Positions 1-64,000 of a stretch of DNA of 64,000 bases are shown here, one piece after another (the stretch's first letter is position 1; each line of letters begins with the position of its first letter). The DNA is taken from contig NZ_FRCB01000002.1 in the NCBI RefSeq assembly GCF_900142765.1, forward strand, positions 124,001 to 188,000, in the 5' to 3' direction. Below the pieces are notes generated by a model. It saw nothing but the letters and a program-made list of their open reading frames with translations, was not told the DNA's origin and made no database searches. The position numbers were made by a program, and so were the translations under genes. The DNA comes from Roseovarius litoreus (GTDB lineage: Bacteria > Pseudomonadota > Alphaproteobacteria > Rhodobacterales > Rhodobacteraceae).

Positions 1-1108
1 CATGGCCCAGTATCGGGCCGGGTATGCCGGTGGCTTCAAGATCCGCGCGGGTCGTCTCGATCGCCTCGGCCAGCCGCGAAATCGGCACGCAAATGTCGGT
101 GACCAAGGCCCGCATCCCAGGGCGACTGGCAAGGATCGCGTGATAGGCATTGTGCCGCATGGTCCAGAGCGCGGTGCGATCCTCGGGTCGCGTGGCCCAG
201 TCAAAGCCCGTGCCGCGGTGCTCGGCGGCGATCAGTCCGAAGGTTTCTGCCTGTTCTCCCACGCCTGCATCCGAGCCGTGAAACTCCAGAAGAAGATGCG
301 GCCGTTCAGGCAAGTCCATCCCGGCATAGGCATTCACGGCCGCGACACTGGCGGGATCCATCAGCTCGATCCGCGCCATCGGGATCCCCATCTGGATGGT
401 CTCGATAACCGCCTGCACCGCATCGCCGACCGTCTCGAACCCGCAGACCGCGCTTGATATCGCCTCGGGTTGACCGTGCAGGCGCAACGTAACCTCGGTG
501 ATCAAACCAAGTGTGCCTTCCGATCCCACGAACAGCCCCGTCAGGTCATAGCCCGAAGAAGATTTGCGCGCGCGCGTGCCGGTGCGGATCACTTCGCCCG
601 AAGCGGTCACCACCTCAAGCCCCAGAACATTGTCGCGCATCGTGCCATAGCGCACCGCCGTCGTGCCGCTTGCACGGGTCGAGGTCATGCCCCCGATCGA
701 GGCATTGGCGCCGGGATCCACGGGAAAGAACAAACCCGTCGCGCGGAGGTCTTCATTGAGCGATTCGCGCGTCACCCCCGGCTGAACCGTCACGTCCATG
801 TCTTCGGGATGCACGGCAAGGATGCGGTTCATCCGGCTGAAATCCACGCTTATACCTCCCTGAAAGGCCTGAGCCTGCCCCTCAAGCGAGGTACCGGTTC
901 CCCATCCGATCACCGCGCATTCCGCCTTTGCGCAAGCCTTCACGATCCTTGCGACCTCTTCCGTGGTTTCAGGATAGGCGACCGCATTCGGTGGGCTGCA
1001 GGGAAAATGACTTTCGCTTCTGCCATGCAGGTTCAAATCGGACTTGGACCGGCTGAGCCGTTGGCCTAGAAACGTTGATATCTCGGCGATTGCTTCCTGC
1101 ACGCCCAT
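1..1108 (-). CDS. FAD-binding oxidase, D-lactate dehydrogenase/glycolate oxidase GlcD type (3' end cut off by the window)
   Basis: The minus-strand frame is open from the window edge to an ATG at 1108, giving 369 codons without a stop. It is preceded by a GGAGG-type ribosome site. The N-terminal half has the PCMH-type FAD-binding layout: a P/S-rich entry followed by VIGWGTGTSLEG (about residues 66-77), then DPGANASIGGM (about 131-141) and GLFVGSEGTLGLI (about 191-203). This is the pattern of FAD-linked D-2-hydroxyacid oxidases such as cytochrome-dependent D-lactate dehydrogenase and GlcD. The C-terminal FAD-oxidase domain begins but is truncated. Its substrate (D-lactate, glycolate or another 2-hydroxyacid) cannot be told from the sequence. 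It is divergent from the chloride channel gene, with 85 bp between the starts. Confidence 0.85.
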   Translation of the reverse strand, partial: MGVQEAIAEISTFLGQRLSRSKSDLNLHGRSESHFPCSPPNAVAYPETTEEVARIVKACAKAECAVIGWGTGTSLEGQAQAFQGGISVDFSRMNRILAVHPEDMDVTVQPGVTRESLNEDLRATGLFFPVDPGANASIGGMTSTRASGTTAVRYGTMRDNVLGLEVVTASGEVIRTGTRARKSSSGYDLTGLFVGSEGTLGLITEVTLRLHGQPEAISSAVCGFETVGDAVQAVIETIQMGIPMARIELMDPASVAAVNAYAGMDLPERPHLLLEFHGSDAGVGEQAETFGLIAAEHRGTGFDWATRPEDRTALWTMRHNAYHAILASRPGMRALVTDICVPISRLAEAIETTRADLEATGIPGPILGH

Positions 1109-1193
1109 GACTGCCCTCCAGAACTGCGACAGGTTCAGGTTACGGTAAGCAAAGCGCAGGGAAAAGAGCGCTGGACCCGGCAAGTGGCAGGCA

Positions 1194-2882
1194 ATGAACG
1201 ACGGCGAACAGTCTATTTTCCGACAGAAGGCGACCGCCGCGCGCGGTGCCGTGCGCAGCGGCTGGGACGTGCTGCTGCATCGGGGCCCAAGCCAGTTCCA
1301 GTTCTGGCTGATCGCCCTTGCGATAGGAATCGCCGCCGGTTTTGCCGCGTTGTTGTTCCGCAAGGGGATCGCCGCGCTGCAAAACCTCGCCTATGGCTCC
1401 GATGATCCGGGCCACTTGCATTCATTGGCTGAAACCTTGCCCTGGTATTGGGTTTTGATCGTGCCGATTCTCGGCGGTCTGGTCGTCGGGATCATCTTGC
1501 ATCTGTTCACCGATGATGCGCGGGTGCGGTCGGTCTCGGATGTGATCGAGGGGGCCGCGCTCAACGATGGCCGGGTCGAGGGGCGTGAGGGTGTCGCCTC
1601 TGCCTTCGCGTCGCTGATCACGCTTGGTACGGGCGGGTCTTCCGGGCGCGAGGGACCGGTCGTGCATATGGCCGGCGTCATTTCGAGCTGGGTGAGCGAC
1701 CGGATCAACGCTGATGGGATCACCGGCCGCGATCTTCTGGGCTGCGCGGTTGCCGCTGCGGTCTCGGCGTCTTTCAACGCGCCGATTGCAGGGGCGCTTT
1801 TCGCGCTCGAGGTGGTGCTACGCCATTTCGCGCTCCATGCCTTTGCCCCGATCGTGATTGCCAGCGTCGCGGGCACGGTCATCAACCGCCTTGAATTCGG
1901 CGACATCACGGAATTCGCCCTGCCCACGGTCAGCGTGCTGGAATTCTATGTCGAATTGCCCGCTTTCCTTCTGTTGGGGCTTGTCTGCGGTGTTGTCGCC
2001 ACGGTGATGATGCACTCGATCTTTTTTGCCGAAGACATGGCCAGTTACATGCAAAAGCGAATCCGCTTGCCGCGATGGCTGCGTCCGGCGGTGGCGGGCG
2101 GCTTGCTGGGGGTTCTGGCGATCTGGTTTCCGCATATCATCGGTGTCGGATACGAGACGACCTCTCTTGCCCTGACCGGGCAGCTTTTGCTGCATGAGGT
2201 GGTGATCTTCGCCATTCTCAAGGTGCTTGCGGTGTCGATCACGATCGGCGGTCGAATGGGCGGCGGGGTGTTCTCGCCATCGCTGATGGTGGGCGCTCTG
2301 ACCGGGCTGGCCTTCGGGCTGATCGCCACGGGGCTGCTGCCCGAGGTGTCGGGCTCGGTCACGCTTTATGCCTTGGCGGGAATGGGCGCTGTCGCGGCGG
2401 CGGTTCTGGGAGCGCCGATTTCGACCACGCTGATCGTGTTCGAACTTACCGGTGACTGGCAGACGGGCCTTGCGGTGATGGTTGCGGTGTCGATGTCGAC
2501 AGCGCTTGGCGCCAAGCTGGTGAAGCGGTCATTCTTCCTGACGCAGCTTGAGCGGCGCGGGCGCCGGCTGGCCGCTGGACCGCAAAGCTATCTTCTGGCG
2601 ATGTTCCGCGTCGAACGGTTGATGCGCAAGTCCGATCACGAACGCCCGGCCCGCGAGGAAAAATGCTGGGAGCTGATCGAGCAGGGGCTCTATGTCGACG
2701 GCAACGCCACGCTAGAAGCGGCGATGCCGGTCTTTGACCGAACGGGGGTCCCGTTTCTTCCTGTGGTCATGCTCAAGGGCGAGGGACAGCCGCCCGAATT
2801 GCTGGGCGCGCTGTTCCATGTCGATGCTCTCAAGATGTACAATAGGGCGCTGGCGGCGGTGTCCGAAGAAGAACACAGCTAG
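1194..2882 (+). CDS. ClC-family chloride channel/transporter
   Basis: A 562-residue polytopic membrane protein of the ClC family, which moves chloride through the inner membrane as a channel or a proton-coupled exchanger. The selectivity-filter region is visible as LGTGGSSGREGPVVH (about residues 144-158), with the gating glutamate of GREGP at about residue 153. The second filter segment GGGVFSPSL lies at about 360. The first filter motif is not the GSGIPE of E. coli ClcA, so the ion selectivity and coupling are open. About ten hydrophobic segments fill residues 35-450. The last 110 residues are hydrophilic and may be a degenerate CBS-like region. The ATG at 1194 is the first reasonable start, and the gene stands alone. 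Confidence 0.9.
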   Translation: MNDGEQSIFRQKATAARGAVRSGWDVLLHRGPSQFQFWLIALAIGIAAGFAALLFRKGIAALQNLAYGSDDPGHLHSLAETLPWYWVLIVPILGGLVVGIILHLFTDDARVRSVSDVIEGAALNDGRVEGREGVASAFASLITLGTGGSSGREGPVVHMAGVISSWVSDRINADGITGRDLLGCAVAAAVSASFNAPIAGALFALEVVLRHFALHAFAPIVIASVAGTVINRLEFGDITEFALPTVSVLEFYVELPAFLLLGLVCGVVATVMMHSIFFAEDMASYMQKRIRLPRWLRPAVAGGLLGVLAIWFPHIIGVGYETTSLALTGQLLLHEVVIFAILKVLAVSITIGGRMGGGVFSPSLMVGALTGLAFGLIATGLLPEVSGSVTLYALAGMGAVAAAVLGAPISTTLIVFELTGDWQTGLAVMVAVSMSTALGAKLVKRSFFLTQLERRGRRLAAGPQSYLLAMFRVERLMRKSDHERPAREEKCWELIEQGLYVDGNATLEAAMPVFDRTGVPFLPVVMLKGEGQPPELLGALFHVDALKMYNRALAAVSEEEHS

Positions 2883-2909
2883 CGCGCCCAGGCAGCGATC
2901 AAACCGGTG

Positions 2910-3251
2910 TCAGACCCGTTCGACCGTGACGGCATCGCTGCTGTAAAACGCCAGATGATCCTTGATCCGGGCGACATCGTCCTTGGGGTCCGGGTAACTC
3001 CAGGCCGCGTTTTCAAGCGTCTGGCTTTTCGTCACGATGGAATAATAATGCGCCTCGCCCTTTTTGGGGCAGGTCGTCCGGTGATCGGTTTCATCGAGAA
3101 AGGCCATGGCGATATCGTCGCGCGGAAAATAGATCACGAACGGATACCCGTCTTCGACGAGTTCCAGCGCGTTCTTGCTTTCTGCAAGAACCGCTCCGCC
3201 TGCACGAACTGTCCATGTGCCTTCGGCCTTACGTATGGTGATATCAGCCAT
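2910..3251 (-). CDS. DUF427 domain-containing protein
   Basis: A 113-residue soluble protein beginning MADITIRKAEG and containing VIYFPRDDIAM, followed by a TTCPKKGEAHYYS segment typical of DUF427 proteins. No enzymatic role is established for the family. The open frame extends upstream to 3344, but that part reads through the end of the pepP gene and looks non-coding. The AAGGGA-type ribosome site sits 7-8 nt before the second of two adjacent ATG codons, so 3251 is preferred over 3254. It lies 62 bp downstream of the pepP stop on the same strand and is probably co-transcribed with it. Its 3' end is convergent with the chloride channel gene. Confidence 0.8.
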   Translation of the reverse strand: MADITIRKAEGTWTVRAGGAVLAESKNALELVEDGYPFVIYFPRDDIAMAFLDETDHRTTCPKKGEAHYYSIVTKSQTLENAAWSYPDPKDDVARIKDHLAFYSSDAVTVERV

Positions 3252-3313
3252 CATCGTCCCTTTCTTGTTTTTCTTCACGTCCTCAAGTGCCGTCGCTTTG
3301 TTACAGCAATGTG

Positions 3314-5116
3314 TCACAGGGGATCGGTTGCCTGGCGCAACCATAATTCAGCCGGCCCCGACATCCGAGGCCCGATTTTTTCCCAACATTCAGCATGATA
3401 GGCATTGAGCCAGTCGCGCTCGGGACCTGTCAGCATCTCCAGCACGATCAGTCGGCGGTCGATGGGAACGAAACTCAGCGTCTCGAAACACAGCTTGCCG
3501 CTGGCGTCGCCGCCGGGCAGGGTCTGCGCCTCGGTGACGACGAGCAGATTTTCGATACGGATGCCAAAAGCGCCCTCGCGGTAATATCCGGGCTCGTTCG
3601 ACAGGATCATCCCCGGCTCCAGCGTGACCTCGCCGCTTTTCGACAGGCGCTGCGGGCCTTCGTGAACGCACAGATGCACGCCCACGCCATGCCCTGTCCC
3701 GTGGCCGTAATCCTGATCGGCCAACCATAGCGGATGCCGCGCAATCGCATCCAGATCGCGCCCGGACAGACCGCGTGGCCAACGGGTGCGGCTCATCGCG
3801 ATCATCCCCTGCAGAACCCGTGTGAAAGCCGCCCGCTCGTCCGGGCCGGGTTGGCCCACGGGCAGGGTGCGCGTGATGTCGGTGGTGCCATCCAGATATT
3901 GCCCGCCGCTGTCGAGCACCAGCAGGTCTCCATCGGTCAGCACCCGGTTTGTCTTGCGTGTCACCCGGTAATGCGCCAGAGCGCCGTTCGGGCCGCTCCC
4001 GGCGATGGTGTCGAAGCTGATATCCAGAAGCTTGCCAGTTGCCCGGCGGCAGGCTTCAAGCTCGGTGACCACGTCGATTTCGGTGAGCGTGCCGGGGGGC
4101 TGATCGTCAAACCAGGCAAGAAACGCACAAACCGCAGCCCCATCGCGCAGATGCGCCTCGCGGGTGGCGGCGATCTCGGCGCGGCTTTTGCAGGCTTTGG
4201 GCAGGATGCAGGGATCATCCCCCCAGACATGCGAGACATTCGCCTCGTCCAGCTGGCTGGCGACCCAGACAGGCACGCTGCCCTTGTCCAGACGCACAGG
4301 GCCGCCAAGACTGCGCAGCCCCGGGGCGAAGGCGCTTGGCGGGCGGATGGTGACATCCTCTCCCAGATGCTCTCTTACGGCCTCGTCCAGTTTGCCTGCC
4401 TCGACATAGAGCGTCAGATGCGCGTCCGAATGCAGCACGGCAAAGGCATGGGGAACCGGATTGCGGGGAATGTCGCTGCCGCGGATATTGAGCAGCCACG
4501 CGATCGAGTCGGGCAGGGTGATCACCGCGCATGTATGTCCCGCATTGCGCAGGGCCGCAGCTACACGGCGGCGCTTGTCACTATGCGACTCGCCCGCCAG
4601 ATCCTCGGGATAGACGCGGATCGCCCCGCAGGGCGGCGCGGGTTGATCGGCCCAGAACCGGTCGATCAGGTTGCGGGTCGGCTTGAGGCTGATGGCGGTG
4701 CCGCTCAGCTCTTTTTCCGCCGCCTCGATCTGCGTCGGTGTGTAAAGCCAAGGATCAAAACCAATGACGCCGCCATTCGGCAGGTGCCGCTTGAGCCAGT
4801 CGGTCAGCTTCACCTCTGGCCAGTCCACCGGGGTGAAATGCGCGCCGTCCACTTGCGCGCGGACTTGCGTGCGATACCGGCCATCCACGAACACACCCGC
4901 GCGCTCGGCCAGAACGGCACAGAAGCCTGCCGATCCGGTGAATCCCGTAAGCCATGCCAATCTATTGTCGCAGTCCGCGACATACTCGCCCTGGTGCGCA
5001 TCGGCGCGCGGCACCAGAAACCCCGAAAGACCGTCGGCAGCGATGGCGTCGCGCAACAGGGCAAGCCGGGATGGCCCCTGATCCGGAGACGCGGTGTCAT
5101 CGAAGGACTGGAACAT
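3314..5116 (-). CDS. pepP: Xaa-Pro aminopeptidase, M24B family
   Basis: A 600-residue cytosolic metallopeptidase that removes an N-terminal residue preceding proline. There are two creatinase-like N-terminal domains (about residues 15-310), then the M24 pita-bread catalytic domain and a C-terminal extension typical of the long eukaryote-like APP1 type. All five expected dimetal ligands are visible: D402 and D413 (spaced 11, in LDSGGQY...DITRT), H476 (GTGHGVG), E508 (SNEPGYY) and E522 (RIENLL). The start at 5116 has an AAAGGAG ribosome site. The upstream neighbour on the same strand is cobT, with a 148-bp gap. Confidence 0.93.
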   Translation of the reverse strand: MFQSFDDTASPDQGPSRLALLRDAIAADGLSGFLVPRADAHQGEYVADCDNRLAWLTGFTGSAGFCAVLAERAGVFVDGRYRTQVRAQVDGAHFTPVDWPEVKLTDWLKRHLPNGGVIGFDPWLYTPTQIEAAEKELSGTAISLKPTRNLIDRFWADQPAPPCGAIRVYPEDLAGESHSDKRRRVAAALRNAGHTCAVITLPDSIAWLLNIRGSDIPRNPVPHAFAVLHSDAHLTLYVEAGKLDEAVREHLGEDVTIRPPSAFAPGLRSLGGPVRLDKGSVPVWVASQLDEANVSHVWGDDPCILPKACKSRAEIAATREAHLRDGAAVCAFLAWFDDQPPGTLTEIDVVTELEACRRATGKLLDISFDTIAGSGPNGALAHYRVTRKTNRVLTDGDLLVLDSGGQYLDGTTDITRTLPVGQPGPDERAAFTRVLQGMIAMSRTRWPRGLSGRDLDAIARHPLWLADQDYGHGTGHGVGVHLCVHEGPQRLSKSGEVTLEPGMILSNEPGYYREGAFGIRIENLLVVTEAQTLPGGDASGKLCFETLSFVPIDRRLIVLEMLTGPERDWLNAYHAECWEKIGPRMSGPAELWLRQATDPL

Positions 5117-5264
5117 GGCAATCTCCTTTGGGCGAGCGCGGCTCGTAAGTGCTAGAGAACCGCGCCGCGAAGATCAATCTCCCAACGGTCGGACAATCGA
5201 ACCGCGCGGCAGGGCAGAGCCCGCCGTCATGGTGCAAAGACCAAAAGCCGCGAAACGATCGTGC

Positions 5265-7142
5265 TCAGCCTGCCTTGCGGATGCCCATGATCCTTGCGCG
5301 GGCGCGCGGATCGGGATCGAACAGGGCCGCCAACTGCTCGGTCATCGCACCGGCCAGCTGATCGACATCGGTGATGGTCACCGCGCGGTCGTAATAGCGC
5401 GTCACGTCATGGCCGATACCGATGGCCAGCAATTCGACCGCCTTGCGCCGCTCGATCATCGCGATCACGTCGCGCAGGTGCTTTTCAAGGTAATTCGCGG
5501 GGTTCACCGACAGGGTACTGTCATCGACCGGGGCGCCGTCCGAGATCACCATCATGATCTTGCGCGCCTCCTTGCGGCCAGCCAGCCGCCGATGTGCCCA
5601 TTCCAGCGCTTCACCGTCGATATTTTCCTTGAGCAGCCCCTCTTTCATCATCAGGCCCAGATTGTCCCGAGTGCGCCGCATCGGCGCATCGGCGGATTTG
5701 TAGATGATGTGGCGCAGATCGTTGAGCCGCCCGGGAACCTGCCGGCGCCCCTCGTTCAGCCATGCCTCGCGGCTTTGACCTCCCTTCCAGGCGCGGGTGG
5801 TGAAGCCCAGGATCTCGACCTTGACGCTGCATCTTTCCAGCGTGCGGGCCAGAACATCGGCGCAGATCGCGGCAATCGAGATCGGTCGCCCGCGCATAGA
5901 CCCGGAATTGTCCAGAAGCAGCGTCACCACCGTGTCGCGGAACTCCATGTCCTTCTCGACCTTGAAGCTCAGAGGGGTGGTCGGGTTGGCCACCACGCGG
6001 GCAAGGCGCCCTGCGTCCAGAATGCCTTCTTCGCGGTCGAATTCCCAACTGCGGCTTTGCTGGGCCTGCAGGCGGCGTTGCAGCTTGTTGGCCAGCCGAC
6101 TTACCGCGCCTTTCAGCGGATCGAGCTGCTGATCGAGATAGGCGCGCAAGCGTTCAAGTTCGACCGGTTCGGCCAGGTCCTCGGCGCGGATTTCCTCGTC
6201 ATATTCGGTGGAATAGACGGTGTAATTTGGGTCCGCATCCGAAACCGGGGCAGGGGCGGGCGGCTCCATCGGGGCCTCGCCTTCTGGCAGTTCGGTCTCT
6301 TCGCCCATGTCCTCATCGGCCATGTCATCCATGCTGACCTGGGCCTGCGCGTCGTCCTGCTGCTGCTCCTGACTTTGCTCGGGATTGGCCTCGGCGTCGC
6401 TTTCGTCGCTCTCGTCCTGACCTGAGCTGTCGGGCTGCTCGTCTTCCTCGGGGGTCTGTTCGGCCTCGTCGTCCTGATCGTCATCGGGGGCGTCGGGATC
6501 GTCGCCCAACTGGTCGCCATATCCCAGATCCTCGATCACCTTGCGGGCAAACCGGGCGAACTCAGTCTGGTCCGCCAGCGTCTTTTCCAGATTTTCCAGC
6601 GTGCCGCCGGCCTGCTGCTCGATGAAATCGCGCCACAGGTTCATGACGTTCTGAGCGGCGGGCGGCAGATCGCGCCCGGTGGCCAGATGCCGCACAAGAT
6701 AGCCTGCCGCCGTGGCCAGCGGCGCATCGGCGGGGGTGGTGATCCCGCCATAGCCCAGCCTGTCGGCCTCGGCACCGATCTTGGCGTCGATATTGCCTGC
6801 CGTGCCGGGCATGTGACGCGCGCCGATCGCCTCGCAGCGGGCGGTTTCCATGGCTTCATACAGATCGCGCGCCATCTCGCCCGCCGGGGAATAGCGCGCA
6901 TGGGTGGCGGCATCGTGATATCTGTGCCGCAGCGCAAGGGCATCGGCGGTGCCGCGTGCCTGCAGAACCTCGTCGCGTGTCATGCGGCGGCTGATCTGCG
7001 GCAAGCGCAGGGAATCGCCCGACAGTCCGGCAGGATCGACCGAATAGCTGACGTTCAGATCGGAATCGTCGGCCATCACCTTGGTCGCTTGGGCCAGCGC
7101 CTTCTTGAACGGATCGGCCGGATTGTCGGTTTTCTGCGCCAT
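5265..7142 (-). CDS. cobT: Aerobic cobaltochelatase subunit CobT
   Basis: A 625-residue subunit of the ATP-dependent CobNST chelatase, which inserts Co2+ into hydrogenobyrinic acid a,c-diamide in the aerobic cobalamin pathway. The N-terminal CobT domain covers about residues 1-205. A very acidic linker (about 205-305, rich in Asp, Glu, Gln and Ser) follows. The C-terminal VWA domain has a MIDAS motif DNSGSM near residue 412 and ISDGAP further on. Length and architecture match CobT of alphaproteobacteria. It follows cobS on the same strand with a 107-bp gap, and an AGGAGAG-type ribosome site precedes the ATG. The large subunit cobN is not in this window. Confidence 0.96.
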
Positions 7143-7249
7143 GCGCGTTCACTCTCCTCGGCGGACTGCAGCGGGGGCGATGGGGCTCCCGTCGCCCGGC
7201 CCGTCAGTTCCTGATGCGCCCGTGGCGCCTGACATGCCCGTGGTCAGTC

Positions 7250-8236
7250 TCACCCAAGGCTCATGCTGGCGGCGCTTTCGGGCAGTTCCTCGTCAAAGCA
7301 GCGCTGATAGAACTCGGCCACCGTCTGCCGCTCCAGCTCGTCGCATTTGTTGAGGAAGGTCAGCCGGAAAGCATAGCCCACATCGCGGAAGATCGTGGCG
7401 TTCTGCGCCCATGCGATCACCGTGCGCGGACTCATCACCGTGGACAGCTCGCCATTCATGAAGGCGGTGCGGCTGAGATCGGCGACCGTCACCATCTGGC
7501 TGATGGTCTTGCGTCCGGCGGCGGTGTTGTAGACCGGGTTCTTGGCCAGCACGATGTTGGTTTCCGCGTCATGGCTGAGATAATTGAGCGTCGCGACAAG
7601 GCTCCAACGGTCCATCTGACCCTGGTTGATCTGCTGGGTGCCGTGATAAAGCCCCGTCGTGTCGCCCAGGCCAACCGTGTTGGCCGTGGCGAAAAGGCGG
7701 AAATACGGGTTGGGCGAGATCACCTCGTTCTGGTCCAGCAGCGTCAGCTTGCCATCGGCCTCCAGCACGCGCTGGATCACGAACATCACGTCGGCCCGGC
7801 CCGCATCGTATTCGTCGAACACGATTGCCGTCGGATTGCGCAGCGCCCAAGGCAGGATGCCTTCGTGGAACTCGGTCACCTGCTTGCCATCGCGCAGCTT
7901 GATCGCATCCTTGCCGATCAGGTCGATCCGGCTGATATGACTGTCGAGATTGACGCGCACGCAGGGCCAGTTCAAGCGGCTCGCCACCTGTTCGATATGC
8001 GTGGATTTGCCCGTGCCGTGATAGCCTTGCACCATGACGCGGCGGTTATGGCTGAACCCGGCAAGGATCGCCAGTGTCGTGTCGGGATCGAACTTGTAGG
8101 TGCTGTCATTCTCGGGCACACGCTCGGTGCGATCGGGAAAGCCTTTTACAATCATGTCCGTGTCGATGCCGAAAACTTCGCGCACCGAGATTTCCTCGGT
8201 CGGTTTCGCGTTTACATCGATGCTGCCGTCAGCCAT
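7250..8236 (-). CDS. cobS: Aerobic cobaltochelatase subunit CobS (AAA+ ATPase)
   Basis: A 328-residue MoxR-like AAA+ ATPase that, with CobT, powers cobalt insertion by CobN. The Walker A motif GYHGTGKST lies at residues 71-79, Walker B IVFDE at 138-142, and sensor residues follow in LFATANTVG. The N-terminus (SVREVFGID) is characteristic of CobS rather than of generic MoxR proteins. It is transcribed toward cobT, and its start is divergent from the ECF sigma gene with 146 bp between them. No cobalamin riboswitch could be recognised in that gap. Confidence 0.96.
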
Positions 8237-8382
8237 TCGCGCAGTCCTTTAATCGGGTATCCTGAGTTTGGTTTCCGTGGTGCAACATATTGCGTCCGAG
8301 AGCAAGGGGAAGGGCGGGAATTGCATGGTGCCGGACGCAAACGTCTCTGGACACCTCCTGTGGCTGCAATAGAAAAGCAAGC

Positions 8383-8925
8383 ATGGCGAGTCGTAATGAC
8401 ATCGAAAACTGGCTGGCTCGATGCGCCATGGGCGACAGGCGGGCATTCGCGGCGCTCTATCAGGCGACATCAGCGAAACTATTCGGCATTTGCCTGCGTG
8501 TCTTGCAAGACCGCTCCGAGGCCGAGGATGTGCTGCAGGACGTTTACGTGAAGATCTGGCGCAATGCCGGGCAGTATCAGGTGAACGGTCTGAGTCCGAT
8601 GACATGGCTGATCACCATTGCCCGCAATGCCTCTATAGATCGTTTGCGCCGCCGGCGCGCGATGTCCGGCGACAGCGACGGCGCGGACCTGCAGGCCGAT
8701 CCGGCGCCCGGCCCCGAAGCGCGCGCCATGGCCGCCTCGGACAGTGCGCGTCTGACCGGATGCCTTGGAGAATTGGACGAAAGACATGCGCAGGCGGTAA
8801 AAGGCGCCTATCTTGACGGCGAGACCTATGCCGATCTTGCGGTACGGTTCGACGTGCCGCTGAACACGATGCGGACATGGCTGCGGCGCAGCCTGCTGAA
8901 ACTGAGGGAGTGCCTCTCGCGATGA
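8383..8925 (+). CDS. ECF-family RNA polymerase sigma factor
   Basis: A 180-residue group 4 sigma factor. Region 2 runs from about residue 8 to 80, with the SEAEDVLQDVYVKIWR core that contacts RNA polymerase and the -10 element. Region 4 (about 115-178) has the helix-turn-helix TYADLAVRFDVPLNTMRTWL for the -35 element. The frame is open upstream to a TTG at 8290, but the ATG at 8383 begins the homologous region. The stop overlaps the start of the anti-sigma gene (ATGA), so the two are translationally coupled. With the RskA-like partner and the fasciclin gene downstream it resembles the SigK-type (ECF19-like) arrangement; assignment to that subgroup is inference. Confidence 0.92.
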   Translation: MASRNDIENWLARCAMGDRRAFAALYQATSAKLFGICLRVLQDRSEAEDVLQDVYVKIWRNAGQYQVNGLSPMTWLITIARNASIDRLRRRRAMSGDSDGADLQADPAPGPEARAMAASDSARLTGCLGELDERHAQAVKGAYLDGETYADLAVRFDVPLNTMRTWLRRSLLKLRECLSR

Positions 8926-9632
8926 GCGACGCGTTGCCGGAACGTGATGCCGACAAGGCCCTGGCGGGGGAATATGCCCTTGGCCTTCTGCCGCCCGACG
9001 AGGCGGTGGCTTTCGAGGCGCGTCTCGCATCCGAGCCCCAGTTGCGCGCACTTTATGCCGACTGGGCCGAGGATCTGGCCCGGCTGACCGACCGGATCGA
9101 CCCTGTCGCCCCCCCGCCTCAGATTTGGGCCGGGACCGAAGAACGGCTTTTCGGATCGCGCGGCCGAGTGCGCCCCTCTGCCGCCTGGTCGGGCGGGTGG
9201 CTCGGAACCCTGATGGGCGGCATAACCGCCACTGTCCTTGTGCTGGCGCTGATCGTCGGTGCGGACCTGATGCAGCGCGGCCCGTCTGGCCCCTCTGATC
9301 CGGCCTATGTCGCGGAACTTGTGTCCGAAGAACGCAACCTGATCCTCTTTGCAGCCTATGACGCGCAGCAGGGCACACTCTTCGTCGAGCGCCAAAGCGG
9401 CGCCCCGGCGCAGAATCGTACCCTTGAGCTTTGGCTGATCGCAGGCTCCGATGCGCCGGTCTCCCTTGGGGTATTGCCCGACGCGCGCGCCGGAGTGATC
9501 GACATCCCCGAGGCTCTGCGCCCCCGGCTCGAGGGGGCTGCACTGGCGGTATCTGACGAACCCGAAGGCGGCTCGCCCACGGGCGCACCGACCGGTGCTG
9601 TGCTGGCCGTGGCGCAGATCACGAACACGTGA
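8922..9632 (+). CDS. RskA-type membrane anti-sigma factor
   Basis: A 236-residue single-pass inner-membrane protein. The cytosolic N-terminus (about 1-85) has the ALAGEYALGLLPPDEAVAFE pattern of RskA-family sigma-binding domains. A single membrane segment follows at about 100-120 (GGITATVLVLALIVGA). The periplasmic part has the RTLELWLIAG and PVSLGVL motifs of the RskA C-terminal domain. It lacks the His-Cys zinc motif of ChrR/RseA-type ZAS proteins. The ATG at 8922 overlaps the sigma-factor stop by 4 nt. It is expected to hold the sigma factor at the membrane until an envelope signal triggers its cleavage; the signal is unknown. Confidence 0.88.
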   Translation: MSDALPERDADKALAGEYALGLLPPDEAVAFEARLASEPQLRALYADWAEDLARLTDRIDPVAPPPQIWAGTEERLFGSRGRVRPSAAWSGGWLGTLMGGITATVLVLALIVGADLMQRGPSGPSDPAYVAELVSEERNLILFAAYDAQQGTLFVERQSGAPAQNRTLELWLIAGSDAPVSLGVLPDARAGVIDIPEALRPRLEGAALAVSDEPEGGSPTGAPTGAVLAVAQITNT

Positions 9633-9722
9633 GACCGATTTCTGAAACTTCCTGATCCTCCCTGCGTGACTTCGGGGTCTGCGGGCATTTGCGCCCGGGA
9701 TTATAAATCAGGAGGACTTCTC

Positions 9723-10283
9723 ATGTTCAGATCAACTTTTTTCGCAGCAACAGCCGTCGCTGCACTTGGCCTCGGCGCATCCGTGGCCAGTGCCGACAAC
9801 CCGATGGTGGGCGGCGCGCCGATGTTCGCCGACAAGACGATCGTCGAAAATGCCGTGAACTCCAAGGACCATGAAACCCTTGTGGCCGCGGTGCAGGCGG
9901 CAGGCCTTGTCGATGTGCTGAACTCCGATGGTCCGTTCACCGTCTTCGCGCCGACCGATGCGGCTTTCGGCATGCTCAAGGAAGGCACGGTCGAGGCGCT
10001 GCTTCAGCCCGAGGCCAAGGCGCAACTGGCCAACATCCTCAAATGCCACGTGGTCGGCGCCGAAGCGATGTCGATGGCGATCAAGGGCATGATCGACGAT
10101 GACGGTGGCGTGCATCCCGTTCCCACGCTCGGGACGTGCACGCTGCAGGCCACCTACAAGGGCGACAGCATCATGCTCGAGGATGAACGCGGCCGAGTCA
10201 TCAACGTGACCATCGCCGACGTGCAGCAGTCCAACGGCGTGATCCATGTGGTCGACAGGGTCATTCTGCCCCCGCAGTCCTGA
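9723..10283 (+). CDS. Secreted fasciclin (FAS1) domain protein
   Basis: A 186-residue exported protein with one FAS1 domain. A Sec signal peptide covers residues 1-23 (MFRSTFFAATAVAALGLGAS, cleavage near ASA-DN). The two FAS1 signature blocks are visible: FTVFAPTDAAFGML (H1) and GVIHVVDRVILP (H2) near the C-terminus. Two cysteines (KCHVV, GTCTL) could form a disulfide. FAS1 domains are adhesion or interaction modules; in mycobacteria the FAS1 proteins MPT70 and MPT83 are the main targets of SigK-RskA. A strong AGGAGG ribosome site precedes the ATG at 9723. It follows the anti-sigma gene by 90 bp and may be under control of the ECF factor. Confidence 0.92.
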   Translation: MFRSTFFAATAVAALGLGASVASADNPMVGGAPMFADKTIVENAVNSKDHETLVAAVQAAGLVDVLNSDGPFTVFAPTDAAFGMLKEGTVEALLQPEAKAQLANILKCHVVGAEAMSMAIKGMIDDDGGVHPVPTLGTCTLQATYKGDSIMLEDERGRVINVTIADVQQSNGVIHVVDRVILPPQS

Positions 10284-10297
10284 GATCACAGCATCGT

Positions 10298-10338
10298 GCG
10301 GGGCCGTGCATTGCGCATCGGCCCCGCGCAGCTCATTT
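10298..10338 (+). terminator. Possible intrinsic terminator after the fasciclin gene
   Basis: A perfect 9-bp stem GCGGGGCCG/CGGCCCCGC (10298-10306 with 10319-10327) encloses a 12-nt loop that can itself form a 3-bp stem. A CATTTTT run ends at 10338. The T run is about 6 nt beyond the stem, so termination may be partial and msrB may be read through. Confidence 0.5.
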
Positions 10339-10369
10339 TTGCCAGGTATAAAGCCAAAGGAGAGCCGCC

Positions 10370-10846
10370 ATGAACCGACGCAGAGCGATCGCAACGATCA
10401 TGACCGCAAGTGCGGTCCTGTCGATCTCCGGCAGGGGCGGGGCCGCGCCGGGCGCGTTCGAGGTGACCCGCACCGATGCCGAATGGAAAGCCATGCTCAG
10501 CGATCTGGAATACAAGGTGATGCGCAAGGAAGGCACCGAACGCGCCTTCACATCGCCCCTGCATGACCTCAAGACCGCCGGGACCTATCATTGCCGCGGG
10601 TGCGATCTTGCGCTTTATTCAAGCCAGCACAAGTTCGACAGCGGCACCGGCTGGCCCAGCTTCTGGCAAGCGGTCGACGATCAGGCCATCGGCACCAAAC
10701 GTGACTGGAAACTCGTCATTCCGCGCACGGAATGTCATTGCGCGCGCTGCGGCAGTCATCTGGGGCATATCTTCGACGACGGCCCTCAGCCGACCGGCAA
10801 GCGCCACTGCATCAACGGCGTCAGCCTGGTGTTCAAGCCAGCCTGA
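10370..10846 (+). CDS. msrB: Exported peptide-methionine (R)-S-oxide reductase MsrB
   Basis: A 158-residue enzyme that reduces methionine-R-sulfoxide in proteins. Zinc ligands are visible as C75/C78 (CRGC) and C124/C127 (CARC), and the catalytic cysteine is C147 in RHCINGVSL. The WPSFWQ motif that shapes the substrate pocket is at 95-100. The N-terminus MNRRRAIATIMTASAVLS looks like a twin-arginine-type signal, so this is probably a periplasmic enzyme, unlike most cytosolic MsrB proteins. An AAAGGAG ribosome site precedes it. Its place after sigma, anti-sigma and fasciclin genes suggests repair of oxidised envelope proteins under ECF control. Confidence 0.92.
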   Translation: MNRRRAIATIMTASAVLSISGRGGAAPGAFEVTRTDAEWKAMLSDLEYKVMRKEGTERAFTSPLHDLKTAGTYHCRGCDLALYSSQHKFDSGTGWPSFWQAVDDQAIGTKRDWKLVIPRTECHCARCGSHLGHIFDDGPQPTGKRHCINGVSLVFKPA

Positions 10847-10899
10847 TCCGAAGGATACCTGCCTCCGCTCGTGGTGATGGCGCTTCGATGCACCGAGAC

Positions 10900-10945
10900 G
10901 CGCGATTTTGAAATCGCGCTGGCAAGGCCATGTGAATGGCCTTGC
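10900..10945. terminator. Tandem hairpins between convergent msrB and the J-domain gene
   Basis: Two perfect inverted repeats stand side by side. The first, GCGCGATTT/AAATCGCGC (10900-10919), has only 2 nt between the arms. The second, GCAAGGCCAT/ATGGCCTTGC (10922-10945), has a 4-nt loop. They fill the gap between two convergent genes, so they probably act as a bidirectional transcription stop, though neither is followed by a clear T run. Confidence 0.55.
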
Positions 10946-10953
10946 GTCCCGCT

Positions 10954-11577
10954 TTACTTGAAATTGCGGCTCTGCTTGATCTGGTCCCAGGCCCAGACAA
11001 CCTGCTGCAGCTGTTCTTCCTGGCTGCGGTCCCCACCATTGATGTCGGGATGCAGCACCTTGATCAGCGCCTTGTAGGATTTCCGGATTTCCATCTTGGT
11101 CCAGTCGTCCTTGGCCTCGAGGATCTCGATCGCGCGCCGTTCCGTCGGCGGCAGCTTGCGCCCCCCGACCTTGGCGCGGCCCGGATTCTGCGTCGCATTG
11201 CCGCCAAGCACCTGATGGGGGTCTTCGATCCCCAGACGGGCCCACGCGCGCTGCTCGGGATCGACGAAAGCCTTTGTCTCGCGCTCCCAGACCTTGTCCT
11301 TGGACATCTGCGCGTTCATCTCGGCCTCGGTGGTGCCGTGGAAGAAGTTCCACTCCTGATTGTATTCGCGCACATGATCCTTGCAGAACCAGAAATACTC
11401 ATCCAGCACATCCGGAGCCTTGGGCGCGCGGTATTTGCCCGGCTCCTGACAGCCGTCTTTCTCGCAAATGCGCGTTGAGGTTTCGGACGCGCCCGACATG
11501 CCTCGGCGCCCGCGAGGATTCTTCTTCTTCGCCGACGAAACCGACATGTCGAAACCGAAGGGATCTGTCTTGGACAT
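10954..11577 (-). CDS. J-domain (DnaJ-like) protein
   Basis: A 207-residue cytosolic co-chaperone-like protein. The J domain is at the C-terminus (about residues 148-205), with the essential HPD motif in KVLHPDINGGD. The N-terminal 110 residues hold two pairs of possible metal ligands, CEKDGC (about 38-43) and CKDH (about 69-72), followed by conserved YNQEWNFFHG. That layout is common in an alphaproteobacterial J-protein family usually encoded close to cobS/cobT, as here. The client and the partner Hsp70 are not known from sequence. Its stop is convergent with msrB across a double hairpin. Confidence 0.88.
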   Translation of the reverse strand: MSKTDPFGFDMSVSSAKKKNPRGRRGMSGASETSTRICEKDGCQEPGKYRAPKAPDVLDEYFWFCKDHVREYNQEWNFFHGTTEAEMNAQMSKDKVWERETKAFVDPEQRAWARLGIEDPHQVLGGNATQNPGRAKVGGRKLPPTERRAIEILEAKDDWTKMEIRKSYKALIKVLHPDINGGDRSQEEQLQQVVWAWDQIKQSRNFK

Positions 11578-11805
11578 GGCTCTACCTTTGCGACTCGGAG
11601 GGTGGAGTTTATTGCAAACACGTGGAAATTGAAGGGGCGACGGACAAAAAAGTTTGTGTATCGGCCAGCATTATCTTTTATGCGCCATCAGCGTCAGGCC
11701 GCGTGCGATACCGGCAATCCACGCGCGGCTTATGGCGGATGACGCCCGGCTTGCGATACAGCGCAAAAGCCCCCGGGCATGATCCCTGCGGCCCGATGGC
11801 CTGAT

Positions 11806-12207
11806 CTAGCTTTGTGGCCTGTCGCCCTTGGTGGTGTCCTGCGCCGCGTCGCTTATGTCGTCCCGCGCGGAGAAAGGCCGGGGCACGTCCCCGCCCGCTG
11901 TCTCATCCTGTGTCATGTCTGGTCGTGTGCTCTGCGTTTCAACCCCCGTACGGGCTTCGGGCGCCGTCGTTACCTCGACCGCAAGGGCCCGCCGAAACAC
12001 CAGCACGCTGCGATAGACGGTATGGGTCGATGTCAGCCCCTGGCGTTCTTCAGACGGAAGGATGTCCGAGCGCTGATAGTCCCACCCCTCGGCTGCGAGC
12101 GCATTCATCACCTCTTCGAGAGCAAGAGCGAAACGCGGCCCGGGGCCTTTGACACCGGGGGCTTTCTTGCCGCGCGCCGGCGCAGGTATCACCTTGTATT
12201 CGTACAT
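11806..12207 (-). CDS. DUF4177 domain-containing protein
   Basis: A 133-residue protein starting MYEYKVIPAPARGKKAPG. The first 70 residues match the small DUF4177 fold (EYKVIPAP, then LNALAAEGWDYQRSDILPSEE-like text, then HTVYRSVLVFRR). The remaining 60 residues are hydrophilic and low-complexity, rich in Thr, Asp, Gln and Arg. The frame is open upstream to 12495 only because the DNA is GC-rich; that part overlaps the yeeE end and is not believed. The gene is on the same strand as yeeE but separated from it by a strong hairpin. The 228 bp between its stop and the J-domain gene start hold nothing recognisable. Function unknown. Confidence 0.72.
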   Translation of the reverse strand: MYEYKVIPAPARGKKAPGVKGPGPRFALALEEVMNALAAEGWDYQRSDILPSEERQGLTSTHTVYRSVLVFRRALAVEVTTAPEARTGVETQSTRPDMTQDETAGGDVPRPFSARDDISDAAQDTTKGDRPQS

Positions 12208-12266
12208 CACCACCCCCCGGAAACATCTGTCGGCCCGCATCCTATCGGCTGGGTCCGCAAGCACAA

Positions 12267-12296
12267 GGGCCCCGGCGCGGATCGCGGCCGGGGCCC
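12267..12296 (-). terminator. Probable terminator after the YeeE/YedE gene
   Basis: A perfect 10-bp stem GGGCCCCGGC/GCCGGGGCCC (12267-12276 with 12287-12296) encloses a 10-nt loop. It lies 33 bp beyond the minus-strand yeeE stop. The downstream T content is low (TTGTGCTT), so it may be a weak stop or an mRNA 3' end stabiliser. Confidence 0.5.
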
Positions 12297-12328
12297 TGAA
12301 CTCTGGGGCGAAGTGCGCTTTGTGTGCC

Positions 12329-13372
12329 TCACTCGGCCGGTTGAATTCCCGAGCGCAGGCTCTGCGCCGGACGCAGGACGCGGTCCATGAGAACACCACC
12401 CGCCACGATCGCGCCAATCGCAAGCAGCGCTGCAATGGACAGGGTGGGGATACCGGACAGGCCTGCGCCGACCGTGCAGCCTCCTGCCAGAACACCGCCC
12501 ACGCCCATCAGCACGGCACCAGCCAGATAGCGGCCTGTCTGCGCGGGGCTTTCAAAACTCTGCCAGCGAAAACCGCCAAACACCAAGGCCGCAATCAAAG
12601 CGCCGATCAGCACGCCACCCACAAGGCCCGCGCCGAAATTCGCCGGGATCGCGCTCGAGGCGACCGTGAAAAAGATGGCATCCGCCGCAGGGGCCGTGAA
12701 GGACAGCGATTCCATGGCGATGGGGTCGAACTCATCCTGCAGCACGAAGCCCGTGCCGACCCAGCCAAGCGGCACCAGCGCACCGATCAGCGCCGCCAGA
12801 ACCAGCGTTCCCGCCTTGTTGCCCGAACGGACCGCATAGATCAGCGCCGCCAGCGCGATCAGCCCCGCCCAGATCAGCGCATTGCCCGGCAATGCAGCCG
12901 TCTCGAGGCTCAAGGTGACCGACCCGAGCGTCGTGCGCAACGGGGCCAAAACGCCTTTCAGCGTGGCATGGGCGGTCAGCGCGAAGACCACCAGCACAAC
13001 CAGCGCCCGCAGATTGCCCGACCCCGTCAGAACCGTCATCCGCGACACGCAGCCGCGCGTCAGGATCATGCCCGCACCGAACATCAGACCGCCCACGATG
13101 ATCGCCACGACCGGCAGCTCCGCCGCCATGAAACGATGCGCGCCGAATCCGATCCAGCCCTGCGCCACGGCAGCCTGCGTGCCAAGAACCGCCACCGCCA
13201 TTGCGGTCAGCCAGACGCCCGCCGCCTGCCGGCGATCCTCGCCCACCAGCGCGCGGCGCAGGCAGAAGCGTGTCACTTGCGCCAAGGCCCCGAACACGAC
13301 GCCCAGACCAAGTGCGAACCAGACCGCCGCTTGCGGCGCGGTCAAGGTCTCGAAGCCCAGAGTTTCGAACAT
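12329..13372 (-). CDS. YeeE/YedE family (sulfur compound) membrane transporter
   Basis: A 347-residue inner-membrane protein with about nine hydrophobic segments. It belongs to the YeeE/YedE family, whose characterised member TsuA imports thiosulfate. Cysteines expected in the substrate path are present: TRFCLRRAL near the N-terminus, ILTRGCVSRM in the middle and AGGCTVGAGLSG near the C-terminus, arranged as two internal repeats. The ATG at 13372 has a GGGAGA ribosome site and is preferred to the ATG 33 nt upstream. An imperfect palindrome in the upstream region could be an operator. The substrate is inferred from the family only. Confidence 0.87.
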   Translation of the reverse strand: MFETLGFETLTAPQAAVWFALGLGVVFGALAQVTRFCLRRALVGEDRRQAAGVWLTAMAVAVLGTQAAVAQGWIGFGAHRFMAAELPVVAIIVGGLMFGAGMILTRGCVSRMTVLTGSGNLRALVVLVVFALTAHATLKGVLAPLRTTLGSVTLSLETAALPGNALIWAGLIALAALIYAVRSGNKAGTLVLAALIGALVPLGWVGTGFVLQDEFDPIAMESLSFTAPAADAIFFTVASSAIPANFGAGLVGGVLIGALIAALVFGGFRWQSFESPAQTGRYLAGAVLMGVGGVLAGGCTVGAGLSGIPTLSIAALLAIGAIVAGGVLMDRVLRPAQSLRSGIQPAE

Positions 13373-13424
13373 GGCGGTTCTCCCGGAGTTGGAATTTCGT
13401 TCCAAATGACGTGTTACACTCGCT

Positions 13425-13442
13425 TATTCAAGCATGTTAATA
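13425..13442. promoter_or_regulatory. Possible operator upstream of yeeE (imperfect 18-bp palindrome)
   Basis: The arms TATTCAAGC and ATGTTAATA form an imperfect inverted repeat whose outer bases match (TATT.A / T.AATA). It sits 53-70 bp upstream of the yeeE ATG and overlaps a plausible minus-strand promoter, TTAACA-16 bp-TGTAAC. AT-rich palindromes of this sort are used by ArsR-type sulfur regulators (BigR/SqrR), but no such regulator is encoded here. The rest of the 355-bp divergent gap (13373-13727) has no credible gene. Confidence 0.22.
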
Positions 13443-13727
13443 TGTATGATGGCATCCAGAGGTGGAACGATTTCCCATATTCTGCGCGCGCAAAGAATGC
13501 CTGTTCCAATAGGGGCGTCCATAGCGCCGCTGTGTTCGGCGCAGCGGCTCTCACCGGCAATAGCGGTTCTTTTCTTGTGACCTGCGCCCAGAACGCGCCG
13601 CGGCATGGGCGATGGCCCTCATGCAGCCCTTGGCCCTTGAATTCCGGCCCTGTGTGGCAGATGGTCCCTCTCGCCATTCGCGGCATGACGCTCCGTTTCA
13701 CCTCGCGCAGAAGGAAGATTTTCCCGC

Positions 13728-15002
13728 ATGATCGCCGAAACCCCCGGCCTGATGGATGCCGTCCGCTCCCGTTTTGCCCATGTCGAGACCTGCCCCTTCG
13801 AGGGACCCCGCATCTTCTTCGAGAATGCGGGCGGCGCGTTGCGGCTCAAATCCGTGATCGAAAGCTCTGCCGCCTATGCGGGCTATCCAGACAATCAGGG
13901 CCGTGACAACCCGGCATCGCAGGCCTTGATGGAGACCATCGCGCGCGGCAAGGCCGATATGGCGCTGTTTCTCAACGCGCCCGGTGGCCAGTGTTTCGTC
14001 GGCGAAAGCGGCACCGAGGTTTTGTTCCGACTGGTCCGTACCGCGGCTTTCGGCGCATCGGCGGGCGGGCAGATGATCGGCTCGACGCTGGAACATCCGG
14101 CCTCCGCCAGTGCCATGGCGCGGTGGGCCGAAGCAACGGGCCGCCCGCATATCCGCGTGCCCCATGACAATGCGACCGGCACCGTCACCGCCGAGGCCTA
14201 TCGCGCCGCCGTGACGCGCGACACGCGGGTGGCCACCATCGTGCACACCTCGCCGGTCACCGGCATGTCGGTCGATGTGGCGGCGGTTGCCGCCGTCATC
14301 CGCGAGATTGCGCCCGAGTGTTTCATCATTGTCGACGGCATTCAGCATGCCAGCCACGGCGCTGTGGATGTCGCCGCGATCGGCGCGGATGGCTATGCAC
14401 TCTCGCCCTACAAGATGTTTTCGCGCCATGGCTATGGGGTGGGCTGGGCCTCGGATCGGCTGACTGCCTGCCCGAAAGAGCAGATCGTCAATGGTCCCGC
14501 CGCCAACTGGGAAATGGGCACCCGCGACACCGGCGCCTATGCCACCTTCTCGGATGTGGTGGAGTATCTCGAGTGGTTGGGCGCGCGCTTCAGCGACAGC
14601 ACCGACAGGCGTACCCGGCTCGAGGCGGCGGCTCAGGCGATCCGCGCCCATGAGGAACATCTGATGCGCGCCATGCTGCAGGGCGTCGGCAATCTTCCGG
14701 GATTGGCGGATATGCCGGGTGTGCAGCTGATCGGCGGTGCCGCGATCGAGGGCCGCGAAGGCGTGGTCTCGCTTCGGCTTGACGGCATGGCCTCTGCCGA
14801 GCTGGTTCAGCATCTGCGCGACAACGGCATTCGCGTGCATATCCGCAAGAACGACCATTATTGCGGCAATATCCTCGACCCCCTGGGGCTCGAGGACTGC
14901 ATCCGCGTCTCGGTCTGCCACTACAACACCGAAGACGAGGTGCGCCGCTTCCTGTCGGCCATGACGCAGGCGGTGACCAAGGCGCAGCAGGGCGGAGACT
15001 AA
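13728..15002 (+). CDS. PLP-dependent class V aminotransferase (cysteine desulfurase-like fold)
   Basis: A 424-residue fold-type I PLP enzyme of the class V aminotransferase/NifS-SufS superfamily. The Schiff-base lysine is K229 (ALSPYKMF), the PLP pyridine-binding aspartate is D203 (IIVDGIQH), and an N-terminal block FFENAGGALRL (30-40) is typical. No flexible loop with the SufS catalytic cysteine is obvious, so it may not be a true desulfurase. An AAGGAAG ribosome site precedes the ATG. Its stop overlaps the stop of the convergent ABC permease gene by 4 bp. The substrate is unknown; proximity to the peptide-type ABC importer and M20 amidohydrolase suggests a small amino compound. Confidence 0.85.
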   Translation: MIAETPGLMDAVRSRFAHVETCPFEGPRIFFENAGGALRLKSVIESSAAYAGYPDNQGRDNPASQALMETIARGKADMALFLNAPGGQCFVGESGTEVLFRLVRTAAFGASAGGQMIGSTLEHPASASAMARWAEATGRPHIRVPHDNATGTVTAEAYRAAVTRDTRVATIVHTSPVTGMSVDVAAVAAVIREIAPECFIIVDGIQHASHGAVDVAAIGADGYALSPYKMFSRHGYGVGWASDRLTACPKEQIVNGPAANWEMGTRDTGAYATFSDVVEYLEWLGARFSDSTDRRTRLEAAAQAIRAHEEHLMRAMLQGVGNLPGLADMPGVQLIGGAAIEGREGVVSLRLDGMASAELVQHLRDNGIRVHIRKNDHYCGNILDPLGLEDCIRVSVCHYNTEDEVRRFLSAMTQAVTKAQQGGD

Positions 15003-15913
15003 CGGGGCGGCGCGCGGCGCGGGTCCAGCGCATCGCCAAGCGCATCGGCCATCCAGGTGACGCTCAGCACGGTCAACGAAATCGCCATCCCGGGCCAGAT
15101 CACCCGCCCGGGATAATCCAAGAGACCCGGCGCCGCATCACTGACCAATCGGCCCCATGTGGGGAAATCCGGTGGAAATCCCAGCCCAAGGAAGCTCAGG
15201 GCTGATTCCGTCAGGATCGCGCTGGCGATCCCCAGGCTCGCCGAGACTAGGATCGGCGCGGCCACATTGGGCAGGATATGGTGCAGGATCAGCCTTTTGT
15301 CCGACACGCCCATGGCACGGGCCGCGCGGATGAAATCGCGCTCTTTCAGCGCCAGCACCTCGGCGCGCACGATCCGTGCCGTGGTCATCCAGCTGGTGAT
15401 CCCGACCGCCCCGACGATCAGCACGAAAAGCCCTGCTTGCGGGCCAAGCCCCTCTGACAGCGCGTCGCGGAACAGCATCATCACCACCAGAAGCAGCGGC
15501 AGCAGCGGCAGCGACAAGAAAAGGTCCGTCAGCCGCATCAACGGCCCGTCCAGCCTCCGCGACAGGCCCGCCATCACCCCGATGAGCGTGCCCAGTCCAA
15601 GCGCCACCATCATTGCCGCGACCCCCACCGCGATCGAGACGCGCCCGCCTGTCAGCACCCGCGCCAGCATGTCCCGTCCCAGCTGATCGGTCCCCAGAGG
15701 ATGCGCCAGACCGGCTGGCGCATTGCGGTTGCCGAGATCGACCGCTGCCGGATCGACCGCCCAGAGCATCGCGCCGGGAAAGACCGCCATGCAGATGGCG
15801 GCAAAGACCATCCCTCCCGCGACAGCACCCCTATGCGCGCCGATCCGCCGCCACAGCAGGTGCGGCGCCGCCGCCGTCTTTGCGGCAGGGCGATGCGACA
15901 CAGGCTCAGTCAT
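14999..15913 (-). CDS. Peptide/opine-type ABC transporter permease (DppC/OppC-like)
   Basis: A 304-residue inner-membrane permease. An N-terminal hydrophobic segment is followed by HPLGTDQLGRDMLARVL, which is diagnostic of the DppC/OppC type. Four or five further membrane segments carry the BPD_transp_1 coupling motif near ERDFIRAARAMGVSDKRL (about 190-207). It is the third gene of a binding protein-permease-permease set, and its start overlaps the upstream permease by 8 nt. No ATPase gene follows: the neighbouring gene is convergent and overlaps its stop by 4 bp. Confidence 0.92.
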   Translation of the reverse strand: MTEPVSHRPAAKTAAAPHLLWRRIGAHRGAVAGGMVFAAICMAVFPGAMLWAVDPAAVDLGNRNAPAGLAHPLGTDQLGRDMLARVLTGGRVSIAVGVAAMMVALGLGTLIGVMAGLSRRLDGPLMRLTDLFLSLPLLPLLLVVMMLFRDALSEGLGPQAGLFVLIVGAVGITSWMTTARIVRAEVLALKERDFIRAARAMGVSDKRLILHHILPNVAAPILVSASLGIASAILTESALSFLGLGFPPDFPTWGRLVSDAAPGLLDYPGRVIWPGMAISLTVLSVTWMADALGDALDPRRAPPR

Positions 15914-16922
15914 GTGCGCCGATCCTGGGGTCCAGCAGACGGCAGGTCACATCGGCGGCCAGATTGGCCAGCACGATCAGCACCGCCATCAGGAAGGTCA
16001 CCGTGCGCACCACCGGCAGGTCATTGGCCTCGATCGACGAAATCAGCAGATGCCCCAACCCGTTGACCAGAAAGATCTGTTCGGTCACCACCGCGCCGCC
16101 AAAAACTTGCGGCAGCCCAAGGGCGATCACCGTGACAACCGGGATCATCGATTGCCGCAGCACATGCCGCGCCAGCACCGCCGCTTCGCTCAGCCCCTTG
16201 GACCGGGCGGTGCGCACGTGATCCATCTGCAGGTTCTCCAGCACCGCAGCCCTCGTGTAGCGCGCGATCAATGCCGTGGTCTGCACCGCCAGCACCGCGA
16301 CCGGCAGGATCATCTGCCGCGCCTGCACCCACAGATCGGACCAGCCGCGCACCTCATGGGTCGTGTCATAGATCGACGGCAGCCAGCCAAGCCAGACCGA
16401 GAACACCGCGATCAGCACCACCCCCGACAGGAACGGCGGCACCGAATAGGCCAGCATGGTCAAGGCGGTGCCCGCCCGGTCGAACACCGAATGCCGCCAC
16501 CAGGCCTGACAGATGCCAAGCGGCAGCGCGATGGCCACGCCCACCGCATAGGCCAGCCCGACCACCCACAGCGTCTGCGGCAGATGCGAGGCGACGATCT
16601 GCATCACCGGCGCGCGCGCCTGCCAACTCAGGATGCGCGGCTGCCCCGCGCTCAGCTGCGTGCCCAGAACGGCATCCAGCCCCGCCAGCGGCTCGATCAC
16701 GCAAAGCTGCCACAGCCACAGCCCGAAGCGCATATGCGCAGGCTCATCAAGCCCAAGCGCGCGGCGCATCTCTTGCTTGACCTCGTCGGGCACGGTCATC
16801 GGCACCTGCGCCATCGGATCGCCCGGCGCCAGCTCCATCAGTGCAAAGATCGCCAGCGCGAAGATCAGCAGCGTCGCGCTCGCGCGCCCGGCACTTCGGA
16901 TCAGGCCGCGGGCTTGCGTCAT
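15906..16922 (-). CDS. Peptide/opine-type ABC transporter permease (DppB/OppB-like)
   Basis: A 338-residue inner-membrane permease. It has the typical DppB N-terminus (a membrane segment followed by APGDPMA) and the EAA coupling loop around DHVRTARSKGLSEAAVLARHVLR (about 230-252), and it ends in RLLDPRIGA as DppB proteins do. The ATG at 16922 overlaps the stop of the substrate-binding protein gene (ATGA), so the frame's extension to 16970 is rejected. It is co-translated with its neighbours in a minus-strand operon. Confidence 0.92.
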   Translation of the reverse strand: MTQARGLIRSAGRASATLLIFALAIFALMELAPGDPMAQVPMTVPDEVKQEMRRALGLDEPAHMRFGLWLWQLCVIEPLAGLDAVLGTQLSAGQPRILSWQARAPVMQIVASHLPQTLWVVGLAYAVGVAIALPLGICQAWWRHSVFDRAGTALTMLAYSVPPFLSGVVLIAVFSVWLGWLPSIYDTTHEVRGWSDLWVQARQMILPVAVLAVQTTALIARYTRAAVLENLQMDHVRTARSKGLSEAAVLARHVLRQSMIPVVTVIALGLPQVFGGAVVTEQIFLVNGLGHLLISSIEANDLPVVRTVTFLMAVLIVLANLAADVTCRLLDPRIGAHD

Positions 16923-18649
16923 TCGGCCTGCCTGCGCCACTGCGCGATGTTCCAGAACTCGCTGTCCCAAGGGTTCATCTCGACGCCCGCAAGCCCTTTC
17001 GCCCGCCCCGAGACGCGCCCACGCGCCACCAGCGGCACAAGAACGTGTTCCTGCACCAGCCTGTCATTGAGCGCGCGCACCAGCCGCGCGCGCTCATCGG
17101 GCGCGCCCGTGCGCGCCAATTCCTCGGTCAGCCGGTCATAATCCGCATCGCAAAACCGTGGCACGTTGCTGCCCTGCCAGCCATTGTCGGGGCCGGGAAT
17201 CCGGTCGCAGCGCCAGTTGCGCAAAAACGTCTCGGGATCGGTGCCATCGAACATCGAGGCGAACATCTGCACATCGGCGTGGAATTTCTGGAACGTGTCG
17301 GGGCTTGCCGGGTCGCTGCCGAAAAACACCGACGCATTGATGTTGCGCAGCTCCGCTCCCACGCCGATCTGCGCCCACCAATGCTTGATAATGGCTTGGA
17401 AATCCTGCCTCACCGCGTTGGTGGATGTCTGAAAGCTCAGGCTGAGGGCCCGCCCGTCCTTGTCGCGGATGCCGTCGCCATCGCTGTCGCGCCAGCCCGC
17501 CTGATCCAGAAGCTCGCGCGCGGTCTCGATGTCCTGCATGTGGCAGGCCTCATTGGCGGTCGAGGCGACATGCGCCGGCGCCACCACGATGTTGCAGGTC
17601 GCCCGCCCGGCGGTGCCATAGCCGATCTCGACAAGTGCTGCACGGTCCAGCGCCAGCGACAGCGCCCGGCGCACCACCGGATCGCTCAGCACCGGATGGG
17701 GATGCGCCGGTGTCGCGCGCGCGGCGCCATGCCTGGGGTCGGGATCGGTGAGGTTGAGCGCGATATACTCGACCAGCGGTCCGAAGGCGGTCTCTATCTC
17801 GCCCCGGCCGCCCTGCGCCATCCGCTCCAGCAGCTCGGGCGCCAGTTGCAGGTTGGTGGCATAATCCACCTCGGCGGTCTGGAACACCGCGCGGGCCGCC
17901 CCCGCGGCATCGCCGCCGCCCTTCAGCACCACCTCGGCAAAGCCCGGCAGGGCAGGGTCGCGATACTGTGGATTGGCGGCAAAGCGGATCACGTCATTGG
18001 GGCGAAATTCGGCCACCGTGAAAGGGCCGGTACCGATCGGCGCGAAATTCTCGGCCGTGCAGGTGGCGCTCTGCGCACCCATGCAGCGCGCGAATTGCGC
18101 ACCTTGCAGGATCGGTGTCTGCGCGCCGACAAAGGCGGCAGAGGGATTGGGCTGTGGCGCGTTGAAGCGGATCGTGACCGTGCGCGCATCGGGCGTTTCT
18201 ATCTCGGCGATCCCGTCGAACTTGGCCGCCTGTGCGCAGCCCGCCCCCTCGGCGGTGCAATAGGCCCAGGTGAAGCGCACATCCTCGGATGTCACCGCGC
18301 GGCCATCGGACCACAGCAGCCCCTCTTGCAGGCGCCAGGTGATCGCCATCATGTCCGCGCTGCGCCCGCCATTTTCAAGCGTCGGGATCTCGTCCGCCAG
18401 CCAGGCGACCAACTGCCCCTCGGGGGTGAAGCGCGCCAGCGGCTCCAGCACAAGGCTCGCCGCCTCGACATCCTTTGCCCCCGCCGAAAGATAGGGGTTG
18501 AGCGTCGATGGCGCCTGCCATGACAGGATCGTCAGGCGCTCGCCCGCCTGTTCCCCGGCCCGCTCTTCGGCCTGCTCTTCGGCCGGTGCCGCGCAAGCAA
18601 GCAGCGTCAGCCATGCGGCAAGGGCCGCGCCCGCGCACCTCGTCACCAT
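16919..18649 (-). CDS. ABC transporter substrate-binding protein, family 5 (peptide/opine type)
   Basis: A 576-residue SBP_bac_5 protein. The N-terminus has a hydrophobic segment ending LTLLACAAPA, either a lipoprotein signal with Cys at about 19 or a Sec signal. It is followed by a Glu/Ala-rich spacer and LTILSWQAPSTLNPYLS, the usual start of the mature lobe. DVRFTWAYC and RRALSLALDRAALVEIGYG are typical family blocks. The product captures a peptide, opine or similar ligand in the periplasm for the two permeases downstream. The ATG at 18649 has an AGGGG site 7 nt upstream and is preferred to the ATG at 18664. Confidence 0.92.
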   Translation of the reverse strand: MVTRCAGAALAAWLTLLACAAPAEEQAEERAGEQAGERLTILSWQAPSTLNPYLSAGAKDVEAASLVLEPLARFTPEGQLVAWLADEIPTLENGGRSADMMAITWRLQEGLLWSDGRAVTSEDVRFTWAYCTAEGAGCAQAAKFDGIAEIETPDARTVTIRFNAPQPNPSAAFVGAQTPILQGAQFARCMGAQSATCTAENFAPIGTGPFTVAEFRPNDVIRFAANPQYRDPALPGFAEVVLKGGGDAAGAARAVFQTAEVDYATNLQLAPELLERMAQGGRGEIETAFGPLVEYIALNLTDPDPRHGAARATPAHPHPVLSDPVVRRALSLALDRAALVEIGYGTAGRATCNIVVAPAHVASTANEACHMQDIETARELLDQAGWRDSDGDGIRDKDGRALSLSFQTSTNAVRQDFQAIIKHWWAQIGVGAELRNINASVFFGSDPASPDTFQKFHADVQMFASMFDGTDPETFLRNWRCDRIPGPDNGWQGSNVPRFCDADYDRLTEELARTGAPDERARLVRALNDRLVQEHVLVPLVARGRVSGRAKGLAGVEMNPWDSEFWNIAQWRRQAE

Positions 18650-18719
18650 ACTGGACCCCTTCACTCGTCAACCCGATACGCAGCCTGACACCGCTCGCGC
18701 GATGCCGCCGATCCCTGTC

Positions 18720-18747
18720 TATTTACGTCACTCTGTCCCGCTGGCAA
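18720..18747 (-). promoter_or_regulatory. Predicted sigma-70-like promoter of the ABC importer operon
   Basis: On the minus strand TTGCCA and TAAATA are separated by 16 bp. The -10 box lies about 71 bp upstream of the substrate-binding protein ATG. This is a match by eye only. Confidence 0.3.
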
Positions 18748-18797
18748 ATGCAAGGCTGACCAATGGTCGGGATATCGGCCCGATCCTCGCATGCTGT

Positions 18798-18826
18798 TTG
18801 ACGCATCCGGTCTGCCGCTGTAGCGT
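18798..18826 (+). promoter_or_regulatory. Predicted sigma-70-like promoter of the M20 amidohydrolase gene
   Basis: TTGACG and TAGCGT are separated by 17 bp, which would give a leader of about 90 nt. It is divergent from the ABC operon promoter in the same 275-bp gap, so one regulator could serve both. Confidence 0.35.
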
Positions 18827-18924
18827 TCGGCTTGCGATGCGTGCCTAGACCGTCGGCCCCGCTCAGAGGCCGTGGAACGAGGATTACGCCGCGCCCTCAT
18901 CGCCCGGAAACAAAGGATGCACCC

Positions 18925-20088
18925 ATGCCCGTGAAGAACCGGTTCGCCGAACTCCATGACGACATCACCGCCTGGCGACGTGATATCCACGCGAACCCGG
19001 AACTCCTCTTTGATACGCATCGCACGGCGGCACTGGTGGCCGAGAAGCTGCGCGCCTTCGGCTGCGACGAGGTGGTCACCGGGCTGGGGCGCACCGGCGT
19101 CGTGGGCGTCATCAAGGGCAATCAGACCGGATCGGGCCGGGTGATCGGGCTGCGCGCGGATATGGACGCGCTGCCCATCCACGAGGTGACAGGGGTAGAC
19201 TATGCCAGCCAGACCCCCGGCAAGATGCATGCCTGCGGCCATGACGGGCATACAGCGATGCTTCTGGGGGCCGCGCAATACCTTGCCGAGACACGCAATT
19301 TCGATGGCACCTGCGTCGTGATTTTCCAGCCCGCCGAAGAAGGCGGCGGCGGCGGCCGCGAGATGTGCGCCGACGGGCTCATGGACCGCTTCGGCATCCA
19401 GGAAGTCTACGGCATGCACAACTGGCCCGGCGTGCCCGAGGGGATGTTCGCGATCCGCCCGGGTCCGTTCTTCGCGGCCACCGACAAGTTCGAGATCGTG
19501 ATCGAAGGGCAGGGCGGGCATGCCGCCAAGCCCCATGACACGATCGATCCCACCGTGGTCGCGAGCCATCTGGTGCTGGCTTTGCAAAGCATCGTCAGCC
19601 GGAATGTCGATCCGACCGAACAGGCGGTCGTGTCGGTCACCGCCTTCAAGACCAGCTCGGACGCCTTCAACGTGATCCCCAGCCGGGTGGAGATGATGGG
19701 CACCGTCCGCACCCTCAGTGCCAAGATCCGCGATCAGGTCGAGGCACGGATGCAGGCGCTCTGCGAGACGATCCCCGCAGGCTTCGGCGCGACCGGACGA
19801 CTTGATTATGAACGCAACTACCCGGTGATGGTCAATCACGAGGAACAGACCGAATTCGCGGCCTCCGTCGCGCGCACGATCACCGGCCAGTGCGAGGACG
19901 CGCCGCTTGTCATGGGCGGCGAGGATTTCGCCTTCATGCTCGAAGAACGCCCCGGCGCCTATATCCTGATGGGCAATGGCGACACCGCCATGGTCCATAG
20001 CCCGGACTATGACTTCAACGATGCGGTGATCCCCACCGGATGCAGCTGGTGGGCCGGGATCGTCGAGCAACGCATGCCCTTGGGCTAG
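18925..20088 (+). CDS. M20 family amidohydrolase (hippurate hydrolase/N-acyl-amino-acid deacylase type)
   Basis: A 387-residue cytosolic metallohydrolase of the M20D type, which cleaves N-acyl or peptide-like amides. Metal-binding motifs are HACGHDGH (about 102-109), FQPAEEGGGG (about 136-145, with the catalytic glutamate) and YGMHNWPG (about 160-167). GGEDFAFML near residue 335 is characteristic. An AAAGGA ribosome site precedes the ATG at 18925; the frame's upstream extension to 18832 is not used. It is divergent from a peptide-type ABC importer, suggesting that it processes the imported compound. Confidence 0.92.
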   Translation: MPVKNRFAELHDDITAWRRDIHANPELLFDTHRTAALVAEKLRAFGCDEVVTGLGRTGVVGVIKGNQTGSGRVIGLRADMDALPIHEVTGVDYASQTPGKMHACGHDGHTAMLLGAAQYLAETRNFDGTCVVIFQPAEEGGGGGREMCADGLMDRFGIQEVYGMHNWPGVPEGMFAIRPGPFFAATDKFEIVIEGQGGHAAKPHDTIDPTVVASHLVLALQSIVSRNVDPTEQAVVSVTAFKTSSDAFNVIPSRVEMMGTVRTLSAKIRDQVEARMQALCETIPAGFGATGRLDYERNYPVMVNHEEQTEFAASVARTITGQCEDAPLVMGGEDFAFMLEERPGAYILMGNGDTAMVHSPDYDFNDAVIPTGCSWWAGIVEQRMPLG

Positions 20089-20106
20089 GGCCGCAGCGCC
20101 GCGCGC

Positions 20107-21153
20107 TCACGCCTCGTCCAGCAGCTCGCGATAGATCCGGCACAAGGCCTCGGCCTCCTGCTCGATCCGGCAATGGGCAGCACTATGGGCGCGGGCCTTG
20201 GCGGACCAGTCGGCGCGCAGGGCCGCGTCATCCAGCAGGCGGGCGGTGGCCTCGGTCATCGCGTCCAGATCCTCGATCTCCACCAGCGTTCCGGTCTGCC
20301 CGTCCTGCACAAGCTCCTCGAAGGCGCCGGCGCGCGTCGCCACCACAGGCACGGCACAAGCCATCGCCTCGAGCGGGGTCAGCCCGAAACCTTCCCACCG
20401 CTGCGGCGCCACATACAGATCCAGCGCCTTGAACCAGCGCGACACATCCCAGTGCGGATCTTCGGGCAGAAACAGCACCCGTTCCTGCAGCCCCGCCGCC
20501 GCCACCTTGTCGACAAGCCCCTTGTGAAAGTCGCGGAACTGATCGGTCACTCCGCCCATCATCACCGCCACCACATCGGGGCGCCCGGGCAACAGGCGCA
20601 GCATCATGTCGATGAACAGGTCATTGCCCTTCTGGGGCCGGATCCGCCCGAAACAGCCCACCAGCACCTTGCCCTCGGGCAGGCCCAGATCACGGCGCAG
20701 CGCGTCCTTGTCGGGGTGGGGCGCGAAGCGTTCGGCATCTATGCCGTGATGGATCACCTGTGCGGGCACCTCCAGAAACGCCGCCGAGCGCGCCGAGGTC
20801 GCCACCACCCGATCCATCCGCCGGATCATCCACTTGGTCAGCGCCTTGTGATCGCGCTGTGCCGCCGAGGTGAACATCAGCTTGAGATCCTTGCCCAACA
20901 GCCGCCTGAGCGCGATCCCCGCCAGCATCTCGTTGTTGCGCCTCGCGTGCCAGACGCGCCGCCTCCGGCTCATGGTCACAAGGCTCGATACCGGGATCTG
21001 CGGGATATCCTCGGGGATCTTCGGCCCGCTGCTGGCAATCCGCATCTCGCGCGCCTGAATCGGCACCAGCCGGAACACCGTGGACGTGACCCCCGACATC
21101 CGCGCCTTGAAATTCGGGGCGATCACGTCGATGGAATCGGCAGGATGGGGCAT
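20107..21153 (-). CDS. GT4 family glycosyltransferase, probably LPS core
   Basis: A 348-residue GT-B glycosyltransferase. The C-terminal nucleotide-sugar lobe shows VGCFGRIRPQKG (about 163-174) and EGFGLTPLEAMACAVPVV (about 258-275), with the EX7E-type pair typical of GT4. The N-terminal lobe holds VIAPNFKARMSGVTST, as in the LpcC-like core mannosyltransferases of alphaproteobacteria. It lies directly downstream of the Kdo transferase gene waaA with a 36-bp gap, which supports a role in LPS inner core assembly. Donor and acceptor are inferred only. Confidence 0.85.
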   Translation of the reverse strand: MPHPADSIDVIAPNFKARMSGVTSTVFRLVPIQAREMRIASSGPKIPEDIPQIPVSSLVTMSRRRRVWHARRNNEMLAGIALRRLLGKDLKLMFTSAAQRDHKALTKWMIRRMDRVVATSARSAAFLEVPAQVIHHGIDAERFAPHPDKDALRRDLGLPEGKVLVGCFGRIRPQKGNDLFIDMMLRLLPGRPDVVAVMMGGVTDQFRDFHKGLVDKVAAAGLQERVLFLPEDPHWDVSRWFKALDLYVAPQRWEGFGLTPLEAMACAVPVVATRAGAFEELVQDGQTGTLVEIEDLDAMTEATARLLDDAALRADWSAKARAHSAAHCRIEQEAEALCRIYRELLDEA

Positions 21154-21189
21154 GGGGCAGGCCTCGGGCTGATGTCTCAGGCCCGGCTC

Positions 21190-22470
21190 TTACACCGGAT
21201 CGACCAGCGCCGAAAGGTCCAGCGCCAGAGCGTCCAGCGCATCCTCCTGACCCTTGGAAAAGCCGCTGATCGCTTGCCGCGCCTGCGCCAGCGCGGCGGC
21301 GTCTCGCAAGAACCGGTCCACCGCAGCCGCAAGCGCCGCGGCCCCCTCTACTTGCGTGCTGGCACCCGCCTCGTGCAATTCGGCATAGGTGTCGGCGAAA
21401 TTGGCATGCAGCGGACCATGCAGCAGCGCCGAGCCCGCCTGCGCCGGCTCATAGGGGTTGTGCCCGCCCACCGGCACAAAAGACCCGCACAGGCAGGTGA
21501 TCGGGCAAAGCGCATACCAAAGCCCGGTCTCTCCAAGCGTATCGGCCAGATAAACCTCTGTCCCGTCCTCCGGCATCTCTCCCGCCGAACGCTGCGTGAT
21601 GCGCAGCCCGCCCGCCTTTGCCAGCCCGGCAATCGCCTCGGCCCTCTCGGGATGGCGCGGCACAAGCACCAGCAGCAGGTCCGGATGATCCTCGAGCAGC
21701 GCCCGATGCGCCTCGAGCATGATGTCGTCCTCTCCCGGATGGGTCGAGCTTGCCAGCCACAGGGGGCGCCCGGCGATGGCCTCCTGCATCGCGTGCAGCT
21801 TTTCCTGATCCACCGGCAACGGCCCGGACAGCGACTTGAGGTTGCGCCCTGCCTTTGCATGCGCCATCCCCAAGTGCCGCAAGTTGGCCTCGGTTCTGCG
21901 GTCCTGACAATGGATCAGCGAAAACACCCCCAAGAGATGCCGCGCAGTTGCCCCGAACCTCTGCCAGCCACGCACCGAGCGATCCGACAGGCGCGCATTG
22001 ATCAGCGCCATCGGCACACCCCGGGCATGCGTCAGGCACAGCATTTGCGGCCAGAACTCGCTTTCCACGAATACCGCCAGATCAGGTTTCCAATGCGCCA
22101 GGAACCGCTGTACCGCGGCGCGGCTGTCAAGCGGCGCGAATTGATGCACACAGCGATCCGGCAGCCTGTCGCTCAGGATCTTGCCCGATGTCGCCGTGCC
22201 CGAGGTGATGAGAAAATTCCAGTCATCATGCGTCTGACCCATATGCGAGATCAGGCGCAGCACCGACAGGCTTTCGCCGACGCTCGCCGCGTGAAACCAG
22301 ATCAGCCGCCCGTCGGGTCTGTCCTTCGTGGGATGTCCCAGCCGTTCCCGGATGCGCACCGGATCGGTGCCATGCTCGCGCAGCTTGGCCCGAACCCGGC
22401 CATAGGCGACAGGGGCCAGCATGTTCGCCGCGACCGCATAAAGACGCAAGGGAAACGGCCGGCGGCCCAT
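21190..22470 (-). CDS. waaA: 3-deoxy-D-manno-octulosonic acid (Kdo) transferase WaaA
   Basis: A 426-residue GT30 enzyme that transfers Kdo from CMP-Kdo to lipid IVA at the inner membrane. There is a short N-terminal hydrophobic anchor (about 8-25), then IWFHAASVGESLS (about 57-69) with the conserved glutamate. LFVESEFWPQML-like text (VFVESEFWPQM) lies at about 132, and WLASSTHPGEDDIML (about 233) in the C-terminal lobe. The family signature VGGHNPYEPAQAGSALLHG is present at about 340. It sits 7 bp downstream of the moaA stop and is probably co-transcribed with moaA and the GT4 gene. Confidence 0.95.
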   Translation of the reverse strand: MGRRPFPLRLYAVAANMLAPVAYGRVRAKLREHGTDPVRIRERLGHPTKDRPDGRLIWFHAASVGESLSVLRLISHMGQTHDDWNFLITSGTATSGKILSDRLPDRCVHQFAPLDSRAAVQRFLAHWKPDLAVFVESEFWPQMLCLTHARGVPMALINARLSDRSVRGWQRFGATARHLLGVFSLIHCQDRRTEANLRHLGMAHAKAGRNLKSLSGPLPVDQEKLHAMQEAIAGRPLWLASSTHPGEDDIMLEAHRALLEDHPDLLLVLVPRHPERAEAIAGLAKAGGLRITQRSAGEMPEDGTEVYLADTLGETGLWYALCPITCLCGSFVPVGGHNPYEPAQAGSALLHGPLHANFADTYAELHEAGASTQVEGAAALAAAVDRFLRDAAALAQARQAISGFSKGQEDALDALALDLSALVDPV

Positions 22471-22477
22471 GGCTGCA

Positions 22478-23485
22478 TCAGCCGCCGGTGTGGCTCATGT
22501 GGCGTGACACCCGCCCATCGACCGTCTGGCGGGAATAGTCGAAATCATGCCCCTTCGGTTTGCGCAGGATCGCCGCCCGAATGGCGTCCTCCAGCATGGC
22601 GTCACTGCCGGGATTGTTGCGCAGCGGGGCGCGCAGATCGGCCATGTCCTCTTGGCCAAGGCACATATACAACTCCCCGGTGCAGGTCAGACGCACACGG
22701 TTGCAGCTTTCGCAGAAATTATGCGTGAGCGGCGTGATGAAGCCGATCTTCTGGCCCGTCTCCTCCAGCCGCACATAGCGTGCCGGCCCGCCGGTGCGCT
22801 CGGTCAACTCGGTCAGGCTGTAGCGTGTCGCCAACTCGGCGCGCAGATCGCTCAGCTTCCAGTATTGGCCCAGCCGGTCCTCGTTGCCGATATCGCCCAT
22901 CGGCATGACCTCGATAAAGGTCAGGTCCATGTCGCGGCTCTTGCACCACTCGACCAGCGTGAACAGCTCGCTCTCGTTGAAATCCTTCAGCGCCACGGTG
23001 TTGATCTTCACCCGCAGCCCGGCGCGCTGTGCCGCGTCAATGCCGTTGATGACCTGAGACAGACGGCCCCAGCGGGTGATCTCGGCGAATTTCTTGTCAT
23101 CCAGCGTATCGAGCGAGACATTGACCCGCCGCACACCCGCCGCAAAAAGATCATCGGCGAAGCGCTCCAGCTGACTGCCATTGGTGGTCAGCGTCAGCTC
23201 CTTCAGATCGCCCGACTCAAGATGCCGGGTCATGGCATTGAAAAACGTCATGATCCCCTTGCGCACCAGCGGCTCGCCGCCGGTGATCCGCAGCTTTTCC
23301 ACGCCCATCCGCACGAAGGTCGAACACATGCGGTCCAGTTCCTCCAGCGTCAGAAGTTCCTTCTTGGGCAGGAATGTCATGTTTTCCGACATGCAATAGA
23401 CACAGCGGAAATCGCAGCGGTCGGTCACCGAAACGCGCAGGTAAGAGATCGCGCGCTGGAAAGGATCTATCAGTGGTGCGGTCAT
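22478..23485 (-). CDS. moaA: GTP 3',8-cyclase MoaA (molybdenum cofactor biosynthesis)
   Basis: A 335-residue radical-SAM enzyme that makes 3',8-cyclo-GTP, the first step of molybdenum cofactor synthesis. The N-terminal [4Fe-4S] SAM cluster cysteines are C24, C28 and C31 (CDFRCVYC). The second cluster ligands are [11 protein letters not shown] near residue 256 plus MCLGQ. The protein ends in the GG dipeptide (SHTGG) characteristic of MoaA. The frame is open upstream to 23929 through unrelated GC-rich sequence; the ATG at 23485 starts the conserved [11 protein letters not shown]. It is divergent from a small lipoprotein gene. Confidence 0.95.
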
Positions 23486-23547
23486 GGCCGAAAACCTATG
23501 TGTTCGCGTGGCGATGGGCAACCCCGGAGTTGGGCGCGATCTTGTCA

Positions 23548-23576
23548 TTGAAGGCAGTTGAGCGCAGGCGTAAAGT
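23548..23576 (+). promoter_or_regulatory. Predicted sigma-70-like promoter, possibly giving a leaderless mRNA
   Basis: TTGAAG and TAAAGT are separated by 17 bp, and the -10 box ends only 6 nt before the ATG at 23583. Transcription would start at or within a base or two of the start codon. No Shine-Dalgarno sequence is present there. Confidence 0.35.
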
Positions 23577-23582
23577 CCTCTT

Positions 23583-24095
23583 ATGAAAACAGTGTTTCGC
23601 ACCGTCATTATGGGTATCGTCCTGAGCGGCTGTGCACAGGTCGAGGGACTATTTGACCGCGCGCGCGGCCCCTCTGAGCCACAGGTCGCAGCGCCCGTCG
23701 ATGACCAGCCCCGCCCGGAACAGCGTCCCGACAGTTCTCTCTTGTCCGGCGCGGCCCGCACGCCCGAGGCATTGGACACCACGACCGAGGCCGAACGCCG
23801 CGCCGCCCGCGCCGACGCGGCCAGCGCCGCCGCCGGTGCCACCGATCTCGGCACCACGATCGCCTCTCTGGGGGCGCCGGGCGAGCCCGGCTTCTGGCTG
23901 CGCACACCGCTGGTCGACAGCCCCGCCAAGGGGCGGCTGGACTATCCCGCCAAAGGCACGTCCGTGGTGGTCGATCTCATCCCGCTCGAGGCCGAAAAAG
24001 GAGCGGGAAGCCAGATTTCCCTCGCCGCGATGCGCCTCCTCGAAGCCGATCTGACGGGCCTTCCGGAACTTCGTGTGGTCCGTCTCGCGCAGTGA
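23583..24095 (+). CDS. Small conserved lipoprotein of unknown function
   Basis: A 170-residue predicted lipoprotein. Residues 1-16 form a signal peptide ending in the lipobox LSGC (Cys17). Residues 20-85 are low-complexity and rich in Ala, Pro, Arg and Glu. The C-terminal 85 residues look folded: [21 protein letters not shown], then [29 protein letters not shown]. The pattern is known from Rhodobacteraceae lipoproteins without assigned function. The mature protein has no Asp after Cys, so sorting to the outer membrane is possible. It is divergent from moaA and has no visible ribosome site. Confidence 0.75.
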
Positions 24096-24157
24096 TCCGT
24101 TGCGCGCTCCGGCGCCCCGCGCCGTGCGGGCTGTTAACGCGGCCTGCGTCGGTCTTC

Positions 24158-24201
24158 GATACCGACGCGATACCGACGTTTTACCGACGTGATACCGATC
24201 C
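24158..24201 (+). repeat. Array of four 11-bp direct repeats (unit GATACCGACGC)
   Basis: Four consecutive 11-bp units read GATACCGACGC, GATACCGACGT, TTTACCGACGT and GATACCGATCC. The first unit is also the right arm of an inverted repeat, GCGTCGGT (24146-24153)/ACCGACGC (24161-24168). A period of 11 bp is one helical turn and not a multiple of three, so this is a protein-binding array rather than coding repetition. A second array of the same unit in the opposite orientation is at 31741-31784. It lies between the lipoprotein gene and the histidine kinase gene, 118 bp before the chosen kinase start. Confidence 0.8.
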
Positions 24202-24318
24202 CTGTTTTTGCCTGTTAATCAACGGCTTGAGGGATGATTCGCCCCTGTCTTGCCGGAAAAGACTGGACCACCGCCCCCGATCCGCGATTATGCGCCTGTG
24301 ACCCAGATGGAGGATCAG

Positions 24319-26334
24319 GTGACCACCCCCCAGTCAGACACGTCGCCCCCCGACGCCGCGCAGGACACGATGTGGCGCGCCGTGTTCCGCTCGGTCCGCG
24401 TCCGGCTTCTGGTGATTGCGCTCTTGCCGATGCTGGTGCTTGTGCCGGTGATGCTGGGCAGCACCATGATGCGATGGGGCGGCAAGATCGACGAGATCCT
24501 GATCACCAAGGTGAACGGCGATCTTACCATTGCAAATCAGTATCTTGACCAGCTTCTCCAGAACTCGGGAGAACGTCTGGACGGCTTTGCCAATTCCGTC
24601 GCGCTGCGCGATGCCATCGGGGATGAGGCGGCCCTTGCCACCCTGCTCGAGACGCAGCGCAAGGCGCTTGGGCTCGATTTTCTCTATGTCACCGACGGTC
24701 GCACCACGCCCGCCGGGTTTACGCCCTCCGACTGGCCGGTGATCCGCAGCGCCCTTGATGGAACCTGGCGCAGTGCCGTGGATATCCTCTCCGCCCAGGA
24801 ACTCAACGCCGTGTCCGCGGGTCTCGATGCCTGGGCCGCGATCCGCCTTGTTCCCACCGTCGCCGCCGTCCCCACCGACCGCTCGGTCGAGGACCGTGGC
24901 ATGATCATCCACTCCGCCGCCCCCCTCCGCCTTGCCGACAATCGGCCCGGTGCTCTGGTGGGCGGGCTTCTGCTTAACCGGAATTTAAGCTTTATCGATA
25001 CAATCAACGCACTGGTTTATCGTGAGCAAAGCCTGCCGGAAGGAAGTCAGGGAACAGCAACACTTTTTCTGGATGATGTGCGCGTCTCGACGAATGTGCG
25101 ATTGTTCGAAAATGTGCGCGCCCTTGGAACGCGCGTTTCGGCAGAGGTGCGTGATCGGGTTCTGGGCGAAGGGAAGGTGTGGCTGGATCGCGCCTTCGTG
25201 GTCAATGACTGGTATATTTCGGCCTACGAGCCGATTGTCGACAGCCGCGGTATGCGGGTCGGAATGCTTTATGTGGGCTTTCTCGAAGCGCCGTTTCTCG
25301 CGGCCAAGAAAAACGCCGCCTTGTCCGTGATGGTTCTTTTCGTACTGATCGCGGCGATTTCCGTACCGATCTTCCTGCGATGGGCGGGGCGCATTTTCCG
25401 CCCCCTCGAACGCATGACCCAGACGATCGCCCGGGTCGAAGCCGGCGACATGGACGCGCGCAACCGGCCTGCACAGGGCAGCGGCGAAATTGCGCAGGTC
25501 GCGGGCCATCTGGATACGCTGCTCGACCGAATTCAGGAACGCGACCGGCAGCTTAGGGAATGGGGTGAAAGCCTTGAACGCAAGGTCGAAGAGCGGACCC
25601 GCGATCTGCGCGAAGCCAATCACAAGCTCGAACGCACGACAGAAAGGCTCATCATGTCCGAGAAACTGGCCGCCGTCGGCGAGATCACGGCCAGCGTCGC
25701 CCATGAGATCAACAACCCGATCGCGGTCATCCAGGGCAATCTGGATGTCGCGCGCAGCGTTCTGGACCGCGACGCCGACAAGGTGCAGACCGAATTCCGT
25801 CTGATCGACGATCAGGTCTACAGAATCAGCGTCATCGTCTCGAAACTGCTGCAATTCGCCAAACCCGAAGAGTATTCCGGGGCCGCCAACGTGATCTCAC
25901 CGGTCGATGTCGTCCGCGATTGCCTTGTCCTGACCCGCCACCAGACCGAGGTTGCCGATATCGACGTGGTCACGGACTTCTCAAGTGAAAACAAGGTGGT
26001 CATGTCGCGGACCGAGTTGCAGCAAGTGGTCGTCAACCTGATCCTCAACGCGGTTCATGCCATGGGGGAGAAGGGCCGTCTGAGCCTCGGGGTCCATGAC
26101 GAGGACGGCGGGGTCGTGATCCGCGTCGATGATACCGGACAGGGGATCGACGCGACACTGCTCAAGCGGATTTTCGATCCGTTCTTCACCACCAAACAGG
26201 CCGAAGGCACGGGTCTGGGCCTGTCGATCAGTCAGACCCTCGTGACCCGCGCCGGGGGTCAGATCACCGTCACCTCCACGCCCGGGGAAGGCAGCCGGTT
26301 TCGGGTCTGGCTGCCCTGCGCCGCGCGGGAGTGA
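24319..26334 (+). CDS. Membrane sensor histidine kinase with periplasmic cache-like domain
   Basis: A 671-residue sensor kinase. Membrane segment 1 is at about residues 27-46. A large periplasmic cache-like sensing region spans about 50-345, segment 2 is at about 348-368, HAMP follows to about 425, and a coiled coil leads into HisKA. The phosphorylated histidine is in SVAHEINNPIAV (about 475), as in NtrB/DctB-type kinases. HATPase motifs are NLILNAVHAMG (N box), VDDTGQGID (G1), FDPFFTTK (F box) and GTGLGLSIS (G2). GTG at 24319 has GGAGG 5 nt upstream and is preferred, though ATG at 24307 or 24250 is possible. No response regulator is adjacent, so it is an orphan. An 11-bp repeat array precedes it. 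Confidence 0.92.
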   Translation: MTTPQSDTSPPDAAQDTMWRAVFRSVRVRLLVIALLPMLVLVPVMLGSTMMRWGGKIDEILITKVNGDLTIANQYLDQLLQNSGERLDGFANSVALRDAIGDEAALATLLETQRKALGLDFLYVTDGRTTPAGFTPSDWPVIRSALDGTWRSAVDILSAQELNAVSAGLDAWAAIRLVPTVAAVPTDRSVEDRGMIIHSAAPLRLADNRPGALVGGLLLNRNLSFIDTINALVYREQSLPEGSQGTATLFLDDVRVSTNVRLFENVRALGTRVSAEVRDRVLGEGKVWLDRAFVVNDWYISAYEPIVDSRGMRVGMLYVGFLEAPFLAAKKNAALSVMVLFVLIAAISVPIFLRWAGRIFRPLERMTQTIARVEAGDMDARNRPAQGSGEIAQVAGHLDTLLDRIQERDRQLREWGESLERKVEERTRDLREANHKLERTTERLIMSEKLAAVGEITASVAHEINNPIAVIQGNLDVARSVLDRDADKVQTEFRLIDDQVYRISVIVSKLLQFAKPEEYSGAANVISPVDVVRDCLVLTRHQTEVADIDVVTDFSSENKVVMSRTELQQVVVNLILNAVHAMGEKGRLSLGVHDEDGGVVIRVDDTGQGIDATLLKRIFDPFFTTKQAEGTGLGLSISQTLVTRAGGQITVTSTPGEGSRFRVWLPCAARE

Positions 26335-26350
26335 TGGTCGCGCGCTGCGG

Positions 26351-28177
26351 CTATTCAACCGTGACGGATTTGGCCAGGTTGCGCGGCTGGTCCACGTCCG
26401 TCCCCTTGGCCACGGCAGTGTGATAGGCCAAAAGCTGCGCGGGAATGGCATAGAGGATCGGGCTCAGAACCGGGTCAACCTCGGGGAGTGTCAGCAAACG
26501 CCAGATGCCGCCGTCCGCGGCTTCGGCCCCGCGCCGGTCGGTGATCAGTATCACCTTGCCATCGCGGGCCATCACTTCCTGCATGTTGGAAACGGTCTTG
26601 TCGAACAGAGCGTCGCGGGGGGCCATGACCACCACGGGCATGCGCTTGTCGATGAGCGCGATGGGGCCGTGCTTGAGTTCACCCGATGCATAAGCTTCGG
26701 CGTGTATATAACTGATTTCCTTTAGTTTTAATGCCCCCTCAAGGGCCAGAGGATACATCAGGCCGCGGCCTAGAAACAGGGCGTTGTCGGCTTCGGCAAG
26801 GCGCCGGGCGGCCTTCTTGAAGTCGTCGTCCATCTCGAGCGCGATATTGATCGTCGCCGGCAATCCGCGCAGCTTGGACAGAAGGTCCGCGACCGCATCC
26901 TCGCTCAGCGTGCCGCGTGCCTTGGCCGCCTTGATCGCCAAAAGCAACAGCACCGTCAACTGGCAGGTGAACGCCTTGGTCGACGCCACCCCGATCTCGA
27001 CCCCGGCATGAATCGGCAGCGCCAGATCGCTTTCCCGGGCGATCGAGCTTTCGTCCACATTCACCACGCTGACGATCCGCTCCGCCTTGCCCGCGCAATA
27101 GCGCAGCGCCGCCAGCGTATCGGCGGTCTCGCCCGATTGACTGACGAAAAGCGCCACCCCGCGCGGCGGGATCGGCGGCTCGCGATAGCGGAACTCCGAG
27201 GCGATATCGACCTCGACAGGCAGTCGGGCCAATTGCTCGAACCAGTATTTCGCCGTCAGGCAGGCATAATAGGCCGTGCCGCAGGCCACCATCGTCATCC
27301 GGTCGATCTGCGTGAAATCCAAACCGTCGCCGCCGGGCAGGATGACGTCGCGCCCATCCGCCGACAGGTAATGCCCAAGCGCATCGCCGATCACGGCGGG
27401 CTGTTCGGTGATTTCCTTGGCCATGAAGTGCTTGTGCCCGGCCTTGTCGATCCGGGTATTGCCGATGCGGATGGTCTTGACGTCCCGCTCAACGGTCTTT
27501 CCATCCGCATCTGTGATCCACAGGCTGTCGCGCGTCACGACGGCAACATCGCCCTCATCGAGATAGGTGATCCGGTCTGTCAGCGACGCAAGCGCGATCG
27601 CGTCCGAGCCGACATACATTTCGCCATCCCCGTGCCCGATCGCCAGGGGACTGCCCTTGCGCGCCGCAATCATCAGGTCAGGCTCACCATCGAATAGGAA
27701 CAACAGGGCATAGGCGCCCTCGAGCCGCGCCAGTGTCGCGCGGGCGGCATCGACGGGGGGCATTCCCTGCTCGAGATGGTAGTGAGTGAGCAGGGCGACC
27801 GTTTCTGTATCGGTGTCTGTCTCGTGATTGAGGCCTTTTTCGGCCAGTTCGGCGCGCAGGTCGCGGTAATTCTCGATGATCCCGTTATGGACCACGGCCA
27901 CGGGGCCCGAGCGGTGCGGATGCGTGTTCGACAGATTGGGCGCGCCATGGGTGGCCCATCTTGTGTGGCCGATGCCGGCCTTGCCCGCCAGCGGTTCATG
28001 CACCAGGAGATCCGACAGGTTCACCAGCTTGCCGACCGCGCGCCGCCGGTCCAGTCGACCGTCATTCAGCGTGGCGATCCCGGCGCTGTCATAGCCGCGA
28101 TATTCCAGCCGCCTCAGCGCCTCAACCAGTGTCGGCGCCACTTCATGCGTCCCAAGGATCCCTACAATACCGCACAT
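26351..28177 (-). CDS. glmS: Glutamine-fructose-6-phosphate aminotransferase GlmS
   Basis: A 608-residue cytosolic enzyme that converts fructose-6-phosphate and glutamine to glucosamine-6-phosphate, the entry step to UDP-GlcNAc. The N-terminal glutaminase domain starts MCGIVGILG with the catalytic Cys2 and has HTRWATHG and SPLAIGHGDGE. Two SIS sugar-isomerase domains follow (VSQSGETADT at about 350, and SGELKHGPIALID near 485). The C-terminus DQPRNLAKSVTVE is the standard GlmS ending. Its start overlaps the glmU stop by 1 nt (TAATG), so the two genes are coupled. No glmS ribozyme is expected or seen. Confidence 0.97.
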   Translation of the reverse strand: MCGIVGILGTHEVAPTLVEALRRLEYRGYDSAGIATLNDGRLDRRRAVGKLVNLSDLLVHEPLAGKAGIGHTRWATHGAPNLSNTHPHRSGPVAVVHNGIIENYRDLRAELAEKGLNHETDTDTETVALLTHYHLEQGMPPVDAARATLARLEGAYALLFLFDGEPDLMIAARKGSPLAIGHGDGEMYVGSDAIALASLTDRITYLDEGDVAVVTRDSLWITDADGKTVERDVKTIRIGNTRIDKAGHKHFMAKEITEQPAVIGDALGHYLSADGRDVILPGGDGLDFTQIDRMTMVACGTAYYACLTAKYWFEQLARLPVEVDIASEFRYREPPIPPRGVALFVSQSGETADTLAALRYCAGKAERIVSVVNVDESSIARESDLALPIHAGVEIGVASTKAFTCQLTVLLLLAIKAAKARGTLSEDAVADLLSKLRGLPATINIALEMDDDFKKAARRLAEADNALFLGRGLMYPLALEGALKLKEISYIHAEAYASGELKHGPIALIDKRMPVVVMAPRDALFDKTVSNMQEVMARDGKVILITDRRGAEAADGGIWRLLTLPEVDPVLSPILYAIPAQLLAYHTAVAKGTDVDQPRNLAKSVTVE

Positions 28178-29532
28178 TATTCTGCCCCTTTATCGCGTTT
28201 AGCCTTTTTGGCCTTTAGAATTTCAAACATTTTGCGGGCCATCCCCGGTTTGTCCACCTGTGCGCTGCGCGCCAGCGCGAGGGCGCCCTCGGGCACGTCG
28301 CGTGTGATGACCGATCCCGATCCCGTCATGGCGTCATCCCCGATGGTGACCGGGGCGACCAGCATGGTGTTCGATCCGATGAAGACGTTTCGGCCGATCT
28401 CGGTATGGTGTTTCATGACGCCGTCGTAATTGCAGGTGATCGTGCCCGCGCCGACATTGGTGGCCGCGCCAAGATGCGCGTCGCCGATATAGCTCAGGTG
28501 ATTGACCTTGGCGCCTTCGTCGATGATGGCGTTTTTGATCTCGACGAAGTTGCCGATCCGTGTGTCTTCCGCCAATTCAGCGCCGGGGCGCAGGCGGGCG
28601 TAGGGTCCAACGACCGCGCCACGCGACACATGGCACCCTTCGAGATGCGAGAATGCCCGGATACGCGCACCGGACTCGATGGTGACGCCCGGTCCGAAGA
28701 CGACATTCTGCTCGATCACCGTATCGCGGCCGATCACCGTGTCATGGGCGAAATGCACCGTGTCCGGGGCAATCAGCGTGACACCATCCTCCAGCGCCGC
28801 GGCGCGGGCGCGGGCCTGAAAGGCGACCTCGGCCAGGGCCAGTTCGCTGCGCGAATTGATGCCGAGTGTCTCGGCCTCGTCACACAGGATCGCGGTGGCC
28901 GAAAGCCCCTGCGCCTGCGCGAGCCCCACGATGTCGGTCAGGTAGTATTCGCCGCTGGCATTGTCATTTCCCACCGCGTCAATCAGCTTGAAAAGCGTCG
29001 CTGTCTGCGCTGCGATCACGCCCGAATTGCACAGGGTAATGGCGCGGGTGGCCTCATCGGCATCCTTGAATTCCACAATTCTTTCAAGGCTCTCGCCGTC
29101 CATGACCAGCCGACCATAGCGCGCGGGGTCTGCCGCGTTGAAACCCAGAACGACCACATCATGCCTGGTGCGGGCCTTGGCCATCCGTTCGAGCGTCTCG
29201 GTGCTGATGAAAGGCGTGTCGCCGTAAAGGACAATGGTGTCTCCGCTGTGACCCGCCAGCAGAGGAGCGGCTTGGGCCACGGCATGCGCGGTGCCCTTCT
29301 GCTCGGACTGAATCGCGATCTCGACGCTCTCGTCATGGGCCAGGGCGGCTTTTTTCACCGCCTCGGCGCCATGTCCCGCGACGATCACCGTACGGTCAGG
29401 CTCGAGCGCGGCGCCGGCCTTCATGGCATGCACGAGAAGCGGCGCCCCGGCCACCTCGTGCAGGACTTTCGGCAGATCGCTGTTCATGCGTGTGCCCTGA
29501 CCTGCGGCCAGGATGACAAGGGCTGTACTCAT
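28177..29532 (-). CDS. glmU: Bifunctional glucosamine-1-phosphate acetyltransferase/UDP-GlcNAc pyrophosphorylase GlmU
   Basis: A 451-residue bifunctional enzyme making UDP-GlcNAc from glucosamine-1-phosphate, acetyl-CoA and UTP. The N-terminal uridyltransferase domain shows LAAGQGTRMNSDLPKVLH (about 8-25). The C-terminal left-handed beta-helix acetyltransferase has many hexapeptide repeats (about 245-430), with FVEIKNA, KVNHLSYIGDA and NVGAGTITCNYDG. It is coupled to glmS downstream through a 1-nt overlap. The gene order glmU-glmS is common in bacteria. Confidence 0.97.
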   Translation of the reverse strand: MSTALVILAAGQGTRMNSDLPKVLHEVAGAPLLVHAMKAGAALEPDRTVIVAGHGAEAVKKAALAHDESVEIAIQSEQKGTAHAVAQAAPLLAGHSGDTIVLYGDTPFISTETLERMAKARTRHDVVVLGFNAADPARYGRLVMDGESLERIVEFKDADEATRAITLCNSGVIAAQTATLFKLIDAVGNDNASGEYYLTDIVGLAQAQGLSATAILCDEAETLGINSRSELALAEVAFQARARAAALEDGVTLIAPDTVHFAHDTVIGRDTVIEQNVVFGPGVTIESGARIRAFSHLEGCHVSRGAVVGPYARLRPGAELAEDTRIGNFVEIKNAIIDEGAKVNHLSYIGDAHLGAATNVGAGTITCNYDGVMKHHTEIGRNVFIGSNTMLVAPVTIGDDAMTGSGSVITRDVPEGALALARSAQVDKPGMARKMFEILKAKKAKRDKGAE

Positions 29533-29672
29533 TCCGGCTTTTCCTCAGTCGACTGGCCCCCGTTTTATCGGGTTGCCGATGCTGTGCAAGGTCGCATTGG
29601 ATCACACTAGATTGCGGTATATGTCAGTCAGGCGCGGATGGGCGCAGACCAAAGGCAAAGGGGCGGGCGGCG

Positions 29673-30338
29673 ATGCGGACTGTGGTTTTCGATCTGGACG
29701 GGACTTTGGCGGATACCAGCGGCGATCTGATCGCGGCGGCCAATGCCTGTTTCCGGGCGATGGGTGAGGGGGATCTTCTGCATCCGGTGACCGATGCGGG
29801 GACCGCCCTGCGCGGCGGTCGGGCGATGCTGCGCCTTGGGCTGGACCGGCTGGGTCGGGCGCAGGACGAGGCCGAGGTGGATCGGCAATATCCCTTGTTG
29901 CTGCAGGCCTATGAAGGCGCGATCGACACGCATACCACGCTTTATCCCGGCGCCATGGAGGCGGTCGAGGGGCTGCGGGCCGCGGGCTACAAAGTGGCCA
30001 TTTGCACCAACAAACCCGAGGGGCTTGCGCGCCTTCTGATGACACGGCTTGGTGTTCTGGATGCCTTTGGATCCCTGATCGGGGCCGATACGCTGCCCGT
30101 GCGCAAGCCCGATCCCGAGGCGCTGCGCGAAACCGTGCGCCGGGCCGGGGGCGATCCGGGGCGCTGTGTGTTGGTGGGCGATACCGAGACCGATCGGGAA
30201 ACATCCCGCGCGGCGGGCGTTCCGTCGATTCTGGTGACGTTCGGGCCAGCGGGGCAAGGGGTTGCCGATCTGGCGCCCGAGGCGCTGTTGGGCTGCTACA
30301 CCGAGTTGGGCGACACCGTGCGCCGTCTTATCGGATAG
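29673..30338 (+). CDS. gph: HAD phosphatase, phosphoglycolate phosphatase-like
   Basis: A 221-residue HAD-superfamily hydrolase of the Gph/PGP type, which dephosphorylates 2-phosphoglycolate. HAD motif I is VVFDLDGTLADT with the nucleophile D7 and acid D9. Motif II is CTNKP (about 110), the motif III lysine is in VRKPDPE (about 145), and motif IV is VGDTETDRE (about 168-176). The helical cap lies between motifs I and II. The ATG at 29673 is divergent from glmU (140 bp). The exact substrate in this organism is inferred from family membership. Confidence 0.85.
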   Translation: MRTVVFDLDGTLADTSGDLIAAANACFRAMGEGDLLHPVTDAGTALRGGRAMLRLGLDRLGRAQDEAEVDRQYPLLLQAYEGAIDTHTTLYPGAMEAVEGLRAAGYKVAICTNKPEGLARLLMTRLGVLDAFGSLIGADTLPVRKPDPEALRETVRRAGGDPGRCVLVGDTETDRETSRAAGVPSILVTFGPAGQGVADLAPEALLGCYTELGDTVRRLIG

Positions 30339-30441
30339 GTTTTCGGAGGGCGCGCAAGCGGCTTTCGGGTTTCGTGAAGAACCGCTCGGACTGATGCCAA
30401 ACCCATTGACCCGGACGGGCAACAATCGCAAAGAATACGCC

Positions 30442-31641
30442 ATGACAGATGTTTTCAAAGGCAGTTTCACCCAGCAGGAATCGATCCCCGAAGAGGGGAT
30501 CGCGGCGGCGGTCGAGGTGATGCGCAGCGGGCGCTTGCACCGCTACAACCTTGTCGGGGACGAGGTTGGAGAGACGGGCCTGCTTGAGCGGGAATTCGCC
30601 GCCTATACAGGCGCGCGCTACGCGCTGGCGGTGGCGTCGGGGGGGTATGCGATGGCCACGGCGCTGCGGGCGGTGGGGGTCAGGCCCGGACAGAAGGTGC
30701 TCACAAATGCCTTCACGCTGGCGCCGGTGCCGGGGGCCATTGCGAGTGTGGGCGCGGTGCCGGTGTTTGTCGGCGTGACTGAGGATCTGGTCATCGATCT
30801 GGATGATCTGGAGGCCAAGTCCGATCAGGCTGACATCCTCATGCTCAGCCACATGCGCGGGCATCTGTGCGACATGGAACGGTTGATGGAGATCTGCGAC
30901 CGGGCCGGGATCACGGTGCTGGAAGATTGCGCGCATACGATGGGCGCGGCCTGGAAGGGGCGCGCGTCGGGGCGGTGGGGCAAGGTGGGGTGTTACAGCA
31001 CCCAGACCTACAAGCACATGAACTCGGGCGAGGGCGGTTTTCTGGTCACCGATGACGATGAAATCGCTGCGCGGGCAACGATGCTGTCGGGGTCCTACAT
31101 GCTTTACGGGCGCAATGGGACAGTGCCGCCGGAAGAGATATTCGCGGATGTGAAATACGAAACTCCCAATGTTTCCGGTAGGATGGACCATTTGCGAGCG
31201 GCGATCCTGCGACCGCAGCTGGCGCGGCTGGACAGTCAGTGCGCGGCGTGGAACGCGCGCTATCGCAAGGTCGAGGAGGGGCTGCGCGGCACGCCGGGAT
31301 TGCGGCTGGTCGAGCGGCCCGAGGAGGAGAGATTCGTCGGCTCGTCGATCCAGTTCCTGCTGCTCGACTGGGACGAGACGGCGGTGGGCGAGGTGGTGGC
31401 GCGCTGCCTGCGGCGCGGTGTGGAGCTCAAATGGTTCGGGGGCGCGGAGCCTGTGGGCTTTACCAGCCGCTATGACAGCTGGCGCTACGCGCCGAGCGAG
31501 CCGATGCCCAAATCGGACCGTATCCTGAAAAGCATTCTGGACATGCGGCTGCCGCTGACCTTCAGTCTTGAGGATTGCGCGCTGATCGCGCGGATCATCC
31601 GGGCCGAGGTGGGGGCCGTGTGGCAAGGGGCACAGGCCTGA
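30442..31641 (+). CDS. DegT/DnrJ/EryC1/StrS-family aminotransferase
   Basis: A 399-residue fold-type I PLP enzyme of the sugar aminotransferase (AHBA synthase/StrS) family, which typically aminates keto-sugars. The Schiff-base lysine is K191 in STQTYKHMNSGEGG, and the PLP-contacting segment VLEDCAHTMGA is at 159-169. The open frame upstream of the ATG at 30442 overlaps the end of gph and is not used. The Shine-Dalgarno site is weak. No other sugar-nucleotide genes are adjacent, so the substrate is unknown. Its 3' end is followed by a 282-bp gap containing an 11-bp repeat array. Confidence 0.85.
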   Translation: MTDVFKGSFTQQESIPEEGIAAAVEVMRSGRLHRYNLVGDEVGETGLLEREFAAYTGARYALAVASGGYAMATALRAVGVRPGQKVLTNAFTLAPVPGAIASVGAVPVFVGVTEDLVIDLDDLEAKSDQADILMLSHMRGHLCDMERLMEICDRAGITVLEDCAHTMGAAWKGRASGRWGKVGCYSTQTYKHMNSGEGGFLVTDDDEIAARATMLSGSYMLYGRNGTVPPEEIFADVKYETPNVSGRMDHLRAAILRPQLARLDSQCAAWNARYRKVEEGLRGTPGLRLVERPEEERFVGSSIQFLLLDWDETAVGEVVARCLRRGVELKWFGGAEPVGFTSRYDSWRYAPSEPMPKSDRILKSILDMRLPLTFSLEDCALIARIIRAEVGAVWQGAQA

Positions 31642-31740
31642 TCCTTAATCGCGGTTAACAAATCGTTGACGGCACTGTGCGCGGATGGCGGCGCGGAGTG
31701 CGAATCTCTTTGTTAACAAGGGGAATGACCGCGAAATCGG

Positions 31741-31784
31741 TCTTCGGTATCGCGTCGGTATGACGTCGGTATTGCGTCGGTATC
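31741..31784 (-). repeat. Second array of four 11-bp repeats, inverted relative to the first
   Basis: Read on the plus strand the units are TCTTCGGTATC, GCGTCGGTATG, ACGTCGGTATT and GCGTCGGTATC. The reverse complement is the GATACCGACGC unit of the array at 24158-24201. In both loci the string TCGGTCTTCG lies beside the first plus-strand unit. GTTAAC sites flank this array in the same gap (31653 and 31712). The array is 140 bp upstream of the isovaleryl-CoA dehydrogenase start. The remaining parts of the gap 31642-31923 hold no gene. Confidence 0.8.
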
Positions 31785-31923
31785 CGATCTGCAAAACCCG
31801 AGAAAAGGCATGCATTAACGCAGCGTGCGCCGGGCATGCGATGCGCGGGATTGACCGGGCGGCGGAGTTGCGGCTATAAAATGAACAACTGTTCAATAAA
31901 TGCCGAATTCGGGAGAGAGGCGC

Positions 31924-33087
31924 ATGTTCAACGCCGTCATGCAGTTCGATCTGGGCGAGGATGTGAACGCCCTGCGGGAGATGGTTCACCGGTGGGCTCA
32001 GGAGCGCGTCAAGCCGATGGCCGCGGCCATCGACCGCGACAATGACTTTCCGTCCGACCTGTGGCGCGAGATGGGCGATCTGGGTCTGTTGGGCATCACG
32101 GTGCCCGAAGAGTATGGCGGTGCCGACATGAGCTATCTGGCGCATGTCATCGCCATCGAGGAGATCGCGCGCGCATCGGCCAGTGTGTCGCTGTCCTATG
32201 GGGCGCATTCCAACCTTTGCGTCAATCAGATCAAGCTGAACGGGACGCCGGAGCAGAAGGAAAAATACCTGCCGGGTCTGGTCAGCGGCGCGCATGTCGG
32301 CGCGCTGGCCATGTCCGAGGCGGGCGCGGGCAGCGATGTTGTCTCGATGAAGCTGCGGGCCGAAAAGCGCAACGATCATTACAAGCTGAACGGCAACAAG
32401 TACTGGATCACCAACGGCCCTGACGCCGATACGCTGGTCGTCTATGCCAAGACCGATCCGGATGCCGGATCGAAGGGGATCACCGCGTTCCTGATCGAAA
32501 AGACCATGAAGGGCTTCAGCACCAGCCCGCATTTCGACAAGCTGGGCATGCGCGGATCGAACACCGCCGAGCTGATCTTCGACGATGTGGAGGTTCCCTT
32601 CGAGAATGTCCTTGGCGACGAGGGGCGCGGGGTGCGCGTGCTGATGTCGGGGCTGGATTACGAACGGGTCGTGCTGGCGGGGATCGGCACCGGCATCATG
32701 GCGGCCTGTCTGGATGAGATCATGCCGTATATGGCCGAGCGCAAGCAATTCGGGCAGCCCATCGGCTCGTTCCAACTGATGCAGGGCAAGATCGCCGACA
32801 TGTACACGGCGATGAATTCGGCGCGCGCCTATGTCTACGAGGTGGCCAAGGCCTGCGACCGGGGCGATGTCACCCGGCAGGATGCCGCCGCGTGCTGCCT
32901 TTATGCCAGCGAGCAGGCCATGGTGCAGGCGCATCAGGCGGTGCAGGCGATGGGCGGGGCGGGCTTTCTGGCCGATGCGCCGGTCGCAAGGCTGTTCCGG
33001 GATGCCAAGCTGATGGAGATCGGCGCCGGGACCAGTGAAATCCGCCGGATGCTGGTGGGGCGCGAATTGATGGGCGCCATGGGATGA
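31924..33087 (+). CDS. ivd: Isovaleryl-CoA dehydrogenase
   Basis: A 387-residue FAD-dependent acyl-CoA dehydrogenase that oxidises isovaleryl-CoA to 3-methylcrotonyl-CoA in leucine degradation. The catalytic base is E247 in [11 protein letters not shown], at the position typical of isovaleryl-CoA dehydrogenases rather than of other acyl-CoA dehydrogenases. [10 protein letters not shown] (about 129-138) and the C-terminal QAMGGAGFL and GTSEIRR are family signatures. A GGGAGAGG ribosome site precedes the ATG at 31924. It opens a cluster that also contains methylcrotonyl-CoA carboxylase and HMG-CoA lyase, which fixes the substrate with good confidence. Confidence 0.95.
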
Positions 33088-33392
33088 CACGGCGGTGGCT
33101 GCTTTTCGTACCGCTGGCCGCCCTTGTGGCGGTGGCGGCGGGAATCGGCCTTTTGCTGGGTGGGCGCGCGGTGCTGACCACGGAAACCGATGTGATCGAG
33201 GCGGTGGCGGACCGATATCTGGCCGAGGCGGGCGCCGGGGCCGAGCGCACGGATTGTCAGGCGCGGGTCGCGCAATCGGACGGGCTGTGGCTGGTGGTGA
33301 TCTGCGAGAACGCCGAAGGCGCGGGATACGAGTATTTCATCGACCGGTTCGGCCGGGTGGCTGACCGCAAGCGCCTTGACGGGCGGGCGTGA
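33084..33392 (+). CDS. Small single-pass membrane protein of unknown function
   Basis: A 102-residue protein whose start overlaps the ivd stop (ATGA). One N-terminal hydrophobic segment (about residues 5-28, [20 protein letters not shown]) acts as a membrane anchor or uncleaved signal. It is followed by a periplasmic domain with two cysteines (TDCQARV and VICENAEG) that could pair, and aromatic [11 protein letters not shown]. It resembles small PepSY-like or uncharacterised periplasmic proteins but I cannot assign it. Translational coupling to ivd suggests expression with leucine degradation. Confidence 0.65.
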
Positions 33393-33401
33393 GGGGCTGG
33401 G

Positions 33402-34958
33402 ATGCTGACACGCGCACCATATGACACGCTATACCAAGGCTTTCGCTGGCAGATACCGGAGCGGCTGAACATGGCGGCGCAGGTCTGTGACGACTGGGCC
33501 GAGACAGACCCGGACCGGGTGGCGATCATCGATCTGACGGCGGAGCGGCGCGAGACCAGCTATGGCGCGCTGCGCGAGATGGCGGATGCGCTGGCGCTGC
33601 ATCTGGAGGCGCAGGGGATCGGGCGCGGCGACAGGGTTGGTGTGCTGCGCTCGCAGGATGCGTGGTGTGCGGCGGCGCATGTGGCGATCTGGAAGCTGGG
33701 GGCGGTGTCGATCCCGCTCTTCAAGCTGTTTCAGGTCGATGCGCTGCGCACGAGGCTGACGGATGCGGGCGCGCGGATCGTGGTGAGCGATGGTGACGGA
33801 GTGGCTTTGCTTGAGCAGGTGCCCGATGTCGCGGCGCTGGTGCCGGAAGAGGTGGATTTGCCCCAAGGGCGCATGGGGTCTGCGGAGACCGGCCCGGAAG
33901 ATGCGGCCGTGCTGATCTATACCAGCGGGACCACGGGCAGCCCCAAGGGGGCGTTGCATGGTCACAGGATGCTGTTGGGGCATCTGCCGGGGGTCGAGAT
34001 CAGCCATGATTTTCTGGGCCAGCCGGGCGATTGCCTGTGGACGCCCGCGGATTGGGCGTGGATCGGGGGGCTGTTCGATGTGCTGATGCCGGGGCTGGCG
34101 CTTGGGGTGCCGGTGGTGGCGGCGCGCTTGCCGAAGTTCACGCCCGAGGCGTGCGCAAGGGTGCTGCGCGAAGGGGGCGTGCGCAATGTCTTTTTCCCGC
34201 CCACGGCGCTCAGGATGCTGAAGGCCGCCGAATGCGCATTGCCGGGATTGCGCAGCGTGGCCAGTGGCGGCGAGCCCTTGGGCGCAGAGATGCTGGACTG
34301 GGGGCGGCGGGCCTTTGGGCTGACGATCAACGAGTTTTACGGCCAGACCGAATGCAACATGGTGGCCAGTTCCTGCGGCACGCTGTTTGCGCCGCGCGCG
34401 GGCGCGATCGGGCGGCCTGTGCCCGGTTTCGAGATCGGGGTGATCGACGCGCAGGGTAGGGAGGTTGCGGGCGAGGGCGATATCGCGATCCGGCGCGGCG
34501 CGGCCAGCATGATGCTGGGCTATTGGAACCGTCCCGAGGCGACCGCCGAGAAGTTTCGCGGCGACTGGATGCTGACCGGGGACCGGGGTGTGCTGGACGA
34601 CGGTCATCTGCGTTTCGTGGGGCGCGAGGATGATGTCATCACCTCGGCCGGGTACCGGATCGGGCCGGGGGAGATCGAGGATTGCCTGCTGACCCACGAG
34701 GCGGTGGCGACGGTGGGGGTGATCGGCAAGCCCTGCGCGCTGCGCACGCAGATCGTGAAGGCCTATGTCGTCCTGAAGCCCGGGGTGGCGGGGACGGATG
34801 ATCTTGCAAAGGCCCTGCAGGACCACGTCAAGGCGCGGCTGGCCGGGCATTGCTATCCAAGGGAGGTGACGTTTCTTGACGCGCTGCCGATGACGGTGAC
34901 GGGCAAGGTGATCCGCCGCGAGTTGAAGGCGCGGGCCGCCGGGGAGGGGGCGTCATGA
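33402..34958 (+). CDS. AMP-forming acyl-CoA synthetase
   Basis: A 518-residue ANL-superfamily ligase that activates a carboxylic acid via acyl-AMP to acyl-CoA. The P-loop A3 motif YTSGTTGSPKG lies at about 174-184, A5 EFYGQTECN at about 312, and A8 hinge text GYRIGPGEIED at about 425. The catalytic A10 lysine is in MTVTGKVIRREL near residue 506. Within this leucine cluster, the likely role is activating a branched or short acid such as isovalerate or the acetoacetate released by HMG-CoA lyase. It is shorter than classical acetoacetyl-CoA synthetases, so the substrate is open. Confidence 0.88.
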   Translation: MLTRAPYDTLYQGFRWQIPERLNMAAQVCDDWAETDPDRVAIIDLTAERRETSYGALREMADALALHLEAQGIGRGDRVGVLRSQDAWCAAAHVAIWKLGAVSIPLFKLFQVDALRTRLTDAGARIVVSDGDGVALLEQVPDVAALVPEEVDLPQGRMGSAETGPEDAAVLIYTSGTTGSPKGALHGHRMLLGHLPGVEISHDFLGQPGDCLWTPADWAWIGGLFDVLMPGLALGVPVVAARLPKFTPEACARVLREGGVRNVFFPPTALRMLKAAECALPGLRSVASGGEPLGAEMLDWGRRAFGLTINEFYGQTECNMVASSCGTLFAPRAGAIGRPVPGFEIGVIDAQGREVAGEGDIAIRRGAASMMLGYWNRPEATAEKFRGDWMLTGDRGVLDDGHLRFVGREDDVITSAGYRIGPGEIEDCLLTHEAVATVGVIGKPCALRTQIVKAYVVLKPGVAGTDDLAKALQDHVKARLAGHCYPREVTFLDALPMTVTGKVIRRELKARAAGEGAS

Positions 34959-34991
34959 CGGGTGGCTGGATGCGGGCGCGCAAAAGAAGAA

Positions 34992-35013
34992 GGGCCGGCG
35001 CGATGGCCGGCCC
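34992..35013 (-). terminator. Rho-independent terminator of ompW
   Basis: A perfect 8-bp stem GGGCCGGC/GCCGGCCC with a 6-nt loop. On the minus strand it is followed immediately by TTCTTCTTTT, the expected U-rich tract. It lies in the 80-bp gap between the convergent acyl-CoA synthetase and ompW genes. Confidence 0.75.
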
Positions 35014-35038
35014 CTGCGATAGGCTTTGGGCCGGGGCG

Positions 35039-35659
35039 TCAGAATTTCATCACGTAGGAGACGCCGAGGATCCAGGGGTCGATCTCGACCTTGCCGATGT
35101 TGACGCCGTTCAGCTTCACATCCGAGTTGATATCGATCCAGCGGATGTCGGCCCGGAAGGCGCCGGTCTCGCTGACGGCGAAATCGACGCCGGCATGAAG
35201 GGCGAGGCCCCAGGAATCATCGACGCTGAGCGCGCTGCCGGTGAGCGGACCTGTGGCCGTGTCCTCGAGGAAGGTGGTGTAGTTGACGCCTATGCCGACA
35301 AAGGGCGTCATCGAGGACGCGTTGGTGAAATGGTATTGCAGCGACAGGGTCGGGGGCAGGTGCTTGACCTTGCCGATCTTGGTGCCGTTGCTTTTCAGGT
35401 CATGCTCGAAGGGCCAGGCGGCCAGCAGTTCGATCCCGATATTGTCGGCGACGAAATATTCGCCGGTGAGCGTGACGCTATAGCCGTCGCCCACGTCGAT
35501 CGGCACGGTGCCTGCGGCCAGAACGCCGTTGTTGCTTTTCGGGAAAACCCCGGCAAAGCCGAAACCGAGGGTGAAATCCCCCTGTTCCTGAGCGAAGACA
35601 GGAGCGGCGACGGCTCCGACGAGGGCGGTTGCGAGAGTGAGCGCTGTCAGGTGTCTCAT
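35039..35659 (-). CDS. ompW: OmpW family outer membrane protein
   Basis: A 206-residue predicted eight-stranded outer-membrane beta-barrel. A Sec signal covers residues 1-23 (LTLATALVGAVAAPVFAQ). Alternating hydrophobic strands follow: FTLGFGFAGVFP, YSVTLTGEYF, LSLQYHF, TPFVGIGVNYTTF and GLALHAGVDFAV. The protein ends DPWILGVSYVMKF with a terminal Phe, as expected for BAM recognition. The frame's extension upstream to 36070 overlaps mccB antisense and is rejected. It is encoded against the direction of the leucine cluster that surrounds it. OmpW proteins form narrow hydrophobic channels; the substrate here is unknown. Confidence 0.92.
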   Translation of the reverse strand: MRHLTALTLATALVGAVAAPVFAQEQGDFTLGFGFAGVFPKSNNGVLAAGTVPIDVGDGYSVTLTGEYFVADNIGIELLAAWPFEHDLKSNGTKIGKVKHLPPTLSLQYHFTNASSMTPFVGIGVNYTTFLEDTATGPLTGSALSVDDSWGLALHAGVDFAVSETGAFRADIRWIDINSDVKLNGVNIGKVEIDPWILGVSYVMKF

Positions 35660-35814
35660 GGTCTTTCCAATACTTGTCGAATGCGCCGGACCCTGCGCGC
35701 GGTGCGTAAAAAACGCATTGATATGGGTCAAATCCTGCATGAGCGCCGCTGTCGCGGCATAATGGCAACAGTCCGGGGCGCAGCCATCCGCCCCGCAGCA
35801 CATCCGGAGGCGGC

Positions 35815-37419
35815 ATGAAGCTTCAATCCAAGGTGATCGCGACATCGCAGGAGTTCCGCGCCAATCGCGAGGGCCATCTGGCGGCGCTGCGCGCGGTCGA
35901 GGAGGCCGCGGCCCTAGCGGCGGCGGGCGGCGGCGAGGCGGCGCGCGAACGGCATCTGGCGCGCGGCAAGATGCTGCCGCGCGAGCGAGTGGCGACCCTG
36001 CTCGATCCGGGATCGCCCTTTCTGGAAGTGGGGGCCACGGCGGCGCATGGCATGTATGAGGGGGCCGCACCTTGCGCGGGGGTGGTCGCGGGTGTGGGCC
36101 GGGTGCAGGGGCTGGACTGCATGATCCTGTGCAATGACGCCACGGTGAAGGGCGGCACCTATTATCCGATGACCGTCAAGAAACACCTGAGGGCACAGGA
36201 GATCGCGGAGGAATGCAACCTGCCCTGCATCTATCTGGTGGATAGCGGCGGTGCGAACCTGCCCAATCAGGACGAGGTCTTTCCCGACCGCGATCATTTC
36301 GGGCGCATCTTCTATAATCAGGCGCGGATGAGCGCCAAGGGCATCCCGCAGATCGCGGTGGTGATGGGGTCGTGCACGGCGGGCGGGGCTTATGTGCCGG
36401 CGATGTCGGATGTGACGATCATCGTCAAGGACCAGGGCACGATCTTTCTGGCCGGCCCGCCGCTGGTCCGGGCGGCGACGGGCGAGCAGGTCAGCGCCGA
36501 GGATCTGGGCGGCGGGGACGTGCATACGAGGCTGAGCGGCGTGGCGGATTACCTGGCCGAGGATGATGCACATGCGCTGGCGCTGGCGCGGCAGGCGGTG
36601 GCGGGGCTGAACCGTGTCACCCCGGCGACGGTCGCGTGGGCCAGCCCCGAAGAGCCGGCCTATGATCCCGAGGACCTGCTGGGCGTGGTGCCTGCCGATC
36701 TGCGCACGCCCTATGATATTCGCGAGGTGATCGCGCGGCTGGTGGATGGCTCGCGGCTGGACGAGTTCAAGGCACGCTTCGGCGAGACGCTGGTGACGGG
36801 CTTTGCCCATATCAAGGGCTGTCCGGTGGGGATCGTCGCCAATAATGGCGTGCTTTTTTCGGAGGCCGCCCAGAAGGGCGCGCATTTCATCGAGCTGTGC
36901 AGTCAGCGCCGGGTGCCGCTTGTCTTTTTGCAGAACATCACGGGTTTCATGGTGGGCCGTAAATACGAAAACGAGGGCATCGCGCGCCATGGCGCCAAGA
37001 TGGTGACGGCGGTGGCGACCACATCGGTGCCCAAGATCACCATGGTGGTGGGCGGCTCGTTCGGGGCGGGCAATTACGGCATGTCGGGCCGGGCCTATCA
37101 GCCGCGCTTCATGTGGTCCTGGCCCAACAGCCGGATCGGCGTGATGGGCGGCGAGCAGGCGGCGGGCGTTCTGGCCACCGTCAAGCGCGATGCGATCGAG
37201 CGCAAGGGCGGCGCATGGTCGGCCGAGGAGGAGGCCGCGTTCAAGCGCCCCACGATCGAGATGTTCGAGCGCCAGTCGCATCCTCTTTATGCCAGCGCGC
37301 GGCTTTGGGACGACGGGATCGTCGATCCGCGCAAATCGCGCGATGTGCTGGCCCTGTCGCTGCGCGCGGCACTCTGCGCCCCGATAGAGGAGACCCGCTT
37401 TGGCGTATTCCGCATGTGA
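35815..37419 (+). CDS. mccB: Methylcrotonyl-CoA carboxylase beta (carboxyltransferase) subunit
   Basis: A 534-residue acyl-CoA carboxyltransferase subunit that transfers CO2 from biotin to 3-methylcrotonyl-CoA. The N-terminal carboxyltransferase half has [13 protein letters not shown] (about 47-59) and [13 protein letters not shown] (about 140-152). [16 protein letters not shown] (about 182-197) forms an oxyanion region. The C-terminal half shows [11 protein letters not shown] and [11 protein letters not shown]. The length and the SGGANLP motif are typical of MCC rather than of propionyl-CoA carboxylase. A GGAGG ribosome site precedes the ATG. Its partner mccA is 1.8 kb downstream, separated by two non-MCC genes. 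Confidence 0.95.
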
Positions 37420-37488
37420 TAGGGAGGTGACGCGGGCCCTCGCCGCACGCGCGGCGGGCGCGCGAGCCGTCTCGGAGGATGGCGCGCG

Positions 37489-38094
37489 ATGAGCAATGAT
37501 CCGAGTCGCACAAAAGCCGAGGAGGCGCGGCAGCTATGGGCGGATATGCGCGGGCTGGTCGAGCATGAGGACACGCTGGTGGATCACCGCCTGAGGTGGC
37601 TGTTCACCTTCAACGGCTTTCTCTTTGCGGCCATGGGCCTGTCGCTGAGTGCCGAGGGCGGGCTTCTGACAAGCGAGTGCCGCGATCCCGAACGCTGCGG
37701 GCAGATGCTGCAACTGCTGGCGGGGCTGCGCTATGCGATCACCGGAGCGGGGGCGCTTTCGGCCGTGGCGAGCCTCTTCGGCGTGATGGCGGCGCAATCG
37801 GCGGTGCGCGCCGTGCGCTCGGACTATGTGAAAGCCTGCGCGGCGCGCGGCCTTCCGGCAGGGCCGTTTTCCCCGATCGGGCGGCTGCGGGCGGATATGT
37901 GGGGTGTCAATATCGCCACCTGGCTGCCGGTGATCGTGGCCGCGGTCTGGGTGGCGCTTGCCATTTGGTCATGGCGTTTGCAGGCGGACATGGCCATTGG
38001 CGCCGGGGTGGCGACCATCGTCTTGCTGCTGGTGCTGATCTTCTGGCGCACCACGGCGGCGGACACGGTCAACGATGTGCGGGACGTGGAGTGA
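37489..38094 (+). CDS. Integral membrane protein of unknown function
   Basis: A 201-residue protein with about four membrane segments: near 43-55 (WLFTFNGFLFAAMGLSL), 85-105 (ITGAGALSAVASLFGVMAA), 140-160 (WLPVIVAAVWVALAIW) and 168-188 (AIGAGVATIVLLLVLIFW). The hydrophilic N-terminus (LVEHEDTLVDHRLRW) and two cysteines (CRDPERC) lie before or between segments. I do not recognise the family. It lies 69 bp after mccB and 4 bp before the nitronate monooxygenase gene, in the same direction, so it belongs to the operon. A GGAGG-type site lies upstream of the ATG. Confidence 0.7.
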   Translation: MSNDPSRTKAEEARQLWADMRGLVEHEDTLVDHRLRWLFTFNGFLFAAMGLSLSAEGGLLTSECRDPERCGQMLQLLAGLRYAITGAGALSAVASLFGVMAAQSAVRAVRSDYVKACAARGLPAGPFSPIGRLRADMWGVNIATWLPVIVAAVWVALAIWSWRLQADMAIGAGVATIVLLLVLIFWRTTAADTVNDVRDVE

Positions 38095-38098
38095 CGCG

Positions 38099-39085
38099 AT
38101 GACGGATCGTCCGACCCCTCCAGCAAGGCCCGCGCTGGTCACCCGGCTGACCGAACGCTTCGGGCTGCGGGCGCCGATCGTGTCGGCGCCGATGGCGATG
38201 GCGGCGGGCGGGCGACTGGCGGCGGCGGTGAGCCGCGCCGGGGGGCTTGGCTTCATCGGCGGCGGTTATGGCGATGCGGCCTGGATCGAGGCGCAGATGG
38301 CCGAGGCCGGGAATGTGGCCGTGGGCTGCGGGCTGATCACATGGGCGCTCGAGCGGCGCGAGGCCGAGGCGCCGGGTCTTTTCGAGTGGGTCCTGGCGCG
38401 CAGCCCGGCGGGGGTCTTCCTGTCCTTCGGGGATCCCGCGCCCTTTGCGGCCCGCGCAAGGGCGGCGGGCGTGCCGGTCTTCGTGCAGGTCCAGAGCCTG
38501 TGCGGCGCCCGCGAGGCGCTGGCGGCGGGCGCGGATGTGATCGTGGCGCAGGGCACGGAAGCGGGCGGGCATGGCGCGACACGCGGCACGATGAGCCTTG
38601 TGCCCGAAGTGGTGGATGCGGTGGGCGACCGGGCGATCGTGCTGGCGGCGGGTGGTATCGCGGATGGCCGGGGGCTGGCCGCGGCGCTGATGCTGGGGGC
38701 GGATGGCGTGCTGGTGGGCACGCGGTTCTGGGCTGCCGAGGAGGCGCTGGTGGCGCCGGGATTTCAGGCCGCGGCGGTGGCAGCGGATGGCGACAGGACG
38801 CTGCGCTCGTCGCTGCCGGATATCGCGCGGGGGCTTGACTGGCCTGCGCCCTACACGATCCGGACCTTGCGCAACGGTTGGACCGGGCAATGGGAAGGCG
38901 TGCCGGGTGGGCCGGCCTCGGACGCGGCGCGCGCGGCCTATGCGAGCGCAGTGGCCGAGGGCGACGCGGAGCGGGCCCCGGCGATTGCCGGAGAGGCGGT
39001 GGGGCTGATCCATGCGGTCGAGCCTGCGGAAGCCATTGTCGCGCGCATGGCCGAGGAGGCGCGGGAGGCGCTGGCGCGATGGTGA
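38099..39085 (+). CDS. Nitronate monooxygenase (2-nitropropane dioxygenase-like)
   Basis: A 328-residue FMN-dependent TIM-barrel enzyme of the NMO/NPD family, which oxidises alkyl nitronates. N-terminal PIVSAPMAMAAGG (about 24-36) contacts FMN. VIVAQGTEAGGHG (about 150-162) carries the family's catalytic histidine region. VLAAGGIADGRGLAAALMLGADGVLVGTRF forms the phosphate-binding strands near 180-210 (given as family motif positions). It begins 4 bp after the preceding gene. Why it lies in a leucine-degradation cluster is not obvious. Confidence 0.85.
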   Translation: MTDRPTPPARPALVTRLTERFGLRAPIVSAPMAMAAGGRLAAAVSRAGGLGFIGGGYGDAAWIEAQMAEAGNVAVGCGLITWALERREAEAPGLFEWVLARSPAGVFLSFGDPAPFAARARAAGVPVFVQVQSLCGAREALAAGADVIVAQGTEAGGHGATRGTMSLVPEVVDAVGDRAIVLAAGGIADGRGLAAALMLGADGVLVGTRFWAAEEALVAPGFQAAAVAADGDRTLRSSLPDIARGLDWPAPYTIRTLRNGWTGQWEGVPGGPASDAARAAYASAVAEGDAERAPAIAGEAVGLIHAVEPAEAIVARMAEEAREALARW

Positions 39086-39182
39086 GCGATACGGCGACGG
39101 GCGCGCCAAGACGCGGGCCGAGGCACGTGAGTATTTGGGGAACGATGAAGAGGGGCGGCACCGCCCCCGGGAGAGAGCTGGC

Positions 39183-41150
39183 ATGTTCGAGACGATCCTG
39201 ATTGCGAATCGCGGCGAGATCGCCTGCCGCGTGATCGACACCGCCCGGCGCATGGGGGTGCGCAGTGTGGCGGTCTATTCCGATGCGGATCGCGGCGCGC
39301 GGCATGTGGCGATGGCGGATCGGGCGGTGCGGATCGGCGGGCCTGCGCCGGCCGAGAGCTATCTGCGGGGGGATGCGATCATCGCGGCGGCCCTCGAGAC
39401 GGGCGCGCAAGCGATCCATCCGGGCTATGGCTTCTTGTCGGAGAACCCCGATTTCGTGGATGCCGTCGAGGCGGCGGGGCTGGTGTTCATCGGGCCGTCG
39501 GCTTCGGCGATCCGGGCGATGGGGCTGAAAGATGCCGCGAAGGCGCTGATGGAGGAGGCGGGCGTGCCGGTGGTGCCGGGCTATCACGGCGCAAATCAGG
39601 ACCCGGAGCATCTGGCGGGGGCGGCGGATGCGATCGGCTATCCGGTGCTGATCAAGGCCGTCGCGGGGGGCGGCGGCAAGGGGATGCGGCTGGTCGAGCG
39701 GCCGGGGGATTTTGCCGATGCGCTGCGAAGCGCGCGCAGCGAGGCGCGGACCGCCTTTGGCAATGATGCCGTTCTGATCGAGAAATTCGTCGCGAAGCCG
39801 CGCCATATCGAGGTGCAGGTCTTTGGCGACGGACGTCGGGCGGTGCATCTTTTCGAGCGCGATTGTTCGCTGCAGCGGCGCCATCAGAAGGTGATCGAGG
39901 AGGCACCGGCGCCCGGCATGACCGAAGATATGCGCGCGGCGATGGGACAGGCGGCGGTGCGCGCGGCCGAGGCGATCGGCTATGCGGGGGCGGGCACGGT
40001 GGAATTCATCGTCGATGGCAGCCGGGGCCTCAGGACCGATGGGTTCTGGTTCATGGAGATGAACACGCGCCTGCAGGTGGAGCATCCCGTGACCGAGGCG
40101 ATCACCGGCGTCGATCTGGTGGAATGGCAGTTGCGGGTGGCCTCGGGCGAGGGTCTGCCGCGCGCACAGGAGGATCTGGAGATCCGCGGCCATGCCTTCG
40201 AGGCGAGGCTCTATGCGGAGGATGTACCCAAAGGCTTCCTGCCCGCGACGGGCCGTTTGACGCATTTGCGTTTCGCCGATGGGGCGAGGGCCGATACGGG
40301 CGTTAGGGCGGGCGACGAGATATCGCCGCATTACGATCCGATGATCGCGAAGATCATCGTGCAGGGCGCCACGCGGGCGGGGGCGCTCAGGCGGTTGTCG
40401 GCGGCGCTCGAGGGCACGCAGGTGGCGGGTACGGTGACCAACCTGGCCTTTCTGGGTGCCCTGGCGCGGCACGGGGGCTTTGCGCAGGGCGATGTCGATA
40501 CCGGGCTGATCGCGCGCGATATCGACGCGCTGGCGCGGATGCCCCAGCCGCGGCCGGGCGAGATCGCGCTGGCGGGGCTGGCGGCGCTTGGATTGCTCGG
40601 GCAGAGCATGGCCGAGACCGGGTTCACGCTATGGCAGCCGATGGAGCGCGCTGTCATCCTCAGGCGCGAGGGCGAAGAGATCGCGCTGCGCCTGTGCAGC
40701 CTGTCGCGCGATGCGCATGATGTCATGGTCGCAGGCAGACCCGTGGAGGCGCGCCGGGTCGCGGGCCGCTGGCAGATCGACGGCGAGGCGGCGCCCGAAG
40801 TGGCGGTCAATGGCGCGAGTGTCACGGTGTTCAGCCAATACGGGTTGGGTTTCGAGATCGTCGATCCGTTGGATCGCGCGGCGGTGAGGGGCGGGGATAC
40901 CGATCTGATCGAGGCGCCGATGCCGGGGCTGGTCAAGGAGGTGCTGGCCCGGCCCGGTCAGGTGGTGGCCGAGGGCGACAGGCTGGCGGTGCTGGAGGCC
41001 ATGAAGATGGAGCATGCCCTGCTGGCCGCGCGCGATGGGATCGTGGCCGAGGTTCTGGTCGATGCCGGCGCGCAGGTCGAGGCCGGGGCCGCGCTGGTTC
41101 GGCTGGAGGGACAGGTGGAGGCGAAAGACGGGGAGGCGGACAGCGCATGA
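39183..41150 (+). CDS. mccA: Methylcrotonyl-CoA carboxylase alpha (biotin-containing) subunit
   Basis: A 655-residue biotin carboxylase/biotin carrier subunit. The biotin carboxylase N-domain starts MFETILIANRGEIACRV. The ATP-grasp lid has KAVAGGGGKGMRLV (about 159-172), and EMNTRLQVEHPVTE lies at about 290. A linker follows, then the biotinyl domain with LEAMKMEHAL near residue 615, where the lysine of MKM is biotinylated by the birA product. An AGAG-type ribosome site precedes the ATG at 39183. The frame's extension to 39012 overlaps the preceding gene and is rejected. The GST gene overlaps its stop by 4 nt. Confidence 0.95.
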   Translation: MFETILIANRGEIACRVIDTARRMGVRSVAVYSDADRGARHVAMADRAVRIGGPAPAESYLRGDAIIAAALETGAQAIHPGYGFLSENPDFVDAVEAAGLVFIGPSASAIRAMGLKDAAKALMEEAGVPVVPGYHGANQDPEHLAGAADAIGYPVLIKAVAGGGGKGMRLVERPGDFADALRSARSEARTAFGNDAVLIEKFVAKPRHIEVQVFGDGRRAVHLFERDCSLQRRHQKVIEEAPAPGMTEDMRAAMGQAAVRAAEAIGYAGAGTVEFIVDGSRGLRTDGFWFMEMNTRLQVEHPVTEAITGVDLVEWQLRVASGEGLPRAQEDLEIRGHAFEARLYAEDVPKGFLPATGRLTHLRFADGARADTGVRAGDEISPHYDPMIAKIIVQGATRAGALRRLSAALEGTQVAGTVTNLAFLGALARHGGFAQGDVDTGLIARDIDALARMPQPRPGEIALAGLAALGLLGQSMAETGFTLWQPMERAVILRREGEEIALRLCSLSRDAHDVMVAGRPVEARRVAGRWQIDGEAAPEVAVNGASVTVFSQYGLGFEIVDPLDRAAVRGGDTDLIEAPMPGLVKEVLARPGQVVAEGDRLAVLEAMKMEHALLAARDGIVAEVLVDAGAQVEAGAALVRLEGQVEAKDGEADSA

Positions 41151-41815
41151 TCACGCTGCATCATGTGCCGCAGAGCCGCTCGATGCGGGTGTTGTGGCTG
41201 CTGCATGAGCTGGGGGTGCCGTTCCGGGTGCAGGAACATGCCTTCGACAAGTCCTTGCGCGCGCCCGAATTCCTGAGCCTGTCACCGGCGGGGCGGGTGC
41301 CTGCGCTGGAGATCGAGGGGGAGCGGATGTTCGAATCGGGCGCCATGGTCGAATATCTGTGCGACCGGTTTCCCGAGGCGGGTCTGGGCCGGATGCCGGG
41401 GGACATGGACCGCATGGCGTGGCTGGTCTGGGTGCATTTCGCCGAAACGTTGAGCCAGCATGTCGCGGCGCTGACGCAGCAGCATATCATGCTCTATGAA
41501 GACGCCATGCGCAGCCCGATCGTCATGCGGCTTGAAGCGGCGCGGATCGCCAAATGCTATGGCGCGATCGAGGCGCGGCTTTCGACGCCTCTGGAGAACC
41601 GCGACTATCTGCTGACCAGCGGCTTCTCGGCGGCGGATATCTGCGTGGGGCAGGCGGTCTATATGGCGCGTCATTTCGCGCGGCTCGATCCGTTCCCGCA
41701 GACGGCTGCGTGGTACGAACGGCTGACCGAGCGCGAGGGGTTTCGCGCATCGCTGCCCACGGAGGATGGTGCGCGGATCTATGACAGGGATTTCTACGAG
41801 GCATGGGATGGCTGA
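41147..41815 (+). CDS. Glutathione S-transferase family protein
   Basis: A 222-residue GST-fold protein. The N-terminal thioredoxin-like domain (about 1-78) has PQSRSMRVLWLLHELG, the cis-proline block GRVPALEIEG (about 49-58) and FESGAMVEYL, with the Glu-Ser pair that binds the glutathione gamma-glutamyl group. The alpha-helical C-terminal domain has the N-capping box SAADICVG near 163-170. Its ATG overlaps the mccA stop (ATGA) and its end overlaps the hmgL start by 8 nt, so it is locked into the leucine operon. Whether it detoxifies a thiol-reactive CoA intermediate is inference. Confidence 0.88.
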   Translation: MITLHHVPQSRSMRVLWLLHELGVPFRVQEHAFDKSLRAPEFLSLSPAGRVPALEIEGERMFESGAMVEYLCDRFPEAGLGRMPGDMDRMAWLVWVHFAETLSQHVAALTQQHIMLYEDAMRSPIVMRLEAARIAKCYGAIEARLSTPLENRDYLLTSGFSAADICVGQAVYMARHFARLDPFPQTAAWYERLTEREGFRASLPTEDGARIYDRDFYEAWDG

Positions 41816-42665
41816 CAGGGTCGAGATATTCGAGGTCGGACCGCGCGACGGTCTGCAGAACGAGACGCGGCAGATCCCTACGGTGGAGAAGATCGCGCTG
41901 ATCGACACCTTGAGCAGTGCGGGCTTTGCCCGGATCGAGGTGGCGAGTTTCGTCAGCCCGAAATGGGTGCCGCAGATGGCCGATTCCGCCGATGTCCTGG
42001 CCGGCATTCGCCGCGCACCCGGTGTCCGCTATGCCGCGCTGACGCCCAATCTGCGCGGGCTGGAGGGGGCGCTGGCGGCGAAGGCCGATGAGGTGGCGAT
42101 TTTCGGCGCGGCCTCGGAGGGGTTCTCGAAGGCCAATATCAACGCGACCATCGCCGAAAGCCTCGAGCGGTTCGCGCCGGTGACAGAGGCGGCACGGGCG
42201 GCCGGGATCCCGGTGCGGGGCTACGTGTCCTGTGTGACCGATTGCCCCTATGACGGGCCGGTCGCGCCGGGGGATGTGGCGCGCGTGGCAGCGAGGCTCT
42301 TCGAGATGGGCTGCTACGAGATTTCGCTTGGCGACACGATCGGGCAGGGCACGCCCGAGACGATCGACGCCATGCTGGCGGCGGTCTGCGACGTGGTGCC
42401 GCAAAGCGCGCTGGCCGGGCATTACCACGACACGGGCGCGCGCGCGCTGGACAATATCGGGGTGTCGCTGGCGCGCGGGCTCAGGGTGTTCGACGCGGCG
42501 GTGGGCGGGCTTGGCGGCTGTCCCTATGCGCCGGGGGCGTCGGGCAATGTGGCGACCGAAGCGGTGCACGACCATGTGCAGGCGATGGGATATGAGACAG
42601 GGCTGGACCGCGAGGTGCTGGCGCGCGCCGCACAGATGGCCCGCGCGATGCGGTCGGGCGGATAA
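41808..42665 (+). CDS. hmgL: Hydroxymethylglutaryl-CoA lyase
   Basis: A 285-residue TIM-barrel lyase splitting 3-hydroxy-3-methylglutaryl-CoA into acetoacetate and acetyl-CoA. EVGPRDGLQNE (about 8-18) carries the catalytic arginine and metal-binding aspartate. SFVSPKWVPQM lies at about 45. The C-terminal signature GGLGGCPYAPGASGN (about 227-241) includes the catalytic cysteine of the active-site loop. It is the last carbon-cleaving step of leucine degradation. The start at 41808 lies inside the GST coding sequence. Confidence 0.95.
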   Translation: MADRVEIFEVGPRDGLQNETRQIPTVEKIALIDTLSSAGFARIEVASFVSPKWVPQMADSADVLAGIRRAPGVRYAALTPNLRGLEGALAAKADEVAIFGAASEGFSKANINATIAESLERFAPVTEAARAAGIPVRGYVSCVTDCPYDGPVAPGDVARVAARLFEMGCYEISLGDTIGQGTPETIDAMLAAVCDVVPQSALAGHYHDTGARALDNIGVSLARGLRVFDAAVGGLGGCPYAPGASGNVATEAVHDHVQAMGYETGLDREVLARAAQMARAMRSGG

Positions 42666-42682
42666 GCGGAAGGAGCAGGGGC

Positions 42683-43465
42683 ATGTTCGAGACGATCAGA
42701 ATCGAGAGGGATGCGCGCGGTGTGGCGACGCTGTGGCTTGATCGGGCGGAGAAGCACAATGCCATGTCGGCACGTATGATCGCGGAGCTGCATGAGGCGG
42801 CGCGCGAGCTTGGCGCGGATGAAGGCGTGCGAGTGGTGGTGCTGGCGGCCCGCGGCAAGACGTTTTGCGCGGGTGGCGATCTGGACTGGATGCGGCAGCA
42901 ATTCGATGCGGAGCCCGAGGCGAGATCGGCCGAGGCGGGCAAGCTTGCGCATATGCTGCAGGCGCTCAACACCTTGCCCAAGCCGCTGATCGGGCGGCTT
43001 CATGGCCCTGCCTTCGGTGGTGGTGTGGGGCTGGCCAGCGTCTGCGACGTGGCGATCGGGGCGGAGCATATCACGATGGGCCTGACCGAGACGCGGCTGG
43101 GGCTGATCCCGGCCACGATCGGGCCGTATGTCTGCGCGCGGATGGGCGAGGCACGGGCGCGGCGGGTGTTCATGTCGGGGCGACGCTTTGGCGCGGAAGA
43201 GGCCGTGGCGCTGAACCTGCTGTCCCGGTCGGTGCCCGAAGACCGGCTGGATGAGGCGATCGAGGCCGAGGTGGCGCCTTACCTCTCCTGCGCCCCCGGT
43301 GCCGTGGCGCGCGCGAAGGCCCTGCTGCGCCATCTTGGGCCGCGCATCGACGAAGCGGTGATCGCGCATTCCGTCGCGGAACTTGCCGCGTGTTGGGAGG
43401 GCCACGAGGCGCCCGAGGGGATCGGTGCGTTTTTCGACAAGCGAAAGCCGGGTTGGGCCGAGTGA
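42683..43465 (+). CDS. Enoyl-CoA hydratase/isomerase, probable methylglutaconyl-CoA hydratase
   Basis: A 260-residue crotonase-fold enzyme. The CoA-binding oxyanion segments are AARGKTFCAGGDLDWM (about 55-70) and GPAFGGGVGLASVCD (about 108-122). ITMGLTETRLGLIPATI (about 130-146) supplies the catalytic glutamate pair region. By context after mccA and hmgL it should hydrate 3-methylglutaconyl-CoA to HMG-CoA, completing the pathway (liuC role). Crotonase substrates cannot be read from motifs alone. A GAAGGAG ribosome site sits in the 17-bp gap after hmgL. It is the last gene before the nuo promoter region. Confidence 0.88.
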   Translation: MFETIRIERDARGVATLWLDRAEKHNAMSARMIAELHEAARELGADEGVRVVVLAARGKTFCAGGDLDWMRQQFDAEPEARSAEAGKLAHMLQALNTLPKPLIGRLHGPAFGGGVGLASVCDVAIGAEHITMGLTETRLGLIPATIGPYVCARMGEARARRVFMSGRRFGAEEAVALNLLSRSVPEDRLDEAIEAEVAPYLSCAPGAVARAKALLRHLGPRIDEAVIAHSVAELAACWEGHEAPEGIGAFFDKRKPGWAE

Positions 43466-43555
43466 CGGATTCGTGTCCCGAGAGGGGATGACAGGCACCG
43501 GATTCGCCCTAATTTTCAACGAACACTCGTGAAGACTGGCCGGGATACCAGGGCG

Positions 43556-43600
43556 TTGGGACAATTTGTCTATATTTAGTATACACCTGCATACATCTTT
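43556..43600 (+). promoter_or_regulatory. Probable nuo operon promoter region (AT-rich)
   Basis: The 267-bp gap before nuoA contains one distinctly AT-rich patch. A possible promoter is TTGGGA (43556-43561), 18 bp, then TATACA (43580-43585). Two direct repeats, ATACACCT and ATACATCT, begin 10 bp apart (43581 and 43591) and could be a regulator site over the start of transcription. The assignment is by eye. The leader to the nuoA GTG would be about 140 nt. Confidence 0.35.
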
Positions 43601-43732
43601 AGTTTAAGGACGCGTGCAGTGATCGGAATGTGTTCGCCGTTGGTTGACCCGGAAGTGGGGCGGCGGTAAACCCTGCCATAGTCAGTGTAGCCATCTGAAT
43701 GCGCTCGGGACGCGCGTGAAAGGAGCCACCCA

Positions 43733-44622
<890 letters not shown>

Positions 44623-44677
44623 CGGTGCACTGTGTTACAGGCGTGGGGCGGGACCCTCGCGCGAAAGGACGATGACG

Positions 44678-45286
44678 ATGAGCAACGCGCTGAAGGAACT
44701 GGGCGCCTATATCGAGGTGAAACGCCCCGATTGCGTTCTTGGTTGGGATGTTTCCCATGGCGAATTGAATGTGGACGTGGCGCTGCCCAATATCGCGGCG
44801 CTGGTCGAGTTTCTGAAAACCGATCAGACCTGTCGCTTTTCGTCTCTGGTGGATATCACCGCGGTGGATTATCCCGACCGGGCCAAGCGGTTCGATGTGG
44901 TCTATCATTTCCTGAGCATGTATCAGAACCACCGCATCCGTCTGCGTGCGGCGGCGCGCGAAGAGGACATGGTGCCGTCGATTACCGAGATCCATCCCTC
45001 GGCCAACTGGTTCGAGCGCGAAGTCTTCGACATGTTCGGCATCCTGTTTTCCGGTCACCCGGACCTGCGCCGCATCCTGACCGATTACGGCTTTCGCGGG
45101 CATCCGCTGCGCAAGGATTTCCCGACCACCGGTTATACCGAGGTGCGCTATGACGAGGTGCAAAAGCGGGTGGTCTACGAGCCTGTGAGCCTGGTGCAGG
45201 AATATCGCCAGTTCGACTTCATGTCGCCTTGGGAAGGGGCCGAATACATCCTGCCCGGCGACGAGAAGAAAGCGGAGGTCAAGTGA
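44678..45286 (+). CDS. nuoC: NADH-quinone oxidoreductase subunit C
   Basis: A 202-residue peripheral-arm subunit (30-kDa type). Conserved text includes [23 protein letters not shown] (about 108-130) and the family signature [19 protein letters not shown] (about 137-155). It is separate from NuoD here, unlike the NuoCD fusion of enterobacteria. Two start codons are close together (44672 and 44678); 44678 gives better spacing from AAAGGA. Its stop overlaps the nuoD start by 1 nt. Confidence 0.96.
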
Positions 45287-46503
45287 TGGACGGCTCCAAG
45301 TTCGAAGACGCCCTGACGGGCGAACAGAAGATCCGCAACTTCAATCTCAATTTCGGGCCGCAGCACCCGGCGGCGCACGGTGTGCTGCGTCTTGTGCTCG
45401 AGCTTGACGGCGAGATCGTCGAGCGCTGCGATCCGCATATCGGGCTGCTGCATCGCGGCACCGAAAAGCTGATGGAAAGCCGGACCTACCTGCAGAACCT
45501 GCCCTATTTCGACCGGCTGGATTACGTGGCGCCGATGAACCAGGAACATGCCTGGTGCCTCGCGATCGAGAAGCTGACGGGTGTCGAGGTGCCGCGCCGC
45601 GCCAGCCTGATCCGGGTGCTTTATTCCGAGATCGGCCGCATCCTGAACCATCTGCTGAACGTCACGACACAGGCGATGGATGTGGGCGCGCTCACGCCGC
45701 CCTTGTGGGGGTTCGAAGAGCGCGAAAAACTGATGGTGTTCTACGAGCGGGCCTGCGGCGCGCGCCTTCATGCGGCCTATTTCCGCCCCGGCGGCGTGCA
45801 TCAGGATCTGCCGCCCGAGCTGATCGACGATATCGAGACATGGGCGCATGAGTTCCCGCGCGTCCTTGCCGATATCGATGGCCTGCTGACCGAGAACCGC
45901 ATCTTCAAGCAGCGCAATGCCGATATCGGTGTGGTGACCGAGAAGGATATTCTCGATTGGGGTTTCTCGGGTGTCATGGTGCGCGGCTCGGGGCTGGCAT
46001 GGGATCTGCGCCGCGCGCAGCCTTATGAATGCTACGACGAGTTCGATTTCCAGATCCCCGTGGGCAAGAACGGCGATTGCTATGATCGCTATCTGGTGCG
46101 CATGGAAGAGATGCGCCAGTCGCTGTCGATCATCCATCAGTGCGTCGCCAAGCTGCGGGCACCCGACGGGCAGGGCGACGTGCTGGCACGCGGCAAGATC
46201 ACGCCGCCGTCGCGGGGCGAGATGAAGACCTCGATGGAGGCGTTGATCCACCACTTCAAGCTTTACACCGAAGGGTTCCGCGTGCCCGAGGGCGAAGTCT
46301 ATGCCGCCGTCGAAGCGCCCAAGGGCGAATTCGGCGTCTATCTGGTGGCAGATGGCACCAACAAGCCCTATCGCGCCAAGCTGCGCGCACCGGGGTTCCT
46401 GCATCTGCAGGCGATGGATCATGTCGCGGGCGGCCATCAGCTGGCCGATGTGGCGGCGATTATCGGAACGATGGATGTTGTGTTCGGGGAGATCGACAGG
46501 TGA
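45286..46503 (+). CDS. nuoD: NADH-quinone oxidoreductase subunit D
   Basis: A 405-residue peripheral-arm subunit (49-kDa type) that forms much of the quinone site with NuoB. Characteristic segments are [22 protein letters not shown] (positions 22-43), [14 protein letters not shown] (about 50-63) and [12 protein letters not shown] (about 165). It ends in the GxxDxVFGEIDR tail universal in this subunit. The start ATG at 45286 overlaps the nuoC stop (TGATG). A small lipoprotein gene, not nuoE, follows directly. Confidence 0.97.
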
Positions 46504-46505
46504 CG

Positions 46506-46784
46506 ATGCGTGTCTGGGCGGCAATGGCCGCCGGTTTTGTCGGGCTTGCGGGCTGTGCGATGCCGCCCGAGGGGGTCAGCCCCGAAGATCTGAACGATTA
46601 CAAAACGGCCGTCGCCTCGATCGGGTGCGAGATGGTCACCGAAGCCGATTATCTGCCGGTCGAATTGCAGGCCGGACTGACCCGCGAGCAGTCGACGGCG
46701 ATCACCGCGTACCTGCTGACCGCGGGCGAAGCCGAACGGTTGGAGAATGGCGGGGTGAAATTGAAGACAGGAGCCTGTGCGTAG
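46506..46784 (+). CDS. Small lipoprotein inserted between nuoD and nuoE
   Basis: A 92-residue predicted lipoprotein with lipobox GLAGC (Cys17) after a short signal peptide. The mature part is about 75 residues and contains two more cysteines (SIGCEMV and KTGACA). It begins 2 nt after the nuoD stop and ends 2 nt before the nuoE start, so it is an integral part of the operon. A GTG at 46500 is an alternative start. No catalytic motif is seen. It may be a periplasmic complex I-associated factor found only in this lineage; that is inference from position. Confidence 0.72.
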
Positions 46785-46786
46785 GT

Positions 46787-47977
46787 ATGCTGAGACGTCT
46801 CCATAAAGAGCAGCCTGAAAGTTTCGCCTTCACGCCCGAAAACCGGGCCTGGGCCGAGGCACAGATCACCAAGTATCCCGAGGGCCGGCAGGCCAGCGCG
46901 ATCATTCCGCTGCTGTGGCGCGCCCAGGAGCAGGAGGGGTGGCTGAGCCGTCCCGCGATCGAGCATGTCGCGCAGATGCTGGGCATGGAATTCATCCGCG
47001 CGCTCGAAGTGGCCACATTCTATTTCATGTTCCAGCTGCAGCCCGTCGGCAGCGTGGCGCATGTGCAGGTTTGCGGCACCACGTCCTGCATGATCTGCGG
47101 CGCCGAAGATCTGATTGGTGTGTGCCGCGAAAAGATCGCGCCCAATCCCCACGAGCTGAGCGCCGATGGCAAGCTGAGCTGGGAAGAGGTGGAATGCCTT
47201 GGCGCCTGCGCGAATGCGCCGATGGCGCAGATCGGCAAGGATTATTACGAGGATCTCACGGCCGAGCGCTTTGCGCAGATGCTGGATGATCTGGTGGCGG
47301 GCAAGGTGCCGGCCCCCGGTCCGCAAAATGGCCGCTATGCCAGCGAGCCGGTGTCGGGGCTGACCAGCCTTCAGGCGCATGACAAGGGGCGCATGGCGCA
47401 TAACGCGAGCGTGCAGCTGGCCACGGACCTGGGGGATACGGTCAAGCGGATCGACGGAACCGAGGTGCCTGTGCTGGCGCCATGGCGCGACAAGGGCGCG
47501 AACCACCGGCCCGCAGACCCCGCCGTTAAGCTGAACGAAACACCGCAGGAGGTGGGCGCCAAGGCCGCCAAGCCGCAGCCCGGCAAGGACGCCAAGGCCG
47601 ATGAGACCGGCATCTCCAAGCGCGAGGCACCTGCCAAGTCCAAGGCCAAGCCCGCGCCGCAACCGGCGGCAGAGCCGTCGCAATCGCCCGGCAAGAAGCC
47701 GCGCGTGATGAAAGCGCCGCGCAAGGCCGGGGCGGATGATCTCAAGCTGATCAAGGGTGTTGGCCCCAAACTTGAACAGCTGCTGCACGGTCTGGGATTT
47801 TTCCATTTCGACCAGGTGGCGAAATGGACCGAGGAAGAAGTGCAATGGGTTGATCAGAACCTCGAAGGGTTCAAGGGACGGGTCAGCCGTGATCATTGGG
47901 TCGAACAAGCGAAACTGCTGGCCGAGGGCAAGGACACCGAGTTTTCGTCCAGAGCCAGGAAAGGAGGCGTCGACTAA
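46787..47977 (+). CDS. nuoE: NADH-quinone oxidoreductase subunit E with long C-terminal extension
   Basis: A 396-residue protein. Residues 1-165 are a complete NuoE (24-kDa type) thioredoxin-fold domain whose [2Fe-2S] N1a ligands are C96, C101, C137 and C141. Usual NuoE proteins are 160-240 residues. Residues 170-315 are a Lys/Ala/Pro-rich, low-complexity linker. Residues 316-396 form a helix-hairpin-helix-like domain with [13 protein letters not shown]. The next gene product ends in a near copy of this domain (about 55/81 identical by eye). Extended NuoE proteins occur in Rhodobacter relatives. The ATG at 46787 is preceded by a weak site. Confidence 0.95.
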
Positions 47978-48012
47978 GGCGCTCTTGAGACACCAACAGG
48001 GGGTTAATAGTG

Positions 48013-48780
48013 ATGTCGAATTCTGCAAATTGGACGGTCTGCCAGATCGTTTGCTGGGCCTTGTCGGCGATCGGGGGGATCGCTGTTCTTTGGGGTACCA
48101 TCGAGCCGGTCGGGTTCATTGGTGCACTGATGGCCGGGGTGGCCGTGGCGGTGTTTCTCGGGTTGGTGTTCACGCGGCTTGTCTGCACGGATGAGGCACC
48201 TGTCGCGGCTGCGGTTGCAGGGGGTGCTATCGGCAAGCTGATGGGCACCGAACCTGCAGGGGCAGGGGCAGCGCCGGCGGCAGCGGCTGCAAGCGCGACG
48301 GCCGAGCCAAAAGCTGCAGCGGCACCGGAAGCGCCAAAGCCCGCACCCGCGGCCAAGCCGGCGGCGCCTGAGGCACCCAAGGCCAAGGCCGAGACCAAGG
48401 CGAAGGACACAGCCAAGGCCGACGACACGGCCGAAGCGAAATCGACATCGACGGCGTCCTCGGGGGATGAGGGCAAAGACGACGAGCAAATCGGCACCAA
48501 GCCAGCGGCGCTGTCGGCGCCAAAGGGTGGGCAGGCCGATAATCTGAAGGAAATCAAGGGCGTTGGTCCGAAACTTGAAATGCTGCTTCACGAGATGGGC
48601 TTTTATCATTTCGACCAGATCGCCAGCTGGGGCGCGGAAGAGTTGGCTTGGATGGATGCCAATCTGAAGGGCTTCAAGGGCCGCGCAAGCCGCGACAACT
48701 GGGTTGAACAGGCCAAGGTGTTGGCGGCGGGCGGTGAAACGGAATTCTCGAAGCGCGTCGAAGACGGCGGCGTGTATTGA
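48013..48780 (+). CDS. Membrane-anchored helix-hairpin-helix protein, paralogous to the NuoE C-terminus
   Basis: A 255-residue protein. Two membrane segments are predicted at about 8-30 and 36-55. A 110-residue Ala/Lys/Pro/Glu-rich linker follows. The last 81 residues (175-255) match the NuoE extension without gaps, including [28 protein letters not shown] and TEFSKR. IKGVGPK is the hairpin motif of HhH modules, which bind DNA or protein. Such proteins are sometimes annotated as a complex I 41-kDa subunit in this group. It starts 35 bp after nuoE. It is probably a membrane tether or docking partner for the NADH-dehydrogenase module; direct evidence is lacking. Confidence 0.82.
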   Translation: MSNSANWTVCQIVCWALSAIGGIAVLWGTIEPVGFIGALMAGVAVAVFLGLVFTRLVCTDEAPVAAAVAGGAIGKLMGTEPAGAGAAPAAAAASATAEPKAAAAPEAPKPAPAAKPAAPEAPKAKAETKAKDTAKADDTAEAKSTSTASSGDEGKDDEQIGTKPAALSAPKGGQADNLKEIKGVGPKLEMLLHEMGFYHFDQIASWGAEELAWMDANLKGFKGRASRDNWVEQAKVLAAGGETEFSKRVEDGGVY

Positions 48781-48796
48781 GGGAAAGGCTGACAGA

Positions 48797-49024
48797 ATGA
48801 GCAACCGTCCGGACGAAATGCAATTGGCACGCAAGGGCCGCACCGTTGGTGTGGTCATTGCGGTGACGATGCTCGTCTGGATGGGCGCTCAGTGGGTCGG
48901 GTCGCAAATGGACTGGCCGGTAAGGTTCGTCTTTCTGTTCGATTTGGCCGCCATTGCCGCCCTGTTCTGGGCGTTGGTGGTCACGATGCAAATCTGGCGC
49001 GCGCGCCGGGACAACCGAGGGTGA
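48797..49024 (+). CDS. DUF5337-type small membrane protein in the nuo operon
   Basis: A 75-residue protein with two membrane helices (about 16-36, VGVVIAVTMLVWMGAQWV; and 43-65, FVFLFDLAAIAALFWALVV) and basic termini. It matches the small DUF5337 family that I associate with rhodobacterial nuo operons. It lies 16 bp after the HhH gene and 6 bp before nuoF. No function is established. Its size suggests an accessory membrane subunit or assembly factor. Confidence 0.75.
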   Translation: MSNRPDEMQLARKGRTVGVVIAVTMLVWMGAQWVGSQMDWPVRFVFLFDLAAIAALFWALVVTMQIWRARRDNRG

Positions 49025-49030
49025 TATCGG

Positions 49031-50326
49031 ATGCTCAAGGACGAAGACCGTATCTTTACCAATCTTTACGGGATGCATGACCGTTCCCTGAAAGGGGCGA
49101 TGGCGCGTGGCCACTGGGACGGGACGGCGAAAATCCTGCAGAACGGCCGCGAGTGGATCATCGAGCAGATGAAAGCCAGCGGTCTGCGCGGACGTGGTGG
49201 CGCGGGCTTTCCGACGGGGCTGAAATGGTCCTTCATGCCAAAGGAAAGCGATGGTCGCCCTGCCTATCTGGTGGTCAATGCCGACGAATCCGAGCCGGGC
49301 ACCTGCAAGGACCGCGAGATCATGCGCCATGATCCGCATACCCTGATCGAAGGCTGCCTGATCGCGTCCTATGCGATGAAGGCGCATGCCTGCTACATCT
49401 ACATTCGCGGCGAATATATCCGCGAGCGCGAGGCGCTGCAGACCGCCATCGACGAAGCCTATGATGCCGGCCTGATCGGCAAGAACGCCTGCAAGTCGGG
49501 CTATGATTTCGACCTTTACCTGCATCACGGCGCGGGCGCCTATATCTGCGGTGAGGAAACCGCCCTTCTGGAAAGCCTTGAAGGCAAGAAGGGGATGCCG
49601 CGCATGAAGCCGCCATTCCCGGCGATGGCGGGGCTTTACGGCTGTCCCACCACGGTGAACAACGTGGAGTCGATTGCCGTGGCGCCCACGATCCTGCGCC
49701 GGGGGCCGGAATGGTTCGCGGGCTTTGGTCGTCCGAACAACACCGGCACCAAGATTTTCGCGATCTCGGGGCATGTGAACGCGCCCTGCGTGGTCGAGGA
49801 AAGCATGTCGATCTCGTTCGAGGAGCTGATCGACAAGCATTGCGGCGGTATCCGGGGCGGCTGGAGCAACCTCAAGGCGGTGATCCCCGGCGGCTCGTCG
49901 GTGCCTTGCGTGCGCGGCGAGAACATGCGCGATGCGGTGATGGATTTCGATGCGCTGAAGGAAAAGGGCTCATCGCTTGGAACGGCGGCGGTGATCGTGA
50001 TGGATCAGTCCACCGACATCATCAAGGCGATCTGGCGGCTGTCGAAATTCTACAAGCACGAAAGCTGCGGTCAGTGCACGCCTTGCCGCGAAGGCACGGG
50101 CTGGATGATGCGGGTGATGGACCGTCTGGTGCGCGGCGAGGCCGAAGTCGAGGAGATCGACATGCTGTTCGACGTGACCAAACAGGTCGAGGGCCACACG
50201 ATTTGTGCGCTTGGCGACGCGGCGGCCTGGCCGATCCAGGGCTTGATCCGCAACTTCCGCGACGAGATCGAGGATCGCATCAAGGCACAGAAATCGGGCC
50301 GCGTCAGCGCGGTCGCGGCGGAGTAG
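49031..50326 (+). CDS. nuoF: NADH-quinone oxidoreductase subunit F
   Basis: A 431-residue peripheral subunit (51-kDa type) that oxidises NADH. The NADH-binding glycine motif [16 protein letters not shown] is at about 53-68. FMN-binding segments are [14 protein letters not shown] (about 84-97) and [17 protein letters not shown] (about 168-184). The [4Fe-4S] N3 ligands are in [15 protein letters not shown] (about 346-360) plus the later Cys in ICALGDA. It follows the DUF5337 gene and precedes two small ORFs before nuoG. Confidence 0.97.
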
Positions 50327-50330
50327 GCAT

Positions 50331-50660
50331 ATGCGCGCACTCATCCTCATGACGGTGTCGGCTCTCATGCTGGCCGCCTGCAGCGAGCGGTCCGAACGGG
50401 TTCTGTTCGACGGCATGTATTTTCCGGCGAAGGCCAAGAAGGCGTCGGATGACCGCTTGGATTTCGAGGTCAGCGTGCGCCGTGCGTCGCAGAGCCTCGA
50501 GGCGGCGCAAGCGGCCGGGCGTCATGAAGGAACCCGCTATTGCATCGAGAATTTCGGAACCTCCGAGATTGCGTGGAGCGAGGGACCGGATGGCGAAAGC
50601 GGCGCGGTACAGATGTCGAATGGCAACCTGATGCTGAAAGGCCGGTGCGTGATATGGTGA
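50331..50660 (+). CDS. Small lipoprotein downstream of nuoF
   Basis: A 109-residue predicted lipoprotein. The signal peptide ends in lipobox LMLAAC (Cys17). The mature domain has FDGMYFPAKAKK, a basic/acidic patch, and two cysteines (YCIENFG and GRCVIW) that could pair in the periplasm. It starts 4 nt after the nuoF stop. I do not recognise the family. Its location in the nuo operon and export suggest a periplasmic role linked to complex I or to the lineage's cell envelope. Confidence 0.72.
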   Translation: MRALILMTVSALMLAACSERSERVLFDGMYFPAKAKKASDDRLDFEVSVRRASQSLEAAQAAGRHEGTRYCIENFGTSEIAWSEGPDGESGAVQMSNGNLMLKGRCVIW

Positions 50661-50680
50661 CTTTCCATTGCATGACAGGC

Positions 50681-50740
50681 CGTTCCGAGGGGTGTTATTG
50701 CATAGCGCCCCACGGAACGCCCATCTGCAGGGCAGATGGG
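50681..50740 (+). other. Tandem RNA hairpins inside the nuo operon
   Basis: The 124-bp gap between the lipoprotein and DUF5333 genes can fold into two adjacent hairpins. The first pairs CGTTCCG (50681-50687) with CGGAACG (50713-50719) and, across one A-A mismatch, GGGG (50689-50692) with CCCC (50708-50711). The second is a perfect 9-bp stem, CCCATCTGC/GCAGATGGG (50720-50728 with 50732-50740), with a 3-nt loop. There is no U-rich tract, so an RNA processing or stability element is more likely than a full terminator. Confidence 0.6.
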
Positions 50741-50784
50741 GCGGCACAACGTCGTCCCGCTCTGTCGCTGAAAGGAGTTACCCC

Positions 50785-51198
50785 ATGCGTCTTGTGAAAT
50801 CATCTGCTCTGGCGCTCATGCTGGTGGCCAGCGCCGCCACCGCGCAGGCCTCGGCTGAAATCGGACTGTCGAAGGAAAAGGACATCAACGCCGGCCTTCT
50901 GGTCATTGCCGTGGCCGACAAGATCCGCCGTGAATGCTCGGACATCTCGGCGCGGTTGTTCGATGCGCGCTCCTATCTTGTATCGCTCAAGCAGAAGGCC
51001 GCCGAGAAAGGATACTCGGACGCCGAGATCGACGCCTACATCAACAACGACGCGGAAAAGGCGAAGATGCGCGAGCGGCGCAATGCCTATTTCCAGGCGC
51101 ATGGGGCCAGCAATCGAGACCCTGCCAGCCTGTGTGCCCTTGGCCGCGCCGAAATCCAAAAGCAGAGCCAGATCGGCCTGTTGCTGAGAACGAAGTGA
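50785..51198 (+). CDS. DUF5333-type exported protein in the nuo operon
   Basis: A 137-residue protein with a cleavable Sec signal (MRLVKSSALALMLVASAATAQAS, cut near residue 23). The mature part is mostly helical and carries two cysteines (RRECSDIS and SLCALGRAE). It contains AEIDAYINNDAEK. It matches the DUF5333 family of Rhodobacterales, whose function is not known. An AAAGGAG ribosome site precedes the ATG at 50785. It ends 6 nt before nuoG. The product should be periplasmic. Confidence 0.78.
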   Translation: MRLVKSSALALMLVASAATAQASAEIGLSKEKDINAGLLVIAVADKIRRECSDISARLFDARSYLVSLKQKAAEKGYSDAEIDAYINNDAEKAKMRERRNAYFQAHGASNRDPASLCALGRAEIQKQSQIGLLLRTK

Positions 51199-51204
51199 GA
51201 AATC

Positions 51205-53193
51205 ATGTCTGACCTGCGCAAGATCATCATCGACGATCAGGAAGTGGAAGTGGACGGCGCGATGACGCTGATCCAGGCGTGTGAGCAGGCCGGGATCGAA
51301 ATCCCGCGGTTTTGCTATCACGAGCGGCTGTCGATCGCGGGCAACTGCCGGATGTGCCTTGTCGAAGTCGTGGGCGGCCCGCCCAAGCCCGCAGCCTCTT
51401 GTGCGATGCAGGTGCGCGATCTGCGCCCCGGTCCCGAGGGGCAGCCGCCGGTGGTCAAGACCAACTCGCCGATGGTCAAGAAGGCCCGCGAGGGGGTGAT
51501 GGAGTTTCTGCTCATCAACCATCCCCTGGATTGTCCGATCTGCGATCAGGGCGGCGAATGCGACCTGCAGGATCAGGCGATGGCCTATGGCGTGGATTTC
51601 AGCCGCTACCGCGAACCCAAGCGCGCGAGTGAGGATCTGGATCTTGGGCCACTGGTCGAAACCCATATGACGCGCTGCATTTCCTGCACCCGTTGTGTGC
51701 GCTTCACCACCGAGGTGGCGGGGATCAACCAGATGGGTCAGACCGGACGCGGCGAGGATGCCGAGATCACCAGCTATCTGGGCGAGACGCTGGACAGCAA
51801 CCTGCAGGGCAACATCATCGATCTGTGCCCGGTGGGGGCGCTTGTCTCGAAGCCCTATGCCTTCACCGCGCGGCCCTGGGAGCTGACCAAGACCGAGACG
51901 ATCGACGTGATGGATGCGCTTGGATCGAACATCCGGGTGGACACCAAGGGGCGCGAAGTGATGCGCATCCTGCCGCGCAACCATGATGGCGTGAACGAGG
52001 AATGGATTTCCGACAAGACCCGGTTCGTATGGGACGGGCTGCGCCGTCAACGGCTGGACCGGCCCTATATCCGCGAGAATGGCAAGCTGCGCCCTGCCAC
52101 CTGGCCTGAAGCGCTTGGCAAGGCGGCTGCGGCGCTCAAGGACGCGGGCAAGGTGGCCGGGCTGGTCGGTGATCTTGTGTCGGTCGAGGCGGCCTTTGCG
52201 CTGCGGCAGATGATCGAGGGTCTGGGCGGTCAGGTGGAGTGTCGGACCGATGGTGCCAAGCTTCCGGCGGGCAATCGCTCGGGCTATGTCGGCAATGTGG
52301 CGATCGAAGAGCTGGATACCGCGAAGGAGGTCGTGCTGATCGGCACCAACCCGGCGGTTGAGGCCCCGGTGCTGAATGCGCGGATTCGCAAGGCGTGGAT
52401 CAATGGTGCAAACGTGACACTGGTCGGACCTGCTGTCGACCTGACCTATGAGTACAGCCATGCCGGCACGGGCCGGGATGCGCTATCCAAGCTGAAAGTA
52501 TCCGGCGATGCGATCGTCATCGTCGGGCAGGGGGCCTTGAACGAGGCGGATGGCGAGGCGGTTCTGGCCGAGGCGCAAGCGATCTCGGGGCGAATGCTGG
52601 TTCTGCACACGGCCGCCGGTCGCGTCGGCGCGATGGATGCGGGCTGCACGACGCAAGGCGGGCTTGCCGCTGCCGTCGACGGGGCGGAGGTGATCTACAA
52701 CCTCGGCGCGGATGAGCTCGACATACATGAGGGGCCGTTCGTGATCTATCAGGGCAGCCACGGGGACAGGGGTGCGCATCGCGCCGATGTGATCCTGCCG
52801 GGGGCAGCCTATACCGAGGAGCAGGGGCTGTTCGTCAACACCGAAGGTCGGCCGCAACTGGCGCTGCGCGCGGGCTTCCCGCCGGGCGAGGCCAAGGAAA
52901 ACTGGGCGATCCTGAGGGCGCTGTCGGGTGAGATGGGCAATGTGTTGCCCTTTGACTCCCTGGTGCAACTGCGTCAGGCGCTGGTGGCCGAGGTGCCGTA
53001 TCTCAAGAAGGTTGATAAGGTGATCGACACCGACTGGACCCCGCTGCCCAAGGGCAAACTGGGCGACGCGGATTTCCGGCTGCCGATCCGGGACTTCTAC
53101 CTGACCAACCCGATTGCGCGCGCAAGCGAGTTGATGGCCGAGCTGAGTGCCAACGCCAAGGCGCGGCGCGACACGCCGGTGGCCGCCGAGTGA
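51205..53193 (+). CDS. nuoG: NADH-quinone oxidoreductase subunit G
   Basis: A 662-residue peripheral subunit (75-kDa type). The N-terminal [2Fe-2S] ferredoxin-like domain has [20 protein letters not shown] (about 35-54) and SCAMQV. The His/Cys N5 motif is [18 protein letters not shown] (about 106-123). The N4 ligands are [11 protein letters not shown] (about 156-166) with LCPVGAL (about 210-216). The C-terminal half is a molybdopterin-oxidoreductase-like domain without the cofactor role. The length suits the alphaproteobacterial/mitochondrial form. Its stop overlaps the next lipoprotein gene by 1 nt. Confidence 0.97.
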
Positions 53194-53594
53194 TGGCGCG
53201 CGCGGCGCTCATATCGCCGCTGGCGCTGCTATTGGCAGGCGCGGTGTCCGGGTGCGAGTCGACCGCGCCTCAGACGGTGGAGTTCAAGCCCGTCTATCAG
53301 GGCGTGGAGACCCGGTTTCTGGGCGATGACCTGGTGAATTTCCAGGTCCGTATGGTAGGCGCACGCGACCGTGAGGACGTGAGCCGCTATGCGGAATGCG
53401 CCGCCGCGCAATACACGCTGATCCGGGGCTATGGTTTTGCCCGGCATCTGCGAACGAATGTGGATCTGGCGGGTGGTATCTGGCGCGGCGATGCGGTTTA
53501 TACGATCTCGCCGGCCCTGCCCCGAGGGCTGAAGACAATCGACGCCGAAGTCGTCGCCGCCGACTGTGCGGAAAACGGAATACCGATGGTGTGA
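53193..53594 (+). CDS. Small lipoprotein between nuoG and nuoH
   Basis: A 133-residue predicted lipoprotein. The signal peptide ends with the lipobox AVSGC (Cys21). The mature domain of about 110 residues has a plausible alpha/beta pattern ([49 protein letters not shown]) and two cysteines near CAAAQ and ADCAENG. The ATG at 53193 overlaps the nuoG stop. It starts 1 codon after an in-frame GTG that is also possible. Function unknown. It is the third lipoprotein in this operon. Confidence 0.75.
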
Positions 53595-53601
53595 GGACCT
53601 G

Positions 53602-54639
53602 ATGGCTGAATTCTTGACAACCCCTTTCGGGATCGCGGTTCTGATCGTGGCGCAATGCCTTGCCGTAGTCGGCTTTGTCATGATCTCGCTGCTGTTTCTT
53701 GTGTATGGGGACCGCAAGATCTGGGCGGCGGTGCAAATGCGCAGGGGACCGAACGTGGTGGGGGCTTTCGGCCTTCTGCAAACGGTGGCGGACGCGCTGA
53801 AATATGTCGTGAAAGAGGTGGTCGTGCCTGCGGGGGCCGACAAGACGGTGTTCATGCTGGCACCGCTTACCAGTTTCGTTCTTGCCGTGCTTGCCTGGGC
53901 GGTGATTCCGCTGAACGAGGGTTGGGTGCTGAGCGATATCAACGTGGCCATCCTGTTCGTCTTCGCGGTATCCTCGCTCGAGGTGTACGGCGTCATCATG
54001 GGCGGATGGGCCTCGAACTCGAAATATCCGTTCCTCGGAAGCCTGCGGTCTGCGGCGCAGATGATTTCCTATGAGGTGTCGATCGGCCTCATCATCATCG
54101 GCGTCATCATCTCGACCGGCTCGATGAATTTCGGCGCGATCGTTGCGGCGCAGGATACGGCCTATGGCTTCTTCGGCTGGTACTGGTTGCCGCATCTGCC
54201 GATGGTGTTCCTGTTCTTCATTTCGGCGCTGGCCGAAACGAACCGCCCGCCTTTCGATCTGCCCGAAGCGGAATCCGAACTGGTGGCGGGGTATCAGGTG
54301 GAATATTCCAGCACGCCGTTCCTGTTGTTCATGGCAGGCGAATATATCGCGATCTTCCTGATGTGCGCGTTGACCTCGCTGCTGTTCTTCGGGGGCTGGC
54401 TGTCGCCCATTCCGGGTCTGCCTGACGGGGTGCTGTGGATGATCGCGAAGATGGCGTTCTTCTTCTTCCTCTTCGCGATGGTCAAGGCGATCACGCCGCG
54501 CTACCGCTATGATCAGTTGATGCGGATCGGCTGGAAAGTCTTTCTGCCGATGTCGCTGGCCTGGGTGGTCATCGTGTCGTTTCTTGCGAAATTCGAAGTG
54601 CTCGGCGGGTTCTGGGCCCGTTGGGCGATTGGAGGCTGA
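53602..54639 (+). CDS. nuoH: NADH-quinone oxidoreductase subunit H
   Basis: A 345-residue membrane subunit next to the quinone chamber, with eight or nine membrane helices. Signature segments are [21 protein letters not shown] (the first quinone-site loop), [25 protein letters not shown]-type text near 130 (motif ends only), and [21 protein letters not shown] near 212, which holds the charged loop essential for coupling. The ATG at 53602 has a GAGGA ribosome site. It follows the lipoprotein gene by 7 nt. Confidence 0.97.
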
Positions 54640-54642
54640 GCC

Positions 54643-55137
54643 ATGGCGAATATCGATTACGGACGTGCGGCGGGCTATTTCCTGCTCAAGGATTTCCTCG
54701 TGGGGTTCCGTCTGGGCCTGAAGTATTTCTTCGCGCCCAAGGCGACGCTGAACTATCCACATGAGAAAGGCCCGCTCAGCCCGCGGTTTCGCGGGGAACA
54801 TGCGCTGCGCCGCTATCCCAATGGCGAGGAACGCTGCATCGCGTGCAAGCTGTGCGAGGCGATCTGCCCGGCGCAGGCGATCACGATCGATGCCGAGCCC
54901 CGCGATGACGGCAGTCGCCGCACCACGCGCTATGACATCGACATGACGAAATGCATTTATTGCGGCTTCTGCCAGGAGGCCTGCCCGGTGGATGCAATCG
55001 TCGAAGGGCCGAATTTCGAATTCGCCACCGAGACCCGCGAAGAGCTGTTCTATGACAAGCAGAAGCTGCTTGAGAACGGGGATCGTTGGGAAGCCGAAAT
55101 CGCCCGCAACCTTGAACTGGACGCACCCTACAGATGA
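54643..55137 (+). CDS. nuoI: NADH-quinone oxidoreductase subunit I
   Basis: A 164-residue peripheral ferredoxin-like subunit (23-kDa type). The two [4Fe-4S] clusters N6a and N6b are formed by [12 protein letters not shown] (about 66-77) and [12 protein letters not shown] (about 105-116). [16 protein letters not shown] precedes the first cluster. The N-terminal amphipathic stretch contacts the membrane arm. It starts 3 nt after nuoH and its stop overlaps the next, non-nuo gene by 4 nt. Confidence 0.97.
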
Positions 55138-55547
55138 CCGACCCCAAGAACCCTTTCGAGGCGATCATGGCGCAGGCGCAGGAGATGGCGAAGGCCATGA
55201 ATCCGGCGCTCGAGTCGTTCTCGCCCAAGGGAATGGAAAAGCTGTGGCCGACCATGCCGAAGGAGCTCATGGAGATGACCTTCGGCAAGGGCGTCAGCGC
55301 CAAGGGGCTGGATGCCAAGACCCGGTTGCTGCTGACGCTGGCGGGGCTGACCATGCTGGGGGCACAGAACGACACGCAGATTCGCATGACCGTGCGTCAC
55401 GCGATGGAAGCGGGCGCCACCAAAGACGAGATAGCCGAGACCATCGCCCAAATGGCGGTGTTCGCGGGCATCCCCTCCATGAACCGGGCGATGGATTTCG
55501 CCCGCGAGGTTCTGGACGAGAGCGAGGAAAAGGATACCGACTCATGA
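55134..55547 (+). CDS. Carboxymuconolactone decarboxylase-family protein inside the nuo operon
   Basis: A 137-residue all-helical protein of the CMD/AhpD-like fold. The family block is [19 protein letters not shown] (about 60-78), followed by [27 protein letters not shown]. It lacks the CxxC of AhpD-type peroxidase reductases, so a redox role is unlikely; gamma-CMD-like proteins without cysteines have varied or unknown functions. It overlaps nuoI and nuoJ by 4 nt at either end (ATGA twice), so it is translated in step with complex I subunits. Confidence 0.82.
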
Positions 55548-56152
55548 GCATGACGGTGATGTCATTCTACCTGTTCGCGATCTCGGCGCTGGCCGGGGGG
55601 CTGTTCACGGTGATCAGCCGAAACCCGGTGCACTCGGTGCTGTGGCTGATCCTTGCCTTCATCAGCTCGGCGGGGCTGTTCGTTCTGCTGGGGGCGGAAT
55701 TCGTGGCGATGCTGCTGATCATCGTCTATGTCGGCGCCGTGGCGGTGCTGTTCCTGTTCGTCGTGATGATGCTGGACGTGGATTTCGCCGCCCTCAAGGC
55801 CGAGATGGCGCGCTACATGCCGCTGGCGCTGCTGATCGGGGTGATCCTGCTGATGCAGTTCGGGCTGGCCTTCGGCAACTGGCAGATGTCGGAAGGCGCC
55901 GAAGCCGCGCGCGCGGCGGTCACTCCGGACGGGGTCGAGAATACCGCCGCTTTGGGCATGCTGCTTTACGACAAGTATTTCCTGCTGTTCCAGACATCGG
56001 GGCTGATCCTGCTGGTGGCGATGATCGGCGCGATCGTTCTGACGCTGCGGCATCGCACGGACATCAAGCGGCAGGATGTTCTGGCGCAGATGTATCGCGA
56101 TCCGGCCAAGGCGATGGAACTCAAGGATGTGAAGCCGGGGCAGGGGCTCTGA
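55544..56152 (+). CDS. nuoJ: NADH-quinone oxidoreductase subunit J
   Basis: A 202-residue membrane subunit with five helices. The conserved third helix contains [21 protein letters not shown] (about 50-70) with the pi-bulge region important for coupling. The C-terminal part is polar. The ATG at 55544 overlaps the preceding CMD gene, and the frame upstream of it belongs to that gene in another frame. A 114-bp gap with no gene separates it from nuoK. Confidence 0.96.
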
Positions 56153-56266
56153 CCGGCTGAACGGGGCCGCGCGCGGCGCGACCGGACAGATGACAGATAT
56201 ACCCCGAAGCAGGGCTTTGGGGCGCAACAACGAAAAGACGGACGGGCACGGCCCGGAGGGACACGA

Positions 56267-56572
56267 ATGATTGGACTGGAACATTACCTGACGGTTGCGG
56301 CGGCGCTGTTCGTCATCGGGATATTCGGCTTATTCCTGAACCGGAAGAACGTGATCATCCTGTTGATGTCGATCGAGCTGATGCTGCTGGCGGTGAATAT
56401 CAACCTGGTCGCCTTTTCGGCGCATCTGGGGGATCTGGTGGGGCAGGTGTTCACGCTCTTCGTGCTCACGGTCGCCGCCGCCGAGGCCGCGATCGGCCTT
56501 GCGATCCTTGTTTGCTTCTTCCGGAACCGCGGCACCATCGCCGTGGAAGACGTCAACGTGATGAAGGGCTGA
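56267..56572 (+). CDS. nuoK: NADH-quinone oxidoreductase subunit K
   Basis: A 101-residue membrane subunit with three helices. The two buried glutamates needed for proton transfer are visible in [10 protein letters not shown] (about 36) and [13 protein letters not shown] (about 70). A GGAGG ribosome site precedes the ATG. It lies 4 nt before nuoL. Confidence 0.97.
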
Positions 56573-56576
56573 CCCG

Positions 56577-58649
56577 ATGGAACTGACCATTCTCTTTGCG
56601 CCTCTCATCGGGGCCATCATCGCAGGCTTCGGCTGGCGGATCATCGGAGATCAGGGCGCACAATGGGTCGCGACGGGCCTGTTGTTCCTGTCTTGCCTTC
56701 TGTCCTGGATCGTCTTTCTGGGCCATGACGGCCAGACCGAGATCGTGCATATCCTAGACTGGATCGAATCCGGCACGCTGAATTCCTCCTGGGCGATCCG
56801 GCTGGACCGTCTGACCGCGATCATGCTGATCGTCATCACGACCGTCTCGGCGCTCGTGCATCTTTATTCCATGGGCTACATGGCGCATGACGAGAATTTC
56901 CGCGAAGGCGAGACCTATCGCCCGCGGTTCTTCGCCTATCTGTCGCTCTTCACTTTCGCGATGCTGATGCTGGTGACAGCGGACAACCTGGCGCAGATGT
57001 TCTTCGGCTGGGAAGGTGTGGGCCTGGCGTCGTATCTGCTGATCGGCTTTTACTATCGCAAGCCAAGCGCCAATGCCGCGGCGATCAAGGCCTTCGTGGT
57101 CAACCGGGTTGGCGATTTCGGCTTCATCCTGGGGATCATGGCGCTCTATTTCCTGACCGACTCGATCCGGTTCGAGGATATCTTCGCGGCCGCCCCTGAG
57201 CTGGCCGAGACGCAACTGACCTTCCTGTGGACGGAATGGAACGCGGCCAATCTGGTGGCCTTCCTTCTGTTCATCGGCGCGATGGGCAAATCGGCGCAGC
57301 TGATCCTGCACACATGGCTGCCGGATGCGATGGAAGGCCCGACCCCGGTGTCGGCGCTCATTCACGCGGCCACCATGGTGACGGCAGGGGTGTTTCTTGT
57401 CTGCCGAATGTCGCCGATCATGGAATTCGCGCCCGAAGCGATGGCTTTCGTCACGTTCCTTGGCGCCACCACCGCATTCTTCGCGGCCACCGTCGGGCTT
57501 GTGCAGAACGACATCAAGCGCGTGATCGCCTATTCGACCTGCTCGCAGCTTGGCTACATGTTCGTGGCGGCGGGTGTCGGCGTTTATTCGGTCGCGATGT
57601 TCCACCTCTTCACCCATGCCTTCTTCAAGGCGATGCTGTTTCTGGGCGCGGGCTCGGTCATCCATGGGATGCATCACGAGCAGGACATGCGCAACTATGG
57701 CGGCCTGCGCAAGAAGATGCCCTATACGTTCTGGGCCATGCTGATCGGTACGCTGGCCATCACCGGGGTGGGTATCCCGCTTACCGGCTGGATCGGCTTT
57801 GCTGGCTTTGCGTCGAAGGATGCGGTGATCGAATCCGCCTATGCCGCAGGGCCGATGGGCTATGCGTTCTGGATGCTGGTCATCGCGGCGCTGTTCACCA
57901 GCTTCTACAGCTGGCGGTTGATGTTCCTGACCTTCTGGGGCACGCCGCGTGGCGACAAGCACACGCATGACCATGCGCATGAAAGCCCCAAGGTGATGTT
58001 GATCCCGCTTGGCGTTCTGGCGCTTGGCGCGGTGTTCGCGGGCGCGATCTGGTATGGCAGCTTCTTTGGCAAGACCAACGAGGTGGTGAAGTTCTTCGGC
58101 GGCACCTATGGCGAGCCGGCCCATGAATTGGTCGAGGCGGTGGCGGAACGCAGCCCGAAAGCCTCGGAGCTGCATTATGTCATGGAAAGCGGACCCGGCG
58201 AGGCGGCGATCTATATCGCTCCTGAGAACACGATCCTGCATGAGGCGCATTACGTGCCGACATGGGTCAAGCTGTCGCCCTTCGTGGCTATGCTGATCGG
58301 TCTGACCGTGGCGATCTGGTTCTACATCTGGGATCCGGCCATGCCGCGCCGTCTGGCCGAGAACCAGCGCCCGCTCTACCTGTTCCTGCTGAACAAGTGG
58401 TATTTCGACGAGATCTACGACTTTATCTTCGTCCGCCCGGCAAAAGCGCTTGGCCAGATGCTTTGGAAGAGAGGCGACGGCGATGTGATCGACGGGTCGA
58501 TCAACGGCGTGGCGATGGGGATCATCCCCTTCTTCACCCGCCTCGCAGGGCGCGCGCAGTCTGGCTATATCTTCACCTACGCCTTCGCGATGGTGATCGG
58601 GATCGCGGTGCTTGTCACCTGGATGAGCTTCATCGGGGGGGCTGAATAA
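56577..58649 (+). CDS. nuoL: NADH-quinone oxidoreductase subunit L
   Basis: A 690-residue distal antiporter-like membrane subunit. Signature blocks are [22 protein letters not shown] (about 139 on; Glu of the channel), [36 protein letters not shown] near 240-270 (key residues K and H) and [13 protein letters not shown]. The C-terminal part forms the long horizontal helix and the final transmembrane helix. Its stop overlaps the nuoM start (TAATG). Confidence 0.97.
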
Positions 58650-60196
58650 TGGATAACCTTCTGTCCATCACAACCTTCATTCCCGCCATCGCCGCAGCGA
58701 TCCTTGCGATCTTCCTGCGGGGCGAGGACGCCGCGGCACAGCGCAGCGCCAAATGGGTGGCCCTGAGCGCCACGTCGCTGACATTCCTCGTGTCGATCTT
58801 CATCCTGACCGGGTTCGATCCCAATGATACCGGCTTCCAGATGGTGGAAGAGCGTGAGTGGCTTCTGGGCCTGCAATACAAGATGGGTGTGGATGGGATC
58901 AGCGTGCTGTTCGTCATGCTGACCACCTTCATCATGCCGATCACGATCGCTGCGTCCTGGAACGTGACGAAGCGGGTCAAGGAATACATGATCGCCTTCC
59001 TGCTTCTTGAAACGCTCATGCTCGGCGTGTTCATGGCGCTGGATCTGGTGCTGTTCTACCTGTTCTTCGAGGCAGGACTCATTCCGATGTTCCTCATCAT
59101 CGGCATCTGGGGCGGCAAAGAACGGGTCTATGCCTCGTTCAAGTTCTTCCTCTACACCTTCCTCGGCTCGGTTCTGATGCTGATCGCGATGGTGGCGATG
59201 TTCTCGGATGCGGGTACCACGGATATCGTGGACCTGATGAACCACCAGTTCGGCTCTGAAAGCTTCTCGGTTCTGGGCATTCATATCGTGGGGGGTATGC
59301 AGACGCTGATGTTCATCGCGTTCTTCGCCAGCTTCGCGGTCAAGATGCCGATGTGGCCGGTGCATACCTGGCTGCCGGATGCGCATGTGCAGGCGCCCAC
59401 CGCGGGGTCGGTCGTTCTGGCGGCGATCTTGCTTAAGATGGGTGGCTACGGTTTCTTGCGCTTCAGCCTGCCGATGTTCCCGGTCGGGGCCGAGTTGCTG
59501 ACGCCGCTCATTTTGTGGATGTCGGCCATCGCCATCGTCTATACCTCGCTGGTGGCGCTGGCGCAGGAGGACATGAAGAAGCTCATCGCCTATTCCTCGG
59601 TCGCGCATATGGGATATGTCACGATGGGGATCTTCTCGGTCAATCAGCAGGGGATCGATGGTGCGATCTTCCAGATGATCAGCCACGGCTTCATCTCGGG
59701 TGCGCTGTTCCTGATTGTCGGCGTGATCTATGACCGGATGCACACCCGCGAGATCGACGCCTATGGCGGGCTTGTGAACCGGATGCCGGCCTATGCGCTC
59801 ATTTTCCTGCTGTTCACCATGGCGAATGTGGGCCTGCCCGGCACCAGCGGTTTCATCGGCGAGTTCCTGACGCTGGTCGGTGTCTTCCAGGTCAATACAT
59901 GGGTGGCACTGGTTGCGGCGACAGGCGTGATCCTGAGTGCGGCCTATGCGCTCTGGCTTTACCGGCGCGTGATGCTGGGCGATCTGATCAAGGAAAGCCT
60001 GAAGTCGATCAACGACATGACCGGGCGCGAGCGGGCGATCTTTGCGCCGCTTGTGGTGATGACCCTGCTTCTGGGCGTCTATCCCAGCCTTGTGACCGAT
60101 ATCATCGGACCCTCGGTGGAAGCCCTGATTTCAAATTACGACACGGCTCTGGTCGAGGCGCATGGCGCCAACCAGGTGGCCGCGGCGCAGCACTAA
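58649..60196 (+). CDS. nuoM: NADH-quinone oxidoreductase subunit M
   Basis: A 515-residue antiporter-like membrane subunit of about 14 helices. [18 protein letters not shown] (about 133-150) carries the channel glutamate. [24 protein letters not shown] near 230-255 carries the key lysine and the discontinuous helix. [17 protein letters not shown] lies near 310. It is coupled to nuoL by a 1-nt overlap and followed by nuoN after 15 nt. Confidence 0.97.
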
Positions 60197-60211
60197 CGGA
60201 GGCCCTGAGAC

Positions 60212-61645
60212 ATGCAGGCTGATCTGAATGTTATCCTGCCCGAGATCGTGATCTCGGTCTATGCGATCGCCGCGCTGCTGTTCACGGCCTATACGGGCCG
60301 CGACCGTATGGCCGGGATGCTGTTGTGGCTGACCGCCGCGCTGTTCACCGTGATGGCGCTGTGGATCGGCACGACGGGGCAGGGCACGCGCACGGCGTTT
60401 GGAGGCATGTTCAACGATGATGCCTTTTCGCGCTTTGCCAAGGTGACGATCCTGCTCAGCACGGCCGCCGTCATGGTGATGGGACAGGAATACATGATGC
60501 GCCGCAAGATCCTGCGGTTCGAGTATCCGGTGCTCATCGCGCTTTGCGCGGTCGGCATGATGCTGATGGTCAGCGCGGGCGATCTGATGGCGCTTTACAT
60601 GGGGCTGGAGCTGCAGTCTCTGGCGCTTTATGTCGTGGCTTCGCTGCGCCGTGACAGTGCGAAATCGACCGAAGCCGGTCTGAAGTATTTCGTTCTCGGC
60701 GCGCTGAGTTCGGGGTTGCTGCTTTATGGGGCATCCTTGACCTATGGCTACGCGGGCACGACGCTGTTTTCCGGCATCATCGTAGCGGCGGACGGTCAGG
60801 CGCCCGTTGGGCTGCTGATTGGTCTGGTGCTGGTGCTGGCGGGTCTTGCCTTCAAGGTTTCGGCGGTGCCGTTCCACATGTGGACACCGGATGTATATGA
60901 GGGCGCGCCGACGCCGATCACCGCCTTCTTCGCCACGGCACCCAAAGTGGCGGCAATGGCCCTTTTTGCCCGGGTGGTGCATGATGCATTCGGCAATGTG
61001 GTCGGCGACTGGCAGCAGGTGCTTGCGGTGCTGGCGCTGTTGTCGATGTTCCTCGGTGCGGTGGCTGCGATCGGCCAGACCGATATCAAGCGGCTGATGG
61101 CCTATTCCTCGATTGCGCATATGGGCTATGCCTTGATGGGGCTTGCCGCAGGGACGGCCTTTGGCGTGCAGTCCATGCTGATCTACATGGCGATCTACGT
61201 GACGATGAACATCGGCACCTTCGCCTTCATCCTGTCGATGGAGCGTGATGGCCAGCCGATCACCGAGATCGCAAGCCTCAACATGTATTCCCGCGCCCAT
61301 CCGGGCCGTGCGCTGGCCATGCTGATCCTGCTCTTCAGCCTGGCAGGTGTGCCGCCGCTCTTGGGCTTTTTCGGCAAGCTCTATGTGCTGCGCGCGGCCT
61401 ATGAGGGCGGTCTGGCCTGGTTGGCCATTGCCGGGGTCATCGCCAGCGTGATCGGTGCGTTCTACTACCTGCGGATCGTGTATTTCATGTATTTCGGGGA
61501 AGAGCGGGAACCTCTCGAAACGGCGCGGTCGCCTGTGCAATGGAGCTTCTTGATGGTCTCGGCGGCGTTGATGTTGTTGGGCATTATCAACATGTTCGGG
61601 ATCGAAGCTATGGCTCAGGCGGCGGCAGCGACCCTTGTCAACTGA
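60212..61645 (+). CDS. nuoN: NADH-quinone oxidoreductase subunit N
   Basis: A 477-residue antiporter-like membrane subunit. [21 protein letters not shown] (about 126-146) carries the channel glutamate, and [23 protein letters not shown] (about 214-236) the key lysine and histidine. [17 protein letters not shown] lies near 295. It is the last nuo gene; a strong hairpin follows 26 bp after its stop. Confidence 0.97.
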
Positions 61646-61671
61646 CCGCGTTCACCCACGAAACCTTGACC

Positions 61672-61703
61672 GTGACGCGCCAATGGCGCGTCACTTCGTT
61701 TGG
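61672..61703 (+). terminator. Likely terminator of the nuo operon
   Basis: A perfect 10-bp stem GTGACGCGCC/GGCGCGTCAC (61672-61681 with 61685-61694) with a 3-nt loop is followed by TTCGTTT. It stands between nuoN and birA. The T tract is short, so some read-through into birA is possible. Confidence 0.65.
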
Positions 61704-61735
61704 GATGGCCGCTGTCCTGCGGTAGCGGTGGGTCC

Positions 61736-62506
61736 ATGATGGGGGCGGTGCGCGGTGACACGACCTGGCCCATGGGCGTGGGGCGACGGGTGCTGGCTGA
61801 AGTGGACAGCACCAATGCCGAAGCGGCGCGGCTTGCCCCCGGCCTGTCCGGTCCGGAATGGATACTTGCCCTCAACCAGACCGCCGCACGCGGGCGGCGG
61901 GGGCGCGTTTGGACGCATCCTGCAGGCAATTTCGCCGCCACGCTGGTCATGCGGCCAACGGAAAGCCCCGATCAGGTGGCGCTGCGGTCCTTCGTGGCAT
62001 CTCTGGCCTTGTTCGATGCCTTCGTAGCCGCGACCGGGCGGAGCGGCGGGCTGAGCCTCAAATGGCCCAATGACGTGCTTCTGAATGGTGGGAAGCTGGC
62101 GGGGATCCTGCTGGAAAGTGCCGGCACCCGCGAGGGGTTGTCGTATTTCGCAATCGGCATCGGTGTGAACCTTGCGCAGGCGCCGGGCCGCGACATGCTC
62201 GAAGAGGGGGCGCTGCGGCCTGTGTCGCTTTTGTCCGAGGCCGGTGTAACGGTCACTCCAGAAGAGTTTCTGGACCTTCTGGCGCCCGCCTATGCCCGGT
62301 ACGAGGCGAAATTCACGACCTATGGTTTCGCGCCCATCCGCAGGGAATGGCTGGCGCGGGCGGCGAAACTCGGGCAGACGATCACCGCGCGTACCAGCCG
62401 CGATGCGATCACCGGTATTTTCGAGACGGTGGACGAGGCGGGCAATCTTGTTCTAACTACGCCGCAAACCCGGCACGCCATTCCGGCGGCCGAAGTGTTT
62501 TTCTGA
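61736..62506 (+). CDS. birA: Biotin-[acetyl-CoA-carboxylase] ligase (monofunctional)
   Basis: A 256-residue enzyme that attaches biotin to carboxylase carrier domains through biotinyl-AMP. The biotin-binding and catalytic blocks are STNAEAARL, QTAARGRRGRVW (about 51-62, the GRGR-type adenylate motif) and LKWPNDVLLNGGKLAGILLES (about 107-127), with a C-terminal SH3-like cap. There is no N-terminal helix-turn-helix domain, so it is not a biotin repressor. An obvious client in the window is the biotin domain of mccA. The start is uncertain between 61736 and 61739. It follows the nuo terminator and is 11 bp upstream of coaX. Confidence 0.93.
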   Translation: MMGAVRGDTTWPMGVGRRVLAEVDSTNAEAARLAPGLSGPEWILALNQTAARGRRGRVWTHPAGNFAATLVMRPTESPDQVALRSFVASLALFDAFVAATGRSGGLSLKWPNDVLLNGGKLAGILLESAGTREGLSYFAIGIGVNLAQAPGRDMLEEGALRPVSLLSEAGVTVTPEEFLDLLAPAYARYEAKFTTYGFAPIRREWLARAAKLGQTITARTSRDAITGIFETVDEAGNLVLTTPQTRHAIPAAEVFF

Positions 62507-62517
62507 AGGAGCGCCAA

Positions 62518-63297
62518 ATGCTTCTGGCCATTGACTGCGGCAATACGAATACCGTGTTTTCGATCTGGGACGGCAGGTCCTTCTTGTGCACATTGCGCAC
62601 CTCGACACATCATGCGCGCACGGCAGATGCTTATTTCACTTGGTTTTCAACACTCGTGAAGCATTACGGGATCGAGGCGAACATCACCGATGTGATCATC
62701 TCGTCGACGGTGCCGCGGGTTGTGTTCAACCTGCGGGTCTTTGCCGATCGGTTCTTTGGATGCCGGCCGCTGGTGGTGGGCAAGCCCGAATGCCTGTTGC
62801 CGCATCCGCCACGGGTCGATCCGGGCACGCAGGTGGGGCCGGACCGGCTGGTGAATTCGGAAGGGGCCTATGAGCGGCATGGCGGCGATCTGATCGTGGT
62901 GGATTTCGGCACCGCGACCACCTTTGACGTGGTGGCGCAGGATGGCGCCTATGTGGGTGGTGTGATCGCGCCGGGCGTGAACCTGAGCCTCGAGGCGCTG
63001 CACATGGCGGCGGCGGCCTTGCCGCATGTGGACGTGACCAAGCCTCAAAAAGTCATTGGAACCAATACGGTAGCCTGTATGCAGTCGGGTGTGTTCTGGG
63101 GCTATGTGGGGCTGGTCAATGGTGTGTGCGAGCGCATCAGGGCCGAGTATGATCGCCCGATGCGGATCATCGGCACGGGCGGTCTGGCCTCGCTTTTCGC
63201 GCAGGGCGACATGCTGTTCGACGCGATCGAAGACGATTTGACAATGCACGGGCTGACCGTGATTCATGATTACAACAAGAAGGCACAAACCTCATGA
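62518..63297 (+). CDS. coaX: Type III pantothenate kinase
   Basis: A 259-residue ASKHA-fold kinase that phosphorylates pantothenate in the first step of coenzyme A synthesis. The phosphate-1 motif is LLAIDCGNTNTVFSIWDG (about 2-19), with DCGNTN holding the catalytic aspartate. The second motif VVDFGTATTFDVV lies at about 127-139, and YVGGVIAPGVNLS at about 147. A GAAGGAG ribosome site precedes the ATG. Its stop overlaps the RNase J start by 4 nt. Confidence 0.95.
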   Translation: MLLAIDCGNTNTVFSIWDGRSFLCTLRTSTHHARTADAYFTWFSTLVKHYGIEANITDVIISSTVPRVVFNLRVFADRFFGCRPLVVGKPECLLPHPPRVDPGTQVGPDRLVNSEGAYERHGGDLIVVDFGTATTFDVVAQDGAYVGGVIAPGVNLSLEALHMAAAALPHVDVTKPQKVIGTNTVACMQSGVFWGYVGLVNGVCERIRAEYDRPMRIIGTGGLASLFAQGDMLFDAIEDDLTMHGLTVIHDYNKKAQTS

Positions 63298-64000
63298 GCA
63301 GCGATAGACTGATCTACATGCCCCTTGGCGGGGCCGGCGAAATCGGCATGAACGCCTATGTTTACGGCTATGGGCCGAAGGGTAAGGAGAGGTTGATCCT
63401 CGTCGATCTGGGGGTGACCTTTCCGGACATGGACAGCTCGCCGGGTGTCGACCTTATTTTCCCGGATATTCAATGGCTTGCGGACCGACGTGAACAGCTG
63501 GAGGCGGTCTTCATCACCCATGCGCACGAAGATCACGTGGGTGCGGTGGCGCATTTTTACGAGCAGTTGGGCGCGCCGGTCTATGCACGGGCGTTCACGG
63601 CCAATATCGCGCGACGCAAGATGGAAGAGTTCGGCTATTCCGAAAAGGCCGTGCGGGTCGTGTCACCCTGGCCCGAGGTAACCAAGGTAGGACCGTTCAC
63701 GGTGGGGTTCGTGCCGATTTCTCATTCGATTCCAGAGAGTTCCGGGCTGGTCATCGACACGCCCAAGGGCCGCGTGGTGCATTCGGGGGATTTCAAGATC
63801 GACGCCAACCCCGTGGTGGGCGAGCCGTTCGATCCTGAGCTTTGGGCCAGTCTGGCCAAGCCCGGCGTCAAGGCGCTGATGTGCGATTCTACCAATGTTT
63901 TCAATACACATGCGGGCCGTTCTGAAAGTAGTCTGGCCGAGGATATCCAGGCCCTGATCGCGGGCGCCAAGGGGATGGTGGTGGCCACCACCTTTGCCAG
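63294..64000 (+). CDS. rnj: Ribonuclease J (5' part, runs past the window end)
   Basis: The first 235 residues of a metallo-beta-lactamase/beta-CASP ribonuclease. The zinc-binding motif is HAHEDH (H76, H78, D80, H81). IPLGGAGEIG-type text (MPLGGAGEIGMN at 9-20) and ISHSIPES (about 142) are RNase J signatures, and GRVVHSGDFKID carries the next metal ligand. RNase J degrades and processes RNA with 5'-exo and endo activity. The gene is coupled to coaX by an ATGA overlap. The remaining C-terminal half lies outside the window. Confidence 0.95.
   Translation, partial: MSSDRLIYMPLGGAGEIGMNAYVYGYGPKGKERLILVDLGVTFPDMDSSPGVDLIFPDIQWLADRREQLEAVFITHAHEDHVGAVAHFYEQLGAPVYARAFTANIARRKMEEFGYSEKAVRVVSPWPEVTKVGPFTVGFVPISHSIPESSGLVIDTPKGRVVHSGDFKIDANPVVGEPFDPELWASLAKPGVKALMCDSTNVFNTHAGRSESSLAEDIQALIAGAKGMVVATTFA

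Follow-up and report, generated by a model that had tools for sequence, protein, structure and literature searches.

The closest described counterpart of the protein considered here is protein-O of Dinoroseobacter shibae. According to the excerpts available of PMC12079452, the protein, described in 2025, belongs to RC-LH1 and has an unknown function; it was traced in the D. shibae RC-LH1 (PDB 8yy9, 8yz2, 9jpb and 9km0; GenBank ABV93056.1 as named there), with identification by mass spectrometry. The same excerpts position its membrane hairpin, which carries the disulfide Cys10–Cys59, between the reaction centre and the LH1 ring, describe a flexible C-terminal domain resembling that of NuoE and other proteins, and place the gene between nuoE and nuoF. 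The position that defines protein-O within RC-LH1 is between RC-L and the LH1 alpha subunits. Protein-U (protein-Y) of Rba. sphaeroides RC-LH1 has a hairpin at a similar place; however, it is unrelated in sequence, has no such tail and is set apart from protein-O by the description in the excerpts of PMC12079452. A homologue is present as chain a of 9wqv, the LH1-RC of Rhodovulum sulfidophilum (released 2026-03-11), under the entry name 'NADH:ubiquinone oxidoreductase 41 kd complex I subunit'; this chain stops after the helix-hairpin-helix (HhH) part and has no GGETEFSKRV tail. A further D. shibae RC-LH1 entry, 9lts, came up by fold.

The shared tail and the nuoE–nuoF position are already published, as the excerpts of PMC12079452 indicate. 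What is new in this work is the independence of protein-O from phototrophy, a linker motif common to protein-O and NuoE, the loss of the HhH domain in some relatives, and the presence of the domain on ribosomal proteins L21 and S2. No earlier report of the linker motif or of protein-O in non-phototrophs was found in the literature searched. The search gave no paper on HhH domains with NuoE, nothing relevant on L21 with HhH and none on structures 9lts and 9wqv; no discussion of protein-O was found in the excerpts available of PMC12654162, and the terms sought are absent from PMC4859585.

The nuoE–nuoF interval of Roseovarius litoreus

The window analysed here is a stretch of 64,000 nucleotides of the Roseovarius litoreus genome (contig NZ_FRCB01000002.1, positions 124,001 to 188,000). 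The features of interest, numbered from the first nucleotide of the window, are as follows.

46787–47977, + strand: nuoE, NADH-quinone oxidoreductase subunit E with a C-terminal extension, 396 aa (NCBIfam NF009040, Pfam PF01257)
47492–47731, + strand: NuoE linker, residues 236–315, Ala/Lys/Pro-rich, net charge +10
47732–47974, + strand: NuoE HhH-like domain and tail, residues 316–396, 55/81 identities
48013–48780, + strand: protein-O orthologue, 255 aa, flanked by nuoE and DUF5337/nuoF (phmmer against PDB chains)
48037–48195, + strand: protein-O membrane hairpin, residues 9–61, with Cys10 and Cys58 (predicted model)
48196–48534, + strand: protein-O linker, residues 62–174, mostly disordered by prediction
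48535–48777, + strand: protein-O HhH-like domain and tail, residues 175–255
48797–49024, + strand: small membrane protein DUF5337, the next gene 3′ of protein-O (Pfam PF17272, 2.4e-36)
49031–50326, + strand: ORF, presumably nuoF, context gene

The last ORF, which we take to be nuoF from its sequence, served as the nuoF query. The best start of protein-O is ATG at 48013, with an alternative GTG one codon upstream at 48010. The window NuoE is a regular member of the NCBIfam equivalog NF009040 (PRK12373; 603 bits, cut-off 514), whereas in 8qby the NuoE of Paracoccus denitrificans, 239 aa long, has no such tail. Small ORFs with lipoprotein-like starts are located at 46506–46784, in the gap between nuoD and nuoE (no Pfam match), at 50331–50660 after nuoF and at 53190–53594 after nuoG.

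A phmmer search of the second gene product against solved structures revealed 8yy9_O, the 'Reaction center protein O chain' (5e-41, spanning residues 9–255), and 9wqv_a (7.9e-34, spanning residues 12–240); both matches cover the membrane part, the linker and the tail. In the predicted model, the hairpin helices comprise residues 9–33 and 35–61 with pLDDT mostly above 90. Cys10 and Cys58, at the cytoplasmic ends of the hairpin, match the places of Cys10 and Cys59 in D. shibae, and both cysteines are kept in at least 90% of the 25 rows of the protein-O alignment (A1). The hairpin of the window protein alone did not match that of D. shibae in a single-sequence pairwise search, whereas a hairpin profile built from 25 relatives, D. 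shibae excluded, retrieved the D. shibae-like gene (2e-12), the rest of its matches being almost only nuoE-adjacent genes. The two proteins have the same hairpin and cysteine pair, a long linker and a NuoE-like tail, as well as the same gene place between nuoE and nuoF and a phototrophic host (for D. shibae, excerpts of PMC12079452). PF00124, a type II reaction centre family, has two matches in the window genome, of 330 and 341 bits, and the genome is therefore phototrophic. We conclude firmly that the second gene encodes a protein-O orthologue, composed of a two-helix membrane hairpin, a long linker and a cytoplasm-facing HhH-like domain.

The shared domain and the linker motif

Residues 316–396 of NuoE and 175–255 of protein-O align without gaps with 55 identities in 81 positions; when one side was shuffled 2000 times, the identities averaged 5.7 and never exceeded 18. 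The preliminary description of this locus had counted about 55 identities, and the recomputation returned the same value. BLASTP extends the alignment into the linkers (69/127, E 2e-43). The predicted models of both proteins show the domain as a compact fold of six short helices with blocks mostly near 90 pLDDT, and an unstructured linker precedes it; across the last 100 aa of the NuoE model, the pLDDT is 85.7. Conservation across relatives, discussed below, agrees with the earlier expectation of a folded and conserved domain, and both sequence and models bear out that one copy hangs on the soluble NADH module and the other on a two-helix membrane anchor.

The term helix-hairpin-helix expresses a resemblance below the curated cut-offs. 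Protein-O scores 18.2, 16.2 and 12.7 bits against HHH_5, Cdd1 and IMS_HHH, all under the Pfam gathering cut-offs of 27, 25.5 and 24.4, respectively, and the NuoE domain scores lower than that of protein-O. Foldseek found no fold match at E 0.001 for either model (best E 0.48). Among solved folds, the RadA N-terminal domain (Z 6.6, 61 residues, 2.6 Å) and NusA AR2 (Z 6.2) come nearest, with a warning from the tool that this may be a common arrangement only. The HhH-like label of the preliminary description is kept here as a likeness.

In the genome of the window, domain matches at E 1e-12 are limited to three proteins, namely NuoE, protein-O and ribosomal protein L21. This L21 ends in the same domain and is located at G000 C5:289041-289388 (L005 1507-2187, − strand). 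Matches at 1e-12 were found in at least 229 of the 246 genomes of the family, and, outside the family but within the class, matches at 1e-10 in 9 of 112 genomes; the latter matches include L21, S2, one extended NuoE and proteins with a single membrane helix. The pair of genes is concentrated in the family, as the earlier idea of a lineage-specific device implied, but the domain itself is also found outside it. The alphaproteobacterial L21 and S2 carry the same domain behind a Lys/Ala-rich linker; however, they have no TEFS...GGV tail, which is common to NuoE and protein-O. An N-terminal stretch of archaeal eL32 is similar as well (2.4e-5).

The HhH-type motif, the RadA and NusA folds, L21 and S2 and the eL32 stretch would all suit a domain that contacts nucleic acid or the ribosome and so places the synthesis of complex I and RC-LH1 near ribosomes or the nucleoid. 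However, the domain is acidic in NuoE, protein-O and L21 (net charge −4, −2 and −4, respectively), and the fold likeness may reflect a common arrangement only. Protein binding is favoured over DNA binding because of this acidity, although the surface could still include a patch that contacts nucleic acid. Contact with nucleic acid, suggested in the preliminary description, is accordingly disfavoured, and we consider it improbable as the purpose of the domain.

As for the history of the copies, only the tail, and in relatives also the linker motif, is common to NuoE and protein-O, so a whole-gene tandem duplication was rejected. On a tree of 156 domains, the protein-O label changes 13 times against a mean of 52 after shuffling; the tree is poorly resolved, and its starred branches force only two changes. 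Since the domains of NuoE and protein-O mostly sort by gene and not by species in this weakly resolved tree, the copying is apparently old, and a recent tandem duplication was rejected in its favour.

A 24-residue motif with the consensus VKPSxxLPGQAELAxRKGxWKYE is present in many protein-O linkers and in some NuoE linkers. At the fetched loci, with four repeated loci left out, there are 13 matches in NuoE and 54 in the next gene, and 12 of the 13 loci with the motif in NuoE also have it in protein-O. The motif lies 25–48 residues upstream of the HhH motif in NuoE and 32–186 residues upstream in protein-O. A search of whole genomes at E 0.01 gave 20 matches in 14 of the 53 genomes of the sample described below, 19 of them in NuoE or the next gene. 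The remaining match is near the N-terminus of an ABC-transporter ATPase (L178 1423-2424) of the D. shibae-like genome, beside an amidohydrolase-like gene. D. shibae protein-O has the motif at residues 106–128, whereas neither the protein-O nor the NuoE of the window gives a match. Some protein-O relatives have lost the HhH domain, and five such hairpin genes of the nuoE–nuoF interval end on the linker motif or within 5 residues of it. Many protein-O linkers of A1 also have DYDGDGVxEG ahead of the domain, which looks like a calcium-binding loop and is absent from the window protein.

Occurrence, constraint and phototrophy

The scan with the protein gave 79 loci; 78 of them, from 77 distinct genomes, were tested for PF00124, which is present in 42 of the 77 genomes (in G004 only as a fragment with a stop) and absent from 35. 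Since similarity had guided the choice of these loci, a sample of 53 family genomes was drawn regardless of protein-O; the main counts rest on it, as the survey of the 246 family genomes gives lower bounds. NuoE was located in all 53 genomes, 42 with an extended and 11 with a short form, and the locus was read in each. Protein-O was scored as present by hand reading in two genomes with long open frames (G092 and G130). Hairpin genes without HhH were recognised by their place and hairpin, that of G118 being added after the profile search; the hairpin-profile scores of such genes range from 4e-13 (L134) through 0.035 (L132) to no match (L121, E 4.5).

An HhH-bearing protein-O gene adjoins nuoE in 12 of the 19 genomes with pufLM and in 18 of the 34 without it (Fisher p 0.57, kinship ignored). 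When the HhH-less genes are included, the hairpin gene is present in 13/19 and 25/34 genomes, respectively (p 0.76, kinship ignored), and always adjoins nuoE. A kinship-aware pair test of protein-O against pufLM offered three supported pairs only, too few to decide. The cysteine pair is kept in 48 of 54 nuoE-adjacent hairpin genes from genomes without pufLM and in 43 of 52 from genomes with it, plus the one with the fragment, which makes 107 genes including two pairs from the same genomes. Relative to NuoE-core identity, hairpin identity does not differ between the two groups (p 0.68, 104 of the 107 genes). Phototrophy was rejected as the driver of protein-O, there being no association by pufLM counts, hairpin divergence or the cysteine pair. 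As judged from these comparisons, a reading of protein-O as solely photosynthetic does not fit its distribution.

These counts bear on the view that protein-O is a dedicated RC-LH1 subunit, acting in assembly, ring closure or a quinone path like protein-U, with the copies in genomes without pufLM as leftovers of lost phototrophy. This view has in its favour the tracing of protein-O in the D. shibae RC-LH1 with mass spectrometry (excerpts of PMC12079452) and its presence in the R. sulfidophilum LH1-RC entry. Furthermore, the NuoE-core tree built for the 53 genomes requires 15 or more changes of pufLM, and recent losses are therefore likely. Against it stand the 18 of 34 genomes without pufLM that have an intact HhH-bearing gene and the seven of 19 genomes with pufLM that have none; outside phototrophs, the gene stays in the nuo operon and there is neither relaxation of the hairpin nor loss of the cysteine pair. 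We regard a dedicated RC-LH1 subunit as rather unlikely.

At NuoE-core identities of 0.80–0.88, protein-O domains have identities of 0.72–0.75 and hairpins of 0.27–0.29, which makes the tail the conserved part of protein-O. Alignment A1 has 33 invariant columns in 25 protein-O rows, nearly all of them within or just ahead of the domain. The tails could be mobile passengers that spread by copying among abundant proteins and have no specific joint function, and their modular gain and loss would agree with this: NuoE is short in 11 of the 53 genomes, some hairpin genes have no HhH, and single proteins carry tandem copies. Such high conservation, however, is hardly expected of passengers, and we give little credit to this explanation.

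The hairpin gene is present in 34 of the 42 genomes with an extended NuoE and in 4 of the 11 with a short one (p 0.007, kinship ignored). HhH-bearing genes alone account for 27/42 and 3/11, respectively, so the two copies do not always co-occur; nor is the second gene absent from most relatives with an extended NuoE, the finding that would have spoken against the pair. This tendency to co-occur, the adjacent genes, the near-identical domains and the long linkers on both sides invite the explanation that the tails of NuoE and protein-O bind each other and tie complex I directly to RC-LH1 or the membrane. However, an extended NuoE without an HhH-bearing protein-O was found in 15 sampled genomes (13 non-phototrophs and 2 phototrophs), and the NuoE domain is about as conserved there as in the genomes with such a protein-O (p 0.26, 40 of the 42 genomes used), so the two need not work together. 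In addition, L21 and S2 with the same domain would have to be excluded from the pairing. Mutual pairing of the tails seems to us improbable.

Possible roles of the two tails

The reading that we prefer, tentatively and with a probability of roughly 0.4, is that the tail is a protein–protein docking module carried by complex I on one side and by a membrane anchor on the other, and that a common cytoplasmic partner gathers the complexes. The linkers would allow the domain to reach out as on a flexible arm, in the case of NuoE from the NADH module of complex I. The anchor of protein-O would be built into RC-LH1 in phototrophs. A putative cytoplasmic partner may recognise both copies, which perhaps also recognise each other, and would thus gather complex I and the membrane complexes that bear protein-O. 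In the cells without a reaction centre, protein-O might act likewise on a different membrane complex, complex I being the simplest candidate. Since the anchor is kept where reaction centres are absent, the basic job of protein-O would have to be sought away from them, again most simply at complex I. A common partner is preferable to mutual pairing because it would explain the NuoE domain in the genomes without protein-O, the presence of two common modules and the loss of either.

Docking on a common partner gains from the finding that protein-O is not bound to phototrophy, that its hairpin gene goes instead with an extended NuoE and that it is under similar constraint in both groups. The acidity of the domain also speaks for it, as do the two modules in common with NuoE, the linker motif as well as the HhH tail. 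On the other side, the presence of protein-O in RC-LH1 structures of two independent species favours a photosynthetic role. The loss of HhH in several protein-O relatives, the equally good conservation of the NuoE domain where protein-O has none and the absence of the linker motif from the window pair also count against docking, as does the slightly better preservation of the protein-O domain in phototroph pairs than in non-phototroph pairs, a non-significant difference (p 0.19). A tethering or assembly function, as proposed in the preliminary description, agrees with the docking reading, while the device is not a previously unknown one, the membrane protein being of a known kind, protein-O of RC-LH1.

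A more far-reaching version would make protein-O by origin a membrane receptor of the complex I operon. The HhH tail and linker motif would let it dock, together with complex I, on one partner; this would give a respiratory–photosynthetic assembly of complex I and RC-LH1 in phototrophic Rhodobacterales and hold complex I to another membrane complex elsewhere. This version is doubtful and distinctly unlikely as a whole.

Should some half of the non-phototrophic relatives indeed retain protein-O in the nuo operon, with similar constraint on the hairpin, a purely photosynthetic job would be ruled out, and the role of protein-O could then be studied in easily grown non-phototrophic Roseobacters. 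The two modules in common with NuoE suggest that complex I may be linked physically to other membrane complexes in alphaproteobacteria, which include relatives of mitochondria.

Other carriers of the domain can be noted in these genomes. In some relatives, the interval from protein-O to nuoF holds the gene of a third, soluble protein with this domain at its end (L025 4538-5350; also L062, L084, L115, L135, L141, L146 and L127); it was found in 6 of the 53 sampled genomes. The name 'phasin-like' was not used for it; its PhaH match is below the cut-off and lies largely over the linker and the domain. Another membrane protein, with a single helix (MFxxWGFLLxEI...) and encoded away from nuoE in the fetched loci, has a terminal domain and tail nearly the same as those of protein-O (L064, L069, L075, L077 and L079). 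The motif peptides found no family in Pfam, and neither did the third soluble HhH protein or the single-helix protein tried. One genome bin labelled Hydrogenophaga has a contig (L027) with nuoE and protein-O of the Roseovarius type, which is probably a binning mix-up. Finally, two relatives whose nuo cluster is without protein-O encode proteins of 855 and 1314 aa (L158 427-2994 and L159 356-4300); each has a single membrane helix and, as counted by eye, the HhH-like domain four times in tandem.
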